From: Desulforegula conservatrix Mb1Pa
Lineage (GTDB): Bacteria; Desulfobacterota; Desulfobacteria; Desulfobacterales; Desulforegulaceae
DNA length: 64,000 nt
Direction of reading: 5' to 3'
Assembly: GCF_000426225.1 (NCBI RefSeq)
Contig: NZ_AUEY01000006.1
Coordinates: forward strand, 1 to 64,000
Every line of letters starts with the position of its first letter. Positions within the stretch are counted from its first letter, which is position 1. The position numbers were made by a program, and so were the translations under genes. The notes beneath the pieces are model-generated. The model saw nothing but the letters and a program-made list of their open reading frames with translations, ran no database searches and was not told where the DNA came from. Positions 1-64,000 of the stretch are shown one piece after another.

Positions 1-163
1 CAGGTGCTGCTGGATCTACTGGCTTTACTTCGCCTTCTTTCTTTTCTTCTTTCTTTGCTGCATCTTTCTTTGCATCTGCCTTAGGAGCATCTGAAGCGAA
101 AGCTGAAGCGGTCATTACGAACATGCAAGCTGCTGCTACAAGAACTGCGCTGATCTTTTTCAT
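1..163 (-). CDS. Small secreted Ala/Lys-rich peptide (partial, runs off window)
   Basis: The start codon is at 163 and the 3' end lies outside the window. The visible 54 residues begin with a clear signal peptide (MKKISAVLVAAACMF, then AFA|S as a probable signal peptidase I site), followed by low-complexity sequence rich in Lys, Ala and Glu that becomes Pro-rich. The neighbouring gene at 218-403 has the same first five residues and the same KKDAAKKEE block, so the two look like a tandem duplication. The function is unknown. An exported, charged, disordered peptide is all the sequence supports. Confidence 0.6.
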   Translation of the reverse strand, partial: MKKISAVLVAAACMFVMTASAFASDAPKADAKKDAAKKEEKKEGEVKPVDPAAP

Positions 164-217
164 TTTATTCCTCTTTATAGAATAATTTATTTATATGAGA
201 TTATATCGCTTCAAGAA

Positions 218-403
218 TTAGTTCTTGGGAGCTTCTGGGGCTGGGGTAGGTGCTGGAGCTGCAGGTGCTGGAGCTGAAGAAGCAGCAGGAGCTTCCTCTT
301 TCTTTGCCGCATCTTTTTTCGGTGCATCACAACCAACAAAAGCAACTGAAGTTACTGCTACAAAACAAACAGCTGCTACAACAAATGCACTGATCTTTTT
401 CAT
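218..403 (-). CDS. Small Ala/Pro-rich lipoprotein, paralogue of the upstream peptide
   Basis: This encodes 61 residues. A longer TTG start at 424 exists, but the ATG at 403 has a good ribosome site (GGGAAAG) and begins exactly at the signal peptide. The hydrophobic segment ends in FVGC, a lipobox, so this copy is probably a lipoprotein, whereas its neighbour at 163 has an ordinary signal peptidase I site. The mature part is KKDAAKKEE followed by alternating Ala and Pro. Proline-alanine tracts of this kind often act as flexible spacers. No family is recognised. The two genes are 54 bp apart and probably arose by tandem duplication, then diverged in how they are anchored. Confidence 0.6.
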   Translation of the reverse strand: MKKISAFVVAAVCFVAVTSVAFVGCDAPKKDAAKKEEAPAASSAPAPAAPAPTPAPEAPKN

Positions 404-477
404 TTCTTTCCCTTTCTTAGACAATTTTAAATTGGTTTTATTAATATCAGAATCGGATTTATTCCGAATCTATGTTT

Positions 478-723
478 CTAATACATCTGAACCGAAATTG
501 GATTTATCAACCTATAAATGCCTTTTGATTCATTTAGTTCGGCGGCTGTTACTACCACTGGTTTTTTTAAAAAATCAAGAAACTTTTTATCAAAATTAAT
601 ATGATATTCTGTTTCATCAGTGGCATACAGTTTTAATCCTACTGGATTGCCATATTTATCCCAATCACATGCCAGTATAATGCCGTTTATTTTTATGTCA
701 TTTTTTTTTTTGCAGTCACACAT
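478..723 (-). CDS. Small conserved hypothetical protein
   Basis: This encodes 81 residues with no signal peptide. It begins with a Cys-rich, Lys-rich stretch (MCDCKKKND), then alternating hydrophobic residues that suggest a small beta barrel: IKINGIILACDWDKYGNPVG, a TEYHIN strand, and a final strand around KGIYRL. I recall similar 80-residue proteins of unknown role in Desulfobacterota, but cannot name a family. Codons 5-8 contain a run of about ten A on the coding strand, a possible slippage site. A sigma-54-like promoter lies at 772-786. It is transcribed away from the sigma-54 activator gene at 1335-2774. Confidence 0.5.
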   Translation of the reverse strand: MCDCKKKNDIKINGIILACDWDKYGNPVGLKLYATDETEYHINFDKKFLDFLKKPVVVTAAELNESKGIYRLINPISVQMY

Positions 724-1206
724 ATCGGCACTTTGCTTTTAGGGTCAGTTTCTTTTCGCGCTATATTGCTTTCAAGTATCGTGCCAGCACCACTATTTTT
801 TAAATAAAAAAATTATAAATGAAGTATTTTTAGCTGGCCGATCCTTGTGAATCAAAAGAATAGACATAGCTGCACCTAATATTTTACGAAAAAATATTTG
901 GAAGAACGTATTGCTGCAAAGGTTAACGCCTTTCAAATAACAGCTCTCGTACAAGTAAACAGAATTCACAATTCACATTCTATTCAAAAGATTCATATAG
1001 CCGACCTTAAAAGGCGCTGCTTTGCACTAAAACTTTATGGACTAAAGTGGCTTATTATTTGGTTTTTTCATATTTTAAATTACTGGCAAGCCATGCCAAA
1101 CAGATAAACAAGAACCTATAGTTCCTATTTATAAAACAAGAACCAAGAGTTCTCTTTATAACCAACAAAGCACACTAAACCGTACATTAAAGAATCAAGG
1201 CAGATT
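724..1206. other. Intergenic region without a convincing gene
   Basis: Apart from the promoter candidate at 772-786, this AT-rich stretch holds no convincing gene. A 69-codon frame at 898-1107 on the plus strand has no ribosome site, no recognisable domain and poor composition. At about 1107-1165 there are two imperfect 28-bp direct repeats, each starting ACAAGAACC and able to form a small GAAC/GTTC hairpin. Confidence 0.4.
772..786 (-). promoter_or_regulatory. Candidate sigma-54 promoter
   Basis: On the minus strand the sequence reads TGGCACGATACTTGA. The -24 part matches the sigma-54 consensus TGGCACG perfectly and the spacing is right. The -12 part is TTGA instead of TTGC. It lies about 50 bp upstream of the small protein at 723, and a sigma-54 activator gene is the next gene upstream. 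Confidence 0.4.
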
Positions 1207-1327
1207 TAACAAGGCCGCAAAAAGCCAGATTTTCATCATTCCAGTGGGCAGAGATCAAGAATCAACTTGCAGTATCAAGCCAGACATGACGCAGACGTCC
1301 TTATTTCGGCTCTTTAAGAGTACATCA
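1207..1327 (-). repeat. MITE-like element, degenerate copy
   Basis: This is a decayed minus-oriented copy of the dispersed 135-bp element. It starts TAACAAGGCCGCAAAAAGCC and retains CATCATTCCAG and the AGACATGACGC segment in the right order. It ends in GAGTACATCA. Flanking 5-bp repeats are not conserved. It lies 8 bp from the stop codon of the sigma-54 activator gene. Confidence 0.6.
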
Positions 1328-1334
1328 CTTTTAA

Positions 1335-2774
1335 CTACTTACGTCTGAAGTCTTTTTTTTGAATCTTGTATTTTGAAAGAAGCTTATGAAGTTGCCGTGT
1401 TGTAATTCCTGCTGTTTCGGCAGATTGTGATATTCTGCCGTTGCATGTTGCGAGCAGATCCTTCAAGTATCTTATTTCTGTTTCCTCAACAGCTTTTTTT
1501 CTTACTTCGTTCAATGCCCTTGTTTCTGCCACAAGCTCTCGCATGATAGTACGCCTGGTTCCAGTAAACAGATCGGCTGGAAAACTCTCTGGGCGCAAAA
1601 GTTTGGAAGATTCAAGGATATAGGCCCTCTCAATCAGATTCTCAAGCTCACGAATATTTCCTGGCCACGCATACGCATAAAAAGCCTCGATCACATCAGG
1701 ATGCAAGCCCTCGATGCTTTTTCCGTACAAACCATTTAAATTATTAATAAAAAGAATAGAAAGAGTGCCAATATCTTCGGTTCTTAATCTTAAAGGCGGA
1801 ACCTCTATTGGAAAAACGCTCAGGCGATAATAAAGATCCTCTCTGAATAAGCCATCTTCAACCATTTGTGAGAGATCATTATTAGTTGCCGCAATTATCC
1901 TTACATCAGCCTGAATTTCTGATTCACCCCCAACTCTATGAAACCGTTTTTCCTGGAGTACCTGCAAGAGCTTGATTTGAACAGCCGGAGTAATAGTTCC
2001 GATTTCATCAAGAAAAATAGTACCATTATGTGCAATCTCAAACTTACCCATCTTTCTTTTTACGGCACCTGTAAAAGCACCCTTTTCATGACCAAAAAGC
2101 TCGCTTTCGATAAGTGTATCCGGAATGGCTCCACAGTGAACGCTTATGAACTGTCGATCCTTACGATTGCTATGATTATGAATCAGACCGGCAATCACCG
2201 ATTTACCAGTACCTGTCTCACCGTATAGCATAACAGTTGTTCTGGTTTCTGCGACAGACTGGATCTTCTCAAAAACCTCGTGCATTAGCTGGCTTTTGGA
2301 TTCGGACAAGACTATCCTGTCCCCTGTCTCCCTTGCCTTGTCACGCAAATAAACAAGCTCATGCTGCCTTCGCCTTCGCTCCTGAACCCTTTCAATTATA
2401 AATCTCATTTCAGAAGGGTTTACAGGATATGTGACATAATCGCTTGCGCCAGCCTTGACGCAGTAGACAGCCCCCCTGGTCTTTTCGGAAGGAGTCATGA
2501 CGATTACGTCCATTGCAGGAAATTCGGTAAAAAAGCCTTTAAGCACTTCCTGGTAATCTTCAGCCTCATCATCATGATGCACTTCAGATTCAAGAAATCC
2601 CAGATCAACAACCGTAAACTCATAGCGTTTACGCCTGCACATATCGAGTAAAGCGTCCTTCTCGATGGCAATATCTATCTGATATGATTCATCACCAAGA
2701 CATTTAACAACAGCTTTATTCACGTCCGGACTAGGAGATGCCACAAGAACAGTTTTTTTAATCTGAGAAGCCAT
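1335..2774 (-). CDS. Sigma-54-dependent transcriptional activator with degenerate receiver
   Basis: This 479-residue NtrC-family activator would drive open-complex formation by sigma-54 RNA polymerase. Residues 1-125 form a receiver fold. Residues 165-400 are the AAA+ domain, with Walker A GETGTGKS (185-192), the sigma-54-contacting GAFTGA loop, Walker [10 protein letters not shown] and a TNNDLS sensor region. The C-terminus is a Fis-type helix-turn-helix. The receiver keeps Asp57 and Thr94, but the acidic pair is replaced by Ser-Pro (VLVASPSPD) and the conserved Lys is Tyr116 (VTYPVNP). It is therefore probably not switched by normal phosphorylation. No histidine kinase gene is adjacent. Its targets are unknown, but a sigma-54-like promoter lies at 772-786. 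Confidence 0.93.
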   Translation of the reverse strand: MASQIKKTVLVASPSPDVNKAVVKCLGDESYQIDIAIEKDALLDMCRRKRYEFTVVDLGFLESEVHHDDEAEDYQEVLKGFFTEFPAMDVIVMTPSEKTRGAVYCVKAGASDYVTYPVNPSEMRFIIERVQERRRRQHELVYLRDKARETGDRIVLSESKSQLMHEVFEKIQSVAETRTTVMLYGETGTGKSVIAGLIHNHSNRKDRQFISVHCGAIPDTLIESELFGHEKGAFTGAVKRKMGKFEIAHNGTIFLDEIGTITPAVQIKLLQVLQEKRFHRVGGESEIQADVRIIAATNNDLSQMVEDGLFREDLYYRLSVFPIEVPPLRLRTEDIGTLSILFINNLNGLYGKSIEGLHPDVIEAFYAYAWPGNIRELENLIERAYILESSKLLRPESFPADLFTGTRRTIMRELVAETRALNEVRKKAVEETEIRYLKDLLATCNGRISQSAETAGITTRQLHKLLSKYKIQKKDFRRK

Positions 2775-2809
2775 AATGATCCAAACTCAACACTAAAAGA
2801 CATCAAAAT

Positions 2810-2945
2810 TGATGGTCGCGCAAAAAGGCAGAAAAGGCATCAGCCTCATGGGTGCCTTGATCCTGTATCTGTGTATTATTCAGATACTTCTGGATTCCGG
2901 CCTTCGCTGGAATGACGGGATTCGGACTTTTTTGCGATCTTGCCA
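2810..2945 (+). mobile_element. MITE-like element with 5-bp target duplication
   Basis: This is a 136-bp copy of the dispersed element, TGATGGTCGCGCAAAAAGGC to TTTTTTGCGATCTTGCCA, flanked by the exact direct repeat AAAAT (2805-2809 and 2946-2950). The first hairpin is partly decayed. It lies between the sigma-54 activator and the cupin gene. Confidence 0.75.
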
Positions 2946-2959
2946 AAAATATAAAAAGA

Positions 2960-3301
2960 CTAAGGCTTTACGACAACCAGAAGCATTTTAAAAGGTTCAA
3001 GAGCTTCAAGAGCGTGGGGCGTATTTGCAGGCATCACAACAGTCTGGCCGGCCACAGCTTCAAGCACTTTATCACCAATGGTAATTCTGGTTTTTCCATC
3101 AAGCACAACAACCATCGCATCACCAGGAGCTGTATGGGTGCTGATTTCCTCGCCTTTATCGAATGCAAAAAGAGTAATTCCTACTCCTTGCTTCTGCGCA
3201 AGAGTTCTGCTTACCACCCGGCCGCTTTCGTAATTAACAAGTTCTTTCAGATCAACGGTCTCTGAAAAAGGTATATTCTTGATAAATATGTTTTCTGACA
3301 T
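2960..3301 (-). CDS. Small cupin-domain protein
   Basis: This 113-residue single-domain cupin is a conserved beta barrel. The first cupin motif is seen around FDKGEEISTHTAPGDAMVVV, with His and acidic residues in metal-ligand positions. The second is AGQTVVMPANTPHALEAL, whose PANTPHAL supplies the last His ligand. Such stand-alone cupins bind a divalent metal and act as small enzymes or sensors, and the substrate cannot be read from the sequence. A typical length of about 110 residues and good motif preservation make the family call firm. The gene is monocistronic, with a MITE copy just after its stop codon. Confidence 0.85.
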   Translation of the reverse strand: MSENIFIKNIPFSETVDLKELVNYESGRVVSRTLAQKQGVGITLFAFDKGEEISTHTAPGDAMVVVLDGKTRITIGDKVLEAVAGQTVVMPANTPHALEALEPFKMLLVVVKP

Positions 3302-3713
3302 ATGAAAGTGTCCTTAAATAGCAATTGTTTTTGAGTTGATTTAAGCCTTGGTCACGACTTTTTTGAATCAAAAAAGGAATAAAGTCAAAATTTTTCAACA
3401 AAAAAGCGGGTTTATGATTTTAACCCTCTTTTGATCATAAGCCCGACCTATTGCCCAGGGAATTGATCCGGCACGCGTGGTAGCTCCAATGGCATTTGGA
3501 TAATTAACAATATTACTGATATTTGTATCATCTCAGCAGTTTCATGCATGAGCGAATAATACCTAATTGCTTAAGATCACCAGAATTTGCAGGCTACTTG
3601 TTTATAGATAATTATTCCTATAAAGACAAGCACTTGTTATTATAGCCCCCCCCTCTATGCAACCTGAATATAAGAATTGCGATTACAATACTGATGATCT
3701 ATAATTTCCCAAA
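3302..3713. other. Intergenic region, no gene seen
   Basis: There is no convincing reading frame. An imperfect 11-bp hairpin (GGGTTTATGAT pairing with ATCATAAGCCC) lies at about 3409-3446, in the region upstream of the minus-strand cupin and the plus-strand CoA-transferase. Its role is unknown. The end of this gap is filled by MITE sequences. Confidence 0.35.
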
Positions 3714-3762
3714 AAGCCAGGCATGACACCAGCGTTCTTTTTGCCTTTTTGCGAGATCGCCA
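3714..3762 (-). repeat. Truncated inverted MITE fragment
   Basis: About 50 bp match one end of the dispersed element in minus orientation: GGCATGACACCAGCG, a short spacer, then CCTTTTTGCGAGATCGCCA. The fragment abuts the next copy head to head, and the next copy's left target repeat begins at 3763. Confidence 0.5.
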
Positions 3763-3767
3763 AACTT

Positions 3768-3901
3768 TATGGCGTCGAAAAAACTCAAAAAAAGGCAACG
3801 GCGTCATGCCGGACTTGATCCGGCATCTTTGTATTTTCAGACAGTTCTGTATTCCGGCCTGCGCCGGAAAGACGGGAACCGGATTTTTTGCGACCTTGTC
3901 A
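3768..3901 (+). mobile_element. MITE-like element with 5-bp target duplication
   Basis: This copy has a good first hairpin (GCCGGACTTGATCCGGC) and a slightly damaged second hairpin. It is flanked by the direct repeat AACTT (3763-3767 and 3902-3906). Its left inverted repeat lacks one base. It lies just upstream of the CoA-transferase gene and is open in that gene's frame, giving a false 65-residue N-terminal extension. Confidence 0.75.
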
Positions 3902-3963
3902 AACTTAATCTAAAAACCACAAAAAGCCATCCAAATTTTCTTGTCATAAATCAGGGGGGAACC

Positions 3964-5952
3964 ATGACCGATACCGAAAAAAGCACCATCAAGCATCCCA
4001 TACTGTCATTTTCAACAAGCGGAATAAAAAAAGGCAAGATTGTCTCTGCAGAAGAAGCCATCCGCGTCATACACAGCGGAGACACGGTTGTGGTGGGAGG
4101 GTTTGTGGGAACAGGCGTACCAGAAGAAATTCTGAAAGCCATAGAAAACCAGTTCATCAGTTCAACAACGCCAAACGATCTCACTCTGGTTTATACGGCA
4201 GGAATAGGCTCCAAGGGCGAAAAAGGAGTAAACAGACTTGGGATGGCCGGCCTTCTGAAAAAAGTCATTGGAGGTCACTGGGGGCTGGCTCCTAAACTCC
4301 AGGAACTTGCACTCGACTCAAAAATAGAGGCTTATAATTTACCCCAGGGAGTTATATCCCATATGTATAGGGATATAGCGGCAAAAAACCCAAGAACAAT
4401 TTCATCTGTAGGCATTGGAACTTATATAGATCCGAGAAATGGAGGAGGCAAGGTCAACGATATTACAAAAGATGATATTGTTGAACTTATCAATTTTGAT
4501 GGGAAAGAATACCTTGCTTACAAAACCTTTCCCATTAATGTGGCGATTCTGAGGGGAACCACAGCAGATACAGACGGCAATGTTACAATGGAAAAGGAGG
4601 CTCTCATCCTTGATACAATGCAGATGGCCATGGCCACCAAAAACTCCGGAGGCGTTGTTATTGTCCAGGTTGAAAGAATTGCCGAAAAAGGAACACTAAA
4701 ATCAAAAGACGTCAAAATACCTGGCATTCTTGTTGACTGCATTGTTGTTGCAAAACCTGAAAACCATTGGCAGACATTTGTCGAGCAGTATAATCCTTCA
4801 TTTTCAGGCGAAATAAGAATCCCCATGAGAAGTATTGCTGCTCTTGAAATGAACGAGAGAAAAATAATCGCCAGAAGGGCCGCCTTTGAGCTTAAACCTA
4901 ACAGCGTAGTAAATCTTGGCATAGGCATGCCTGAAGGAATAGCCATAGTAGCCAATGAAGAAAAGATTATAGAGTATCTGACTCTAACCGCAGAACCGGG
5001 AGTTATTGGTGGTGTCCCGTCAGGAGGAACCAATTTTGGCACTGCGGCCAACACCGAAGCAATAATTGATCAGCCTTCTCAATTTGATTTTTATGACGGA
5101 GGCGGGCTTGATATCGCTTTTCTCGGACTCGCCCAGGCAGACAGACAGGGGAATCTTAACGTCAGTAAATTTGGCCGAAACTTCACTGGCTGCGGGGGGT
5201 TCATAAACATAAGCCAAAACTCCAAAAGAGTTGTATTCACAGGGACATTTACCGCTGGAGGGCTTGAAATAGGGATAGAAAACGGAAATCTAAAAATAAT
5301 CAAGGAAGGAAAATCTAAAAAATTCCTCAATCAGGTGGAACAGATCACTTTCAGTGGCGCATATGCAGCATCAAAGGGTCTTGATGTACTATACGTAACC
5401 GAAAGGTGCGTTTTCAGACTCATTCCCGAAGGATTGGAGCTGATAGAAATTGCTCCTGGGATTGATCTTGAAAAAGACATCCTTGAGCAGATGGATTTCA
5501 AACCTGTAATGAACAAGCCTCCCAAACTCATGGATTCAAGAATTTTTATGGAATCCTCCATGAATCTGAAAGAAGATCTGCTGACAGTTCCACTTAGTGA
5601 AAGGATTTCCTATGATAAGGCGCAAAATATCTTCTTCGTAAATTTTGAAGGATATTCGGTAAAAACATCCGAGGACATTGCAGAGATAGTAAAATTTGTA
5701 ACCGACATACTGGCGCCAATTGGTAAAAAAGTCTATACGATTGTCAATTATGACAATTTTTTTATTAATCCTGATCTGATAGATGAATATACGGAAATGG
5801 TTAAGGCACTTGTTGAAAAATACTACATCAGCACAACAAGATACACGACAAGTGCCTTCATTAGACTTAAATTGGGAGATGCCCTGATAAAAAGGAATCT
5901 TGCCCCCCATATCTATGAGACAGGAGAGCAGGCAAGGAAAGCTCTCCTATAG
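3964..5952 (+). CDS. Fused acyl-CoA:acetate/3-ketoacid CoA-transferase, YdiF-like, with extra C-terminal domain
   Basis: This encodes 662 residues from the ATG at 3964, chosen because a GGGGGG ribosome site precedes it and because upstream in-frame codons are MITE sequence. It should move CoA between short-chain acyl-CoA and a free acid such as acetate. Residues 25-300 form the alpha-like half (GDTVVVGGFVGTGVPEE). Residues 300-525 form the beta-like half, with NLGIGMPEGIA and the catalytic Glu344 in AEPGVIGGVPSGG. The last 135 residues are beyond the usual 530-residue YdiF length and include VNYDNFFINPDLIDEY and a KYYISTTRYTTSAF stretch. I do not recognise this domain by name, although I recall it in related anaerobes. 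The gene stands alone. A role in fatty acid or fermentation-product use is inferred. Confidence 0.9.
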   Translation: MTDTEKSTIKHPILSFSTSGIKKGKIVSAEEAIRVIHSGDTVVVGGFVGTGVPEEILKAIENQFISSTTPNDLTLVYTAGIGSKGEKGVNRLGMAGLLKKVIGGHWGLAPKLQELALDSKIEAYNLPQGVISHMYRDIAAKNPRTISSVGIGTYIDPRNGGGKVNDITKDDIVELINFDGKEYLAYKTFPINVAILRGTTADTDGNVTMEKEALILDTMQMAMATKNSGGVVIVQVERIAEKGTLKSKDVKIPGILVDCIVVAKPENHWQTFVEQYNPSFSGEIRIPMRSIAALEMNERKIIARRAAFELKPNSVVNLGIGMPEGIAIVANEEKIIEYLTLTAEPGVIGGVPSGGTNFGTAANTEAIIDQPSQFDFYDGGGLDIAFLGLAQADRQGNLNVSKFGRNFTGCGGFINISQNSKRVVFTGTFTAGGLEIGIENGNLKIIKEGKSKKFLNQVEQITFSGAYAASKGLDVLYVTERCVFRLIPEGLELIEIAPGIDLEKDILEQMDFKPVMNKPPKLMDSRIFMESSMNLKEDLLTVPLSERISYDKAQNIFFVNFEGYSVKTSEDIAEIVKFVTDILAPIGKKVYTIVNYDNFFINPDLIDEYTEMVKALVEKYYISTTRYTTSAFIRLKLGDALIKRNLAPHIYETGEQARKALL

Positions 5953-5995
5953 AATCACTAAAGGTTTCTCCCAAGGATTCTAAGCCAGAAAACCA

Positions 5996-6022
5996 GGTGC
6001 GGGTATATTCAGAAACCCGCGC
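5996..6022 (+). terminator. Hairpin after the CoA-transferase gene
   Basis: GGTGCGGGT pairs with ACCCGCGCC across a 9-base loop (one G-T pair). It begins 44 bp after the stop codon. No T-run follows, so it may be an mRNA 3' end structure rather than a classical terminator. Confidence 0.35.
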
Positions 6023-6040
6023 CTAAACCAACATCAATTA

Positions 6041-6174
6041 TGATGGACTCGCAAAAAATCTAAAAATGGCTTAAGCGTCATGCCGGACCTGATCCGGCAC
6101 CCTGTAATTTCAGCCACTTATGGATTCCGACCTGCACCGGAATGACGGAAATCGGACTTTTTGCGACTTTGTCA
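6041..6174 (+). repeat. MITE-like element
   Basis: This is a full-length copy: TGATGGACTCGCAAAAAATC at the left, GACTTTTTGCGACTTTGTCA at the right, hairpin 1 GCCGGACCTGATCCGGC and hairpin 2 ATTCCGACCTGCACCGGAAT. The flanking five bases (AATTA and TTTAT) do not match. It lies between the convergent CoA-transferase and AsmA-like genes. Confidence 0.75.
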
Positions 6175-6199
6175 TTTATTTAATATCCGAGTAAAAAAC

Positions 6200-9100
6200 T
6201 CACTCCCTCTCAAGAATCAAACCCTTCATATCACTTATTTCTTCAGGTATTCTGCCAGGGGTCATGAATATGCGCTGCAGATATCCAAGAATGCTTTTGG
6301 GGATATTCTTAAGTGGTATATAGTTTGTTTCAGGAGACCCTATGGGACCTTTCACCTTAAAATAATATGAAATCAGAGCCCTATCGTTTCCGGTCAGAAT
6401 ATAACCCACAAATGGGAGATTGCTTATAAAACTGTCAATAGTAACGAGCGGGGCAGCAACCATATCCAGGTCAAGGTTTTTGTTATTCAGGTCAATATCC
6501 CCTGTAGCGCCTATATTTATTATCGGACTCTTTATGACAAGATCATGCGTGGATAAAACCCCATCCTTTATTTTAAATCCTGCATCAAGATTGCTAAAAT
6601 AAAACCCTTCTTTTGAGACACCTTCGGGTCTCTCATGAAGAAATTTTTCAAGGTTGAGCATGCTAAGAATAGAAAAAATAACAGACGACTTTCTTATTAT
6701 ACCGTCTTCAACATTGCAGTGAATATATCCACCAAGGCTTGAAATAAACTCATTTTTATTTTTGCCGGAACAGTAGATATAGGCATCGGTTGAAAAGACT
6801 GCACCATCAATTTTAGAGATATTTTTTTCCTCGCCTATATAAGCGAAAGTATCCGTTAGCTTCTGTTTATCAAGATTTACATAAGCCCTTGCCAAAATTG
6901 AGTTTTTATTATCTTCTGGTTGCATGAGCCTGAAACGGATTTCCCCACCAGGCATCCTCATTTTACCGTCTTTGATATCAAAACGGCCATTTTTAAAAAG
7001 ACATGTTGCCGTGGTTCTGCCAAATCTCATTTTTGATGGGGTAATCCCTGATTCTATATCAATACCCACATCAAGATCCGAATTCATCGCAAAATCACCA
7101 TCAAAAACAGGCACAAAATCTTCGGATTCTTTATCGTCATCAGATGGGGGAAGAACAAGGTCCCTGGCTTTTATCCCAATTTTGCCTTTCAGCCCCTTCC
7201 ATCCCATCAGATCTGCAAAAATATCAAGAGAGGTGTCACCAACACCAAACTTGAGACTTTCAGAATAAATTCTCTGCCCGCTGAAGATGACTCTCCCATT
7301 CCCTTTTTTTACCAGAGGTAATCCAGGCATTTTGATTCCGGTATCAGTTGCGCGCATCTCTCCAAAAACGCCCGGATAAAAACCACCGTAAGCGAGTCTT
7401 TTGATGAGTATGTCGCCATCAAGATTGCCAGAAAACGAAAGTCCGGTTTCCCCATGATAAACCCCGAGTTTTCCAATATCAAAATTTCTGAGAGAGAATG
7501 AAAACTGATGCAGACTACCAAGGCCTACCGGAACAGAAGCTGACAACCGGCCACTTCCAAGTAAAAAATCAAAATTATCCAGTTTCCATAGATTTGCTCT
7601 TGGTTGAGACAAACCAATTTTCAAAGAGGAATCATTCCCAAGTGAAGGAAGAACAAATCCACCAAATTTGCCTGAGAAGCCTTGAAGACTTGAATTGAAA
7701 GCTACCTTCATTTGCCAGTTTGAGGCTGAAATCTTAAAATCAGTCTTTTGTTTCCCCTTAAATATTATATCGGAAGAACCTCCTGATTTATTCTTCAATA
7801 TGTCTGATATGTCGAAAGCATCGACCATTGCATTCCCGGCAATTTTTAAATTTCCTTTGAAGATGTCCAACGTACCTTTAATGTCTCCGACAGAATTTCT
7901 CCAGTTTGCTGAAAACCCAAGCTTAGCCACCCCTTTATCATCAAACTCGACATTCAGATTATCCATCTTTATAGGCGATTCCATCATGGGATGGAAAAAG
8001 CCAATCTCATTTGAAGATATTTTACCGCCAGTGATACTTATGAACTTCCAGTCAGGATGATATGAGAACCTTATATTCCCATCAAGAACACCTTCAGCGC
8101 CTTCAATATCAATGGCTGTGTCCCTTACAATTTTTGGAGATATGCCTGATTCAGATATCGCATGAAGATCCGGAATTGAAAAAGTTCCACTTATTGACCA
8201 GTTTTCAATACTTTTGTCAGCATAAGTATCCACATAGTCATAAACAGCATCCCTGATCACAGAATTGCCAATTCTGCCTTTTACCCCTGAAACCACAAGT
8301 CTGCCCTTATCAAGAAGCACATTCGCGGAAACTGATTTGGATTCGATAGACCCTCCAAAATCAGCAATATCTATAGAGTCAATATCAATATCCAAAAGAA
8401 GGGACGAGGAATTTTCTTTTTTATCCAGGCCGATTATTCGGTCAAAAGGGCCCTGGATAAGCAGATTGCTAAGTTTCGCATTACCGCCCGAAAACAGAGG
8501 CAACAGCCTTTTAGCAATCCACGTTGGCGTTACAGGCGCCGGATAAAGAGCCTTGAACCTTGACATTGGCATCATGGAACTTCTTACCGAAAGGCTCATT
8601 CCATTTGCCCCATTGTCAAAAGGGATATAACAAGAGGAAGATAGTGAAAAATCATCGCCTTTTATTTCGAAAGCCCTGATATCCAGCGCTGATTTCAAAA
8701 ACTCGGCCTCAAATTTTATATCAGTCCCGGAAAGATTATAGGACTTAAGTTCGTTATAGGCGTCCAGCATAAAACCGGCTTCGGGCAAATGAATACTTCC
8801 GCTTGCCAAAACCGCCCCCCCCTTATGCCATTCAATATTAATGCCTTTTGAGGAAAATACGCCGGAAATCCCTCTGAAACTTTCAGGCCAAGGCACTGTT
8901 GAAACAGGAACAGAATCAAATGATGAACCTATTTTTACAAAATCAAGCCCTGCGGCATTATACGCGAACAGCCCTCCTGCTTTAAAAGGGAATCGATTAT
9001 TCTTGTCCCTGACATAGAAATCAAGGCTGAAGTTTGCCTTCTTAATATCTTCTGGCTTTCTTAAAAGACTTGCATTGAAATTTTCAACGGTAATACCATC

Positions 9101-9619
9101 TAAAAAAACCGCCCCTTTTTTAATTGAAAAGGATTTGATGGTCTCGGGCAGCCCACTATCAAGAAAAGCATATAATCCGGCAACAGAGTTTTTTAATCCA
9201 CCTGGACTATCATCTTTTTCTGCCCCTGATAAAGATATGTCTGGTTCTATAATTTCAAGTATTTCAGGATAAAAAGTGGCAGACATCAGATCAGAATAAT
9301 TAAGTGAATACCTGCATGACTTGACCCCCAATTTAACATCATTTGATGAGTTCAAACCTTTGATGTCTGAGAATTGAATGGTCAAATATTTCAGGCCCGG
9401 ATGCAGATTAAATCTGAAGGAAGTCAGAGCCAAACCATATTGGGCTGAAATTCTGTTTGCAACGGCAAGCTGAATCCTGGGTATACTTATAAAAATGATT
9501 AGTAGTGAAGATAGTATTATAAGGGACAGAAAAGACGCGAATAGAAGCTTTAGTATCCTATTCTTGATATAAGAAATATTTCTTGGTTTACTTTTAGTAG
9601 CCATATTTTCGGTGTTCAT
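6200..9619 (-). CDS. AsmA-like envelope protein (YhdP/TamB-like superfamily)
   Basis: This encodes about 1139 residues from the ATG at 9619. A TTG at 9637 and an ATG at 9604 are also possible, and none has a strong ribosome site. One N-terminal membrane anchor (LLFASFLSLIILSSLLIIF) is followed by a very long, mostly beta-strand periplasmic part. The C-terminus has the AsmA-like C-terminal domain pattern (GVLSTHDLVIKSPIINIGA, then GDIDLNNKNLDLDM and LPFVGYILTG). Proteins of this superfamily form long grooved beta structures that carry lipids from inner to outer membrane. This role is known for YhdP and TamB and inferred here. The length is close to YhdP of about 1260 residues. It is monocistronic, with MITE copies on both sides. 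Confidence 0.85.
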   Translation of the reverse strand: MNTENMATKSKPRNISYIKNRILKLLFASFLSLIILSSLLIIFISIPRIQLAVANRISAQYGLALTSFRFNLHPGLKYLTIQFSDIKGLNSSNDVKLGVKSCRYSLNYSDLMSATFYPEILEIIEPDISLSGAEKDDSPGGLKNSVAGLYAFLDSGLPETIKSFSIKKGAVFLDGITVENFNASLLRKPEDIKKANFSLDFYVRDKNNRFPFKAGGLFAYNAAGLDFVKIGSSFDSVPVSTVPWPESFRGISGVFSSKGINIEWHKGGAVLASGSIHLPEAGFMLDAYNELKSYNLSGTDIKFEAEFLKSALDIRAFEIKGDDFSLSSSCYIPFDNGANGMSLSVRSSMMPMSRFKALYPAPVTPTWIAKRLLPLFSGGNAKLSNLLIQGPFDRIIGLDKKENSSSLLLDIDIDSIDIADFGGSIESKSVSANVLLDKGRLVVSGVKGRIGNSVIRDAVYDYVDTYADKSIENWSISGTFSIPDLHAISESGISPKIVRDTAIDIEGAEGVLDGNIRFSYHPDWKFISITGGKISSNEIGFFHPMMESPIKMDNLNVEFDDKGVAKLGFSANWRNSVGDIKGTLDIFKGNLKIAGNAMVDAFDISDILKNKSGGSSDIIFKGKQKTDFKISASNWQMKVAFNSSLQGFSGKFGGFVLPSLGNDSSLKIGLSQPRANLWKLDNFDFLLGSGRLSASVPVGLGSLHQFSFSLRNFDIGKLGVYHGETGLSFSGNLDGDILIKRLAYGGFYPGVFGEMRATDTGIKMPGLPLVKKGNGRVIFSGQRIYSESLKFGVGDTSLDIFADLMGWKGLKGKIGIKARDLVLPPSDDDKESEDFVPVFDGDFAMNSDLDVGIDIESGITPSKMRFGRTTATCLFKNGRFDIKDGKMRMPGGEIRFRLMQPEDNKNSILARAYVNLDKQKLTDTFAYIGEEKNISKIDGAVFSTDAYIYCSGKNKNEFISSLGGYIHCNVEDGIIRKSSVIFSILSMLNLEKFLHERPEGVSKEGFYFSNLDAGFKIKDGVLSTHDLVIKSPIINIGATGDIDLNNKNLDLDMVAAPLVTIDSFISNLPFVGYILTGNDRALISYYFKVKGPIGSPETNYIPLKNIPKSILGYLQRIFMTPGRIPEEISDMKGLILERE

Positions 9620-10095
9620 ATTGTTCGTAAAAAACAATGCACTGATGTTTTACCAAGTTGTATAATTTAAAAAGCATGTGAATCCGGTTACCATCGCATT
9701 GGCTTACCACCTATTAAAAATTGATGAGCGCACAAATAGCCAGAAAATAACATCAGCGTCATGCCGGACTTGATCCGGCATCCTTGTATTTTCAGATACT
9801 TCTGGATTTCGGCCTGCACCGTAATGACGAGAATCGGACTTCTTCGACCTCATCAATATTAACTTAATAATTCATTTTTGCCCAAGACTAAACTGATAAA
9901 ATGTAACGGGCAAGTATAATGTCCGCAGTGCAGTAAATGATTTGTCAGAAATATAGAAGTAAGCGGGTTTGATCAGGCAGATTCCCTGTAATGGTGGATA
10001 GGTGAAAGTATAGTCCCACAGATTCTATGGATAGAATCATGTGCGCCAAGCTGTTCTATCCAGACAATGGTTCAAGCAACTACCCATAAAAGTGA
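9620..10095. other. Intergenic region between AsmA-like gene and pilus cluster 1
   Basis: This contains the MITE copy at 9722-9855. The rest (about 9860-10095) has no gene. It probably holds the 3' untranslated part of the PilY1 transcript, as the PilY1 terminator candidate is at 10096-10118. Confidence 0.4.
9722..9855 (+). repeat. MITE-like element
   Basis: This full-length copy has a perfect first hairpin (CATGCCGGACTTGATCCGGC) and a slightly mutated second one (GGCCTGCACCGTAATGAC). The inverted repeats are decayed (TGATGAGCGCACAAATAG on the left, CTTCTTCGACCTCATCA on the right). The flanks AAAAT and ATATT do not form a clear duplication, so this is probably an old insertion. Confidence 0.7.
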
Positions 10096-10118
10096 GAACC
10101 AGGCAAATAGCCTGGTTC
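10096..10118 (-). terminator. Probable terminator of pilus cluster 1
   Basis: GAACCAGGC and GCCTGGTTC form a 9-bp stem with a five-base loop. On the minus strand it is followed by TCACTTTT. It lies 56 bp after the PilY1 stop codon. Confidence 0.55.
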
Positions 10119-10174
10119 CCTATATTTCATTTTTTATTTTATCAGCTAAATTTTTGAAATTTATAAAAACAACT

Positions 10175-13100
10175 CTATTTTTTCTCTCTCCAATAATAAA
10201 GGATCATGTCAGGCCCTTCGAGATCCATTGTATAAATATCATCTCCGGACGTTACGACCAGCTTGGTTCCACCGCTGCTTGGGAATATTAGCTGAGGTGA
10301 CCCAGGAATCCCCTTACCCACATCAAGACTTCTGTCGGATGTTGATAATCCCGTTATCTTTGCAGTATCAGAAGTTTCCTTCCCATCCTTATCAAGTCCT
10401 TTCACACTTAAATCGAGAATAGCGGCACCTGTTTTATAGTTAACGGCATAAAGCCTTGCGGTACCTAATGTATTTGAGCCCGAACAAAGATCCGTGCTAA
10501 CTTGGTTTGAAGGGATTGCGCTTTCTCCATTATCTGGATCGGCTGGTATTGCTGAAAAATGAGGATCTTCTGGGGGCGTATAAGTGGTAAAAAACAACAT
10601 TCCTCTGTATGCAAGAGGAGTCGACACAGCCTTCTCTCCATTATTTTTTAGCCTGATAAACCAGCCACGGTTTTCAAATTTTGACAGATCTGGCGATGAG
10701 ACCTGATCATCAGTGACGTCTCTGAGCGTATTTTCATCGGCACTCACATTGTTCCAGTAGTTCTTCACCGCATAAAATCTATCCTGATCATCAGGATTTA
10801 CTGTATCACTAGCACCATTAGTAGTAAGCTTGGAAGGATGTTCACGATCTCCTGTACCAAAATATATATACTCACCGTAATACCGCTGTATTAAAGGATT
10901 GTTAGAGCCCGCCGGCTGAATGAAAGTTTCAATAACCACCTCCGGCTTGCCAAATACCTTATGTGGTTTTTTCGGAGTAAAAATTTTATAGAAACGCCAA
11001 TCACCTCCCTTGGCACCGGGAAGGTGGGTTGAAACTCCGCCTGCTTGGACTACTTCATCTGCATCCTGTCTCCCGCCCCAAAGATTAGCGGCCATATCGC
11101 AAGCATAGATCCTGCTATGTGCATCCTTAAGATCAGTTTTTTTCTGTCCGGATTCAAGAGCTACGCTTGATTCATATCCAGGATTAAAACTGACTGGTTC
11201 AATAACACAGTTGTTGAGGCCGGCAGGTTCAAGAGAGACAAGGATCTGTCCAGTCCCGGCGTCAACGGCATAAATGCCTTTGCCTACGGCATCACGATCG
11301 TTGGGCTTTGTATTTGCATTCTGCTTGTCATACTTATCCTGGTTATCAGCGTCATAGCCACCACCTATCCAGAAAACATCCTTCTTGGTCATTCTGTCAT
11401 ACATGATAGGAACAACTCTTAATGTTGACCATGATTGTCCGAAATCATCGTCAACATTTACCTTATATTTGAATACAGGTGTATCAGGTGATGAAACATC
11501 AAGGGCATAGTAATTTTTACCACCGCGTCTTTCACCGAAAATCAAAAATTTCTTGTTGTCTGAAGTTTCATATATTGTCCTGCCACCATCTATATAATAC
11601 TCATGGGAAAGAACCTGACTGCTCTTATGCCCTTCTGGTATCAGATATTTAAGCCTTGAAATCTGTTCGCCTGGAATATAAGCCCACTTTTCAAGGCCTG
11701 TAGAATCATCAATACAATGCAGCATTCCGTCATTGGCACCTACAAAAATCCTGTTGTTGACAGCCTGTCCATTCTTAAAACTATGAAATAGGGGTGTAAA
11801 ATGGATAATATCTCCCAGAGCGTATTCGCCGAGCTTCCCTGTTGAGCAAGCTTCTCCGCTGTTTCCGCATTTTATGCTGTTAAGAAGCTTGGCATGATCA
11901 GCGTCAGACCATACCTTGTCTCCTCCGCTTGTCATTGTTTTAGTCACATTGGCTGAATTAAACTCCTTCATTTCATTGCCGAAATATATTTTTCTGTCGG
12001 ACGAATTCATGGTTTTAAGTTTTTCTTTGACACCACCATCTTTGAATTCTCTTGAAGTGCTTTCTGTCCAAATCTCCTTATCCATAGCCATATAGGATTT
12101 GGTCTCATATTTTTTAAGATTTCCTTCCCAGCGGCCCTGACTTTGGGGATAAAACATCGCGAGATAGTAGTAGTCGCCAGAAAAACTCTGGCTTTCGGAG
12201 CTTACAGGTACTGACGGCGTAACAAAATTTTGGGTTGACAGAACATTATTAAGAACAGAGTTGATTGAAGACCTTAATTTTTCATCAAGATCGGCTGAAC
12301 TTGTTACCTCCTGATAACTTCCACCACCCTGGCTTGCGGTGTTCCTCAACAGACCTTTTCTCGTTGTGAGAATATCACCTATTCCGCTGACCATGAACCC
12401 GACAGTATGAGTTATGACGTTCTGCTTTGTTTTCTTGTTCGCAGGATGTGGAGTCTGAAACAGCCTGTCCCGATATATGTCATTATCATAAAGGTACTTT
12501 GCCACATCATCAAGGTAGTTTCCAAATATTGCCCACTCTTTGCCATCCTTGTCATAGTCGCCAATATAATCATTTTGGGGATCGTTATCCCAGTCTGAAG
12601 TACAGATATAGGGTGTTAACCAGAGATTGTGATCAACGTCGGCAAATGAAGATCCATCGGATATGATGATAACATGGTTTGACTGGCACCAGTGAGTAAT
12701 TGGAGAAGTGAAAGGCCTTGCTGTTGAATCGTTCGAACATTTGCCGTTTATACCAGCGAAATACCTTCCTGCTTCAGCAAGCGTTTCAGCCAGAGGAGAA
12801 TGGGGCCTTGTTATGGCTTTGCTACTTGAAAGAGCCCTGAGAAATTCTGTCGAGTCATCGGAAATGAAAGCATCGACCTTGCCGCCATCCTCAAACACGC
12901 CGGCGCCTGCCTCCACATAATCATTAAAAGTCATGAGACCCATTCTGATGTCTCTTCTGGTTTCAAGAACATTCTTCATGACCCTCTTTGCAACACCCAT
13001 TCTTTTTTCATAAAAATAGTTCAGATAATTGCCTGAATAGAAATTGTAGTCTCTCAGCCTGTCGACATCATTGCTGCATTTGAAATAAGCAGTGTCAGGA

Positions 13101-14164
13101 TCAAACAGATTCGTTCGACCGGCACATGTCTCACCGCTCCAGTAATGGTCTTGTGTCATTGCTGTTTTAATGCTTTCGCACTCTATGGCATCAGCCGATA
13201 TTGTCGGCACTTCGCTTGAATAATTCTTAACAGGAGATTTAGAGCTCGATATATAATAGAACCTGTTTAAAGCAAATCCGCCGGAATATTTTGTATCTGC
13301 ATCATAGGCAACAGTCGTCCTGTTGAAAAACCAGTTCAAATAATTTCCATGATATACTGATTGATTATTAAATGACAGGATATCCAAGGCTGGTTGACAT
13401 ACACCAAGAATCTTTCTTCCTCCTGCGCCTTCACATGAGGAATAGAATACACCTGCTTTTGCATACAAATCACCAGACCAGTAACCTGTAGACTTGAGGG
13501 TATCCGATATAGCGCTGCCACTTTCTGAGATGCTTGACATATTAGCATCCTCGAATCCCATTTTGAATGCATCTGGTCTTTCTTTAATTTTAGCTAAAGC
13601 AGAGTCGCTGTCTTCATCTTTATATATAGCTGTTGGTTCAAAGGATCCTTTATACGTCTTTGCAGTATCGTATTTATCCTCAAAAACATTATAATAATAC
13701 CAGTTTAGATAATTCCCCTTATAAAAAGCTCTGTCAAATGGCCAAGTCCCTGCAGCACATAGCTGATTCTCTGCCTTGCCTTCACAGCGAAAATCCTTGC
13801 CTGGGTAAACGTATGCAGTTCCCTTCCAATGGCCTGAGCTTTGCAGAGCACTTTTCATTGTTGTGCATGAAATATTCTCAATATCTGCATGTCTCAATGC
13901 GAGAGGCTCAAGTCCTTTTACAGCCGTATATCCCCATCTGTAATAGAACTTGTTTTTATCAAACTTCCCTTCGTACTCTATAGTATTGTCATAGCTGCCA
14001 ACAGGGCCCTCGATTCTCTTCATTGAAACAGAATTATCGAGAATAAAGAGGACATTGGGATCAACATTGCTTTTAACAGTTCCAAAAACCTCAACATCGT
14101 CTGCAAAAGAAACTGAAGTAGCCGTAAAAAGAAATAATAGGCTGATTAAGACCAAACGTTTCAT
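10175..14164 (-). CDS. pilY1: PilY1-like type IV pilus tip adhesin, copy 1
   Basis: This encodes 1329 residues with a signal peptide (MKRLVLISLLFLFTATSVSF). PilY1 proteins sit with minor pilins at the pilus tip, prime assembly and mediate adhesion. A von Willebrand A-type fold begins with the metal site DNSVS (43-47) and continues to about residue 640. Inserted in it are three copies of a GNYLNW/GNYLNY motif, near residues 150, 275 and 379. The C-terminal half is a PQQ-like beta-propeller with VGANDGMLHCIDD and LVIFGERRGGKNYYALDV-like blades. The calcium loop DxDxDGxxD of Pseudomonas PilY1 is not found at the expected place (near 11080-11135 the sequence is DAHSRIYACDMAANLWG). It is the last gene of cluster 1, after a PilX-like minor pilin. 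The start at 14164 has a CGGGAG ribosome site. Confidence 0.92.
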   Translation of the reverse strand: MKRLVLISLLFLFTATSVSFADDVEVFGTVKSNVDPNVLFILDNSVSMKRIEGPVGSYDNTIEYEGKFDKNKFYYRWGYTAVKGLEPLALRHADIENISCTTMKSALQSSGHWKGTAYVYPGKDFRCEGKAENQLCAAGTWPFDRAFYKGNYLNWYYYNVFEDKYDTAKTYKGSFEPTAIYKDEDSDSALAKIKERPDAFKMGFEDANMSSISESGSAISDTLKSTGYWSGDLYAKAGVFYSSCEGAGGRKILGVCQPALDILSFNNQSVYHGNYLNWFFNRTTVAYDADTKYSGGFALNRFYYISSSKSPVKNYSSEVPTISADAIECESIKTAMTQDHYWSGETCAGRTNLFDPDTAYFKCSNDVDRLRDYNFYSGNYLNYFYEKRMGVAKRVMKNVLETRRDIRMGLMTFNDYVEAGAGVFEDGGKVDAFISDDSTEFLRALSSSKAITRPHSPLAETLAEAGRYFAGINGKCSNDSTARPFTSPITHWCQSNHVIIISDGSSFADVDHNLWLTPYICTSDWDNDPQNDYIGDYDKDGKEWAIFGNYLDDVAKYLYDNDIYRDRLFQTPHPANKKTKQNVITHTVGFMVSGIGDILTTRKGLLRNTASQGGGSYQEVTSSADLDEKLRSSINSVLNNVLSTQNFVTPSVPVSSESQSFSGDYYYLAMFYPQSQGRWEGNLKKYETKSYMAMDKEIWTESTSREFKDGGVKEKLKTMNSSDRKIYFGNEMKEFNSANVTKTMTSGGDKVWSDADHAKLLNSIKCGNSGEACSTGKLGEYALGDIIHFTPLFHSFKNGQAVNNRIFVGANDGMLHCIDDSTGLEKWAYIPGEQISRLKYLIPEGHKSSQVLSHEYYIDGGRTIYETSDNKKFLIFGERRGGKNYYALDVSSPDTPVFKYKVNVDDDFGQSWSTLRVVPIMYDRMTKKDVFWIGGGYDADNQDKYDKQNANTKPNDRDAVGKGIYAVDAGTGQILVSLEPAGLNNCVIEPVSFNPGYESSVALESGQKKTDLKDAHSRIYACDMAANLWGGRQDADEVVQAGGVSTHLPGAKGGDWRFYKIFTPKKPHKVFGKPEVVIETFIQPAGSNNPLIQRYYGEYIYFGTGDREHPSKLTTNGASDTVNPDDQDRFYAVKNYWNNVSADENTLRDVTDDQVSSPDLSKFENRGWFIRLKNNGEKAVSTPLAYRGMLFFTTYTPPEDPHFSAIPADPDNGESAIPSNQVSTDLCSGSNTLGTARLYAVNYKTGAAILDLSVKGLDKDGKETSDTAKITGLSTSDRSLDVGKGIPGSPQLIFPSSGGTKLVVTSGDDIYTMDLEGPDMILYYWREKK

Positions 14165-14178
14165 TGATATCTCCCGAA

Positions 14179-14724
14179 TTATGACCCTGATGGAATATAT
14201 TTATAAACACCGCACTGAATCTGGTTGGTGCTACCTGACGGCGTAGCGGTGATGGCAAACCTTCTGATCATTATCTGACCAGTAACACCCGTGCCAGATC
14301 CGATGATGGGATCATCAATATGCTTCTGGCGAGGCACATCCTTGGCAAAACCGGATAACTCTCCCAGGAAATCATTATAAGACTCATCTACTCTGACAGC
14401 CTCAATCAAAACTTCATTCCCGGCCTCTCCGGTTATTGTTTTTGAATATCTGAACCCATTGCGCGAACGCTGAACATCAAGCGGGGTATGCCAGTCAGGA
14501 TAAATCTCCGATGCGAGTGAAATACCCGAATCAGCATTATAAAATTCATCAAAATAGAGTCTCTCGTTCCGGACAATGTTTGATTCTGTCTGTGACATGG
14601 TTGCTATAGCTGCCGCGCTTATGGTCAGAATAGCTATCATAAAGATTACTGTCACAAGGACATAGCCATCTTCTTTGTCCATCCGACTATTTTCGCACTT
14701 ATACAGATCACTATTAAAAAGCAT
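14179..14724 (-). CDS. PilX-like minor pilin, cluster 1
   Basis: This encodes 181 residues. The start at 14724 is supported by GGAGGGGGA directly upstream; a later ATG at 14682 lacks a ribosome site. A short basic leader ends in KEDG, and the hydrophobic helix then begins YVLVTVIFMIAILTISAAAI. Thr sits at position +5 of the mature chain where most pilins have Glu. The SQTESNIVRNERLYFDEFYN block after the helix is typical of the PilX N-terminal domain. Predicted role: part of the minor pilin complex that carries PilY1, inserted in the inner membrane before assembly. It lies 14 bp upstream of pilY1 copy 1, and 530 bp after the pilW-like gene because of a MITE insertion. Confidence 0.85.
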   Translation of the reverse strand: MLFNSDLYKCENSRMDKEDGYVLVTVIFMIAILTISAAAIATMSQTESNIVRNERLYFDEFYNADSGISLASEIYPDWHTPLDVQRSRNGFRYSKTITGEAGNEVLIEAVRVDESYNDFLGELSGFAKDVPRQKHIDDPIIGSGTGVTGQIMIRRFAITATPSGSTNQIQCGVYKYIPSGS

Positions 14725-15256
14725 TCCCCCTCCGACAGAAAATTGTTTTGTCTCATTGAAAGCATTCGCCTTAAAGCTTCTACAGGCAGTACAATATAAT
14801 TTCTAATTAGATTAAAACTGTTGGCACCTTTGTCCAAAGCCCTTTTTGTATCTTATTGAAATCAACGCGTATTCGGAGAATCCTAAATTGATAGAAACTC
14901 AAATAATGATATTTCAGAAATTATTCTTGGTCACTACGGGACAAATCTTCAAAAAAATATACCAGAATCAAACACGGCATAGATGCTCATCTAATAGTAT
15001 TGATGGTATAGCGAAAAATCTCAAAATGCTTAAGCGTCATACCGGACTTGATCAGGCATCCCGTAATTTCAGATAATTCTTGATTCCGGCCTGCGCCGGA
15101 ATGAAGGGAATCAGACTTTTTGCTGCATTATAAAATATGAATTACATTGTTATTAATATTTTATAGATATTTTTTTAGAGCATCTTTGTTTATTTACATA
15201 TCAGATAATTGTATATTTTGGAGCCCATCTCATCAACGCGCAAAGAGCAATATTTA
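14725..15256. other. Gap inside pilus cluster 1, with a MITE insertion
   Basis: The gap between the pilW-like and pilX-like genes is 530 bp, whereas the matching gaps in cluster 2 are 9 to 20 bp. It contains the MITE copy at 15001-15131 and about 270 bp of AT-rich sequence on the pilX side with no gene or clear promoter. Confidence 0.5.
15001..15131 (+). repeat. MITE-like element inside the minor pilin operon
   Basis: TGATGGTATAGCGAAAAATC begins the copy, followed by GTCATACCGGACTTGATC and an intact second hairpin ATTCCGGCCTGCGCCGGAAT. The right end is decayed (GACTTTTTGCTGCATTATAA). There is no clear target duplication. It is read in antisense relative to the pilin genes. Confidence 0.7.
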
Positions 15257-15871
15257 TTACAATCTATTAAGATTACGGCATTTTACAAGTGTTCTATAGC
15301 TTCTATTCTCAGTGCTTCCACCGCCCCAGTAATTCTCCTCAGCTTCGAGATAAATCTCCACAGCCCTTATTTCACCAGTATCTGCCACCTCTGATCCGGA
15401 AAGCATAATCTCGACATCATTTTCCCTGAAATACCTAAATTGCAAACTTTCTACATTGGGCAAAAGAGACTCCGGAGCATCATTACTATTTATGGACATT
15501 TTCAACTGCCCATCATCAAGGAGATAGATAAATTTTTCATTATCATCAAGATTACCATCCATGTTCAAATCTGAGCTGAATCTTATTTCAGAAAGTGCTG
15601 CTTTTTCTATTTTAAATCTTTTTTTGGTGTATGGATCCAACCCAACCTCCCTGAGGTCGGCCGCTATTACGTTAATAGCAGATCTAACACTTTGCTGAAG
15701 AGCAACCCTTGTATTTTCTGCACTCATTCCTTTATTGAGCGAATAGAAAATGCTGCCAACTATCGCAAGAAGGATGCTGGCAATCGCCATCGCAACCAGA
15801 AGCTCTATCAATGTAAAGCCAGATTCAGGGTTTTGCTTATGAAGACCGGAGTTATTTTCTTTATATATCAT
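15257..15871 (-). CDS. PilW-like minor pilin, cluster 1
   Basis: This encodes 204 residues. A class III leader ends in PESG, and the mature part starts FTLIELLVAMAIASILL with Glu at +5, the prepilin peptidase signature. The NVIAADLREVGLDPY motif after the helix is characteristic of PilW-type minor pilins. The rest is a beta-rich globular head ending in LVKCRNLNRL. Predicted role: minor pilin in the tip-priming complex with PilV, PilX, FimT and PilY1. Its start overlaps the stop of the upstream pilV-like gene by four bases (ATGA), which implies translational coupling. Downstream the operon is interrupted by a MITE copy before the pilX-like gene. Confidence 0.88.
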   Translation of the reverse strand: MIYKENNSGLHKQNPESGFTLIELLVAMAIASILLAIVGSIFYSLNKGMSAENTRVALQQSVRSAINVIAADLREVGLDPYTKKRFKIEKAALSEIRFSSDLNMDGNLDDNEKFIYLLDDGQLKMSINSNDAPESLLPNVESLQFRYFRENDVEIMLSGSEVADTGEIRAVEIYLEAEENYWGGGSTENRSYRTLVKCRNLNRL

Positions 15872-16317
15872 ATCTCGACTGTACTCCCACGCGTAAGAGT
15901 AGAATACGTAATACTTTCAGAAGATCCTCTGAGGTCCCACAGAACTGTCACATTAACTTTTCTTAGATTATTATCATCAGGATATTTGGATATTCTGGTC
16001 TGAACATTAAAAATCCCGTTAGACTGATCTTTTACCCCGTCTGAATTTACATTTCTTTCATCAATAATAAAGCCTTCATCTGTTGCAGTTGAAAGCAAAG
16101 AATTTGAATCTGTGATTTTCCCTGTGCAAGCCGCCTCAATTTTTTTCTGAGCTATCATATTGGCCATGGTCGCCACGTTACATTTAGTATTATACTTTAT
16201 CGTATTTAAATGCAGACTGAGTACTGCGAGCAGACCAATTGAAAGAATAGCCATAGCGAGCAGTACTTCTATAAGCGAAAAGCCTATCTCATCATGCTTA
16301 CCCATAAAAATCTCCAT
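15868..16317 (-). CDS. PilV-like minor pilin, cluster 1
   Basis: This encodes 149 residues. The leader ends in DEIG, followed by FSLIEVLLAMAILSIGLLAV with Glu at +5. The EVLLAMAILSIGLLAVLSLH stretch is the typical PilV N-terminus, followed by a small head with NVTVLWDLRGSSESITYSTL, the common C-terminal strand pattern of PilV proteins. It is predicted to help form the pilus tip complex. It lies 7 bp downstream of the fimT-like gene and overlaps the pilW-like gene by 4 bp. In cluster 2 the order of pilV and pilW is reversed. Confidence 0.87.
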   Translation of the reverse strand: MEIFMGKHDEIGFSLIEVLLAMAILSIGLLAVLSLHLNTIKYNTKCNVATMANMIAQKKIEAACTGKITDSNSLLSTATDEGFIIDERNVNSDGVKDQSNGIFNVQTRISKYPDDNNLRKVNVTVLWDLRGSSESITYSTLTRGSTVEI

Positions 16318-16324
16318 AAGTTGT

Positions 16325-16786
16325 TCACGAAATACTTATTTTCCCAGTTCTTTCCACTGAAATCACTCCCTCTATAGAAGCAAATTTCATTACAATTTCG
16401 CCGCCAGCCCCCCGAAGCATACCTCTGGAATTAAAAACAGCATAATCCCGCTCGCCAGAAAAAGTCTGACCCAAATCAAAAAAAATCTGATCAAAAGACC
16501 TTGAAAATTCATTCTCCCAGACATCAGCACCTTCGGAATTCAAGGACTTCCAGTAAACAGAATATCCCCGTGCAGAAAAAACCACTTTGACATCTGTATT
16601 GTGCCTCAAGGCAGAAGACTTTGCCCTTTCCAGATCTGATTTAATATTAAAGGTAGTAGCTTTGATTACAGAATTATTTCTCCATGAGACAAAATGTGGC
16701 AGCGTTACTGCGGAGAGGATGGCAATAATTGATATAACAACAAGAAGTTCAAAAAGAGAAAAACCTTTTTCCATATTAATCGCCAT
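16325..16786 (-). CDS. FimT/GspH-like minor pilin, cluster 1
   Basis: This encodes 153 residues. A very short leader MAINMEKG is followed by FSLFELLVVISIIAILSAVT, with Glu at +5, and then LPHFVSWRNNSVIKATTFNI. The helix end and the following region match the GspH/FimT pilin family, with SDLERAKSSALRHNTDVKVV as the family's characteristic second helix. It is the first pilin of cluster 1, with its start 96 bp after the stop of the response regulator gene. It may therefore be co-transcribed with the two-component genes or have its own promoter in that gap, where I see no clear sigma-54 site. The product should be a tip or priming subunit of the pilus. Confidence 0.87.
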   Translation of the reverse strand: MAINMEKGFSLFELLVVISIIAILSAVTLPHFVSWRNNSVIKATTFNIKSDLERAKSSALRHNTDVKVVFSARGYSVYWKSLNSEGADVWENEFSRSFDQIFFDLGQTFSGERDYAVFNSRGMLRGAGGEIVMKFASIEGVISVERTGKISIS

Positions 16787-16882
16787 TTTTTAAGATACAA
16801 ATCAAGAATTGAGCATCTAATACTAAATAATAGCCGCAAGTCAACTAAAAAATAAACAATAAATCGGCGTTTAATCTAACTA

Positions 16883-18298
16883 TCAATCAATATTATATAA
16901 TTTTATTTTAACAAGAAGGGATGGATGGCTAATTTCCAAAAGTTTAGCGGCATGAGTCCTGTTGCCGCACGATTTTTCCAGGGCTTTTTTAATAAGATAA
17001 GATTCAATTTTCTTATGGGCATCTTTAATAGAAAAAGTTAAATCATTGATAACGCCGATACTGTCATGGGCATGAGCGTTTTTATTCATATTGATGCTAA
17101 GATCAGCAAAATCATCAACAACAAGTCGTTCTCCATCTGAAAGGAGCACAGACCTTTCAATAATATTTTCAAGCTCTCTGACGTTTCCGGGCCAGTTATA
17201 AGAAGAAAGCAGATTGGTTGCCTCAGGAGTTATCCCATAACAATCCGGTTTATTAAGCCTTTCGGAGCTTTTTTTTATAAAATGGATGCAAAGATATGGA
17301 ATATCCTCTAGTCTTTCTCTTAGTGGAGGAATACTGATATTCAAAACATTCAGCCGGTAATAAAGGTCTTCCCTGAAAAGCCCTTTTGAAATATCAGACC
17401 GGAGATTTCTCGAAGTAGCTGCTATAACGCGTACATCAATTTTTTTGGATTTCACTGAACCAATAGGACGAATCTCACTTTCCTGAAGAACCCTTAAAAG
17501 CTTTACCTGTAAATTAATTGGAAGCTCTCCGATCTCATCAAGAAATATTGTCCCGCCATCAGCTTCAGCAAACAGACCCTTTTTATCATTTGAAGCCCCT
17601 GTGAATGCCCCCTTAACATGTCCAAACAATTCACTTTCAATAAGATTTTCAGGGAGTGCCCCGCAATTTACAGAAACGATTTCTTTTGCTGATCGCTTTG
17701 AAATTGAGTGAATAGCCTTTGCTACGAGTTCTTTTCCTGTCCCGCTTTCTCCGGTTAATAGAACAGAAACATCGGATTCTGCGGCCTTACCAGCTAAATA
17801 AAAAATTTTCTTCATTGCAGAACTTCTTCCAATCATGCCTGGGAATGAAGCTTCATGCTTGTATTGGTCAAGCTGTTTTTTTAGTGAATAATTCTCCTTT
17901 TTTAAAGCTTCCCTCTCCATGGCCTTTTTTAATACAAGAAGAAGTTCATCCTTACGAAATGGCTTTGAAATATAATCGTAGGCTCCCTTTTTCATCGCCT
18001 CAATGGCAATATCAATAGTCCCGTAAGCACTCATTATAATTACAGGGGTATCTTTCAAAAAAGGTCTGGCGTGATCAAGAAAAGCAATGCCATCCATTTC
18101 AGGCATTCTGATATCGCATAGAATAAAATTATAGAAAGAACCAGATTCCACCCGATGCTTTATTGCTTCAAGGCCAAGAGCGGCACTTTCAGCAAGATCT
18201 ATTTCATAATCCACCTTTAGCATAGATGAAAGCATATGCCGCATATTGGCTTCATCATCTATTATTAAAAGATTTGGCTTGGTATTATTGTCATTCAT
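16883..18298 (-). CDS. Sigma-54-dependent response regulator (NtrC/PilR-like)
   Basis: This encodes 471 residues. Residues 5-125 are a complete receiver with the acidic pair Asp14-Asp15, phosphorylatable Asp62 ([10 protein letters not shown]), the PVIIMSAYG switch region and Lys in YISKPF. Residues 145-385 are a sigma-54 AAA+ domain: GESGTGKE Walker [10 protein letters not shown] contact loop, [13 protein letters not shown] Walker B. The C-terminus is a Fis-type helix-turn-helix ([20 protein letters not shown]). The preceding gene encodes its likely kinase, 4 bp away. Its position between two minor pilin clusters suggests control of pilus genes, as PilR does for pilA in Pseudomonas, but this is inference. 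It could equally regulate remote targets. Confidence 0.93.
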
Positions 18299-18302
18299 AC
18301 AT

Positions 18303-19838
18303 TCATGAGCCCTCTTTTACCAAAGGAAGAATAATCCTGAATTCAGTTCCGTGACCATCGAGAGAGTAAGCCTTAATAGATCCGCCTATGTCTTCCACTA
18401 TCATCTGTGAAACCGAAAGTCCAAGCCCGGTGCCTTTTCCCTGGGGTTTTGTTGTAAAAAACGGGTCGAAAATATTATCAAGATCATCTCCTGAAAGGCC
18501 GCAACCATTATCTATAAAAGAGACTATCATCTCGTTACAGCTACCTTCGTCCTTAATGATATTTGCTGTTGAAATCATCAAAAGCCCGGCATTTCTGTTC
18601 TCTGAATCACAAATTGCATCAGATGCATTAATTATGAGGTTCATAAAAACCTGCCTCAGCTGGTCATGATTCGCATTCACGTTATCAAAATACGCCTTAA
18701 AGTCAGTTTTTAAGTCAATATTTCCAATCGCCCTGCTTCCAGTATAGACGCTTACTAAATCTTTTATCAATTGATGAACAGATAACTCTGTTTTCACTTG
18801 ATCAGTTGGCCGTGCATAATCAAGCAGTTCTCTGATTATTAGGTCTATTCTTGTAAGTTCATCATCTGCCCTTGAGGCAAAATCGATTCTGTTTGAGTCC
18901 TCTATTTCTTCCTGCTTAAGCATTTCAAGATAACCGCTTATGATCCCTACAGGATTTCCTATTTCATGGGCCAGACCAGCTGAGAGCCTTCCTATGGACG
19001 CCATTTTCTCTGCCCTGATAATCTCCTTCTGCATTTTTTTCATATTCGTGTTGGCGGATTCAAGTTCAGTCACAGTATATTGGAGATTTTTTTTGCTTGA
19101 AGCAAGATCATCCACAATCAAATTAATTAAGGAAGACAGTTTGTCAAAATCTGATTCTGTTTCAAAGTTAAGGCCAATATCACCGATAGTTATGGCATCC
19201 ATTTTTTTAAGTATTTTATTAAGAGGTTTGGCAGTTATATTACCTATTTGATAAACTCCGACGGCAGCAAGAATAAGTGTATTTATAATAATATACATGA
19301 TTAGCAGGCACTCAATTCTTCTTTGATGCGAATAGAACTGACCTAAATCCCATATGATACCAATTGTTGCAATATGCGTCCCGTAATAATCGAATAAAGG
19401 ACCGGCCACAATCAAGAATCTCCTTTTGTCGAAAAAAAATGGGATATTAAAACCACTGGCAATAATTTCTGTGCGTTGTTTTTTCCCGATGTTGACATCC
19501 ATCATGATTTTTGACACGGGCTCTGCCGGAAATATGCGAGAGCCTAATTGGTGTCTTATTGAGTTTCTATCAATAAACTGAATCGAACATGCACCTGATG
19601 CTTTAAGATCTGCAAGTATATTTTTCCCCCAGGTGTGTTCCAGTATATTAGAATCCTTTTCACCGAATTCAACCTTCCTTACTGCAGACTCAAACAATGT
19701 TGTAAATTCTTTTACCATATAAGAAGTTAAAAGGCTTCGAAAGGAAAGGACAGAAGTAAGGGAAATAAGAAACATGCCTGAGAATAGGAGTATACTGATA
19801 TAAATCGATAACTGGGATCGGATACTTTTGAAATACAT
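18303..19838 (-). CDS. Membrane sensor histidine kinase (NtrB/PilS-like partner)
   Basis: This encodes 511 residues. Two membrane segments (about 12-35 and 180-203) enclose a periplasmic sensor of about 145 residues. A HAMP region (about 203-255) leads to a short coiled coil, then the phosphoacceptor helix with LAHEIGNPVG (His near residue 291), an N box NLIINASDA, and the G boxes FIDNGCGL and GKGTGLGLSV. It should autophosphorylate and pass phosphate to the regulator encoded immediately downstream (4-bp gap). The periplasmic domain does not match a family that I recognise, so the signal is unknown. The gene starts the transcription unit after a strong terminator that closes pilus cluster 2. 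Confidence 0.92.
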   Translation of the reverse strand: MYFKSIRSQLSIYISILLFSGMFLISLTSVLSFRSLLTSYMVKEFTTLFESAVRKVEFGEKDSNILEHTWGKNILADLKASGACSIQFIDRNSIRHQLGSRIFPAEPVSKIMMDVNIGKKQRTEIIASGFNIPFFFDKRRFLIVAGPLFDYYGTHIATIGIIWDLGQFYSHQRRIECLLIMYIIINTLILAAVGVYQIGNITAKPLNKILKKMDAITIGDIGLNFETESDFDKLSSLINLIVDDLASSKKNLQYTVTELESANTNMKKMQKEIIRAEKMASIGRLSAGLAHEIGNPVGIISGYLEMLKQEEIEDSNRIDFASRADDELTRIDLIIRELLDYARPTDQVKTELSVHQLIKDLVSVYTGSRAIGNIDLKTDFKAYFDNVNANHDQLRQVFMNLIINASDAICDSENRNAGLLMISTANIIKDEGSCNEMIVSFIDNGCGLSGDDLDNIFDPFFTTKPQGKGTGLGLSVSQMIVEDIGGSIKAYSLDGHGTEFRIILPLVKEGS

Positions 19839-19907
19839 TTTTTATCTTCTTGGATTAATGAGGTTTTTAGAAGATAATAGGTCTTTTTTTTGTCGGATTG
19901 TCAAGAT

Positions 19908-19934
19908 AAAAGGCCCCATTATCAGGGGCCTTTT
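19908..19934 (-). terminator. Rho-independent terminator of pilus cluster 2
   Basis: AAAAGGCCCC pairs with GGGGCCTTTT across a seven-base loop. On the minus strand it lies 25 bp after the small exported protein gene and is followed by more T residues. It separates cluster 2 from the two-component genes. Confidence 0.8.
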
Positions 19935-19958
19935 ATAGGTGTTGTTATATAAAAGAGT

Positions 19959-20309
19959 CTATTCTTTGAGTATCCATATGGTTACTATCTGCCTCTTGGC
20001 ATCTAGCCTGAAAGCTATCTTCATACCCGCACTTAGTTTTTCCTGGGACAGGGCTTCATCATCCGCTGTTCTTTTTTCGTATCCTGATGAAAGAAGGAAC
20101 ATCTTATCGTCCACTACTATTTGATCTTTATCAACTCTGTCTATTTTACCTGATCCGTGTATTTCAGGTGGGTGACGAACAACGGATTCATTTTTAGGTC
20201 CTTCTTTTTCAATAGCGAATGCTACTGACACAAAAAATGATAGAATAATCATAAAGAAAGCCGCGCCAAGGCTAAATTTCCTCATTGATACAGTTTTTTT
20301 GTGGTTCAT
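19959..20309 (-). CDS. Small exported protein, PilY2-like by position
   Basis: This encodes 116 residues from the ATG at 20309. A longer start at 20321 is rejected because it contains the GGAGG ribosome site, which lies correctly spaced before 20309. A signal peptide (FSLGAAFFMIILSFFVSVAF) is followed by a mature part of about 85 residues with a beta-barrel look: GSGKIDRVDKDQIVVDDKMF, LSAGMKIAFRLD, IVTIWILKE. It lies 15 bp after the pilY1 copy 2 stop codon and ends the operon. In Pseudomonas, pilY2 is a small gene downstream of pilY1, so this is a positional analogue. Sequence homology to PilY2 is not something I can claim. Cluster 1 has no counterpart. Confidence 0.7.
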   Translation of the reverse strand: MNHKKTVSMRKFSLGAAFFMIILSFFVSVAFAIEKEGPKNESVVRHPPEIHGSGKIDRVDKDQIVVDDKMFLLSSGYEKRTADDEALSQEKLSAGMKIAFRLDAKRQIVTIWILKE

Positions 20310-20324
20310 CTTAACCTCCATTTA

Positions 20325-23300
20325 TTAATATGATCTCCAGTAAAAGATTCCTTTTTTTTCAGCTTTTTCTCGTAACAAAGATATATCAGCAGTTGATGTG
20401 CTGAAAATCTTTATTTCTGAGCCATCTCCGGCATTCATAATAGCTGGAGGATAAATTAAGTTTGGATTATATACGCCAGTGGCTGAAACATATACTTTAT
20501 TCCCATCAATTGTCACTTCTACCAGATCCTGATCATCTATTTTGCCATCAGGCTTTATGTCGAGGTGACCTTTCTTTCTGCGGCCACCAGCACAGGCATC
20601 CATTTCATGAAAAATTGACTCTCCAGATGTCTGACAGAACTGGGTCTGATCAGGCTTAGGTATCGATGAAATTACAAGAGCCCCTCCTGATCTGATTATT
20701 ATATCCTGGTATACACGCTCCCCTGACTTTGGCAGGTCAAAAAACCAGCCAACGTTATTGTATTCTGTTGTCGAAGGGTTAGGTTTCTCACCAGAAGTTG
20801 AATCTGGTTCTGTCTTCCATACAGGAGTATTGTCAGAAAGAACCCTGACTATAGTTGGCTGAGTCTGTGCGACTTTTATAGGATTTCCATCTGCATCAAC
20901 TGATTCAACCTGAGTTATTGCAGAATTGAAGAATATTTCTTCCTGTTCCAATAGTGACGCCATTGGCTGATTCTTAGGTTTTTTCGTTGACCTGTCAAAT
21001 TCACCTAGATACTCACTCGGATCTGTATCATCCCCGTAATCCCAGACTCCGTAGATTGTCTGAACATCAGTAGACGCGATGTCATCTTTGGCAAGAAATT
21101 TTCCAGTTCCGAATATTACCATGTATCCTGGTAAATCAGCTTGGCAATGAAGCATAGCATCAGGCCTTGAGGTAATGGGCTGTATCTTGTTTGACGGTCC
21201 CATTGCGGTAAAAAGCGCTTTATTGTATGAAAGCCCCCATTTTGTCTCATCAGCATCTTTTATATTGAACTTCCACATATTACCCTTAAGATCCCCGGCA
21301 TACACATAATCATAATAGCCATCTCCATCCACATCCACCGGGTTAGTTGTTGAAAGTCCGTTATCCCCGCCTACACCTGCAGGAATTTTTTTCAGAACAG
21401 AACCTGTTAAAGCATCCAATATAAACAAAGCTGATCTATGGGTATTATTGGCATCTGTTGAATAGCCGTTTCCAAATATTACGACCCACCTTGGGCCTGA
21501 ACTGCCCTTGACTTTTACTATATAGGGTTTGCTGAAGGAATAGCCCATATCGGCTACATCTTCGGCACTAGTATCTTTATTCGGGAACTCCCATTTTACA
21601 ACACTATTTGCAATTTCTGCTTCAGTTTTTGAACCAAAGCCTGATACTCCGGAAATATCAAGGCAATAGATCCCTTTTCCCCCCTTGCCGAGTCCACCAA
21701 CAAGAAGAGTCTGGGAGCTGCTTATCTTTTTGGCAAATGGAGTAAGATCGACATAATATAAATGCTCATAATCAGGAACAGACAGTTCCTTTAAATTTGC
21801 AAATACATGGCTTGGTACATAGGCAAAAATCTCCTTTCCTTCGTCATCAGCTGCGACCACTTTAGTCTGACCATTACTATCCAATATTTCTTTGGTCGCG
21901 CCTGAGGCCCTGAAGGCATGAAGCATGCCGTCATTTCCGCCGACATACAAGACATTATCCTGATAGAGTGGCGCAGAATGGACAATATCACCAAGCATGC
22001 TGTGCCTTATTTCTGCCCCCTGATCATCCCGCAACACTCGCCTTCTGAACAGATTATCGCCTGTTGTTTCCCCTTGCTCGTTGGCGTAATCACCTCTTAA
22101 ATAATTCAGAATTTTGCTGGCCTTACCGCCTGTCGCAGTATCTGAATCAAGAAGTGCCAACTGCCCCGAATCTTTCAGATCAGTGCTGAAAACAAAAGGA
22201 GTTCCTGTCTTTTTCTTGGTGTCAAACGTTATAATCTTTCTGTTCGTCCACCCCTGCTCATAAAGCCTCTGGTTAGCCTGCCATAAAAATTCGCTCGATC
22301 TTCCTGTTGTAGTAATCACAGAAGCCCAAACATCACCGTTCCAATCCTTTGTCTCATAGGTGGACTGATATACTGCGCTGGTTGTGGTAAATTCCTGACC
22401 ATTTATTGCAACAGACGCTGCTGAACGTGTTTTCTTTAATATGTCAGCCGCAACCTCGTTAAAGGCCTTGATAAGTTCTTCTGGATTTTTGGCGCTCAGG
22501 AATTTGCCGTGTCCATTAACACCTGCATGCCACATATCATCAATTCTCATGGCCGTGTCAGCTTCGTTCGATGCATAATCCGGCCAATTCGGATAAATCC
22601 TGTCGGTCTCCTTGAAAGCGTAAATATCATAAGGTTCAGGATAAATGCTGTTACTTGGATTATAGTCATTAGGGTCAAGTGATCCTGTTATCCCAAAACC
22701 TACTGAATAAGTGACCATATGCTGCTTTGAATTGTTGTCAATCCCGCCTGTGGGTACATGGTTGTAAACATCCGCCGCCAAATCGTTTTTGTAATAATAC
22801 ATTGCGACATCCGCGAGCGTATTAGCCTGGGACTGGTCATTTTTAGATGGCGCAGGATATATCCTGCTGGCAGGAGTCTGGGGGTTATCCTGGTATGGAA
22901 CACCCATGTCCTTATCAGCGTCCCCTATTCCAGGAGACTGGCCGTTATCAGCCCCATCAGAAAAAATCATGACAAAATTCTGCTGGCAGTCGCCGCCGCT
23001 TCCATTATCAGCAATGGGGGAAGGGCCGAGAAGTGCAATTTCTTTTCCGTCATCCTTGTGATAATATTGCCCAATCTTTTCCAAAGCTTTTCTTAAAGGA
23101 GTGGAAGACTGGGGATGGGTATCCTGTTTGAACTCATGAATCAGCTTAAGAAGATCTGCACTTTTATTCTCTCCATTTATGTCGATTGGCAGCACACCCT
23201 GATGAATATATTCATTGATACTGAAAAGTCCTACCTTAATTCCCTTGAGTTTCGGAATTATATCGCTTATGGCTGCGGTCGCGGTAAACATTCTTCGCCT

Positions 23301-24572
23301 GTAAAACTGATACCAGTTGGCAAAATTCTGTCTCTCTTCCGTATACCCTCTGTCAACAGCCATCTTGACAGGGCCAGGAACAGGTTGACCGTTAACAAGA
23401 ATTCTCTGCCCGGTTGTATCGTCATACTGGTACTGCAAATCATCTGGCAAAGAGGATGATGAAACAGAGGTTATTTCCCCATTCTCGACCTTATTGTCAC
23501 CATCATCATTAATTTCATAGTATTTTATTACACCTGAATTTACTATGACCAAGTACGGCTTGTGAGATACATGCTTTGAGTAAAGATAGTAGTGAGCATT
23601 TGGGATACTTACCGTAACCGCTGTTGTGCTCGATACAAACTTAATGGAGTTTGCGATGGTGTACTGATCAGTGCTTTGGTCATGTCTTTCCACCTTTACA
23701 GTGCCTGAAGCACCTTCATTGAATTTGTAAGAACCAAGGCTTTGCCATCCCCTAACGCCCTGGTTCACTGTCTTTACAGCAGTACCATCTGCATGGGTTA
23801 TGGTATACTTAGCTTTTGTATCAAACTTGCCAAGTGTATTATTGGAATATTCCGTAGGTACATATATAAACACCTCATAGGTTTTGGTCGAAGGGAAAAC
23901 AGGATTATACTGGAGCCATTTACCCGACACTCCGGTTCTATAGGAAAGCTGCGTGTCAAGTGACCATGAATCAGACATTGTAACCCGCTGGGCATCAAGA
24001 TGACTTACGGTAATATTACCCGTATCCTGAACAGAAGTGTATTCTCCACTCATTGAAACGCCTGAGGCCGTATAAGTTGAATAAGGATGCGATTTGGGAT
24101 TGTCAGGATTGGCATTGGGATTGGCAATATCCGTACCATCAGCATTTTTTAAGCCAACCCAGGGTTTATATGTCATCACAGGATTGTAATAAAGATAGTT
24201 GTAACCGTACCACTGGGATTTCCAGTATAGACGGTTAGAGCCATCCAGAATATCATAACTTCCTGTCTGATAAAGATTATAATCAGCCGGATCATCGAAA
24301 ATATACCCATATGTTTTGTTTGACGTTGGTATATCAAAAAGGCCATCCTGCTCTTTTGTCATTATTTCCCAGTCCATACTTCCAGAATCATCTATTACTA
24401 TCATGAAATTTGCAGGAGCTGAGTTAAGCTGGGCATCCAGAGGAGTATCAGAAATATCAATGGCCGAAGCAGGCCACGGAAAAACGGTTAGAATTAATAG
24501 AGCTGAAAGGAGAATCCTCACCTCTCTCACGGGAAAAATATCATATTTTTTTTTCTTCTTTAAAGAGTTCAT
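20325..24572 (-). CDS. pilY1: PilY1-like type IV pilus tip adhesin, copy 2
   Basis: This encodes 1415 residues. After a basic start and a signal segment (LLSALLILTVFPWPASA), a von Willebrand A-type domain opens with the metal-binding DDSGS (61-65) and runs to about residue 700, with a long insertion of about 250 residues near its start. The C-terminal half is a PQQ-like propeller (VGGNDGMLHAFRAS, LLVGGLGKGGKGIYCLDIS). Near residue 1080 it has DVDGDGYYDYVYAGDLKG, which matches the calcium loop of Pseudomonas aeruginosa PilY1 that controls retraction. The start at 24572 has GGAGGG upstream. It is preceded by fimT-pilW-pilV-pilX genes 9 to 20 bp apart and followed by the PilY2-like gene. The predicted role is tip adhesin with calcium-dependent control. 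Confidence 0.94.
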   Translation of the reverse strand: MNSLKKKKKYDIFPVREVRILLSALLILTVFPWPASAIDISDTPLDAQLNSAPANFMIVIDDSGSMDWEIMTKEQDGLFDIPTSNKTYGYIFDDPADYNLYQTGSYDILDGSNRLYWKSQWYGYNYLYYNPVMTYKPWVGLKNADGTDIANPNANPDNPKSHPYSTYTASGVSMSGEYTSVQDTGNITVSHLDAQRVTMSDSWSLDTQLSYRTGVSGKWLQYNPVFPSTKTYEVFIYVPTEYSNNTLGKFDTKAKYTITHADGTAVKTVNQGVRGWQSLGSYKFNEGASGTVKVERHDQSTDQYTIANSIKFVSSTTAVTVSIPNAHYYLYSKHVSHKPYLVIVNSGVIKYYEINDDGDNKVENGEITSVSSSSLPDDLQYQYDDTTGQRILVNGQPVPGPVKMAVDRGYTEERQNFANWYQFYRRRMFTATAAISDIIPKLKGIKVGLFSINEYIHQGVLPIDINGENKSADLLKLIHEFKQDTHPQSSTPLRKALEKIGQYYHKDDGKEIALLGPSPIADNGSGGDCQQNFVMIFSDGADNGQSPGIGDADKDMGVPYQDNPQTPASRIYPAPSKNDQSQANTLADVAMYYYKNDLAADVYNHVPTGGIDNNSKQHMVTYSVGFGITGSLDPNDYNPSNSIYPEPYDIYAFKETDRIYPNWPDYASNEADTAMRIDDMWHAGVNGHGKFLSAKNPEELIKAFNEVAADILKKTRSAASVAINGQEFTTTSAVYQSTYETKDWNGDVWASVITTTGRSSEFLWQANQRLYEQGWTNRKIITFDTKKKTGTPFVFSTDLKDSGQLALLDSDTATGGKASKILNYLRGDYANEQGETTGDNLFRRRVLRDDQGAEIRHSMLGDIVHSAPLYQDNVLYVGGNDGMLHAFRASGATKEILDSNGQTKVVAADDEGKEIFAYVPSHVFANLKELSVPDYEHLYYVDLTPFAKKISSSQTLLVGGLGKGGKGIYCLDISGVSGFGSKTEAEIANSVVKWEFPNKDTSAEDVADMGYSFSKPYIVKVKGSSGPRWVVIFGNGYSTDANNTHRSALFILDALTGSVLKKIPAGVGGDNGLSTTNPVDVDGDGYYDYVYAGDLKGNMWKFNIKDADETKWGLSYNKALFTAMGPSNKIQPITSRPDAMLHCQADLPGYMVIFGTGKFLAKDDIASTDVQTIYGVWDYGDDTDPSEYLGEFDRSTKKPKNQPMASLLEQEEIFFNSAITQVESVDADGNPIKVAQTQPTIVRVLSDNTPVWKTEPDSTSGEKPNPSTTEYNNVGWFFDLPKSGERVYQDIIIRSGGALVISSIPKPDQTQFCQTSGESIFHEMDACAGGRRKKGHLDIKPDGKIDDQDLVEVTIDGNKVYVSATGVYNPNLIYPPAIMNAGDGSEIKIFSTSTADISLLREKAEKKGIFYWRSY

Positions 24573-24587
24573 AGTCCCTCCTTGATA

Positions 24588-25112
24588 TTAGAATCTTTTT
24601 TTAAAGCCTAATTCTACGGAATATATACCTTCAGAAGAGACGTAAACGCCTCTTATTTTGCCTTCCTTGAGAGTTGCTTCATAAGCTCCCAAAGATGTTC
24701 CCCTGGCAGCATCCCAACCAACCATTCTATATTTTAGTACATCAGCATCAGTGGATTTTAGCCTTCCTGTAGTCTTGGGAAGCGCGGTTTTAGGCAATAG
24801 TCCCCACTTGTAACCATCTTCATCATAATCTGCGTCAGATATATCATAATTAGTCAGCCAATCTTTAGTTGTTGAATTAACGTCAAGCTCAACAGGATCT
24901 GACTCGTTCTCGATAGTCTGAACAGCGGCCATTGCTGCAGATTCTGCGGCTGCTACGTGCTGAGCCTGCATGGCTGTATTTCTTACGGTCTGAAGATCAG
25001 TCACAGTAGTATTTGAAACAAGAACTCCTGATATCATGAGTATGGCAAGCATAAGTATTGCCATCGCCAGCGCATACCCTCGTTCATTACCAATTAATAT
25101 TTTCTTTATCAT
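24588..25112 (-). CDS. PilX-like minor pilin, cluster 2
   Basis: This encodes 174 residues. The leader MIKKILIGNERG is followed by YALAMAILMLAILMISGVLV. As in its cluster 1 counterpart, the mature +5 residue is not Glu (here Met), a feature shared with tip-located GspK-type pseudopilins. The DLQTVRNTAMQAQHVAAAES segment fits the PilX N-terminal domain. The head domain is about 125 residues and shows little similarity to the cluster 1 PilX. It lies 15 bp upstream of pilY1 copy 2 and 15 bp downstream of the pilV-like gene. Predicted to help present PilY1 at the pilus tip. Confidence 0.85.
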   Translation of the reverse strand: MIKKILIGNERGYALAMAILMLAILMISGVLVSNTTVTDLQTVRNTAMQAQHVAAAESAAMAAVQTIENESDPVELDVNSTTKDWLTNYDISDADYDEDGYKWGLLPKTALPKTTGRLKSTDADVLKYRMVGWDAARGTSLGAYEATLKEGKIRGVYVSSEGIYSVELGFKKRF

Positions 25113-25127
25113 CAGAATATCCTTTCA

Positions 25128-25547
25128 TTATAATCCAGATGTCGTTGTCTCGGCCCTGAGATACTCGAGCGTCACACTCTTGGCAGAACCGATCATACCT
25201 GGCCATGAAACTGTAACTGTCACAAGAGCAGTGTCGGTTGGAGAATTAGCCGGATTGTATGTCGTATTTACAACAATCGAATACTTGCCGTCAGTAGTTA
25301 CGGGAGGAGTTGTCGCTGGAGGAATTATCTTGGGCATTTTGTCATAGTCAAGCGAGAGGGCCTCATTCATGTGTTCCTGGGCTATGAATTGGGCCTCTGT
25401 CATCTCATTTGAACTTCTAAGGCTGGCACTCGTCGAATAATAAAGGGATACGACAGCAAGGGAACCAATTGAAAAAAGCCCTATTGCCACAAGTACCTCT
25501 ATCAAAGAAAAGCCTTTTTCTCTGCTATCTCTTTTATTTGCTTCCAT
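25128..25547 (-). CDS. PilV-like minor pilin, cluster 2
   Basis: This encodes 139 residues from the ATG at 25547, chosen because GGAGG lies five bases upstream and the prepilin leader then has a normal length (MEANKRDSREKG). The reading frame extends 21 codons further upstream without a ribosome site. The mature part begins FSLIEVLVAIGLFSIGSLAV with Glu at +5. The AQFIAQEHMNEALSLDYDKM segment and the terminal TVTVSWPGMIGSAKSVTLEY fit PilV. It lies 13 bp downstream of the pilW-like gene. It is predicted to be a subunit of the pilus initiation complex. Confidence 0.86.
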   Translation of the reverse strand: MEANKRDSREKGFSLIEVLVAIGLFSIGSLAVVSLYYSTSASLRSSNEMTEAQFIAQEHMNEALSLDYDKMPKIIPPATTPPVTTDGKYSIVVNTTYNPANSPTDTALVTVTVSWPGMIGSAKSVTLEYLRAETTTSGL

Positions 25548-25560
25548 TTGAACCTCCACA

Positions 25561-26220
25561 TTATCTTTGGGAATTAAAGAGAAGATTCCGGCACAGAACC
25601 ATAGATTCAAGTGTTCTCGAGACAGTCCCTGATCTTCCTGAAAGCTCCCTGACCGTCAGAATTACTCTTACTGCCCTTATGTCATTTATATTTGTTGTAG
25701 GCAGTCCCTCTGAATTCAGATACTGAAAAACTGAATCAGGGCCTGTTTCAGGCACAAGTGTTTCCGGATTGGCTTGTTTGGTTAATCCAAGATTATCAAC
25801 ATACTCCAGAATGCCATTATTAAATCTGAAAGTTTTCCTCTCAGGACGGACGTCAGAATCATCTCTTGTTCCGTTAAAATCTGTGGTTTCATCCCTGGTG
25901 TCGAATTCATATGTAAAAATTTTATCAGTCGCTGTTACCACATTAAAATTGCCTGACTCTTTGGGATCCAGCCCAGCATACTTTATTTCCTCCATCATGA
26001 AGGAAAGAGCGCTTCTTGCTTTTTGTATTACATCAGAAGTAACCTGCTGAGTAGTATACCCCCTCTGCAAGGAATCAAAAATTGTAACCATCCCAACAGA
26101 AATAATTGAAAATATAGCTATTGCTACAAGCAGCTCAATAAGTGTGAAGCCATTGGAATCTTCCAGCTTATGCCCAACTTTTAGTCGGCCAGGCTTAAAA
26201 ATAAACTTAAGATTGCTCAT
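25561..26220 (-). CDS. PilW-like minor pilin, cluster 2
   Basis: This encodes 219 residues. An unusually long leader of about 24 residues ends in DSNG, followed by FTLIELLVAIAIFSIISVGM with Glu at +5. The ARSALSFMMEEIKYAGLDPK block is the PilW signature seen also in cluster 1 (DLREVGLDPY). The head is beta-rich and, like its paralogue, ends in CRNL followed by a few residues. The two PilW proteins are thus recognisable paralogues. It lies 8 bp downstream of the fimT-like gene. Its role is minor pilin in the PilY1-carrying tip complex. Confidence 0.88.
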   Translation of the reverse strand: MSNLKFIFKPGRLKVGHKLEDSNGFTLIELLVAIAIFSIISVGMVTIFDSLQRGYTTQQVTSDVIQKARSALSFMMEEIKYAGLDPKESGNFNVVTATDKIFTYEFDTRDETTDFNGTRDDSDVRPERKTFRFNNGILEYVDNLGLTKQANPETLVPETGPDSVFQYLNSEGLPTTNINDIRAVRVILTVRELSGRSGTVSRTLESMVLCRNLLFNSQR

Positions 26221-26228
26221 GATTCCTC

Positions 26229-26693
26229 CTAATTAAATTTCATGCTTATTAGGCCAATTCTATTAATTTCGATTGTAACAGATTTATTTCCAAGAGATAA
26301 GGTTGCATTCCCGGTCTTAACAGGCACCTGCCCCCTGTTATTGAATTCGGTCGCATCCGCTGAACCACCCAGAAATGCTCGAGTTATTGTTATATTATTC
26401 AATACTCTTGTAGCTATAACCGAATCAGCACCATTGTTTTCATAATCTCCCGCTATATCCTGAAAAATCACATAGCCATTATCGTCAAACAAAACTGCAA
26501 CATTGCTTCCGCCTCTTATGGCCCTCATCTTTGCCATTTCCAAGTCGCTTTTTAGGTTGAATGCAGCGCCTTTCAAACTTGCGTTATTTCTCCAGGCAAT
26601 AAAATTTGGGATTGCTATTGCGCTTAAGATTCCAATGATGGCTATGACAACCATCAACTCAAATAATGAAAATCCTGATTCATTTTTTTTCAT
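26229..26693 (-). CDS. FimT/GspH-like minor pilin, cluster 2
   Basis: This encodes 154 residues from the ATG at 26693, selected because an AGGAGG ribosome site precedes it; 14 additional in-frame codons upstream lack one. The leader MKKNESG is followed by FSLFELMVVIAIIGILSAIA with Glu at +5, and then IPNFIAWRNNASLKGAAFNL. It is closely similar to the cluster 1 FimT-like pilin (SWRNNSVIKATTFNIKSDLE versus AWRNNASLKGAAFNLKSDLE), strong evidence that the two clusters are duplicates. It is the first gene of cluster 2, with a sigma-54-like promoter 32 bp upstream. Confidence 0.88.
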   Translation of the reverse strand: MKKNESGFSLFELMVVIAIIGILSAIAIPNFIAWRNNASLKGAAFNLKSDLEMAKMRAIRGGSNVAVLFDDNGYVIFQDIAGDYENNGADSVIATRVLNNITITRAFLGGSADATEFNNRGQVPVKTGNATLSLGNKSVTIEINRIGLISMKFN

Positions 26694-26724
26694 AGGCCTC
26701 CTCCTTGTAGATAAATATTTGTAT

Positions 26725-26739
26725 CCAAGAAACATGCCA
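26725..26739 (-). promoter_or_regulatory. Candidate sigma-54 promoter of pilus cluster 2
   Basis: On the minus strand the sequence is TGGCATGTTTCTTGG, against the consensus TGGCACG-N4-TTGC. The GG at -24 and the spacing are correct; the -12 position is GG rather than GC. It is placed to start transcription about 20 bp before the first pilin codon. Confidence 0.4.
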
Positions 26740-26790
26740 GAAAAAATGATGGGAGTAATTAGCTTTAGATAAGGGATTACGAGGAATAAA

Positions 26791-26825
26791 AAGAGCGGCT
26801 ATTAAAAGATTTAATAGCCGCTCTT
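26791..26825 (-). terminator. Terminator of the purL-purQ operon
   Basis: This is a perfect 15-bp stem (AAGAGCGGCTATTAA and its complement) with a five-base loop. It lies 31 bp after the purQ stop codon and is followed on the minus strand by TTTATTCC. Confidence 0.85.
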
Positions 26826-26856
26826 AAATTATTTTATAGAAAAGATTTTTAGAGTC

Positions 26857-27669
26857 TTATTTCAGATATTCAACTGCATTCTTAAAAATCTTCAGACCGT
26901 CAGGATCTGATGACATAATGTTTTGGCCTTTGCGCTTTGCCTGCTCTTTTTTAAAAGTCCATTCCGGGTGATTGGTAAAATTACAGAACGCTTCTGGGTG
27001 GGGCATCAGACCGAAAACTCTGCCGCTTGGATCGCAGATTCCAGCAACATCCCGAAGAGCACCGTTTGGATTTACCGGGAACGATCCATTTGCAAGCGAT
27101 CCGTCAGGTTTTGCATATTTAACCACAAGCTGGCCGTTTTTCTCAAGTTCATTCATCATGGATTCTTCGGCAAAAAGCTTGCCCTCACCGTGTCTTATGG
27201 GCAGTTCTATGAGTTCAAGCCCTTTAGTAAAAACGCAAGGTGAAGTCTTGTTTACTGACAGATGCACCCAATCATCCCTGAAATTTCCGCAATCATTATT
27301 TGTAAGAGCTACAGATCTTTTTGTATAATCTCCGCCGTTTCCAGGTAAAAGGCCAAGGTTCACAAGACACTGGAAACCATTGCATATTCCGATAACAAGC
27401 TTTCCGGATTCTATGAATTTGATTAATCGCTCACCAAGATGGGTTCTCATTCGAGTTGCCTGAACAACTCCTGCGCCGTGGTCATCTCCCCAGCTGAAAC
27501 CGCCGCCAAAAGCCATTATGTCAAAACCGTCAATCGTATCTGGCTTTTCAATCAGGGTGTTTATATGAACTCTTTCAGCCTTTGCCCCGGCAAGTTCGAA
27601 GGCATAAGCTGTCTCTATATCGCAATTCTGGCCGTAGCCTGTAAGAACTATCGCTTTAACCGAACTCAT
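26857..27669 (-). CDS. purQ: Phosphoribosylformylglycinamidine synthase, glutaminase subunit
   Basis: This encodes 270 residues. It is a class I glutamine amidotransferase that releases ammonia from glutamine for PurL in purine synthesis. The nucleophile Cys96 is in GICNGFQCLVNLG, and the catalytic His-x-Glu is in PHPEAF near residue 230. The LTGYGQNCDIETAYAFELAG start and FGGGFSWGDDHGAG oxyanion region are typical. It is longer than small PurQ proteins of about 225 residues and resembles the amidotransferase end of large one-chain synthases. It overlaps purL by 4 bp (ATGA), which implies coupled translation, and a strong terminator follows. Confidence 0.95.
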   Translation of the reverse strand: MSSVKAIVLTGYGQNCDIETAYAFELAGAKAERVHINTLIEKPDTIDGFDIMAFGGGFSWGDDHGAGVVQATRMRTHLGERLIKFIESGKLVIGICNGFQCLVNLGLLPGNGGDYTKRSVALTNNDCGNFRDDWVHLSVNKTSPCVFTKGLELIELPIRHGEGKLFAEESMMNELEKNGQLVVKYAKPDGSLANGSFPVNPNGALRDVAGICDPSGRVFGLMPHPEAFCNFTNHPEWTFKKEQAKRKGQNIMSSDPDGLKIFKNAVEYLK

Positions 27670-30600
27670 ATCAAGCCTCCATATGGCTTCTTCCAGGCAG
27701 TCTTTAAATCCTGTACATCAACATCAACCAAAACTTTTTCCAAATCTGTCTTGATAACAAACTTTGATGAGGCAGTAACTTTTCCTATGCATTTTACAGG
27801 CAGAACTTTGAATATATCCTCAAGAGCAGCGCTGTTTTCTGGTGATATCGAAACAATAAAACGGCCCGCTGACTCAGAGAACATAAGTCTGTCTGGCCGA
27901 AGCTCTTTTTCAACAGGCAAAAGAGAAAGATCAACATCAATCCCAAGATTCCCGGCCATTGAACACATTGCGAGATGGGTAGCAAGACCGCCTCTGTATA
28001 CTCCATGGACAGATGCTAAAAGCTCTCTTTCCATAGCCACAGACATGGCCTTATAAAGCATCATAAATGAGGCTGCATCTACTTCCGGAACATTTAGACC
28101 TGTAAAGCCAAGCATTTCATAATATTCACCAGCTCCAAGCTCGTCTTTTGTCAGGCCGATCACATAAATAAGGTCATCAGCGAATTTGAAATCAAGGGTG
28201 GTACATTTCTTTACATCTTTTACAAGTCCCACTGCCGAGAACTGCATGGTTTCAAGTCCTGAAACCTTTCTTGTGACTCCGTATTTTCCTGGCAGATGCC
28301 CGTCTACATACATACTGTCCTTTCCTGAAAGAAGAGGAATGCCGTATGTTAGGGAAAGATACTTGAGTATCTCGCATGATCTTACAAGCTGGGCGGCCTT
28401 GAATTTTCCATCAGGATTTTTTTCCGGGTGAAACTGGATATCTGGCCAGCAGTAGTTATCAACTCCTCCAATATGCTCGAGGCTTCCGCCAACAGAAATT
28501 ATGCGTCTTACAGCCTCATCTATGGTGCATGCGGTCATATGACCAGCATCAATCTTTGAATAAAATGGAATAATTGCCTGGCTGTAAGCAAGCCCAGATT
28601 CTGAATCAATAACAGGCCTTAAAACCGCCGCGTCAGAATTTATATCCCTTTCCCTTCCTACGAGGGGTTTTACAACGCTTCCAGCCTGGACCTCGTGGTC
28701 ATACTGTCGGCAGATCCATGATTTTGCACAGATATTAGGGCGGGACATCATGTCCAGAATCACTTCATTATAATCAGCTGGCTGCCCAATCACAGGTTCA
28801 TAAAGCCCGCGAAGACGAGGTGGAATCCATTCCGCCTCAAACTCCCACTGAGGAAACCCTGATTCAAGGAATTCCATATCTACATAGGCCACGGTTTTGT
28901 CGTTATATTTAATATGAAGCTTGCCAGTGCTCGAATATTTGCCGATGACAGTGCTTTCAACAGCGTGGAGCCTTGAAAGCTCCATGAAACGGTCAAGGTT
29001 TTCAGGCTTGATCGCTATGGTCATTCTTTCCTGCGATTCTGAAACCCAGATTTCCCATTGGTCAAGCCCTTCATATTTCAAAGGAACTTTTTCCAGATTG
29101 ACTTCGCAGCCATTGCTGAACCGTGCAGTCTCACCGATGGAAGAAGAAAGGCCTCCGCCGCCATTGTCTGTTATGAACTCTATTATCCCGGCGTCCCTTA
29201 CTTCAAGCAGGAAATCATGCATTTTTTTCTGTGTGTAAGGATCACCAATCTGAACATGACCAGCCGGAGTATTTGCAGAAAAGACTTCAGACGATGCTGT
29301 CACGCCGTGAATTCCGTCTTTCCCAACCCTGCCGCCACTCATTATTATGAGCTCACCTTCTGATGTGGTCTTCTCATGTGATGGTTTGCCACTTACTTTT
29401 GAAGGCATTATCCCTATGGCTGTTACAAATACAAGGCATTTCCCCATGTATCCATTATCAAAAACAACCTGACCGAATGGTGTAGGAACGCCGCTCTTGT
29501 TGCCGCCATCCTTAACTCCTTCAATAACGCCGTCAAGAAGCCTTCTCGGATGAAGTCTCGGCTTGAGCTCTCCGTCATATTCCCTGTAACCTGTACAGAA
29601 ACCATAACCACCCATTACCAGACGTGCGCCCTTTCCGGTTCCTAGAGGATCGCGGTAAACGCCGACAATGCCGGTAACAGCGCCGCCGTAAGCTTCCATA
29701 TTTGAAGGAGAATTATGTGTCTCTCCTGTTATTACGTAGTTATAATCCTCATCAAATTTACCTGCTCCTGCATTGTCCCATAGAACTGAGACAACCCAGT
29801 CCTTCTTATCCTTAAGATTAAGAGTCGGCTGCTGAATGCAGGTTTTGAAAAGGTTGTCTATTGTTCTTGATTCACCTGTTCCAAGATCACTATATTTAAA
29901 AAGGCCTCTGAAGGTATTATGATTACAGTGATCGCTGCGAGCTTGTGAAATATATTCTAGCTCAACGTCTGTCGGATCGGAAAGACCGACCTCTGCCCTT
30001 TTTTTCTTAATTTCCGGATCTGAAAAGTATTGTCTGATTACAGGAATATCATTCGGATTAAGCGCAAGATTTCTATCTCTGCTGATTTCGGCAAGGGTAG
30101 CATCCGACTCCACAGGAACTACAGAGACGGTCGGAGTGTGATTAAGTTCAACCTTTGGAATTATTATGCCAATCCCGTTTGCCTTGTCCCATTCCTTTGC
30201 AGAAAAGACTTTCCAATGCTGGATTATATCATTTGCAAGAAGCTCTGAAGCTATTTTTACGGCGTCTTCTTTTGTAAGCCTTGGCGCCTTGATACAAAAA
30301 CGCTTAGAGGTATAAACACCTTCTGCCGCAGAAAACCTGACAGAAAGAACATCTTCCATAGCCTCAACTGCGGTGCTTCCTGGATTGTCCTTTACTCCTG
30401 GCCTGTAGCCGACCCATATGCACCAGTCAAAATCGATATCAAGCGGAGCTGTTGACGAAATCTGGGTTACAGGATTTGTAAAGATCTCTGTTCTCACTTT
30501 TTCGATACTGGCTGAATCAAGGCATGATTCTACGGTCAGTATATGTATTGTCCTGACATCATTTATCTCCATGCCAAAATAGCGGGATGCCTTTGTCATG

Positions 30601-30671
30601 AGTCCCGCGCCTTCGGCATCCTTCAGCTCAGGTTTATGAGCTATCTCTATTCTGTAGCGATTAAGATTCAT
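27666..30671 (-). CDS. purL: Phosphoribosylformylglycinamidine synthase, synthetase subunit with N-terminal PurS-like region
   Basis: This encodes 1001 residues. It converts FGAR to FGAM with ATP and ammonia, the fourth step of purine synthesis. The first 170 residues resemble PurS-like subunits fused to the enzyme. The synthetase core follows, with RSDHCNHNTFRG, TGETHNSPSNMEAYGGAVTG (substrate site), MGGYGFCTGYREY and, in the second half, GKDSMYVDG and GVYRGGLATHLAMCS. The length of about 1000 residues is that of the large PurL without its glutaminase, which is encoded separately by purQ. The gene starts the purL-purQ transcription unit. It lies 64 bp after rseP ends upstream. Confidence 0.94.
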   Translation of the reverse strand: MNLNRYRIEIAHKPELKDAEGAGLMTKASRYFGMEINDVRTIHILTVESCLDSASIEKVRTEIFTNPVTQISSTAPLDIDFDWCIWVGYRPGVKDNPGSTAVEAMEDVLSVRFSAAEGVYTSKRFCIKAPRLTKEDAVKIASELLANDIIQHWKVFSAKEWDKANGIGIIIPKVELNHTPTVSVVPVESDATLAEISRDRNLALNPNDIPVIRQYFSDPEIKKKRAEVGLSDPTDVELEYISQARSDHCNHNTFRGLFKYSDLGTGESRTIDNLFKTCIQQPTLNLKDKKDWVVSVLWDNAGAGKFDEDYNYVITGETHNSPSNMEAYGGAVTGIVGVYRDPLGTGKGARLVMGGYGFCTGYREYDGELKPRLHPRRLLDGVIEGVKDGGNKSGVPTPFGQVVFDNGYMGKCLVFVTAIGIMPSKVSGKPSHEKTTSEGELIIMSGGRVGKDGIHGVTASSEVFSANTPAGHVQIGDPYTQKKMHDFLLEVRDAGIIEFITDNGGGGLSSSIGETARFSNGCEVNLEKVPLKYEGLDQWEIWVSESQERMTIAIKPENLDRFMELSRLHAVESTVIGKYSSTGKLHIKYNDKTVAYVDMEFLESGFPQWEFEAEWIPPRLRGLYEPVIGQPADYNEVILDMMSRPNICAKSWICRQYDHEVQAGSVVKPLVGRERDINSDAAVLRPVIDSESGLAYSQAIIPFYSKIDAGHMTACTIDEAVRRIISVGGSLEHIGGVDNYCWPDIQFHPEKNPDGKFKAAQLVRSCEILKYLSLTYGIPLLSGKDSMYVDGHLPGKYGVTRKVSGLETMQFSAVGLVKDVKKCTTLDFKFADDLIYVIGLTKDELGAGEYYEMLGFTGLNVPEVDAASFMMLYKAMSVAMERELLASVHGVYRGGLATHLAMCSMAGNLGIDVDLSLLPVEKELRPDRLMFSESAGRFIVSISPENSAALEDIFKVLPVKCIGKVTASSKFVIKTDLEKVLVDVDVQDLKTAWKKPYGGLI

Positions 30672-30735
30672 GGTAATAAAACCATTTCCTTTTTAAATTG
30701 ATAATCAATATAACAATGAACCTGTATCAAGCGGA

Positions 30736-32082
30736 TCAATGAACCAGTCTCATTATATCCTTATATATTACATAGGCCATAAGAGTCAGAAGCATGAACA
30801 TTCCAATCTGAAGACAGACCTCTTTTATTTTTCTGCTTATAGGTCTTCTTATTATTGCCTCTATTCCAAAAAACAGCAGATGACCGCCATCAAGAACCGG
30901 AACAGGGAACAGATTGATTACTGCAAGGTTAGCGCTGACAGCAGCAATAAAGTACACAAAATAATTGAGACCCGCCCTTGCCTGATCTCCTGCCATTTCA
31001 GCGATTCTTATTGGGCCGCCTATATTGTCCTCAGGGAGTGATCCTGCAACGAATTTAATCATTCCCAAAGCTGTAAGCTTACACACCCACCATATCTGTG
31101 TACAGCTCTCTTTTACAGATTCGATCGGGCCGAAAGAAATATGGATTATATCCCTTGAGCCCATTATCCCGACCATATATTTTTCGAATTTTTCTCCAAG
31201 GGGGGTCTTTATTTCCTTGCGCTCAGGCTTCAGCCTGAATTCCATTGTCTTCCCGTCTCTTTCAACCTGGACATTCAAAATATTGCCATTCCCGTCACTG
31301 ATGTGCTTGGTGAAGGCAATCCATGATTCCACAGGTTTTCCGTTGGCTGAAAGCAGCCTGTCGCCTTCCTTTAGTCCGGCTTTATATGCAGGGCCTTCCT
31401 TGTCAACATAATCAAGAACAGGCCTGATGATTGGCATAGCGCCGATTCCATAGATTTTTACTTTTTCCCCGAGGTCATTTTTGCCAGGAAAAAGAGATGG
31501 CTGAAGATTGGCAGAGAATTCTTTTCCACCTCTTAAGTAAACAAGCTTCAGCTCTGCTCCGCTGCTGTTTTCGATAATGCTGTCCATTTCATCCCAGGTT
31601 TTTATTGGATTCCCAGCGATTGAAACAATTTCATCTCCTGACATGAGACCTGCCGCAAGAGCAGGACTTTCAGGCTCCATCTCACCTATAACAGGTTTTA
31701 GTGATGTCCTGCCATTGGTGAAAATCAGAACCCAGAAAATCACCCACGCAAGAAGAAGATTGAACACAGGGCCGGCAGCGACAATAAGCGCTTTTTCATG
31801 AAGTTTTTTATGAGTGAACGAAAGGTGTATGTCCTCAGGAGCTATTTCTGAGTCAGGAGACTCACCCACCATTTTGACATAGCCCCCGAGAGGAATGGCA
31901 GAAATCCTGTAATCGGTTATGCCCCTGGTTACGCCCCATATTTTTGGGCCAAATCCGAGTGAAAATTTCTCGACACCGACACCGAAAATTCTGGCAAAAA
32001 GAAAATGTCCGAACTCGTGGATGAAAATCAGAACTCCGAGCACAATGACAAAAGCTAATGCATTTGTTACAAAATTAGTCAT
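30736..32082 (-). CDS. rseP: Intramembrane zinc metalloprotease RseP (site-2 protease)
   Basis: This encodes 448 residues. It cleaves transmembrane anti-sigma factors or signal peptides within the inner membrane. The zinc motif HEFGH occupies residues 22-26 in the first membrane helix. Two tandem PDZ domains follow (MEPESPALAAGLMSGDEIVS and DKEGPAYKAGLKEGDRLLSA). The second part of the active site is NLFPVPVLDGGHLLFF in a later helix, and the last helix is near the C-terminus. It ends the run of envelope and translation genes from rpsB to rseP, 6 bp after dxr. Both the length and the motif set are normal for RseP. Confidence 0.96.
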   Translation of the reverse strand: MTNFVTNALAFVIVLGVLIFIHEFGHFLFARIFGVGVEKFSLGFGPKIWGVTRGITDYRISAIPLGGYVKMVGESPDSEIAPEDIHLSFTHKKLHEKALIVAAGPVFNLLLAWVIFWVLIFTNGRTSLKPVIGEMEPESPALAAGLMSGDEIVSIAGNPIKTWDEMDSIIENSSGAELKLVYLRGGKEFSANLQPSLFPGKNDLGEKVKIYGIGAMPIIRPVLDYVDKEGPAYKAGLKEGDRLLSANGKPVESWIAFTKHISDGNGNILNVQVERDGKTMEFRLKPERKEIKTPLGEKFEKYMVGIMGSRDIIHISFGPIESVKESCTQIWWVCKLTALGMIKFVAGSLPEDNIGGPIRIAEMAGDQARAGLNYFVYFIAAVSANLAVINLFPVPVLDGGHLLFFGIEAIIRRPISRKIKEVCLQIGMFMLLTLMAYVIYKDIMRLVH

Positions 32083-32088
32083 GCAGGA

Positions 32089-33243
32089 TCAGTCCGTATG
32101 CTGTTCTCCGGCTATGCGTCTTGCCCAGGAATCAGCCTGAAATATGTCATCAAGTTGAGGGAATTTAACAGGACTATGGAGCTTCATTGTTTTTTCAACA
32201 AGTCCTGGAATTCCGGTGAATCCAATTCTTCCTTCTAAAAATAACGAAACAGCCACTTCATTGGCAGCGTTCAGAACAGCAGGCATTGTACCGCCTGTGT
32301 ATAATGCCTCATATGCCAGAGCAAGACAAGGGAACCGTTTTATATCAGGCTTTTCAAAAGTAAGAGATCCTATGGATGAAAAATCAGGAGCAGGCAGTCC
32401 TATATCCATTCTTTCAGGATATGAAAATGCATAAGCTATTGCTGCCTTCATATCAGGAACTCCCATCTGGGATATAACAGATCCGTCCCTGTAAACCGCC
32501 ATGGAATGTATAATGCTCTGGGGATGAACAACGACTTCAATTTTTTCAGGCGGAAGCCCGAAAAGTCTGCATGCCTCAATGACTTCGAGTCCCTTGTTCA
32601 TAAGAGTAGCCGAGTCAATTGTTATCTTACTGCCCATGCTCCAGTTAGGATGTTTAAGAGCATCCTCTGGCTTAATACTTGAAAACTCGTTTATAGGCTT
32701 CGCTCTGAACGGGCCGCCAGAGGCTGTAAGTATAATTTTTGCAAGATCTTCCTGTCTCTGGCCTGACATGGACTGGAAAACAGCGCTGTGTTCGCTGTCA
32801 ACGGGGAAAATTTCAACGCCGTTTTCATCTGCAAGCTTCATCACAAGCTCGCCAGCCATTACAAGGGTTTCCTTGTTCGCAAGCGCAATTCTTTTGCCTG
32901 CTTTTATAGCAGCGAGGGCTGGTTTCAGACCAGCTGCGCCAACTATTGCAAGAAGTACAAGCTCGGCTGAAGGATACGAGGCCGCTGTTTCGTAGCCTTC
33001 GTCGCCCCATAAAATCTTTGTCAATGAATTTCCGGGAAGCCTTTTCTCAAGCTCCGATGCCTCTGCCTGACCATATACCACAGCAATTTCAGGTTTGAAT
33101 TCGTTTATCTGGGCAAGAAGCAGATCAATATTCCTGGCGCCTGCAAGCGCAACCGGCCTGAATCTGCCAGGATGCATCCTTATTATCTCTAAAGCGCTGG
33201 TACCTATTGAGCCTGTGGATCCGAGTATGGAAATTCTTTTCAT
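32089..33243 (-). CDS. dxr: 1-deoxy-D-xylulose 5-phosphate reductoisomerase
   Basis: This encodes 384 residues from the ATG at 33243, just after the cdsA stop codon; the open frame extends 19 codons into cdsA but that part is unlike Dxr. It converts DXP to MEP with NADPH, the committing step of isoprenoid synthesis. The NADPH fold begins MKRISILGSTGSIGTSALEI. ALANKETLVMAGELV and FPVDSEHSAVFQ hold the metal and substrate residues, followed by TASGGPFR and the NPVHPQSIIHS-like VVHPQSIIHSMAVY. It works with uppS nearby, which uses the isoprenoid product for lipid carrier synthesis. Confidence 0.96.
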   Translation of the reverse strand: MKRISILGSTGSIGTSALEIIRMHPGRFRPVALAGARNIDLLLAQINEFKPEIAVVYGQAEASELEKRLPGNSLTKILWGDEGYETAASYPSAELVLLAIVGAAGLKPALAAIKAGKRIALANKETLVMAGELVMKLADENGVEIFPVDSEHSAVFQSMSGQRQEDLAKIILTASGGPFRAKPINEFSSIKPEDALKHPNWSMGSKITIDSATLMNKGLEVIEACRLFGLPPEKIEVVVHPQSIIHSMAVYRDGSVISQMGVPDMKAAIAYAFSYPERMDIGLPAPDFSSIGSLTFEKPDIKRFPCLALAYEALYTGGTMPAVLNAANEVAVSLFLEGRIGFTGIPGLVEKTMKLHSPVKFPQLDDIFQADSWARRIAGEQHTD

Positions 33244-33244
33244 A

Positions 33245-34048
33245 TTATAAAACATACGTTTTGAAAGCGTAAACAGCAGGAAAAGCAAAAAGCATGGCAT
33301 CTATCCTGTCCAGAAGACCGCCATGCCCCGGAAGAATCTTCCCGGAATCCTTGACGCCAGCCGCTCTTTTCAGCATGGATTCGAACAGGTCGCCAACCGG
33401 AGCTATCAATCCTGTAAACAAGCTTAATGATATAAAATTTAATAATGGTAAATCATTAAAAAACAAAAATCTGAAAACCGTTCCAATGAACACAACAAAA
33501 GCAAGTCCTCCGAAAAAACCTTCCCAGGTTTTTCCAGGGCTTATTTCAGGACAAAGCTTGTGTTTCCCGTAATATGTCCCGGCATAATAAGCGCCGGTAT
33601 CGCTGGCAAACACAATGAACAAAACCAGAAAGATCCAGGCTTCCCCTTTGTCAAAATTCCTTATGGCCATAAGAAAGGCAAGCGACAAAGGAATATAGCA
33701 TATTCCAAGAATATGGCCTGAAATTGTATTTGAACTTATGTTTTTTTTCTTGGCAAAGACAACCGCCAGCAAGGCTGATATGAATATATTAGCGAGTATT
33801 ACTATGGAAGTCAGATCCATTCTGGCGAAATATGCTGAATATATCAGACATGGAACTGAAAGATAACCGGCCGCTTCAATAAAATAGTTTCTATCTGATC
33901 CATTGAACCATATTCCATAATATTCATTTAAGGCAATAATCCCAGCTGCTATCACAAGCAGAGAAAATAAAAACGGCCCTCCCAGACATATTATTGCTAT
34001 TAACAGGGGAAGGGCCACCAGACTGGTTATAATTCTTTTTAAATGCAT
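33245..34048 (-). CDS. cdsA: Phosphatidate cytidylyltransferase
   Basis: This encodes 267 residues. It makes CDP-diacylglycerol from phosphatidic acid and CTP in the inner membrane, the branch point of phospholipid synthesis. About seven membrane helices are visible. The family signature KDSGKILPGHGGLLDRIDAM lies near residues 233-252, preceded by the DTGAYYAGTYYGKHKLCPEI and SPGKTWEGFFGG motifs that form the metal and nucleotide site. It lies 36 bp downstream of uppS and abuts dxr. The length matches typical CdsA proteins. Confidence 0.95.
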   Translation of the reverse strand: MHLKRIITSLVALPLLIAIICLGGPFLFSLLVIAAGIIALNEYYGIWFNGSDRNYFIEAAGYLSVPCLIYSAYFARMDLTSIVILANIFISALLAVVFAKKKNISSNTISGHILGICYIPLSLAFLMAIRNFDKGEAWIFLVLFIVFASDTGAYYAGTYYGKHKLCPEISPGKTWEGFFGGLAFVVFIGTVFRFLFFNDLPLLNFISLSLFTGLIAPVGDLFESMLKRAAGVKDSGKILPGHGGLLDRIDAMLFAFPAVYAFKTYVL

Positions 34049-34084
34049 ATCTCTCCAGTAACAAGGGATCTTATAAAAACATAA

Positions 34085-34831
34085 TCAGGTCACTTTCCCG
34101 TAGGTCCTGTTCCTTCTTTGATATTCAAGCAGAATATCAACAAACTCATCCCTTGTGAAATCAGGCCATAAAGTATCTGTAAAAAACATTTCAGCGTATG
34201 CGATCTGCCAGAGCAAAAAATTGCTGATACGCTTTTCACCGCTGGTTCTAAGGAGTAGATCCGGGTCAGGCATGCCTGCCGTATCGAGATAACCGGAAAT
34301 CAGGTCCTCATTTACGACCGAAGAATCAATAATTCCATTTTTAACGTCTTGGGAAATTCTTTTTACAGCCCTCGAAATTTCGGCCCTGCCTCCGTAACTA
34401 AGCGCAAGATTGAGTGTCATCCCTGTGTTATCCATGGTTTTTTTCATGGATTCCTTCAAAGGAGACAAAACGCTATCAGGCAGCATATCAATCTCGCCGA
34501 TTGCCCTAAGTCTTATTCCGGTTTTAAGCATCTCAGGAGTTTCGTTTTCGAGGAATTTTCTCAGCAGGGTCATGAGAGCTGCGACTTCAATCTTGGGTCT
34601 CTGCCAGTTTTCAGTTGAAAACGCATACAGTGTCAGCACCTTGACTCCGAGCTCCCTGCATGTCTTGACAACCATGCGAACGGTTTCAGCGCCCTTTTCA
34701 TGGCCTGTGACCCTGTTCATGAGTTTTTTCTGCGCCCACCTGCCATTGCCATCCATTATTATGGCGACATGGACAGGCAGGCGGGACAGGTCAAGCTTTT
34801 CAGTCAGATCTGCCTGTTTTTTAGAATTCAA
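34085..34831 (-). CDS. uppS: Undecaprenyl diphosphate synthase
   Basis: This encodes 248 residues. It is a cis-prenyltransferase that extends farnesyl diphosphate to the C55 carrier used for peptidoglycan and O-antigen. VAIIMDGNGRWAQKKLMNRV holds the catalytic Asp in the pyrophosphate-binding loop. TLYAFSTENWQRP and LLLRTSGEKRISNFLLWQIA, followed by YAEMFFTDTLWPDF, are the other conserved blocks. Its start overlaps the end of frr by 11 bp, so translation is likely coupled. The gene is full length and sits in the usual frr-uppS-cdsA order. Confidence 0.96.
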   Translation of the reverse strand: MNSKKQADLTEKLDLSRLPVHVAIIMDGNGRWAQKKLMNRVTGHEKGAETVRMVVKTCRELGVKVLTLYAFSTENWQRPKIEVAALMTLLRKFLENETPEMLKTGIRLRAIGEIDMLPDSVLSPLKESMKKTMDNTGMTLNLALSYGGRAEISRAVKRISQDVKNGIIDSSVVNEDLISGYLDTAGMPDPDLLLRTSGEKRISNFLLWQIAYAEMFFTDTLWPDFTRDEFVDILLEYQRRNRTYGKVT

Positions 34832-35378
34832 GTATTTCTTTCTCTTTTTCTCTGTTTATTTCATCTATCTGCTTAACATGCTCATCTGTAATCTTCTGGA
34901 TATAATCCTGGGCCTTGAACATATCATCTTCAGATATCTTGCCGTCCTTTTTCAGACCTTTCAAAACTTCATTGGCGTCACGGCGTATGTTTCTGACGCT
35001 CACTTTATGTTCTTCGCTGATTTTCTGGACTGTTTTGACTATCTCCTTACGGCGCTGCTCTGTCAGAGGAGGTATGGATACCCGAACCATTTTTCCGTCG
35101 CTTGAAGGAGTCAGGCCAATATTAGCCTTTAATATTGCTTTTTCAATTTCTTTTATTATAGAAGCATCCCAAGGCTGAATGGTTATCATCCTGCTCTCCG
35201 GGATTGCGAGGGAAGCGATCTGGCTGAGAGGGGTAGGAGTACCATAATAATCAACCTTTACTGGATCAAGAAGAGACAAGGAAGCACGCCCTGTTCTTAC
35301 CTTTTGGAGATCGGCCTTGAGAACAGCCGTTGTCTTGGACATCTTGTCCTGGGCTTCTTTCTGTATAGAGTTAATCAT
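34821..35378 (-). CDS. frr: Ribosome recycling factor
   Basis: This encodes 185 residues. With EF-G, it splits the post-termination ribosome. The three-helix bundle sequence is clear: MSKTTAVLKADLQKVRTGRA near the start, LLDPVKVDYYGTPTPLSQIA for the second domain, and IPPLTEQRRKEIVKTVQKIS with VRNIRRDANEVLKGL in the third helix. The length is exactly that of the family. It is followed by uppS with an 11-bp overlap and preceded by a 137-bp gap after pyrH. Confidence 0.97.
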   Translation of the reverse strand: MINSIQKEAQDKMSKTTAVLKADLQKVRTGRASLSLLDPVKVDYYGTPTPLSQIASLAIPESRMITIQPWDASIIKEIEKAILKANIGLTPSSDGKMVRVSIPPLTEQRRKEIVKTVQKISEEHKVSVRNIRRDANEVLKGLKKDGKISEDDMFKAQDYIQKITDEHVKQIDEINREKEKEILEF

Positions 35379-35515
35379 GCCTACTTACCTTTCATGATAA
35401 TGTTTATTTTGATTACGGCTGCAACAGCTTAACATTCACTTCATATCCGGACCGTCCGTACCAATAAGCAGCAGCCGTTGTCAGAGCATCTAACATTGCC
35501 TGACTATAAAATTAA

Positions 35516-36229
35516 TCAGGAAATCAAGGTTCCTATTTCCTGACCGCAGATGACATCTTTAATATTGCCCGGAGTCATCATATCAAAGACCATGAGAGGC
35601 AGCCCGTTGTCCATGGCCAGCGAAATTGCGGTCATATCCATTACCTGAAGCTGCTTTTCAAGCACTTCCATATAGGATATTTTTTTTATGAACTTGGCGT
35701 CTTTGTTTTTTACAGGGTCTGAATCATATACGCCATCAACTTTTGTGGCTTTAAGAAGAAGCTCTGCATGAATCTCCTGGGCCCTAAGAACAGCTCCCGT
35801 ATCAGTTGTGAAATAGGGATTACCTGTTCCGGCAGCAAAAATAACGGCCCTGCCTTTTTCAAGATGCCGAACCGCCTTTCTGAGAATAAATGGTTCTGCA
35901 ACCTCATTCATTGTTATTGCAGATTGAACCCTCGTAGGAATGCCATTTCTTTCCATGGCATCCTGGAGGGCCAGACTGTTTATAACGGTCGCAAGCATAC
36001 CCATATGGTCTGCAGAAGCTCTGTCCATACCAAATGAACTTGCCTTTACACCCCTGAATATATTTCCGCCGCCCACAACGATGGCTGTCTCAACACCGAG
36101 GTCATATATTTTCCTGACCTCAGCAGCGACATATTTGATTACATCAGGGCTTATGCCAAATCCCTGATCGCCCATCAGGGCCTCACCGCTGAGTTTTAGA
36201 ACAACGCGCTTATACTTGGGTTGTGTCAA
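35516..36229 (-). CDS. pyrH: Uridylate kinase (UMP kinase)
   Basis: This encodes 237 residues. It phosphorylates UMP to UDP in pyrimidine synthesis and belongs to the amino acid kinase fold, as a hexamer. [20 protein letters not shown] is the phosphate-binding start. [10 protein letters not shown] and [20 protein letters not shown] form the UMP site, and [19 protein letters not shown] is a further conserved block. The PyrH length of 237 to 240 is matched. It starts 4 bp after the tsf stop codon, in the standard rpsB-tsf-pyrH-frr order. Confidence 0.97.
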
Positions 36230-36233
36230 AATA

Positions 36234-36833
36234 TTACTCTCCGCCTACCTGGAATCTTGTAAAACGTCTGATCTGAATATTTTCTCCGATTCTTGCAATG
36301 GTATCAGTGAGAATGTCGCTGATGCTCTTCTGCGGATCACGGATATAAGGCTGGCTAAGAAGACAGCATTCCTTGAGGAACTTGTTGATCTTACCTTCAA
36401 CAATTTTATCTACCATATTGGCTGGTTTGCCTTCTTCAAGGATCTGAGCCTTGTAGATCTCCCTTTCCCTGTTAAGAAGATCAGCTGAAACATCTTCAGC
36501 CTGGAGAGCCACAGGGCTTGCAGCAGCTATGTGCATAGCAATGTTCTTGCCGAATTCTATGAAGTCATCGGTGTTTGCAACAAAATCTGTCTCGCAGTTG
36601 ATTTCAACAAGAACGCCAATTCTGCCGCCGGTGTGGATGTATGAAGTAACACGGCCTTCGGAAGTAGAGCGACCTGATTTTTTAGCTGCAGAAGCAAGAC
36701 CTTTTTTTCTTAAAAAATCCACGGCTTTTTCAAGATCACCATCTGTTTCTGCCAGCGCCTGCTTGCAATCCATTATTCCTGCGCCTGTCTTTGCGCGAAG
36801 ATCCTTCACCATTACTGCACTAATTTCAGCCAT
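36234..36833 (-). CDS. tsf: Translation elongation factor Ts
   Basis: This encodes 199 residues from the ATG at 36833, chosen because GGGAG lies seven bases upstream; in-frame ATGs at 36839 and farther upstream have no such site. It exchanges GDP for GTP on EF-Tu. [20 protein letters not shown], the UBA-like N-terminal domain, and [20 protein letters not shown] with the conserved TDFV are present. This is the short, single core-domain form (about 200 residues) rather than the 280-residue E. coli form. It lies 134 bp after rpsB. Confidence 0.96.
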
Positions 36834-36967
36834 TTCCATGCTCCCATTTTGAAACCCGGAAAATCCGGTAAAATTCTTATTAATCAGATATTTAGGCCAT
36901 CTATACATGCCAAAGCGGAGCCGGTATTAAACCGGCACCGCCCTGATTTTTAAACAAACAAAAGATG

Positions 36968-37804
36968 CTACTCTGACGCTGATTTTCTGATTACTTCAAC
37001 AACCGGGCCTTCGCCGCCAGCAGAAATAACTTTTCTCTCGCCAGGCTTAAGACCTTCACGATCCGCTATAGAGCCGCCTTCATCATCTGCCTTGTCAACA
37101 GCTGCATGGGCTCTTTCAGAGTGCTTTGCCTTACCTTCTATACATGCATCTGCAATTCTTGATGCAAAAAGCTGTATGGAACGGATTGCGTCATCGTTAC
37201 CAGGAATAACATAATCAATGTCATCAGGATCGCAATTGGTATCTACTATCGCAACTATTGGTATACCGAGTCTTTTTGCTTCTTTAACCGCAATTGACTC
37301 ATTTTTAGGATCTATTATGAATATTGCGCCAGGAAGACCGCCCATGGTCTGGATACCGCCAAGAACATCTGTCGCTTTGCCCTGCTCTTTACCAAGCTGG
37401 AGTCTTTCCTTTTTAGGGAAAAGCTCGATGGTTCCATCTTCATGGATTGTATCAAGATAATTGAGTCTCTCAACACTCTTTTTAATTGTCTGATAGTTGG
37501 TAAGCATACCGCCGAGCCATCTATTGTTGACAAAATACATTCCTGCGCGGACTGCTTCTTCTGCAATGGTTTCACGGGCCTGCTTTTTTGTTCCGACAAA
37601 AAGAACAGACTTTCCAGATGATGTTACATCTGTAATGAAATCATATGCATCCCTGAACATCTTTACTGTCTTCTGAAGATCAACAATATAGATGCCGTTT
37701 CTTGCGCCAAAAATGTACTGTTTCATTTTCGGGTTCCAGCGCCTGGTCTGATGACCAAAATGAACGCCAGCTTCCAGAAGCTCTCTCATTGTTACGTATG
37801 CCAT
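36968..37804 (-). CDS. rpsB: Ribosomal protein S2
   Basis: This encodes 278 residues. It is a 30S subunit protein on the back of the platform and head junction. [20 protein letters not shown] is the invariant N-terminus, followed by [20 protein letters not shown] and [20 protein letters not shown]. The core ends near residue 225. About 50 further residues form a charged, low-complexity tail, which is longer than in E. coli (241 in total) and of no known role. The start has an AAGGAG ribosome site. A 219-bp region upstream should contain the promoter and any S2 autoregulatory site, but I see no clear boxes. Confidence 0.96.
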
Positions 37805-38023
37805 TTTAACTTCTCCTTGAAATTAGGTTAAACTTCCGCCCTCTTCAACCCCACACCCAACCAGGCCCGATTGCCCGGCACCAGGGTAACAGGTCCAAGA
37901 ACGTGTTGTTCCCGATCGATAGGGCTAAGTAACTGATACAAAAGCCGAATCAGATCGAAATCTTCACAAAAGCCTGAATTCAATATCAAATTGCAGTTGA
38001 GACCGCAAGGTATTTATAAAGAA

Positions 38024-38923
38024 TCACACACTGGGATTTCTTTTTCTTGCAAAAGCAAGCCTGTCATTACCACCATAATCTTTTATTATTCTGACCCCAT
38101 CACAAAGATCAGACGAGTCCAAAATCTGTGAAACAGCGCGTCCCTGATCATAGCCAATCTCGATCACAAGAAAGCCTGACGGTTTTATATGGTCAAATGC
38201 CGAAGATACGATTCTTCTGATGCACAGAAGTCCGTCATCGCCGCCATCCAGTGCGCTGAGCGGTTCATGGACCGAGACTTCCGGTTCGAGAACAGGAATA
38301 ACATCAGATCGTATATAAGGAGGATTGGAAACAATAAAATCAAACTTAAATTCTGAAGAAAAGGCGTCGCACCAGCTGGATCTGACAAAGGAAATACGAT
38401 CACAAAGACTATTGAGAAACGCATTTTCACTGGCGACAGAAAGGGCTTCGGCGGATAAATCCGAACCTACCGCAAAAGAATCAGGTATCTCAGTCAGTAT
38501 TGAAAGGGCGATTGCCCCACTTCCTGTACCAAGATCGGCAAAGACGATTCGATGCTCGTGCCGCATATTATTTTTTACTTCATCTGCAACGACTTCTATC
38601 AAGAGCTCTGTATCCGGCCTTGGGATCAGAACGTATGGAGAGACTTTGAAATCAAGCTTCCAAAATGCTTTTTCGCCGAGAATATATGCAAGCGGCTCTC
38701 TTTGAGCCCGCCTTTTAATTAAATCCTTGAAGCTGGATCGTTCTTCCTGATTGAGTGGCTTGTCGTATCCAAGATATAGATCAAGGCGGCTTATGCCAAG
38801 AACCCTGGAAAGGAGCAGTTCGGCAGTCAGACGAGGGGAATCAATCCCTTTTTTGTCAAAATACTCTGCCGTCCATTTCAGGACATCTCCTACGCACCAC
38901 GTGGAATTCTGTCCCGTATCCAT
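38024..38923 (-). CDS. prmC: Release factor glutamine methyltransferase
   Basis: This encodes 299 residues. It methylates the Gln of the GGQ motif in release factors, using S-adenosylmethionine. The N-terminal helical domain includes SPRLTAELLLSRVLGISRLD and REPLAYILGEKAFW. The methyltransferase fold has VFADLGTGSGAIALSIL for cofactor binding and the catalytic FIVSNPPYIRSDV. Its start codon overlaps the prfA stop by one base (38923), so enzyme and substrate are translated together, which is a common arrangement. It ends 219 bp before rpsB starts. Confidence 0.96.
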   Translation of the reverse strand: MDTGQNSTWCVGDVLKWTAEYFDKKGIDSPRLTAELLLSRVLGISRLDLYLGYDKPLNQEERSSFKDLIKRRAQREPLAYILGEKAFWKLDFKVSPYVLIPRPDTELLIEVVADEVKNNMRHEHRIVFADLGTGSGAIALSILTEIPDSFAVGSDLSAEALSVASENAFLNSLCDRISFVRSSWCDAFSSEFKFDFIVSNPPYIRSDVIPVLEPEVSVHEPLSALDGGDDGLLCIRRIVSSAFDHIKPSGFLVIEIGYDQGRAVSQILDSSDLCDGVRIIKDYGGNDRLAFARKRNPSV

Positions 38924-39996
38924 TAAAAAGCGGTCTCATTCTCCTGAAGAGCCTGGGCCTGATAATAAGCTGCAAGGGACTCGATGATTTCATCGACATC
39001 TCCTTCCATTACCATCTCAAGCTTATAAAGAGTGAGACCAATCCTGTGATCAGTCACCCTGCCCTGCGGATAGTTATAGGTACGAATACGTTCGCTTCTG
39101 TCACCACTTCCAACCTGGTCTTTTCTGGCCTGGGATCTTGAAGCATTAGCATCTCTGTTCATCTTGTCCAGAATCCTTGCCTTTAAGATACTCATGGCTT
39201 TCGCCCTGTTCTTAATCTGTGATCTTTCATCCTGACAAGTAACAACAGTACCTGTGGGCAGATGGGTGATTCGTACTGCCGAATCAGTCGTGTTTACATG
39301 CTGACCACCGGCACCCGATGATCTGTAAACATCGACACGAAGATCACCAGGATCAACATGGACTTCAACATCTTCTGCTTCCGGAAGAACAGCTACGGTT
39401 GCGGCTGAAGTATGAATTCTGCCCTGGGACTCAGTAGCCGGAACCCGCTGAACCCGGTGGGTTCCGCTTTCAAATTTGAAAGCACTGTAAGCCCCTACGC
39501 CCTTGATCATTATGATGACTTCCTTAAAACCTCCGGCTTCACTTAGGCTCGAATCCATCATCTCAACTTTCCAGTTGCGCCTTTCAGCATAACGGCTGTA
39601 CATCCTGAGGAGATCTCCTGCAAAAATAGCTGCTTCATCTCCTCCTGTTCCTGCTCTTATTTCAACAATTACACTTCTGTCATCATTGGGATCTTTGGGA
39701 ATAAGAAGTTTCTTGAGATTAGCTTCAAGTTCTTCCTTTCTATCATCCAGAGACTTAAGCTCATCCAGAGCAAGATCCTTTAGATCAGAATCGCCTTCCT
39801 CAAGAAGAAGTTTGCTGTCTTCAATATCCTCAAGAGTTTTTCTATAAGTCCTGAAAGTTTCCACAAGTTCCGCTATGCCTGCATGCTCCTTGAGGTATTT
39901 CTGATATTTTGACTGATCCCGCACTACATCAGGATCGCTCAGCAACTGCTCGAGCTTAATAAATCTTTCTTCTACACCCAAAAGCTTGTCAAACAT
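38923..39996 (-). CDS. prfA: Peptide chain release factor 1
   Basis: This encodes 357 residues. It recognises UAA and UAG stop codons and triggers peptide release. [20 protein letters not shown] begins the codon-recognition domain. The [20 protein letters not shown] region carries the anticodon-like tripeptide (PAT). [20 protein letters not shown] carries the catalytic GGQ, whose Gln is methylated by the PrmC encoded next to it. A coiled N-terminal domain and the [20 protein letters not shown] block complete a full-length protein. It follows rpmE, with a strong terminator in between. Confidence 0.97.
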
Positions 39997-40105
39997 GATT
40001 GGAACTCGGCTTCCCCAGATTATTGTGTAAAAATGGTGTCAACAAAGCATGGACACCGTAAGGAAATTAAGAAATATCCTCTAAAAATACAAAAAGGCAA
40101 AAAAA

Positions 40106-40135
40106 ATCAGGCGGTTCATAATAAACCGCCGTGAT
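40106..40135 (-). terminator. Terminator after rho-rpmE
   Basis: AGGCGGTT and AACCGCC form a hairpin with a seven-base loop, extended by outer pairs with one bulge. On the minus strand eight T residues follow (complement of 40099-40106). It lies 27 bp after rpmE and separates it from prfA. Confidence 0.85.
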
Positions 40136-40161
40136 TCTTAAGCCCCCAAAAAATAGAAAAG

Positions 40162-40380
40162 CTATTTATCAGCGCTGTCCTGAAATTTTGCGTATTTCTT
40201 CTTGAAGCGCTCGATACGTCCAGCAGTGTCAACCAGTTTCTGCTTACCGGTAAAAAAAGGATGGCAAGCGGAACAAATTTCCACTTTGATATCCTTTCTA
40301 ACTGAACCAACTTCAAAAATTTTGCCACATGCGCATGTCGCTGTGGTCAACTCATATGCAGGATGAATGCCCTCTTTCAT
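40162..40380 (-). CDS. rpmE: Ribosomal protein L31, zinc-binding type
   Basis: This encodes 72 residues. It is a 50S protein that bridges to the 30S head. Four cysteines (16, 18, 36 and 39 in TCACGKIF and [14 protein letters not shown]) bind zinc, which makes this the Cys-containing form rather than the zinc-independent YkgM form. [14 protein letters not shown] is the conserved C-terminal part. It lies 25 bp after the rho stop codon, a pairing common in bacteria, and a strong terminator follows. Confidence 0.96.
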
Positions 40381-40405
40381 CTGGTATAAAACTCCCTGTT
40401 ATTCA

Positions 40406-41653
40406 TTATGAATTCATTGAATCAAGAAACTCTTTATTATTTCGTGTTCCGCTCATTTTATCAAGTAAAAATTCCATGCTGTCAATCGTATTTAATGAAG
40501 CAAGGAGCTTTCTTAAAATCCAAAGCCTGTTCAAAGTGGCGCCATCAATAAGAAGTTCTTCTTTTCTCGTACCTGATTTTTTAATATCTATGGCAGGAAA
40601 AATTCTTCTGTCAGCAAGCTTTCTGTCAAGCTGGATTTCCATGTTACCAGTACCCTTGAACTCTTCAAAGATAACTTCGTCCATCCTGCTTCCGGTATCA
40701 ACAAGGGCTGTGGCTATAATTGTAAGACTTCCTCCGTCCTCAATATTTCTCGCGGCACCAAAAAACCTCTTCGGTCTGTGAAGAGCATTTGAGTCCACAC
40801 CACCGGAAAGAATCTTCCCGCTCGGAGGCATTACAGAGTTATAAGCCCTTGCAAGGCGGGTAATACTGTCAAGCAGGATTACAACGTCTTTTTTATGCTC
40901 AACAAGTCTCTTGGCTTTTTCAATTACCATTTCAGCGACCTGGACATGGCGTTCGGCCGGTTCATCAAAGGTGGAACTGATAACCTCGGCGTTGACGTTT
41001 CTGGCCATGTCAGTTACTTCTTCAGGTCTTTCATCAATCAGCAATATAAAAGGAACGACATCTTTATGCGCTGATATAATGCTGTTTGCAATATTCTGAA
41101 GAAGCATGGTCTTGCCTGAGCGCGGAGGTGATACGACCAGGCCTCTCTGACCAAAGCCCAGCGGCGTGAGAAGATCCATTACTCTGGTTGAATAATTGTC
41201 ACTTGCGTTTTCAAGATTGATTTTCTGTTCAGGATAGAGAGGGGTCAAGTTGTCAAAAAGAATTTTTTCCCTTGCTACTTCCGGGTCTTCGTAATTGACG
41301 GCCTCGACCTTGAGAAGCGCAAAATACCTCTCAGACTCTTTTGGCTGACGAATCTGGCCTGAAACAGTGTCCCCTGTTCTTAGATTAAATCTCCTTATCT
41401 GGGATGGTGAAACATAAATATCATCCGGCCCTGGCAGATAATTGCAGTCAGGAGAGCGTAGAAAGCCAAACCCGTCAGGGAGGATTTCAAGCGTGCCCTG
41501 ACCATAGATCAATCCATTTTTTTCTATCTGAGCCTGCAAAAGCGAGAAAATCAACTCCTGTTTACGCAAACCCGCAGCACCATCTATATTGTACTGCTTG
41601 GCAAGCTTAGCCAGGTCCTTGATTTTCATAGATTTAAGTTCAGAAATATTCAT
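40406..41653 (-). CDS. rho: Transcription termination factor Rho
   Basis: This encodes 415 residues. It is a hexameric RNA helicase that ends transcription on untranslated RNA. The N-terminal Rho domain starts [20 protein letters not shown], followed by the cold-shock-like RNA-binding fold with [10 protein letters not shown] and [18 protein letters not shown]. The ATPase core has Walker [17 protein letters not shown], Walker [17 protein letters not shown], the Q-loop region and [20 protein letters not shown]. It is full length. The 285 bp upstream, before coaE, is a leader where rho autoattenuation may act, although no specific site is visible. Confidence 0.97.
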
Positions 41654-41938
41654 GAAGTTTCTCCATCATAAAAAAATTCACCCTGCAGCAGCCAAACCGG
41701 AAATTCAAACCGGAATGCATCATTAAAAATTCATAAATTATTAACGATACTTAAAATTTGGCTTATTTGGACTTTCGAGATCCTAATCTAAAGCATGATT
41801 TTCGGCTAATGCATGATTCGAGATACGGCAGAGGCCGCGACTTGACCACTTGATTTTTGAGCACATAAGGGATTTACCAAGAGACCGGGAAATAAAACCA
41901 GGAAACACAACTATATAATCACGCTATAACCTTAAGAT

Positions 41939-42556
41939 TTAATTGTCAAGCCTTAAAGATTTTAAATAGTTATACAATTTTTCCGATTCATCCGATAGCT
42001 CTGCAACCCCACCTGAGTTGCTGATCAGATAGTCGGCTTTTTCAGCCTTGACATCATCTGGCATCTGTATCGAAATAAGCGCAGAAGCTTCTTCTGTTGA
42101 TACGCCGTCCCTCAGCGAAAGCCTTTTGATTCTGTCGACCTGGTCACATATAATGACAACGACAAAATCAAACATTTCTTCCATACCTGATTCAAAAAGC
42201 AGAGGAACCTCTACAATGACAATATCCTCTCCTTTGTTAAAGGCATCGTCAATCTGTTGGTTCATACCGGCAAGTATTCGAGGGTGAAGAATATCCTCAA
42301 GTTTTTTCTTCTTGTTACGGTCTGCTATTATCAGCCGCCTGAGATATGGCCTGTTAAGACCGCCATCAGAAGCAATGGACTCGGGTCCGAATTCAGCCCT
42401 TATAACAGCCAAAGACGAACTACCAGGCGCAACAACCTCTCTGGACAAAGAGTCCAGATCTATCACGACAAGACCTTTTTCCCTGAGACACCGGCAGACA
42501 GTGGACTTTCCTGATCCAGCGCTCCCAGTTAAAGCAACCCGCATTGATTTGGGCAT
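41939..42556 (-). CDS. coaE: Dephospho-CoA kinase
   Basis: This encodes 205 residues. It adds the 3'-phosphate in the last step of coenzyme A synthesis. The P-loop is LTGSAGSGKSTVCRCLREKG, followed by VVIDLDSLSREVVAPGSSSL with the substrate-binding Asp and LEDILHPRILAGM in the CoA-binding domain. EVPLLFESGMEEMFDFVVVI is a further conserved block. The length is normal. It is transcribed away from adk, with 270 bp between the two starts. Confidence 0.95.
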   Translation of the reverse strand: MPKSMRVALTGSAGSGKSTVCRCLREKGLVVIDLDSLSREVVAPGSSSLAVIRAEFGPESIASDGGLNRPYLRRLIIADRNKKKKLEDILHPRILAGMNQQIDDAFNKGEDIVIVEVPLLFESGMEEMFDFVVVIICDQVDRIKRLSLRDGVSTEEASALISIQMPDDVKAEKADYLISNSGGVAELSDESEKLYNYLKSLRLDN

Positions 42557-42690
42557 CCCTGGCCCCTTTCATTTAAAACCCCGCCTTCTTTTCCCCGGAA
42601 CGTCCTATAATTCAAAAACAAAACGAATTCAAATATTTTTTTAAAGAAAATGCGAGTTTATGTCACCCATACGGACAAAAGCTCTTTTAC

Positions 42691-42719
42691 TTGACAAGGT
42701 GTGAGGATTTTAATACTAA
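42691..42719 (+). promoter_or_regulatory. Candidate sigma-70 promoter for adk
   Basis: A perfect -35 box TTGACA lies at 42691-42696. A weak -10 candidate, TACTAA, follows after 17 bp. The adk start is a further 108 bp downstream. Confidence 0.35.
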
Positions 42720-42826
42720 CTTCGCGTTACTTCTTGATTTTCTTATTTAGACTTTAAGCCTTCGAGGCTTTATTTGTATTTATAGACATAAATTAGCTAT
42801 TTTAACTTTTTAAGGAGAATCAGCAA

Positions 42827-43498
42827 ATGAACATTCTGTTTTTTGGTCCAAACGGAAGCGGAAAGGGTACCCAGGGCGCAATCCTTCGTGACAAATTCAA
42901 GCTTGCCCATGTTGAGTCAGGCGGAATTTTCCGTGAAAACATCAAGGGCGGCACTGAACTTGGTATGATAGCTAAAGGCTATATTGACAAGGGTGACCTT
43001 GTTCCAGATGAAATCACAATCCCAATGATTCTTGATCGCCTTAAGAAAGATGACTGCAAAGAAGGCTGGCTTCTTGACGGTTTCCCAAGAAACAAGGTAC
43101 AGGCGGAAAAGCTTGATGAAGCGCTTAAAACTTCAGGCATGAAGCTTGACTACGTTGTTGAGATTCTTCTTGACAGAGAAACTGCAAAAAACCGCATCAT
43201 GGGTCGTCGTCTCTGCGTAAATGACAACAACCATCCTAACAATATTTATATTGATGCCATCAAGCCAAACGGTGACAAATGCCGTGTTTGCGGCGGTGAA
43301 CTTTCTTCCCGCGCTGATGACCAGGATGCAGACGCTATCAACAAACGTCATGACATCTACTACAACTCAGTAGACGGAACCCTTGCATCTGCATATTATT
43401 TCAAGGCTCTTGCTGAAAAAGGCGCAAGCAAATACATCATACTTGATGGTGAAAAAGCAGTTCCTGAAGTTACAGCTCAGCTTCTTGCTAATCTGTAA
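42827..43498 (+). CDS. adk: Adenylate kinase, metal-binding Desulfovibrio type
   Basis: This encodes 223 residues. It interconverts ATP plus AMP and two ADP. The P-loop is FGPNGSGKGTQG, and AMP-site residues lie in ESGGIFRENI and LDGFPRNKVQ. The LID domain has Cys130, His136, Cys152 and Cys155, spaced Cys-X5-His-X15-Cys-X2-Cys. This is the pattern described for the cobalt- or zinc-binding adenylate kinase of Desulfovibrio gigas, in place of the usual four-Cys or metal-free LID. An AAGGAG ribosome site precedes the start and a strong terminator follows. It stands alone, not in the ribosomal protein operon where adk often lies. Confidence 0.96.
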   Translation: MNILFFGPNGSGKGTQGAILRDKFKLAHVESGGIFRENIKGGTELGMIAKGYIDKGDLVPDEITIPMILDRLKKDDCKEGWLLDGFPRNKVQAEKLDEALKTSGMKLDYVVEILLDRETAKNRIMGRRLCVNDNNHPNNIYIDAIKPNGDKCRVCGGELSSRADDQDADAINKRHDIYYNSVDGTLASAYYFKALAEKGASKYIILDGEKAVPEVTAQLLANL

Positions 43499-43520
43499 CA
43501 ACCAGCTCATATAAAGTTTC

Positions 43521-43556
43521 AAAATAAAACCGGCCCCTTGAGGCCGGTTTTATTTT
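43521..43556 (+). terminator. Terminator of adk
   Basis: A perfect 15-bp stem, AAAATAAAACCGGCC with its complement, around a six-base loop. It begins 22 bp after the adk stop codon. It is almost symmetrical and could act in both directions. Confidence 0.88.
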
Positions 43557-43673
43557 GAACTTTTCCATTTTAAAATTTCCTTGCTTTATTCAATATTTTA
43601 AAATAAATAAATATGATTTTGAAAAATTGCAATACATCACCCGTCAAAGACGGCAAGAAAGGGGCGATATAGT

Positions 43674-43877
43674 TTGAAAGAAATCGAGGTTCGCGTATTA
43701 GACAATGACCTTGAAAAGGCAATGAGGATTTTGAAGAAAAAAATCCAAAACGATGGACTTTTTAAGCGTCTCAAACTCAAAAAGACTTTTGAAAAACCTA
43801 GCGAATACCGCAGACGCAAGGCGCGTGAAGCAGAAAGAAGACAGCGCATTGCAGCGGCAAGAAAATTCAGAAAATAA
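43674..43877 (+). CDS. rpsU: Ribosomal protein S21
   Basis: This encodes 67 residues and starts with TTG at 43674, preceded by AAGAAAGGGG. S21 is a small basic 30S protein near the mRNA exit that helps initiation. The sequence is typical: KEIEVRVLDNDLEKAMRILK, KKIQNDGLFKRLKLKKTFEK, then PSEYRRRKAREAERRQRI and a basic tail. It is followed by a strong terminator and is monocistronic. Confidence 0.94.
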   Translation: MKEIEVRVLDNDLEKAMRILKKKIQNDGLFKRLKLKKTFEKPSEYRRRKAREAERRQRIAAARKFRK

Positions 43878-43893
43878 TTTTATCCAGTTTTTT

Positions 43894-43927
43894 AAAAAAG
43901 CCCGGCACATATGTGTCGGGCTTTTTT
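43894..43927 (+). terminator. Terminator of rpsU
   Basis: AAAAAAGCCCGGCACA pairs with TGTGTCGGGCTTTTTT, with one G-T pair and a tight centre. It begins 17 bp after the rpsU stop and ends in a T-run. Confidence 0.88.
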
Positions 43928-43994
43928 GTTTAGTAAATTTATTAAAAATATGCTTTCCTGAAAAAGACACCATTACATTTTTTCCAGGCAATCG

Positions 43995-45317
43995 ATGAAT
44001 TCAACCACCAAGTCGCCAACCAACAGCAACCAAGCATACTACAAATGCATTCAGACGCTTTTCAGCCTCGGAAGATTCGGTATAAAACCAGGACTCGAGA
44101 CAATAAGGCATCTGCTTGAAAAACTTGGCTCCCCTGAAAAAAAAATCAAATCAGTTCATATAGCAGGTACCAACGGCAAGGGTTCAACAGCCTCAAGCAT
44201 CGCATCAATCCTGTCGGCATCAGGCATTAAAACCGGACTTTTTACCTCACCTCACCTGATCAGATTCAATGAACGAATTTCGATAAACGGCGAGCATATT
44301 TCGGACTCCGAAGTTGTTGAATTCTATGAAAAAGTAAAACAGGCAGACACAGGAGAACGCCCTGCCACTTTCTTTGAATATGCTACGGCAATGGCTTTTT
44401 GTTTTTTTGCTGAAAATGGCGTTGAATATGCTGTCATAGAAACAGGAATGGGCGGCCGTCTTGATGCCACCAATACCATAACTCCTTGTGCAAGCATAAT
44501 AACCACAATATCAAAGGATCACGAATCTTTTCTTGGCAATACGATCTCGTCCATCGCATCTGACAAAAGCGGAATAATCAAGACGGGCGTACCAGTAATT
44601 ACAGGCGTCAGAAATCGTGAAGCCCTTAAAGTAATTGAAAATGAGGCTGAAGGATCAAATTCTTTTCTCCTGAAAATAGATACTGATTTTTCCCTAATCC
44701 GAAGCCCAGACTCATCTTATTACTATAAAGGCAATAACAATGATTTCATCGGCAATATTGAAATCCGCCTTAATGGAGATCACCAGATAGACAACACAGC
44801 ACTCTGCATAGCTGCCTGCAATATATTAAAAGACCAAAGAATAACCAAAAATTCAATACGAAACGGACTTAAGCTTGTTTCGTGGCCAGGAAGGCTTGAG
44901 TATGTAAGCAAAAACCCCTTCATAATACTGGACGGAGCGCATAATCCTGAAGCTACTGAAAAACTGTGTACCTATCTTAAAACGATGCATAGGGATAAAC
45001 CTGTTCTCTTTATCATTGGAATGATGAAGGACAAAGACCATACACAATCACTAAAACCGATTGCAGGGCTGAACCCAAGGATTATTATCACAGAATCTAA
45101 AAGCCTGCGGGCAGAAAAGGCGGAAGAGCTTGGCAGCTTTCTAAAAGAGAGTTTCGGTATAACATCAACTGTAATCCCAGACCTTCCGGAAGCCATAAAA
45201 AAAGGGCTTTCTACAAAAAACCCCGAAGAAATCATATGCATAACCGGCTCGCTTTATATTGTTGGAGAAGCTAAAGCATTTTTCAATAACACTGATTTCC
45301 AGACAGCACCTAACTGA
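43995..45317 (+). CDS. folC: Bifunctional folylpolyglutamate synthase / dihydrofolate synthase
   Basis: This encodes 440 residues. It adds glutamate to dihydropteroate or to folates with ATP. SVHIAGTNGKGSTASSIASI is the P-loop; GLFTSPHLIRFNERISINGE and YAVIETGMGGRLDATNTITP are the typical folate ligase blocks. The second domain has FIILDGAHNPEATEKLCTYL and LFIIGMMKDKDHTQSL. The full length suggests an active enzyme; whether it performs one or both reactions cannot be told from sequence. The gene is separated from rpsU by a terminator and from the next gene by a MITE copy. Confidence 0.95.
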   Translation: MNSTTKSPTNSNQAYYKCIQTLFSLGRFGIKPGLETIRHLLEKLGSPEKKIKSVHIAGTNGKGSTASSIASILSASGIKTGLFTSPHLIRFNERISINGEHISDSEVVEFYEKVKQADTGERPATFFEYATAMAFCFFAENGVEYAVIETGMGGRLDATNTITPCASIITTISKDHESFLGNTISSIASDKSGIIKTGVPVITGVRNREALKVIENEAEGSNSFLLKIDTDFSLIRSPDSSYYYKGNNNDFIGNIEIRLNGDHQIDNTALCIAACNILKDQRITKNSIRNGLKLVSWPGRLEYVSKNPFIILDGAHNPEATEKLCTYLKTMHRDKPVLFIIGMMKDKDHTQSLKPIAGLNPRIIITESKSLRAEKAEELGSFLKESFGITSTVIPDLPEAIKKGLSTKNPEEIICITGSLYIVGEAKAFFNNTDFQTAPN

Positions 45318-45353
45318 TTGTAACATTTTCCGGCTGAGCATCCAACCAAGCTT

Positions 45354-45487
45354 TGATGGCCTCGCAAAAAGTCAAAAAAGAGATTCGGCGTCATGCCGGA
45401 CTTGATCCGGCATCCAGTTATTTCAGATACTTCTGGATTCCGACCTGCGCCGGAATGACTAAATTCGGACTTTTTGCGACTTTGTCA
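45354..45487 (+). mobile_element. MITE-like element with 5-bp target duplication
   Basis: This well-preserved copy runs from TGATGGCCTCGCAAAAAGTC to GACTTTTTGCGACTTTGTCA. Hairpin 1 is perfect and hairpin 2 has one change (ATTCCGACCTGCGCCGGAAT). It is flanked by the exact direct repeat AGCTT (45349-45353 and 45488-45492). It lies between folC and the aldehyde dehydrogenase gene. Confidence 0.8.
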
Positions 45488-45578
45488 AGCTTTGTAACAC
45501 CAAAAAATAGTCTTGACTTTTTATTTAGCCCCTCTATTATTTAGTCGGTCAACTAACTCAATTAAAAAGGGCAAATAT

Positions 45579-46952
45579 ATGAACATTTTTGAAATCACTA
45601 AGATAATAGAAAAACAAGATACATTTTTCAAAACAGGCGAAACAAGGGATATTGAATTCAGAAAAAAGCAACTCACCATCCTAAAAAATGCCATTATTTC
45701 AAATGAAAAAAAAATATCAGAGGCTATACACCTTGATCTTAGAAGAAATGATACAGAAGCATACATGACCGAGATACATGAGGTACTCAGGGAAATAAAA
45801 TTCGCTATTAAAAATATTGAAAAATGGGCAAAACCAATCAGTGTCAGCACTCCAATCACTTGCATGCCAGGCAGAAGTATCAGAATGCCAGAACCACTTG
45901 GAAAAATTCTGATAATTGCGCCCTGGAACTACCCGTTCATGCTTTTGATGGCGCCCCTCGTCAGTTCAATATCGTCCGGGAACTGTAGCGTTCTGAAACC
46001 GTCAGAATTTGCCGAAAACACCGAGAAGCTGATAAAGGAAATAATTACTGAAAATTTTGACCCTGAATTCATCGCCATTATCTGTGGAGGGATAGAAGAA
46101 ACAAAGGCCCTTCTGGAAGAAAAATTTGATCATATATTTTTTACGGGAAGCACGCAGACAGGAAAAGCTGTCATGGCCGCCGCAGCCAGACATCTTACTC
46201 CGGTGACACTCGAACTTGGCGGGAAAAGCCCATGCATAATTGATGAGACAGCGGACATTCAGCTCAGCGCAAGACGAATAGCCTGGGGTAAATTCATGAA
46301 TGCGGGCCAGACCTGTGTTGCTCCTGACTATCTGCTCGTAAATGAAAATATAAAAAAACCTTTGATGAACGAGATATCTAAAAACATTAAAAAATTTTAT
46401 GGTGATGATCCATCAAAAAGCGATTTTTATGGAAGAATCATAAACAAAAGACATTTTGAAAGGGTAAAAAGCCTGATAATGCCTGACAAGGTCTTCTGCG
46501 GAGGAGATCATGACGACAAAAATCTTTACATTTCACCTACTCTGTTGGATAAGATCAGCCTTGATGACCCCGTTATGAAGGATGAGATTTTCGGGCCTGT
46601 TCTTCCGGTTATTTCCTGGGACAAAATTGATGAAGCAGTGGATACTGTACTTGGATTCCCCAAACCACTCGCTCTTTATTTTTTTTCCAAAGACAAAAAC
46701 AATGTGGACAGAATCCTAAAATCGACTTCATCAGGGAACGTCTGCATAAATGATACAATCATGCAAATAACATCAAGCCATCTGCCATTCGGAGGTGTTG
46801 GCGAAAGCGGAATGGGATCATACCATGGGAAGATTGGATTTGACGCTTTTACTCATTATAAAAGCGTTATGAAGAGATCTCTGGCTGTTGATAACCCTCT
46901 AAGGTATCCGCCACAAAAACAAATACTGAAAAGAGTGCTCAAACTTTTATAA
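45579..46952 (+). CDS. Aldehyde dehydrogenase, class 3-like
   Basis: This encodes 457 residues from the ATG at 45579, chosen for its AAAGGGC ribosome site; the frame is open 22 codons farther upstream. It should oxidise an aldehyde with NAD(P). IIAPWNYPFMLLMAPLVSSI is the cofactor site, HIFFTGSTQTGKAVMAAAAR the nucleotide loop, TLELGGKSP has the general base Glu, and MNAGQTCVAPDYLL has the nucleophilic Cys. The length and the LPFGGVGESGMGSYHGKIGF block fit the class 3 family, which acts on fatty and aromatic aldehydes. The exact substrate is unknown. It is followed with 3-bp gaps by the Nudix and rsmG genes. Confidence 0.92.
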   Translation: MNIFEITKIIEKQDTFFKTGETRDIEFRKKQLTILKNAIISNEKKISEAIHLDLRRNDTEAYMTEIHEVLREIKFAIKNIEKWAKPISVSTPITCMPGRSIRMPEPLGKILIIAPWNYPFMLLMAPLVSSISSGNCSVLKPSEFAENTEKLIKEIITENFDPEFIAIICGGIEETKALLEEKFDHIFFTGSTQTGKAVMAAAARHLTPVTLELGGKSPCIIDETADIQLSARRIAWGKFMNAGQTCVAPDYLLVNENIKKPLMNEISKNIKKFYGDDPSKSDFYGRIINKRHFERVKSLIMPDKVFCGGDHDDKNLYISPTLLDKISLDDPVMKDEIFGPVLPVISWDKIDEAVDTVLGFPKPLALYFFSKDKNNVDRILKSTSSGNVCINDTIMQITSSHLPFGGVGESGMGSYHGKIGFDAFTHYKSVMKRSLAVDNPLRYPPQKQILKRVLKLL

Positions 46953-46955
46953 ATT

Positions 46956-47393
46956 ATGGACAAAACTTACAGAAATCCCCTTCTGACTGTTGACGCAATA
47001 ATTGAAACGGAATCAGGAATTATTCTAATAGAGAGAAAAAACCCTCCATATGGATGGGCTCTTCCAGGTGGATTTGTGGATTACGGCGAGTCACTCGAAA
47101 CCGCTGTCATCAGGGAAGCAAGAGAAGAAACGAGCCTTGATATAGACATAGAAGAACAGTTTCATGCATACTCGGATCCTTATAGGGATCCGAGAAAACA
47201 CACTGTATCTGTTGTATTCATAGTAAAGCATGATCCTAACCAGACTCCATATGCCATGGACGATGCAAAAGCCCTGAGGGTGTTTCCTTTGTCTGAAATC
47301 CCTGAAGATCTTGCATTTGACCACGGTAAAATTATTTCTGACTACATCAGATATAAAAACGGAGAGTCTAAAAAAGGAATCTTCAGAAGATAA
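46956..47393 (+). CDS. Nudix hydrolase
   Basis: This encodes 145 residues. It hydrolyses a nucleoside diphosphate linked to another group. The Nudix box runs from Gly39 to Leu61 ([20 protein letters not shown]), with Glu45, Arg53-Glu54 and Glu57-Glu58 all present; the usual Gly near its end is Ser60. [10 protein letters not shown] at the start and VVFIVKHD in the middle resemble ADP-ribose pyrophosphatase-like members, so ADP-ribose is a possible substrate, but this is a guess. It lies 3 bp after the aldehyde dehydrogenase gene and 3 bp before rsmG, so it is clearly co-transcribed. Confidence 0.9.
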
Positions 47394-47396
47394 TAT

Positions 47397-48068
47397 ATGG
47401 AAATTGGCGATATAAAATGGAATGAAACAATATTAAAAGGCGCTGCAGAGCTGGATGTCATTATATCCGAAAATCAGGCCCAGCTAATGGCACTTCACTG
47501 CAAGGAACTGGTTGCATGGAACAGAATAACCAATCTGACATCAATCACAGATCCCGAAGAAATTGCTGTAAAGCATGTCATTGACTCCCTTGCGCCGGCA
47601 AATATGATGAAAAAGCAGGCAAGGATTATTGACATAGGAACAGGAGGAGGCTTCCCTGGCATACCTCTTAAAATTTTACGAAACGATCTTGATGTACTCC
47701 TCCTTGACTCCTCAAGAAAAAAAATAAGCTTTTTAAAACAGGTCATCATAAAAACAGGCTTGAAGGGCATTAGTGCCGTACATTCAAGGGCCGAAGATCT
47801 TTCCACAAAACCAGGAATGACAGGATCTTTCGATATCGCAATATGCAGGGCTTTTTCAAGCCTCGAGAATATATTGAACATGGCATCTCCTTTCTTAAAA
47901 AATGACGGGATAATAATTGCCATGAAAGGTAAAGAAGCAGGAACTGAAGCCGAACAATTCATTGCCGGTACCGGACATTTTGTCGACCTTACAATTAAGG
48001 AATACGAGTTGCCGCTAATGTGTCAGGAAAGAGCAATAATAACAATTAAGGGTGCCTCGAAAAATTAG
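47397..48068 (+). CDS. rsmG: 16S rRNA (guanine527-N7)-methyltransferase
   Basis: This encodes 223 residues. It methylates G527 in the decoding region of 16S rRNA. WNRITNLTSITDPEEIAVKH and VIDSLAPANMMKKQARIIDI are the family start. DIGTGGGFPGIPLKIL binds S-adenosylmethionine, followed by LLLDSSRKKISFLKQVI and ICRAFSSLENIL with the conserved RA motif. The length is normal. In many bacteria this gene sits next to mnmG near the origin; here it ends an operon with an aldehyde dehydrogenase and a Nudix hydrolase. Confidence 0.94.
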   Translation: MEIGDIKWNETILKGAAELDVIISENQAQLMALHCKELVAWNRITNLTSITDPEEIAVKHVIDSLAPANMMKKQARIIDIGTGGGFPGIPLKILRNDLDVLLLDSSRKKISFLKQVIIKTGLKGISAVHSRAEDLSTKPGMTGSFDIAICRAFSSLENILNMASPFLKNDGIIIAMKGKEAGTEAEQFIAGTGHFVDLTIKEYELPLMCQERAIITIKGASKN

Positions 48069-48170
48069 AATTTTTGATGTGCAAGCAAGGAAGCGGAAGC
48101 GCTTAAAAAGCGGAGTTTATACAGTCTTAAATGAGGATTCGAGTACGACGCTGACGCAATCTCATTAAGC
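48069..48170. repeat. Possible second dispersed repeat type
   Basis: This stretch, including GCAAGGAAGCGGAAGCGC, AAAAGCGGAGTTTATACAG and CGACGCTGACGCAATCT, resembles a class of intergenic repeats that I remember from other Desulfobacteraceae (AAGCGGAG...TGAGGATT...TGACGCA). Only this one copy is seen in the window, so the call rests on memory. Confidence 0.3.
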
Positions 48171-48311
48171 TTTGGCAAAAAGTCCGATTTCATCTGTCCT
48201 GTCCCTGTAAAAATAGGGAGCCGGAATCCAGAAATATCTGAAAATACAAAGATGACGGATCAAGTCAGGCATGACACTGAAGACCTCTTCTGACTTTTTT
48301 TATGGTCATCA
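48165..48311 (-). repeat. MITE-like element, variant subfamily
   Basis: This minus-oriented copy has one end GCAAAAAGTCCGATTTCATC and the other CTGACTTTTTTTATGGTCAT. Hairpin 1 is present (GACGGATCAAGTCAGGC). The second hairpin is replaced by a longer sequence (TGTCCTGTCCCTGTAAAAATAG reads through about 20 bp), also seen in the copy at 53340. No clear target duplication. Confidence 0.65.
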
Positions 48312-48486
48312 TTTTTTAGAAGTAGCCTTAAAAAAAGAATCTCTGCTTTAAATTAATATATCTGTACTTGAAGGCGCTTCCCCCAAAAGGCAAAAGTCGA
48401 GCCACAATCCAAACAGCACGTCCTGAATCACTATATTTCAACCCGAAAAGCCCCCAGACTGTAAAATTCTTAAAAACTGGAATCGA
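48312..48486. other. Intergenic region, no gene seen
   Basis: Remaining sequence between the MITE copy and the promoter of the cyclic-nucleotide-binding gene. No reading frame, hairpin or repeat stands out. Confidence 0.35.
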
Positions 48487-48515
48487 TTGACTGGAAAGTG
48501 AGTATTTTATATAAT
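48487..48515 (+). promoter_or_regulatory. Sigma-70-type promoter
   Basis: TTGACT (48487-48492), a 17-bp spacer and a perfect TATAAT (48510-48515) lie 35 bp before the start codon at 48550. GGAG at 48537-48540 serves as the ribosome site. Confidence 0.75.
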
Positions 48516-48549
48516 AAAAAAAATAATCTACCCCCTTGGAGTTTTAAAT

Positions 48550-49113
48550 ATGACAAATCCGGAAAGCATAATGGTAAACCAGGAAATACTGGAACGACTC
48601 AGGACGATTCCTGTACTCAAGGCTTTTGACGACGAAGAACTTCAGGAGCTGCTCAAGATGAGTGAAATCAGAGAGTATGGCCCTGGTGATCTTATTCTTG
48701 AGGAAGGTAAAACAGATGGATGGATTTTCTATCTTGTTTCCGGGAAAGTAACCATAAGCAAGAAGGGTAAACAATTAGTAACCCTTGAAACAACCGGGGA
48801 TGTTTTCGGAGAAATGGGGGCAATAAACGGGACAGTGCGCTCGGCTTCTGTCCATGCCCTGGATTCTGCAATATGCCTGTCCCTTAATGTTGTGGACATT
48901 GATAAATTCTCAGCAAAAAACAGGTTCGCTTTCAGATATATAATATACAGGGAGTTCGCACAGATTCTTGCAAACAGGCTGAGAGAGACAACTGAAGAGC
49001 TCATTAAGGCAAAAGAAGAGATTGAAAAGTTAAATGTAATGAACCGGCTGATGGCTGTCACAGAAGAACTTCAAAAAGCTCAGAAAGAAATTGCCGAACT
49101 AAAAAGCAGATAA
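48550..49113 (+). CDS. Cyclic-nucleotide-binding domain protein with C-terminal coiled coil
   Basis: This encodes 187 residues. Residues 12-130 form a cyclic-nucleotide-binding fold: LERLRTIPVLKAFDDEELQE at the start, the phosphate-binding cassette GDVFGEMGAINGTVRSASVH, and SAICLSLNVVDIDKFSAKNR after it. The cassette has the conserved Gly-Glu and Arg-Ser-Ala positions, so cAMP or cGMP binding is plausible. There is no DNA-binding domain; instead residues 135-187 are a long charged helix, probably a dimerising coiled coil. It may therefore act by protein contact. It has its own consensus promoter and a terminator shared with the convergent AAA ATPase gene. Confidence 0.88.
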   Translation: MTNPESIMVNQEILERLRTIPVLKAFDDEELQELLKMSEIREYGPGDLILEEGKTDGWIFYLVSGKVTISKKGKQLVTLETTGDVFGEMGAINGTVRSASVHALDSAICLSLNVVDIDKFSAKNRFAFRYIIYREFAQILANRLRETTEELIKAKEEIEKLNVMNRLMAVTEELQKAQKEIAELKSR

Positions 49114-49147
49114 AAGCCATCAATGATACATTTTTGACTCATGAATC

Positions 49148-49173
49148 AAAAAGGGGCCGATCAGCCCCTTTTT
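49148..49173. terminator. Bidirectional terminator
   Basis: AAAAAGGGGC and GCCCCTTTTT form a 10-bp stem with a six-base loop and T-runs on both strands. It lies between the convergent genes ending at 49113 and 49175. Confidence 0.88.
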
Positions 49174-49174
49174 T

Positions 49175-50404
49175 TCATATAAAACCGACCCTGGATTTTG
49201 GATTTTTTTCATTAGACTTTCCGTTCAAAGCATTTATATCTTCTTTAATTCCTTCAAATGTTACTTTGCGCCGAACATCTTCAAGTGATACATAACTGCC
49301 CCTTGCCAAAGCATCGAGAAGATTTTTGCTTCCGGCCGCAGCTGTCTCCATTGCAAGCTTTTTTCTTGGCACATAACTTCTGCAAAACTCGCTTATGAAT
49401 GCTCCGGTCTTTCCAGGTATTATTGTGGCAAGCTCGGTGTAATGTTCTTCATTCAGACCTTTCACAACATCATGCTTTTCCATGAAATGCTTCCACATCG
49501 CTTTTCTTTCTTCTTCGCCAGGAGGCGGTATATGGACAGGAGCAAGCCGTCCTTCTCTTATTAAAGTATCATCGAAAATATCCGGTTTGGCGTTTGTTGT
49601 TATACTGAAAACAAGATTAGGATAATTAGAAATATATTTTTTAAGAACATCCACAGCCTCCTGATAATAATCCATGCCTGAAGAATTATGCGCTTCTGAA
49701 GATATTACGAGTGAAGTCGCTTCATCCAGAAAAATATAGGCCGGTCTGCCTGATTTTATTGAAACATTATTTATTTCAGCAATTTTCTCGTCAAGATTAT
49801 GGGCAAGAGAGCCTACGTATTTCTCAGACAAGGACGCGACATTGAGTTCAACTGAATGAGCTCCGGCTCTTTCATAAACCTGTGCTATTGCCTTCTGAAG
49901 AGCTGTCTTGCCGGTTCCGCCTTTGCCATAAAGGATTACACCGCTGAACGCTGGCTTTTCTCCCCTGATTACTTCCGGGACACTTGTCCTTATGAGCACT
50001 TCATTGAACACTGAAGTGTTCATGAAAATATTGTATAAAGGAGAAACAACGTCAGATGCTCCAGCTGCTTCTTTGGAATGATTATCCTCAGATACTGATA
50101 ATACCTGCGCTGATTCTGTTTCTTCGTCCAGACAAATCATGTCAGGAACTTTATGAAGGATATGTGATATCCCCATATACGGAGTTACGACCGTAATTGT
50201 ATCGACATCAAAACCCTTGTCAGTCGAATCAACTCTTTTCACAGCAGGAGTAAGGAGGCCGCCATAATTTTCTGATACTTTTCCGTTGAGATTCAACCAA
50301 ACCCGGCCTCTTTCATCATTTAGCAGAGAACCAATCTGGAGATAGCCCTCTTCGCCAACTTCCATCTGTCTTATGGGTTTATGGAGTTTCATGCATTCTA
50401 TCAT
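49175..50404 (-). CDS. Orphan AAA+ ATPase with unknown N-terminal domain
   Basis: This encodes 409 residues, with a GGGGGA ribosome site before the start at 50404. Residues 1-110 form a small beta-rich domain (GYLQIGSLLNDERGRVWLNL, TVVTPYMGISHILHK) that I do not recognise. Residues 120-345 are a classic AAA domain: Walker A GKGGTGKT (150-157), a pore-loop-like LSEKYVGSLAHNLDEKI, Walker B AYIFLDEATSLV, sensor FSITTNAKPD and the arginine-finger region LIREGRLAPVHIPPPG. The C-terminal 60 residues are charged. The pore loop suggests a ring that acts on a protein substrate. No partner gene is adjacent; the divergent neighbour is a lipoprotein, so its biological task is unknown. Confidence 0.85.
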   Translation of the reverse strand: MIECMKLHKPIRQMEVGEEGYLQIGSLLNDERGRVWLNLNGKVSENYGGLLTPAVKRVDSTDKGFDVDTITVVTPYMGISHILHKVPDMICLDEETESAQVLSVSEDNHSKEAAGASDVVSPLYNIFMNTSVFNEVLIRTSVPEVIRGEKPAFSGVILYGKGGTGKTALQKAIAQVYERAGAHSVELNVASLSEKYVGSLAHNLDEKIAEINNVSIKSGRPAYIFLDEATSLVISSEAHNSSGMDYYQEAVDVLKKYISNYPNLVFSITTNAKPDIFDDTLIREGRLAPVHIPPPGEEERKAMWKHFMEKHDVVKGLNEEHYTELATIIPGKTGAFISEFCRSYVPRKKLAMETAAAGSKNLLDALARGSYVSLEDVRRKVTFEGIKEDINALNGKSNEKNPKSRVGFI

Positions 50405-50790
50405 AACGTCCCCCTTCCCCGCTTGAGCTTCAAAATCACCGCAATACGAATTACTTTCTTAATACGTCTGATAATCTCATCGGTAAAAATTTGAGTGTCT
50501 TTAATTAGTTTTCAAAAAAAGCACTGCTTTTTTTAAAATTTATACTGCAATAAGCAAGCCACGGGCATATTAATGATAAAATCAAATATTTTTAAAAAAT
50601 TTGGGCTTTTTTCGACCATTGATGAGCAATTATTTCCTTCCAGAGTTTTGTAGGGAAAATGTAAAAGAAATGACAGACATCAAAACGCTTGTATAAAGCA
50701 TAAATAATGTTTAATTATTGATGCACTGTTTAAAAATTTCAAAAAAATCCCTCAATAAAGACCACCAATAATTCCGGAGGAAAGTGATAA
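50405..50790. other. Divergent intergenic region
   Basis: This AT-rich stretch lies between the AAA ATPase (minus) and lipoprotein (plus) starts. A palindrome AAAAAAAGCACTGCTTTTTTT occurs near 50514-50534 and could be a terminator or protein site. No gene is seen. The last 20 bp contain a strong GGAGGAAAG ribosome site for the lipoprotein gene. Confidence 0.4.
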
Positions 50791-51561
50791 ATGAAGGCAA
50801 AAATTGTTGCCGTTTTTCTGCTTGCCATTTTTTTAGTCGCAGGATGTATTTCAGAATATGAGACTGACAATGATGAAGGGAAAGGACTAATCACTGATGG
50901 ATCTGGCCTTGACAAGAAAAAGGAATATCAGGTCATCAGCTCCCATCTTCAAAAAATGACGGCCGAAGCCTGGACTGTTTCAGGATCAGCCTATGAACTA
51001 AGAAGAGATGAAAATTTAAGCGACTGCACCGGCGAGTATACAAGACAAACCGGCGACCAGGTAGAATTTGAAGGAAGGATTGTAATACCTGTAAGGGAAA
51101 GGATAAACCTAACATTTGAAGACAACCTCGACTCTGAAGACGGCAGCGGTGATCCTACAGTCATAACCAGGGACACCACGCGTTTTTATACGGAGGAAGG
51201 AATTCTTCTTGCAGAAGCAGACACAGCCAGCGGCCAGATAACATCAAGAATCTCAAGCGATGAAATCGACTCCGGCGGATGGCCTGAATCGTGCCGCACC
51301 GGAGAATTCGGGTTTCTTGTTGAGATGACCATGACATCAGGTATAAAAAGAAGTTCTGTGTGGTATCTTGAAAAAACAACTGAGGGCAACGCAAACTTCA
51401 TAATAAAATCAGCAGACAGAAAAGAATCCGAAGAAGCTGAAATTGTTGAGGAGAGAACCGAAACCATCAATACAGCAGGAGACATCGTTCTTAAAAAAAT
51501 GAAAATGAACGATCTTGAAAAAAGATACAGAATTGAAATTGACCTTATAAAAGCGCAATAA
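50791..51561 (+). CDS. Lipoprotein of unknown function
   Basis: This encodes 256 residues. A signal peptide KIVAVFLLAIFLVAGC ends in a lipobox with the Cys at residue 19, so the product should be a lipoprotein. A short acidic linker is followed by a beta-rich domain (VEFEGRIVIPVRERINLTFE, FGFLVEMTMTSGIKRSSVWY) that may form a lipocalin-like or beta-sandwich fold; no family is recognised. The ribosome site is strong. Its stop codon is 5 bp before an acetolactate-synthase-like gene, so the two are co-transcribed, although no functional link is evident. Confidence 0.8.
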   Translation: MKAKIVAVFLLAIFLVAGCISEYETDNDEGKGLITDGSGLDKKKEYQVISSHLQKMTAEAWTVSGSAYELRRDENLSDCTGEYTRQTGDQVEFEGRIVIPVRERINLTFEDNLDSEDGSGDPTVITRDTTRFYTEEGILLAEADTASGQITSRISSDEIDSGGWPESCRTGEFGFLVEMTMTSGIKRSSVWYLEKTTEGNANFIIKSADRKESEEAEIVEERTETINTAGDIVLKKMKMNDLEKRYRIEIDLIKAQ

Positions 51562-51566
51562 TTATC

Positions 51567-53228
51567 ATGAACAGCGCAGAGCTTCTTGTAAAATGCCTTG
51601 AAAATGAAGGTGTAAAATATATTTTTGGGTTGCCGGGGGAAGAAAATGCCTGGCTTCTGATGGCTCTCGAGCAGTCAACGATAAGATTCATACTCTGCCG
51701 TCATGAGCAAGGCGCTGCATTCATGGCCAATTTGTACGGCAGACTCACAGGAAATCCAGGAGTCTGCCTTTCAACTCTTGGACCAGGAGCGACAAATCTG
51801 ATCACAGGCATAGCAGATGCCAATATGGACAGAGTTCCTCTTGTCGCCATAATAGCCCAGGCAGACAGTCATAGACTGCACAAGGAAGGACACCAGAATA
51901 TTGATCTGGTCTCTCTTTTCAAACACATAACAAAGCGGTCATGCACGATTTTCCACCCTGACAGCATACCTGAAATAACAAGAAAAGCCTTCAAGACAGC
52001 CAGAGAAGAAAAACCCGGAGCCTGTCTGATAGAGCTTCCCTGCGACATAGCGTCAATGCATGCGGAGTCCAGACTCAAGCCCCTGAGGGCTGAAAACCCA
52101 GGAAGACCGCTTCCTGACAGGGATTTAATAAAAAAAGCCGCAACACATATCATGGCGTCAAACAATCCCATAATAATTGCCGGAAATGGCGTAATACGTG
52201 AAGAAGCGTACAGGGAACTGAGAATTTTTGCAGAAAAAACAGGCATCGGAGTCACCTCTACTTTCATGGCAAAGGGAGCAGTTTCAAAATGCAGCGAACA
52301 GAATCTTTTCACCATTGGACTTGAAGCAGAAGATTATGAGTGCATGGCTATTAAAGAAGCTGATCTGGTTATTGCCGCCGGTTATGATTTCGTCGAGTAC
52401 TCGCCCAAAAAATGGAATCCTGATGGCAATGATTCTCACAAAAAAATAATCCATATTGATTATCTTCCTGCAGAAACAGATGAATGCTACATGCCGAATA
52501 TTGAGGTGACAGGAGATATCTCCGAAGCATTCAGAATACTCACCAGTATTATCTCAAATTCAGAGACACACTTTGACCTGTCTTTCCAGCATGAAACCAG
52601 GAAAAAAATAATTAAGGATCTTGAAAGCCACAAAAGCATTAATCAGAAAGGATTAATATCTCCCCAGAAAATCATCCTGGAAATAAGCAAAGCAATGTCA
52701 GATAAAGACATACTCATAAGTGACGTTGGGGCTCATAAATTATGGATAGCAAGGTACTTTCATACGGAAAACCCCAGGACATGCTTTATCCCCAACGGTT
52801 TCTGCCCAATGGGTTTTGCCCTTCCCGGAGCCGTGGGGGCAAAAATTGCATGCCCTGACAAAAAAATCATCGCAGTATGCGGTGATGGCGGTTTTTTGAT
52901 GAATATGCAGGAGATGGAAACAGCCTCAAGAATTGGCGCAAACATAGTTGTCATGGTCTGGGAGGACGGAGAATTCGGACTCATAAAATGGAAGCAGGAC
53001 AATTTATTTGGCCATCATACGGATCTGCACTTCAATAACCCTGATTTTGCAGATCTCGCAAGGGCTTTTGGATGGTACGGAAAAAGGATCACTGACTCAG
53101 CAGCAATATCCGAAGAGCTTTATAAGGCATTCAATTGCGGAAAACCCGCTCTCATTTCAATACCAGTCGATTACAGAGAAAACATGAAGCTTTCGGAGCA
53201 CCTGAGGGATATTTCAAAAACAAACTGA
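51567..53228 (+). CDS. Thiamine diphosphate-dependent enzyme, acetolactate synthase-like
   Basis: This encodes 553 residues. It has the three-domain thiamine diphosphate enzyme fold. LPGEENAWLLMALEQS, then CRHEQGAAFMANLYGRLTG with Glu47 as the cofactor-activating residue, and LSTLGPGATNLITGIADAN form the first domain. PIIIAGNGVIREEAYRELRI starts the middle domain. The last domain has the diphosphate motif CGDGGFLMNMQEMETASRIG. It is closest to catabolic acetolactate synthases (AlsS-like, about 550 residues) and large subunits of IlvB. No small regulatory subunit gene is adjacent, which favours the catabolic or another pyruvate-decarboxylating role. The substrate remains uncertain. Confidence 0.88.
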   Translation: MNSAELLVKCLENEGVKYIFGLPGEENAWLLMALEQSTIRFILCRHEQGAAFMANLYGRLTGNPGVCLSTLGPGATNLITGIADANMDRVPLVAIIAQADSHRLHKEGHQNIDLVSLFKHITKRSCTIFHPDSIPEITRKAFKTAREEKPGACLIELPCDIASMHAESRLKPLRAENPGRPLPDRDLIKKAATHIMASNNPIIIAGNGVIREEAYRELRIFAEKTGIGVTSTFMAKGAVSKCSEQNLFTIGLEAEDYECMAIKEADLVIAAGYDFVEYSPKKWNPDGNDSHKKIIHIDYLPAETDECYMPNIEVTGDISEAFRILTSIISNSETHFDLSFQHETRKKIIKDLESHKSINQKGLISPQKIILEISKAMSDKDILISDVGAHKLWIARYFHTENPRTCFIPNGFCPMGFALPGAVGAKIACPDKKIIAVCGDGGFLMNMQEMETASRIGANIVVMVWEDGEFGLIKWKQDNLFGHHTDLHFNNPDFADLARAFGWYGKRITDSAAISEELYKAFNCGKPALISIPVDYRENMKLSEHLRDISKTN

Positions 53229-53555
53229 TCTCACAAAAAACCTGGCAAAGAAAACTTTCTATACGTCCGCCCCAAAACAACTTCCAAAACAAATTGGATA
53301 ATGGTATTTTATTGAAAATTCAAAGCCTCTATCATTAATTGACGGTCTCGCAAAAAGTCAAAAAAAGGCATCGGCGTCTTGATGGGCTTGATCCGTAATC
53401 CAGCTCTGCTGGATTCAGCCTCCCCGCTTTTCACAGGGACGGGCCGCGGCGGAATAACGGAAATCGGACTTTTTGCAACCTTGTCATTAATTAAAAGGTG
53501 GATCTCTTTTTAGCCGGCACCATCCCTTCAACCACATCTTCCCCAGGGGGACCAA
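53229..53555. other. Gap before the chemoreceptor gene
   Basis: It holds the MITE copy at 53340-53486 and short flanks. No gene is seen. GGGGGACC just before 53556 is the ribosome site of the chemoreceptor gene. Confidence 0.45.
53340..53486 (+). mobile_element. MITE-like element, variant subfamily, with 5-bp target duplication
   Basis: This 147-bp copy runs from TGACGGTCTCGCAAAAAGTC to GACTTTTTGCAACCTTGTCA. It is flanked by the exact repeat TTAAT (53335-53339 and 53487-53491). Hairpin 1 is damaged (ATGGGCTTGATCCGTAAT). The second hairpin region is longer and includes CTTTTCACAGGGACGGGCC, shared with the copy at 48165-48311. Confidence 0.75.
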
Positions 53556-55274
53556 ATGAGACTAAGTGATATAAGCGTAAAATGGAAAGTTCTGGCAGTA
53601 GCCATTGTTGGCCCTGTCATCATTGCATTTGTTTTTGCGTCATACAGGATTGCGGACATAAGAGCTGCCGCAGAGGATGAAATTCTGTCAAAAAGCCGGG
53701 CCTTTGTTTTTATGGCAGAAGCTTCCAGGGATGAAATGGCTAAAAAAGTTGAACTTGGAATAATCAAGCCTTTAAATGAAATTCCAAAGGAAAATCTTGT
53801 TCAGGCGGTTCCGGTTGTAACTGCTATTCAAACTGTTGCAAGAAATGCAAAAGAGGGGAATTTTGAATTCAGGGTACCAAAAGAATCACCAAGAAACCCG
53901 GCAAATCAGCCAACTGAATTAGAGAAAAAAGTGCTTGATGAAATTGCGGCTGGAGGCCTGACAGAAAAAATAATAAAAGAGAGCGATAAAATAAGGTATT
54001 TCAGACCGATCAAGCTCTCAAAGGACTGCCTTTTCTGCCACGGTGATCCAAAAGGAGAAAAAGATCCCATAGGCGGAACAAAGGAAGGCTGGAAAGAAGG
54101 AGAAATCCATGGAGCCTTTGAAATAATAAGCTCCCTCGAAGAAGCAAATAATAAAGTAGCAAAAGCAAGAATCGCAACATTTTTATGGACAGCAATTATA
54201 GCAGGACTAATAGGCGGAATAAGCTGGCTTTTCGTAAAACTGAATCTCATATTACCTCTGACAGCGGCAAAAAAGCAGATAGACTTTATCAGCTCAGGAG
54301 ATCTCACCCATACTGCAGAAGTAAAGGGCAAGGATGAATTAGGCCAGATGAATTCAAATCTTAATTTAATGACCCAAAATATGGGGAAAATGATAACAGC
54401 CATACGCGAAGCCTCAGGAAGCGTTATAGGCTCTGCCTCAGACCTGTCAGATGTTTCCGGCTCGCTTAAATCAAGCAGCGAATCTACGCTCTCCCACCTC
54501 AACACAGTTGCAGCTGCGTCTGAAGAAATGAGCGTGAATATGAACTCAATAGCCGCGGCAGTGGAAGAGACATCAACTAATGTAAGCATGGTGGCAAACT
54601 CTGCTGAACAGATGGCTTCAACAATAAATGAAATAAGCAGAAATACGGAAAACGCCAAATCAATATCCCAGAAAGCGGTAATTCAGGCAGATGACGCTTC
54701 AAAAATCATGGCTGCCTTGGGAGGAGCTGCGGCACAGATAGAAAAAGTAACTTCCATGATTACTGATATTTCAGAACAGACAAATCTTCTTGCTCTGAAT
54801 GCCACAATCGAAGCGGCAAGAGCCGGAGAAGCGGGAAAAGGCTTTGCTGTAGTCGCAAGCGAAATAAAACAACTGGCGTCCCAGACAGTGGCAGCCACAG
54901 AAGAAATCAAAAAAAGGACAGAAGAAATCAAAGGCTCTACATCAAGTGCAGCATCCCAGATCAGTACAATTTCAAATGTAATCAATGATATCAATGACAT
55001 AGTATCAACAATTGCCGCAGCTGTCGAAGAACAGGCCGCAACCACCAAAGAAATAGCAAACAATGTTGTCCAGGCTTCACTAGGCACCCAGGAAGTAACG
55101 ACAAACGTATCCCAGGCATCTCTGGCAACCGGTGAAATAACAAAAGATATTGCAGGAGTTCATTCTGAGGCAGAAGGAATTGCTTCAATGAGTGCCCAGG
55201 TAAACCTAAGTGCAAAAAAACTTAGTGATATTGCCCTAAGCATGGATGAAATTGTAAAAAAGATAAAAATTTAA
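53556..55274 (+). CDS. Methyl-accepting chemotaxis protein with heme-binding (Tll0287-like/DUF3365) sensor
   Basis: This encodes 572 residues. A membrane helix (about 10-32) is followed by a periplasmic domain to about residue 205, which holds CLFCH near residue 156-160, a CXXCH heme c attachment site, within the pattern [18 protein letters not shown] typical of Tll0287-like domains. A second membrane helix ([20 protein letters not shown]) leads to HAMP (about 230-283) and the cytoplasmic signalling domain, with the hairpin tip [20 protein letters not shown]. It should sense a redox or gas signal, or a ligand of heme, and control CheA. No other che gene is nearby. A perfect terminator follows. 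Confidence 0.93.
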
Positions 55275-55293
55275 GCTTTCAAGGGTATTCAAC

Positions 55294-55319
55294 AAGGCAG
55301 GGAGAATTCTCCCTGCCTT
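55294..55319 (+). terminator. Terminator of the chemoreceptor gene
   Basis: AAGGCAGGGAGAA followed directly by its complement TTCTCCCTGCCTT, a perfect 26-bp palindrome, then a run of T. It begins 20 bp after the stop codon. Confidence 0.88.
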
Positions 55320-55354
55320 TTTTTATCGTTGGTTTATGAAGGGTTTTCAAATAT

Positions 55355-55488
55355 TGATGGTCTCGCAAAAAGCCAGAAAATGGCTTTAGTGTCATATCGG
55401 ACTTGATCAGGCATCCAGTAATTTCAGCCACTTCTGGATTCCGGCCTGAGCCTGAATGATGTGAATCTGACTTTTTGCGGCCTTGTCA
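55355..55488 (+). mobile_element. MITE-like element with near-perfect target duplication
   Basis: It runs from TGATGGTCTCGCAAAAAGCC to GACTTTTTGCGGCCTTGTCA. The flanks are AATAT and GATAT, matching at four of five bases. Both hairpins carry mutations (TATCGGACTTGATCAGGC and ATTCCGGCCTGAGCCTGAAT). It lies between convergent genes. Confidence 0.75.
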
Positions 55489-55532
55489 GATATTAGGATG
55501 ATAATTAAACACGGTCGTTTTTATTAGAAAAG

Positions 55533-56630
55533 CTACCCGTTATAAATAGCCTCAAAAATAACAACCAGAATATCCCCGGGAATAAGATCAGTATCTGCCT
55601 GAACTTTCCAGTCCACCTTTATGGTCTGGGCATCAACCACCTCCACGTCCGCATATATTTTCTCGCCGGTAACAGCCGCCGCTTCCAGCGATGAATCATC
55701 CATAACCCTGTATTTAGTGATCCTTGTATGATCTTTTTCAAACTGGGCCGACCATGTCCACAGGGCAGCATCTCCTGATCTTTTGACCTTTTCGAATTCA
55801 GGAATATCAAATACGTTTATTACCGCAGATTTAAAATCATCGGCCACATCGACAGAATAACCACCCGTCATTGTAGTATATTTGTCAATTACTGCAAAAA
55901 GGCCTTCCAACCGGAAAACAACGGTAAGATTCCATGACTGACCGCATCTGACGGATTTATCAACAATACACCCCTTGGGCCAGAGAACCCATTCACCGTT
56001 TCTAAATGTATATTCAGCCCCACCTGTAAAATACTCGCCGGCCACAAGTGGAGGGATGTCAGTGTCGCCTGTGTCAGGAACAGTTTCATCGACCGCAATA
56101 AGAAAGGTGCTTAAATGGTCTGTTTTAATACCGGTCCTGTTTGACGAAAGCGACCTGAATGACGTGGCCTGTTTCTCCCACTTCATGGTTTGAGGATTGA
56201 AATAGAAAACCGCCGCTTTTTTTTCAGAGCCCTGGCCTCCATCAAAAAAACCGTCATTATCCGAATCTTTATATGGGAGAAAAATCGAGGCTTTTCGCTT
56301 GAATTGCTGCCCGTGGGGGTAAAAACTCACGCAAGGGCCTACCTGTTTGATTCCTGAAGGAAGTGGCCCAGGAAGGGATGAACTATTTATTGAAAACTGT
56401 ACGTCGGACAAAACAGCCTCTTCAGGAATGACTATTTCAGCTCCTGACAGTTCCGAAGAAGGATCTGACACAGACAGCGAACCGCCTGAACGGCCGATTA
56501 TCTGCCCTGATCTTACTTCTTCCTCCTCTTCTTCCACACCTCCCACAGAAGATGAAGATGAACAGGAAAAAATGGAAAGGCCCAATAAAATCATGCAGAC
56601 CACTGATAGGGGCCCGCCGATTTTTTCCAT
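55533..56630 (-). CDS. ZU5-like domain surface lipoprotein
   Basis: This encodes about 365 residues from the ATG at 56630; a TTG at 56711 would add 27 residues without a ribosome site and overlap the next gene. A signal segment (LSVVCMILLGLSIFSC) ends in a probable lipobox. A serine and glutamate linker follows. Residues 40-185 have the ZU5-like pattern: GGSLSVSDPSSELSGAEIVI, PEEAVLSDVQFSI and CVSFYPHGQQFKRKASIFLP. The remaining 180 residues form a beta-rich domain of unknown type. ZU5-like domains occur in cell-surface and adhesion proteins. Its start lies 1 bp after the stop of the 123-residue gene, so the two are probably translated in series. Confidence 0.75.
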   Translation of the reverse strand: MEKIGGPLSVVCMILLGLSIFSCSSSSSVGGVEEEEEEVRSGQIIGRSGGSLSVSDPSSELSGAEIVIPEEAVLSDVQFSINSSSLPGPLPSGIKQVGPCVSFYPHGQQFKRKASIFLPYKDSDNDGFFDGGQGSEKKAAVFYFNPQTMKWEKQATSFRSLSSNRTGIKTDHLSTFLIAVDETVPDTGDTDIPPLVAGEYFTGGAEYTFRNGEWVLWPKGCIVDKSVRCGQSWNLTVVFRLEGLFAVIDKYTTMTGGYSVDVADDFKSAVINVFDIPEFEKVKRSGDAALWTWSAQFEKDHTRITKYRVMDDSSLEAAAVTGEKIYADVEVVDAQTIKVDWKVQADTDLIPGDILVVIFEAIYNG

Positions 56631-56631
56631 A

Positions 56632-57003
56632 TTATATAATGATGCCAAGCTCTTCAAGAGTCTTGCCTTGATAGAATTCTTCATAAGCTTTATAAAACTC
56701 GCCGGATCCAAATTTTTTATAAATATCCATTATTATGCACTCGGTTTCCACCACATCCCATCCGTCATTTCTTATCTGGGTTGAGAGCATCATTCTTACA
56801 AGTCTTATCTTTGCATCAAGATATCTTATGGCTCTTTCTATTTCTGTAACCAGATCTTCATCAAGTTCATCAGGAATTCCTGAAAGATGGCCGCAAGTAT
56901 CCATAAAGATTTTAGGCTGGTCTTTAGGAGGAATTCGTTCAAGACCCTTAAGTATTGGTGAAGGAAGTTTGGATTTGATTCCATTAATTAATTCTGGGCA
57001 CAT
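56632..57003 (-). CDS. Hypothetical helical protein
   Basis: This encodes 123 residues without signal peptide or membrane segment. Most of it is predicted helical and charged: ELDEDLVTEIERAIRYLDAK, IRLVRMMLSTQIRNDGWDVV. MDTCGHLSGIPDE near residue 34 and TECIIMDIYKKFG are other landmarks. I do not recognise the family. AAAGGAG lies 12 bases before the start, a rather wide gap. The gene is directly followed by the ZU5-like lipoprotein gene with no gap, so they form an operon. Its coding-like composition makes it likely real. Confidence 0.65.
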   Translation of the reverse strand: MCPELINGIKSKLPSPILKGLERIPPKDQPKIFMDTCGHLSGIPDELDEDLVTEIERAIRYLDAKIRLVRMMLSTQIRNDGWDVVETECIIMDIYKKFGSGEFYKAYEEFYQGKTLEELGIII

Positions 57004-57119
57004 AATTGATTTAAATCTCCTTTAATGTAATCCTTATATTCCCTTTTTTTAAGTCAGGTTATTTTATTACTATTACAAACCTAAACTGAAAGACAAATAT
57101 TCTTTAAACAATTATTATA

Positions 57120-57180
57120 ATATGAACTCGCAAAAAGGCAAATACACGTATCATACACGTATCAGAATCATGACGGATGT
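57120..57180. repeat. Possible MITE remnant with short tandem repeat
   Basis: ATATGAACTCGCAAAAAGGC resembles the left end of the dispersed element. It is followed by ATACACGTATC repeated twice and AATCATGACGG. The rest of the element is missing. Confidence 0.35.
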
Positions 57181-57198
57181 TTTGAAATACACCTGCAA

Positions 57199-60100
57199 TC
57201 AAAATAATTCATGTTCTCCGGCCTTCCACACTTCTATCCTGAAAGCCTCAAACTCCCTTTCGAGTTCATCCACCACATCATCTGAAGGCATGATACCTTG
57301 GAGCCTGGATATATTTTCAATTTCAAAAGCCTTGGACTGTATGCGCAATGCACCGACATTGGCGGCAGTGCCTTTTATCATATGTGCGACCTCGGCAGTT
57401 TTTTGAATATCCTGCTCCGCTACCGCATTACGCAGGGAGGCAACATATGCAGAGCCTTCACCGGAAAAAGTTTCGGTTACGCTTATGGCAATATCCTCAT
57501 CCCCCATGACCCTTTCAAGCAATGATTTTCTGTCAAAAACAGGAACTGTTTCTGAAACTGCCTGCCCATTCATCCCAGAATCAGGCGCCAGAGCGTCGGC
57601 CTTTTTTTCTTCTTTTGACAATCCCGATATTTTAAGCCATTTCAATACCACAGAGTCAAGAACCTCCGGCTTGACAGGTTTGGGGATATAATCATTCATT
57701 CCCGAGGACATGCATTTTGCAGCATCACCCTTAAGTACATTTGCTGTCATCGCAATAATCGGAATGAGAGGATTCAGGACACCTGTCAAAGAATCCCTTA
57801 TGGCCTTTGTCGCTTCATACCCGTCCATCTGCGGCATATGGCAATCCATTAAAACAAGATCATACGCTTCCTTTTTAAGAATATCCACAGCTTCAAGCCC
57901 GTTTGCAACTGCATCTGCCGTGTAGCCTTTTTTTCTGAGTATTGAAAGAGCCACTTCCTGATTTATCAGGCTGTCTTCAACCACCAGAATTTTTCTATGC
58001 GCCTTTTCAATGCCGGCCACATCATTATTTACAGGAATTCCATGATTCCGGTCATCCATATCCTTCATATTTGAAAGACATTCCAGCAGACTTGAACGCC
58101 TCACAGGTTTTGAAAGAAATGCGGAAAAAAAACCATTTTTGTATTCCTCTTTTTCTCCGGATTCCTGTCCGGGGTATTTCATATTTATGAACGAAGTGGA
58201 TTCAAAAATCTTTGAAGTTATTCCCTCAATCAAAGGATCCTGACATTTGTCATCATCAGAAGTACCGATAATTGCATAATCATAAGGTTTTCCAGCATTA
58301 ACAGCATTTCTGAGTTCATTGATTACCGAATTTCGATCAGATACAAGGGTAACAAAGCAGCCGAATACAGAAAGGTATGATCCTATGCTCCTCCTGCATT
58401 TTTCATTATTATCCGTCACTATTACTTTCAGCCCTGAATAATCATACAAAGGCCCGGAATATTTATGAATTGATGTTGCAAAAGAAATATCAAAAACAAA
58501 ACTGGCGCCTTTTCCTAAAACGCTTTCAAGCCAGATTTCTCCGTTCATCATTGTGACCAGTCTTTTTGTAATTGCAAGACCGAGCCCGGTTCCGCCGTAT
58601 TTTCTCGTGGTGCTTCCGTCAGCCTGGGCAAACGGCTCAAAAATAGCTTCAAAACGATCTTCAGGAATACCTATCCCGGTATCAGAAACACTAAATCTTA
58701 TTTTTACGGATTTCTCATCGGATTCGCTCACCCTGGCCCAGATATAGACTTCGCCCTGACTTGTGAATTTAATGGCATTACCTGCAATATTAAGAATAAT
58801 CTGCCTCAGCCTGTTTTTGTCTCCCTTCACAAATGCAGGAATCAAAGGATCTATGAATGGAATTAGCTCTATTCCTTTTTCACCTGCCTTTACCGCAAGG
58901 ATCTCACTTGTGTCTTCAATAAGTTCTCCAAGGTTGAAATCATCAAATTCAAGCTCCACCCGGCCCGCTTCAATCTTGGAAAAATCGAGTATGTCATTTA
59001 TGAGATCAAGAAGTGTCTCGGCACTTTTCCGTGCTATCATTGCGTACCGGTGCTGGTCTTCAGACAAACGGGTGTCAAGCAGAAGCCCGGTCATTCCGAT
59101 CACGCCATTCATAGGGGTGCGGATCTCGTGGCTCATATTCGCAAGGAACTCGCTTTTGGCCATGCTTGCAAGCTCGGCCTTAACTGTCATGCTGTTTGAC
59201 ATCCCTATGGCTTCCTCCAGATCCTTGTTCAGGTTTTCAAGATCTGACTTTGCTTTAAGGAGGTCATCTTCAAAAGTCTTTCTCTCAACTGCTGCGCCAA
59301 GAATTCCGGCTGCGGTTCTGAGAACATCAATTTCGACCTGGGCCCATTCTCTTTCACCTTTACACTCATCAAATCCTATCATTCCCCACCAGTTGCCCTT
59401 GACAGTGATGGGAATGACAAGAATGGACTTTATGGATTGCATCTCAAGCATCAGCCTCTCTTCTTCGGGAAAAATGCTGATGTTTCCTGAAACAATATTT
59501 CCAGATGCAAGAATATTCTCCCATCTCCCAAAACCCTGTTTTTTCCAGGAAAAATCATACAGCATGGGATTATTCATCTGGGATTCGATGCCCTCTGCAC
59601 ACCATTCGGCGATCTGATCAGTTAGAATCCCCCTGGATTCTGATAAAGAATTTCTAAAAACATAAATCCTGCTGAAACCAGAAGCTTCACCAATTATCCC
59701 GAGAAGCCCGGAAAGATCGGCAACCCAGTCGTCTGATCTGAGAAGCAGTTCGGCAAGAAGACTGACCGCTCCAAGTAAATTATCATGTCTCAGCAGCTCT
59801 ATTTCCGTATTTTTTCTGGACGTTATGTCCCTTGCTGCGGCATAAACCACATTCCCGTTCAGGCTCGCTCTCCATTCAATCCACCTGTATGAATTATCCT
59901 TATGCCTGTATCTGTTGACAAAATTTAGAATCTGCCTTTCCTTTTTAAGAGTGGCCATGATGTTTATGGTGGCGACCCTGTCATCAGGATGTACAAATTC
60001 TATATATCTTCTGTTCAGAAGCTCTTTTAAAGGATAACCGAGTGAGTTTTCCCACTCACTGTTCAGGCGCCTGAAGTACCCGTCCGTATCTGCGATACAG

Positions 60101-63100
60101 AAAAGATCCAGAGCATTGGAAAAATAATTATCCAGCTCCTCGGTTTTTTGCAGAAGAGCCATTTCAGACAGTTTTCTGTCTGTCACGTCCCTGAAAACGA
60201 CAGCTGCGGCGTAGAGTTCACCTGAAGAATCGCAAATAGGAGAAATGACGGATTCCGTATATATTGGCTGGCCGCAGGCCATCAATGAATCCTCGCGTCT
60301 TATATGCTCTCCTGATTCAAAGACTTTTTCAATCCTTCCAACCAGAAGCTCATAAAGCCAGGACACATTTTCAAGGCATTGTTTCATACCGCAGCAACCT
60401 TCAGGTGCCAAACCATTTTTCCCTGAATATACATATGCCGCCTTATTAGCATATAAACACGCAAGATTTTTGTCCCATATCCAGATGCAATCGATACTTG
60501 ACTCAAACACAGCGCGAAAACGGCCTTCGCTTTCCTTGAGTCTTCCCTCTGCCAGCTTCCTTTCAGTTATGTCCAGATGAGTGCCCAAGGCCCTCACTGG
60601 CCGCCCATCACCGTCTCTTTCAATAACCTTGCCCCTTGCCTGGATCCAGACCCACTTGCCGGACTTGCTTCTGAGTCTGTATTCATTCTCGTATATAAGG
60701 GTCTTTCCCTGGAGATGCTGTTCAAGAGCTTTGGTGACATAGGGCTTATCATCGGGATTAAGAAGATTTTCCCATGTAGCGATATGCGGGACAAGATCAG
60801 CTTCAGAATATCCGAGCATATCGAACCATCTTTCGCTTGCAGAAACTTTTCCGCTTGGTATATGCCATTCCCATATCCCCAGACCTGTGCCTGAAATAAC
60901 CATCTGGAGACGTTCTTTTTTTTCGTTCAGCTCATCCATGGCAAGACGCATTTCAGTGTCGTCCATGGCGTACCCGAGTAGGGACAAAATCTTTTCATTG
61001 CACCTTAAAACTTTTATAAATACATAAAGCCATCTTACATCCCCGCCTTTTTTAATCATCCGGCAGCAAAGCTCAAAACTCTCAACCCCGGAATCACAAG
61101 TGTCCTTAATCCGCTTTTTTACGGTCTCATAATCGTCCTTGTGTATTATGTCTTCAAAAATAACAATACCAGATATAAAATCGTTCTGATCATATCCTGT
61201 AAGTTGCAGGACATTGGGGGATACATATTCAACAGGCCAGCCCTCAACGGCTTCCCACTTGAAAACCACTGTCGGGCCACCAACAAAAAGCCCTCTTTCA
61301 GTTTTAAGGGCCTCTTCCGCAATATATCTTTCGGTCATGTCATGGGCGGAGCAGAATATATGCTCGACATTATTCTGGTCATCCAGTTTGGGAAATCTGG
61401 AAATGGAAAGAAGTCTTCTGGCACCGAAAGAGTCGGATATCCACTCATCGGTATGAAGAGGAATTTTCTCCCTGAAAATCAGTGCATTCAGTTCAATCCA
61501 TGCATCAGCGACCTCTTTTGATATGAATTCATGGATATCCCTATATTCCATATCAGCCGGGGCATGGCCGGCAAATACACCGTGCGCCAGGTTGACTATT
61601 CCATATGTGGATTCGTCCTCGAAATACCATATCTGAATATCGATACTATCAAGCAGAAGTCTCTGCTCACGGGCAGTTTCCTGAGCAGAGGCCCTCGCAT
61701 TTTCAGCCTCGGCTTCCGCAATCATAGCCCTCGCAAGATTATCTTTGAGGTCTGAGGTCAGATCCGAAGCAAGGATTTCTGCCCTGTGCCTTGCCCACAA
61801 TACCGAATCTATATAAAGGCAGAAAAATACGGTAAGAAGAAAACCAACAGGAATTATTATAAAGTGGATTACGTTGCTGCGGATTGATCTGAAATCATCG
61901 GAAGGGCTGGCTTTTATTTCCCATTTTCTGTCAAGCACGGAATAAGGCTTAAGTCCAACAGCCGAATCAGCTAAAAAATCTTCGTGCTCGTATAGTACGT
62001 AAGGTTTTGCAGATGGGTCAGTAATATCCTCTATTCTTATTTCAATATCGTGATCTTTTTTGTGGCTGCCTGCCCTTTTTACAAGTTGTCCTATGTCAAA
62101 AAAACCAACTGCAAATCCGTTAAGCTTTTCAAGCCTTTCCTCAACTATGGAATAATCGCCAGCGCCTTTATATACCGGTGATATGGCAATAAATTCGTCC
62201 TTCAATCCGTCAATAAGCATATTACCAGGCAAAAGAACGCCAATCCCGGTCTCGGCTGATTTTTTAAGCAAGGATTTTAATCCTGGCCTTTTATAAATAT
62301 CAAGCCCCGCAAGCTTTTTTGATGGATCTGAAGATTCGATATAATATACAGGAAAAATGACTGCGGCCCTGTTTTCTTGAACCGTTCCTGCATCATCAAT
62401 ACCAGGCCACACTCTAAAGTCTGTATTACCAGAAGCCCTGGACTTTTCTTCCCATTCCGGGAAATCTTCGGCCTTAATCCTCGGAATCCATAATACTGTA
62501 TTCAAACCTGTCTTTTTAACGAATGGTTTCACAAAAGACTTGAAACTACTTGCCTGAAGATTCTCTTTCTCCTCAATAAATCTTTTGACAGATTCAATTT
62601 CCGAACATATTTCATCTGTATTTCTTTGAAGCTCTTCAGCAAAAGATTTTGCAAGATCAAGAAAGCCGAGTTCTCTGCTGATTTCAGACTGTCTCCTTGC
62701 CTCAAAAAATATACCTAATGTCACTCCAAAACCTATGATCATTATTAATGCCAGATTGATAAACCAGGGACGCCCCATCTGAAAACCGGCCATCCTGATA
62801 TCAACCAGGAGTTTTTTTGTGATTAAAAAAGCGCCTGCCGCTGCTGCTGCGGAAACAAGCAGACCAAGCCCGAGCCAGAATGATGAAAGAAGGGCCGAAA
62901 ATCCTGACATTGATATGTCTCTTGCAGATGCTATGGTGAACACAAACATGGACTCACCCGTAACAGCTGGAATTATCTCATCGATTATTATCCTGTCCTT
63001 CTCGATAAGAATCTTTTTCTTCCCCATGATCTCTCTTTTTACATCATGACATTCAGGCCGGGCTCCATCCGCCCCTCCGCAATCAGTAATATCAATACTG

Positions 63101-63708
63101 GCTGAAAAATCACTGGACAGGGAGTCCAAAAAAGGTCTCTCAAGAAAACGGCCCATCAATATTGTCCCGACGGGGGGGCCTTCTCCACTGCTGGTAAGGA
63201 TAGGCATGGAAGATACAATGAGCGGTCCCTGGGATGTAGACATCAAGCCTTTGATTTTTTTGATATTTGCCGGTGAATTAAGAAGAAAGGATTTAAAATC
63301 AGGGCTGCTTCCTGAAAAAATATCAAGTTTTATATGGCCGCCCTTTTTACTGGAATAAATTCCTCCGTGAACAAGCCTGCCTTCAAGATCAAATATGAGA
63401 ATAAGATTGATTCCTGTGGCCTGCTCAAGAGTTGTCCAGTCGAAATTTGATTTTATAAACTCCTCGTTCGGTTCATTCACAAAACTGTACATATCGTCCC
63501 AGTTGGCCCAGTCCGAGTTCAGTGTGTTCAGGCTGTCAATTTCCTTTCGTATCGCGCTGGAAATTCTTCTGGCATTATCAATGGCGGACTGTTTTTCAAG
63601 TCTTTCAAAGGCTGAAAACACGACTTTTTCCTGAATCCACCAGACCGAAAAAAGAAACAGGATAAATACGATAAATACAGCCACGATAATTTTGATATAT
63701 TTGAGCAT
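57199..63708 (-). CDS. Giant hybrid sensor histidine kinase (CHASE4-CHASE-5xPAS-GAF-HisKA-HATPase-REC-REC-HPt)
   Basis: This encodes 2169 residues. Two extracytoplasmic sensors lie between membrane helices: a CHASE4-like domain (about 50-210, with LNSDWANWDDMYSFV) and a CHASE domain (about 335-590, with TVLWIPRIKAEDFPEWEEKS). Five PAS domains (about 680-1290) and a GAF domain (about 1320-1470) follow. The kinase has NMSHEIRTPMNGVIG (His near 1525), SDTGIGIPEDRF and GGTGLGLAITKRL. The first receiver lacks its Asp (DYAIIGTSDDD) and is probably inactive; the second is complete (LVLMDCHMPQMDGYEA, Asp near 1953). A C-terminal HPt domain has AHMIKGTAANVGAL (His near 2108). It should run a full phosphorelay to a separate response regulator. 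No partner gene is adjacent. Confidence 0.94.
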   Translation of the reverse strand: MLKYIKIIVAVFIVFILFLFSVWWIQEKVVFSAFERLEKQSAIDNARRISSAIRKEIDSLNTLNSDWANWDDMYSFVNEPNEEFIKSNFDWTTLEQATGINLILIFDLEGRLVHGGIYSSKKGGHIKLDIFSGSSPDFKSFLLNSPANIKKIKGLMSTSQGPLIVSSMPILTSSGEGPPVGTILMGRFLERPFLDSLSSDFSASIDITDCGGADGARPECHDVKREIMGKKKILIEKDRIIIDEIIPAVTGESMFVFTIASARDISMSGFSALLSSFWLGLGLLVSAAAAAGAFLITKKLLVDIRMAGFQMGRPWFINLALIMIIGFGVTLGIFFEARRQSEISRELGFLDLAKSFAEELQRNTDEICSEIESVKRFIEEKENLQASSFKSFVKPFVKKTGLNTVLWIPRIKAEDFPEWEEKSRASGNTDFRVWPGIDDAGTVQENRAAVIFPVYYIESSDPSKKLAGLDIYKRPGLKSLLKKSAETGIGVLLPGNMLIDGLKDEFIAISPVYKGAGDYSIVEERLEKLNGFAVGFFDIGQLVKRAGSHKKDHDIEIRIEDITDPSAKPYVLYEHEDFLADSAVGLKPYSVLDRKWEIKASPSDDFRSIRSNVIHFIIIPVGFLLTVFFCLYIDSVLWARHRAEILASDLTSDLKDNLARAMIAEAEAENARASAQETAREQRLLLDSIDIQIWYFEDESTYGIVNLAHGVFAGHAPADMEYRDIHEFISKEVADAWIELNALIFREKIPLHTDEWISDSFGARRLLSISRFPKLDDQNNVEHIFCSAHDMTERYIAEEALKTERGLFVGGPTVVFKWEAVEGWPVEYVSPNVLQLTGYDQNDFISGIVIFEDIIHKDDYETVKKRIKDTCDSGVESFELCCRMIKKGGDVRWLYVFIKVLRCNEKILSLLGYAMDDTEMRLAMDELNEKKERLQMVISGTGLGIWEWHIPSGKVSASERWFDMLGYSEADLVPHIATWENLLNPDDKPYVTKALEQHLQGKTLIYENEYRLRSKSGKWVWIQARGKVIERDGDGRPVRALGTHLDITERKLAEGRLKESEGRFRAVFESSIDCIWIWDKNLACLYANKAAYVYSGKNGLAPEGCCGMKQCLENVSWLYELLVGRIEKVFESGEHIRREDSLMACGQPIYTESVISPICDSSGELYAAAVVFRDVTDRKLSEMALLQKTEELDNYFSNALDLFCIADTDGYFRRLNSEWENSLGYPLKELLNRRYIEFVHPDDRVATINIMATLKKERQILNFVNRYRHKDNSYRWIEWRASLNGNVVYAAARDITSRKNTEIELLRHDNLLGAVSLLAELLLRSDDWVADLSGLLGIIGEASGFSRIYVFRNSLSESRGILTDQIAEWCAEGIESQMNNPMLYDFSWKKQGFGRWENILASGNIVSGNISIFPEEERLMLEMQSIKSILVIPITVKGNWWGMIGFDECKGEREWAQVEIDVLRTAAGILGAAVERKTFEDDLLKAKSDLENLNKDLEEAIGMSNSMTVKAELASMAKSEFLANMSHEIRTPMNGVIGMTGLLLDTRLSEDQHRYAMIARKSAETLLDLINDILDFSKIEAGRVELEFDDFNLGELIEDTSEILAVKAGEKGIELIPFIDPLIPAFVKGDKNRLRQIILNIAGNAIKFTSQGEVYIWARVSESDEKSVKIRFSVSDTGIGIPEDRFEAIFEPFAQADGSTTRKYGGTGLGLAITKRLVTMMNGEIWLESVLGKGASFVFDISFATSIHKYSGPLYDYSGLKVIVTDNNEKCRRSIGSYLSVFGCFVTLVSDRNSVINELRNAVNAGKPYDYAIIGTSDDDKCQDPLIEGITSKIFESTSFINMKYPGQESGEKEEYKNGFFSAFLSKPVRRSSLLECLSNMKDMDDRNHGIPVNNDVAGIEKAHRKILVVEDSLINQEVALSILRKKGYTADAVANGLEAVDILKKEAYDLVLMDCHMPQMDGYEATKAIRDSLTGVLNPLIPIIAMTANVLKGDAAKCMSSGMNDYIPKPVKPEVLDSVVLKWLKISGLSKEEKKADALAPDSGMNGQAVSETVPVFDRKSLLERVMGDEDIAISVTETFSGEGSAYVASLRNAVAEQDIQKTAEVAHMIKGTAANVGALRIQSKAFEIENISRLQGIMPSDDVVDELEREFEAFRIEVWKAGEHELF

Positions 63709-63796
63709 TGGGATGGCTCCGGTAAAAGTACAGTAACATGATTAGAGCAAAATGCCGAAACGGGATATATTTGACAATTAATCAGAAATTAATTTT

Positions 63797-63930
63797 ATCA
63801 AAGTCGCAAAAAGTGAGATTCCAGTCATTCAGGCGCAGGCCGGAATCCAGAAATATCTTAAAATACAAAGATGCCGGATCAAGTCCGGCATGAAGACACC
63901 ACCTGTTTTTGACTTTTTGCGAGTCCATCA
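63797..63930 (-). mobile_element. MITE-like element with 5-bp target duplication
   Basis: This minus-oriented copy has AAGTCGCAAAAAGTGAGATT at one end and TTTTGACTTTTTGCGAGTCC at the other. Both hairpins are intact (ATTCAGGCGCAGGCCGGAAT with one change, and GCCGGATCAAGTCCGGC). It is flanked by the direct repeat ATTTT (63792-63796 and 63931-63935). Confidence 0.78.
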
Positions 63931-64000
63931 ATTTTAAGGGGATGCTGCAATGAAAATTTAGCGACTTCATATAGAAACAAAACTTCCATTTAGTTAATCA

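Follow-up and report, generated by a model that had tools for sequence, protein, structure and literature searches.

The 64,000-nt stretch of the Desulforegula conservatrix Mb1Pa genome analysed here (the window; positions 1 to 64,000 of contig NZ_AUEY01000006.1, our contig C6) carries a gene that raises the question of whether a chemotaxis receptor bears a covalently attached heme outside the membrane and, if so, which signal it would read and to which pathway it would report. The gene is an ATG-initiated open reading frame (nt. 53556..55274, forward strand) encoding a predicted heme-c chemoreceptor of 572 a.a, in which Pfam and hydropathy give, from the N- to the C-terminus, a transmembrane helix (TM1), a Tll0287-like (sCache_heme) domain, a second transmembrane helix (TM2), a HAMP domain, and a methyl-accepting chemotaxis protein (MCP) signalling domain. 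The features of the locus are as follows:

53556..55274, + strand: receptor gene (open reading frame, Pfam domains)
53583..53645, + strand: TM1, approximately a.a 10–30 (19-residue Kyte-Doolittle means >1.6 between a.a 5 and 35)
53664..54128, + strand: Tll0287-like/sCache_heme periplasmic domain, a.a 37–191 (Pfam; AlphaFold2 model of a.a 30–202)
53736..53738, + strand: Met61 in the N-terminal helix, candidate distal heme ligand (clade conservation)
54027..54041, + strand: heme c attachment motif C158-L159-F160-C161-H162 (alignment, 49/49)
54108..54110, + strand: His185 in the last strand, candidate ligand or heme-pocket residue (clade conservation)
54171..54245, + strand: TM2, approximately a.a 206–230 (hydropathy)
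54246..54383, + strand: HAMP domain, a.a 231–276 (Pfam)
54645..55118, + strand: MCP signalling hairpin with tip Glu425 (Pfam, tip motif)
55294..55319, + strand: intrinsic-terminator-like stem-loop, 11 pairs with a T tail (pattern match)

Each of the three Pfam matches exceeds its cut-off: PF11845 (Tll0287-like) at 98.4 bits against 24.1 (a.a 37–191), HAMP at 35.2 against 25 (a.a 231–276), and MCPsignal at 107.4 against 34.6 (a.a 364–521). The MCP hairpin has the conserved tip motif with Glu425, from which 147 a.a run to the C-terminus. Hydrophobic windows at a.a 5–35 and 201–236 flank the Tll0287-like domain and point to a TM-sensor-TM-HAMP topology, with both helices predicted from hydropathy; given these two stretches, the sensor domain would lie outside the inner membrane. 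The preliminary description had read this gene as a CLFCH motif in a Tll0287-like periplasmic domain joined to HAMP and MCP parts, and Pfam, the motif, and hydropathy agree with that reading. This is the only Tll0287-like match in the host genome, which is rated 96% complete.

Upstream of the receptor gene lie a TPP enzyme gene and an open reading frame with no Pfam match, and downstream, two frames with no Pfam match precede a large hybrid kinase; judged by Pfam, none of these flanking genes indicates NO, heme, or chemotaxis. Given the terminator-like stem-loop after the gene (the region has five such patterns, whereas shuffled sequences average 3.0) and the Pfam-unrelated neighbours, the receptor gene is probably transcribed alone. 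The hybrid kinase (nt. 57199–63708, minus strand, 2169 a.a) comprises CHASE4, CHASE, several PAS, GAF, HisKA, HATPase, REC, and Hpt domains. The two frames preceding it (nt. 55533–56711 and 56632–57003, minus strand; no Pfam match at E 0.001) overlap one another, and the start of one of them may have been wrongly chosen. We also noted a dispersed repeat of ~150 bases, two diverged copies of which (nt. 53338–53493 and 55353–55495; 72–76% alike) lie on either side of the receptor gene and point the same way, with at least 40 further matches in the genome (40 of 480 candidates scored). The copy at nt. 55353–55495 has inverted ends, and the repeat is possibly MITE-like.

The heme attachment motif occurs once in the protein, and its Cys158 and Cys161 are the only cysteines in the 572 a.a. 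Across an alignment of 49 family domains, drawn from the window, its order, other Thermodesulfobacteriota, Nitrospirota, and one unplaced bacterium, the sole invariant columns are Cys158, Cys161, and His162 (49/49). Every one of the 56 frames with a BLAST match to the domain (17 + 39; locus L139 duplicates L058) likewise contained CxxCH, and 48 of them were aligned with the window sequence, partial domains and most lower-scoring matches being omitted. A chance occurrence of CxxCH is ruled out by this invariance and by the motif in every matched frame. The host genome also encodes the means of attachment, as a ResB protein (327 bits) adjoins a Cytochrom_C_asm protein (CcsA-type, 180 bits) on contig 13, and contig 16 encodes another Cytochrom_C_asm protein. 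ResB and CcsA constitute the system II pathway of cytochrome c maturation.

An AlphaFold2 model of a.a 30–202 (mean pLDDT 95.1) displayed a Cache fold in which a helix-and-loop insert precedes the last strand (E116-124, H127-133, and E155-164 in model numbering), and the motif (C129, C132, and H133 in the same numbering) sits inside helix H127-133. The best match of the model in the PDB was Tll0287 (5b82; Foldseek E 7.1e-7), for which structural comparison gave a Z of 14.6 over 151 residues, followed by the WalK Cache domain with a Z of 8.6. A single-sequence search found 5b82 weakly (E 0.22), and a profile of the 49 family domains found it at E 5.3e-15. A search of a viral structure library gave nothing at E ≤0.001. 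Two heme sensors of Geobacter sulfurreducens, GSU0582 and GSU0935, were absent from the seven PDB sequences matched by the 49-domain profile and from the best 50 entries of the structural comparison, and the Geobacter sensors were recovered neither by a search with a histidine-kinase member as query nor among further family members of the phylum. Their absence from the structural listing is perhaps explained by their having been solved as swapped dimers.

The family itself was named in a preprint of February 2026 as sCache_heme, equivalent to DUF3365, Tll0287-like, or PF11845 (PMC12889525). There, CxxCH is reported in 99% of >5,000 sCache_heme domains, MCP fusions are listed, and the Desulfobacterota are among the phyla named as rich in signalling fusions. 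Other Cache domains bind small ligands (PMC12889525), which is the basis for a reading in which no heme is attached and the window receptor binds such a ligand as an ordinary Cache domain. We consider this highly improbable and reject it, given the two cysteines and the histidine conserved throughout the 49 domains, the cytochrome c maturation genes in the genome, and the heme carried by relatives (PMC12889525; PMC8396549). The sensor domain is thus very likely to carry a covalent heme. The central proposal of the preliminary description, a chemoreceptor with an extracytoplasmic c-type heme, is thereby supported by the family assignment and the conserved CxxCH, by the structural similarity to Tll0287, and by the maturation genes, the heme being predicted.

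A tree built from the 49 domains places the window in an 18-row clade (support 100/99) with members from the Desulfobacterales, the Desulfovibrionaceae, the Desulfomicrobiaceae, and one unplaced bacterium, the closest full-length relative being L021 (53%). The tree program warned that the joining of the Nitrospirota rows to this clade is a long-branch join that may be false, and nothing here rests on that join. The family is widespread, with matches at E 0.001 or better in 53 of 96 genomes among relatives (host included) and in 59 of 118 genomes of a phylum sample. Two residues are particular to the clade, a Met in the N-terminal helix (Met61) and a His in the last strand (His185), each present in 18/18 clade rows and in 0/31 of the other aligned rows. 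When the clade was enlarged to 22 distinct loci, Met61 was seen in 21 (L220 has a Met one residue earlier) and His185 in all 22; however, His185 in the added loci provides no independent test, since L199 was picked by a pattern requiring it and L218 to L220 were chosen by eye (L203 duplicates L218 and was left uncounted). By analogy with Met60 of GSU0935, we infer that Met61 may be a labile distal heme ligand; His185 is likewise a candidate, either as a ligand or as a residue of the heme pocket. Two clade members, L140 and L020, have MCPsignal and Tll0287-like matches and no HAMP match in Pfam. Separately, CxxCH proteins with a weak PF11845 match around the motif were seen in two further loci (L209:594-2270 and L211:239-2083), and these possibly represent another heme-c sensor family with similar placement.

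As to the pathway served, the preliminary description had seen no che genes nearby and had assigned the receptor to a remote pathway. The genome fits this reading, as contig C6 holds no CheW or CheR match and several che clusters lie elsewhere. The entire genome gave 31 MCP match rows (in ~29 frames), together with 16 rows for CheW, 8 for CheR, and 3 for flagellin. The length from hairpin tip to C-terminus is exactly 147 a.a in 13 of the 22 MCPs measured, the window receptor among them (the sample being the window receptor and 21 others among the ~29 MCP frames; those dropped had a tip off-pattern or ran off the stretch). MCPs with a 147-a.a hairpin end are found in or near the che clusters of contigs C9 and C12. 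A cluster on contig 1 comprises cheA, cheW, cheB, cheR, and a HEAT/REC gene, and contains none of the 31 MCP rows.

Two Desulfomicrobiaceae loci, L057 and L059, have cheA and then cheW after the orthologous MCP. In L059, the receptor orthologue, with another MCP frame 3 kb before it, ends at nt. 5716 and is followed by a cheA frame from nt. 6109 (first ATG at 6157) and by cheW. The L059 CheA is 51% alike to the host contig-1 CheA over 1094 columns (1022 bits; next 286), and the best host match of its CheW is the contig-1 CheW (58%). Against the contig-1 CheA, the L057 CheA likewise scored 765 bits in one frame and 164 in another, and the contig-5 CheA, the one other CheA tried, reached 271; this cheA behind the heme receptor (L057:6101-9411) is possibly broken or misassembled, as it reads in two overlapping frames. 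With the host Che proteins as BLAST queries, cheA and cheW were found in 2 of 21 clade loci, with a CheW-like frame in one more (L199), although 12 of the 21 are <3.6 kb with little flank, so that the absence of che genes there says little. We place the CheA partner of the receptor in the contig-1 cluster with a somewhat better than even chance; L057 and L059 come from one family, so the second of them adds only slightly to these odds, and the C9 and C12 clusters are possible alternative partners.

We consider it likely overall that the gene encodes an inner-membrane sCache_heme chemoreceptor in which a change at the distal heme face is passed to the MCP hairpin and on to a CheA encoded elsewhere. 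The domain order, motif, predicted fold, conservation, and presence of maturation and che genes are read from the sequences themselves. One heme c would be held by Cys158 and Cys161 of the periplasmic Cache domain, attached by the ResB/CcsA-type machinery, with His162 as the proximal iron ligand; heme attachment is here borrowed from relatives, as are NO binding and the on/off switching of a Met ligand. The trigger would act at the distal face, where the heme would either change its redox state and exchange a weak ligand or bind NO, and we infer Met61 or His185 as the distal ligand. The distal change would shift the N-terminal helix relative to the sheet and be relayed by TM2 and HAMP to the MCP hairpin, which would alter the activity of the remote CheA, most likely that of the contig-1 cheA-cheW-cheB-cheR cluster. 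The signal and the CheA partner are likewise proposals of ours.

The preliminary description had named redox potential, oxygen, NO, and sulfide as possible signals. Redox state and NO are favoured by work on relatives, and nothing in the analysis or in the literature consulted supports sulfide for this receptor, though PMC8396549 mentions sulfide metabolism for Tll0287 itself. That a Met (or His) ligand is bound to the heme in its reduced state and released when the heme is oxidised, as has been proposed for GSU0935, so that the cell follows ambient redox potential and not a gas, is a reading we hold to be a serious possibility, if short of probable. It accords with the restriction of Met61 to the clade (18/18 versus 0/31) and with the host's place in the Desulfobacterales. 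A Tll0287-like Cys/His ligation from the receptor's own chain is ruled out, as the chain has no cysteine outside CxxCH, and a Met60/His144 switch is reported for the Geobacter sensors, as are potentials of −156 and −251 mV (PMC8396549). However, the homology of Met61 and Met60 is drawn by analogy, His185 or water could be the ligand instead, and L220 lacks a Met at the exact position.

Alternatively, the heme may bind NO tightly and not O2, with the cell avoiding (or following) nitric oxide, which we regard as possible on more tentative grounds. A signalling-type sCache_heme protein of P. azotoformans has the properties of an NO sensor and not of an O2 sensor, in that it releases NO slowly (koff 6.25e-4 per s) and does not form a stable complex with O2 (PMC12889525), and NO displaces Met60 in the reduced Geobacter sensors (PMC8396549). 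Yet the release kinetics come from one protein of another lineage, the binding of NO to an open or labile heme is not proof of function, and no c552-type nitrite reductase exceeds the cut-off in the host genome (PF02335 gave one partial match of 22 bits). That the receptor senses oxygen, a function long suggested for DcrA of Desulfovibrio, is unlikely: work cited in PMC3460858 describes DcrA as a methyl-accepting protein with a c-type heme for sensing oxygen or redox potential, but DcrA is no more than a possible member of the sCache_heme family, and the sCache_heme proteins tested form no stable O2 complex (PMC12889525). O2 would nevertheless oxidise the heme, so a response to it could run through redox. 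By analogy with relatives, then, NO and redox state are both backed and would be mutually compatible, and O2 would act, if at all, via oxidation.

A separate arrangement was noted in the Nitrospirota, where, in 11 of the 12 loci with an MCP frame (L120-L122, L124, L126-L128, L131-L133, and L135), the MCP is preceded at a distance of ~1 kb by a stand-alone sCache_heme frame. These are from a total of 13 loci, 12 of which have an MCP frame by pattern; L123 is cut short upstream and L130 has neither frame. Judged by eye, the stand-alone proteins are exported. A response regulator and cheW lie between the heme frame and the MCP in L131 (by Pfam) and in L128 and L135 (by eye), and cheA follows the MCP in L126 (by Pfam). 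We take this gene order to resemble a Pil-Chp-type cluster, and it suggests that some stand-alone members of the family serve chemosensory genes. Stand-alone sCache_heme members are given likely redox roles in PMC12889525, and among the papers listed by a literature search on Nitrospira with heme sensors and chemotaxis, none deals with this arrangement, judging by titles and abstract openings.

Set beside known systems, the window receptor shares with the sCache_heme signalling fusions the Pfam family, the CxxCH insert before the last strand, the two TM helices, HAMP, and the MCP part (PMC12889525), and it has nothing outside the family definition, although its clade has Met61 and His185, and the 31 other aligned domains have neither. 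GSU0582 and GSU0935 are heme-c MCPs, the latter with the Met60/His144 switch (PMC8396549); they have the same order of TM, a periplasmic heme-c domain of ~135 residues, TM, HAMP, and MCP (PMC3460858, which also cites DcrA) and belong to the family (PMC12889525), but Met60/His144 is reported for them, whereas the role of Met61 is our proposal. Tll0287 of Thermosynechococcus is alike in fold and heme motif; however, it has Cys/His ligation (PMC12889525), for which the window receptor has no spare Cys, and its 191-residue chain in 5b82 lacks the HAMP and MCP parts. DcrA of Desulfovibrio vulgaris, compared by description only, is similarly a heme-c methyl-accepting protein of a sulfate reducer. 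Because heme-c MCPs and sCache_heme fusions are already described, the receptor is a further, ordinary member of a described class, and by itself it leaves the picture of the family unchanged. What is new here is the supported Met61/His185 clade, the relatives with a che-adjacent receptor gene, and the stand-alone arrangement in the Nitrospirota.

For a sulfate-reducer lineage, the locus provides a heme-c receptor with clear test residues (Met61 and His185) and a named candidate CheA, and redox taxis and NO taxis could therefore be distinguished with single mutants. More speculatively, and on balance doubtfully, the Met61/His185 clade may form a functional subclass of heme-c chemoreceptors in sulfate-reducer lineages, in which the heme is six-coordinate and redox-gated and can be opened by NO, and which is tied to one particular che pathway. 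In the Nitrospirota, the same type of heme domain may act as a separate periplasmic protein that reports to the adjacent chemosensory genes. If this were true, some of the stand-alone heme-Cache proteins, for which redox roles are currently considered likely, would be detachable sensors.
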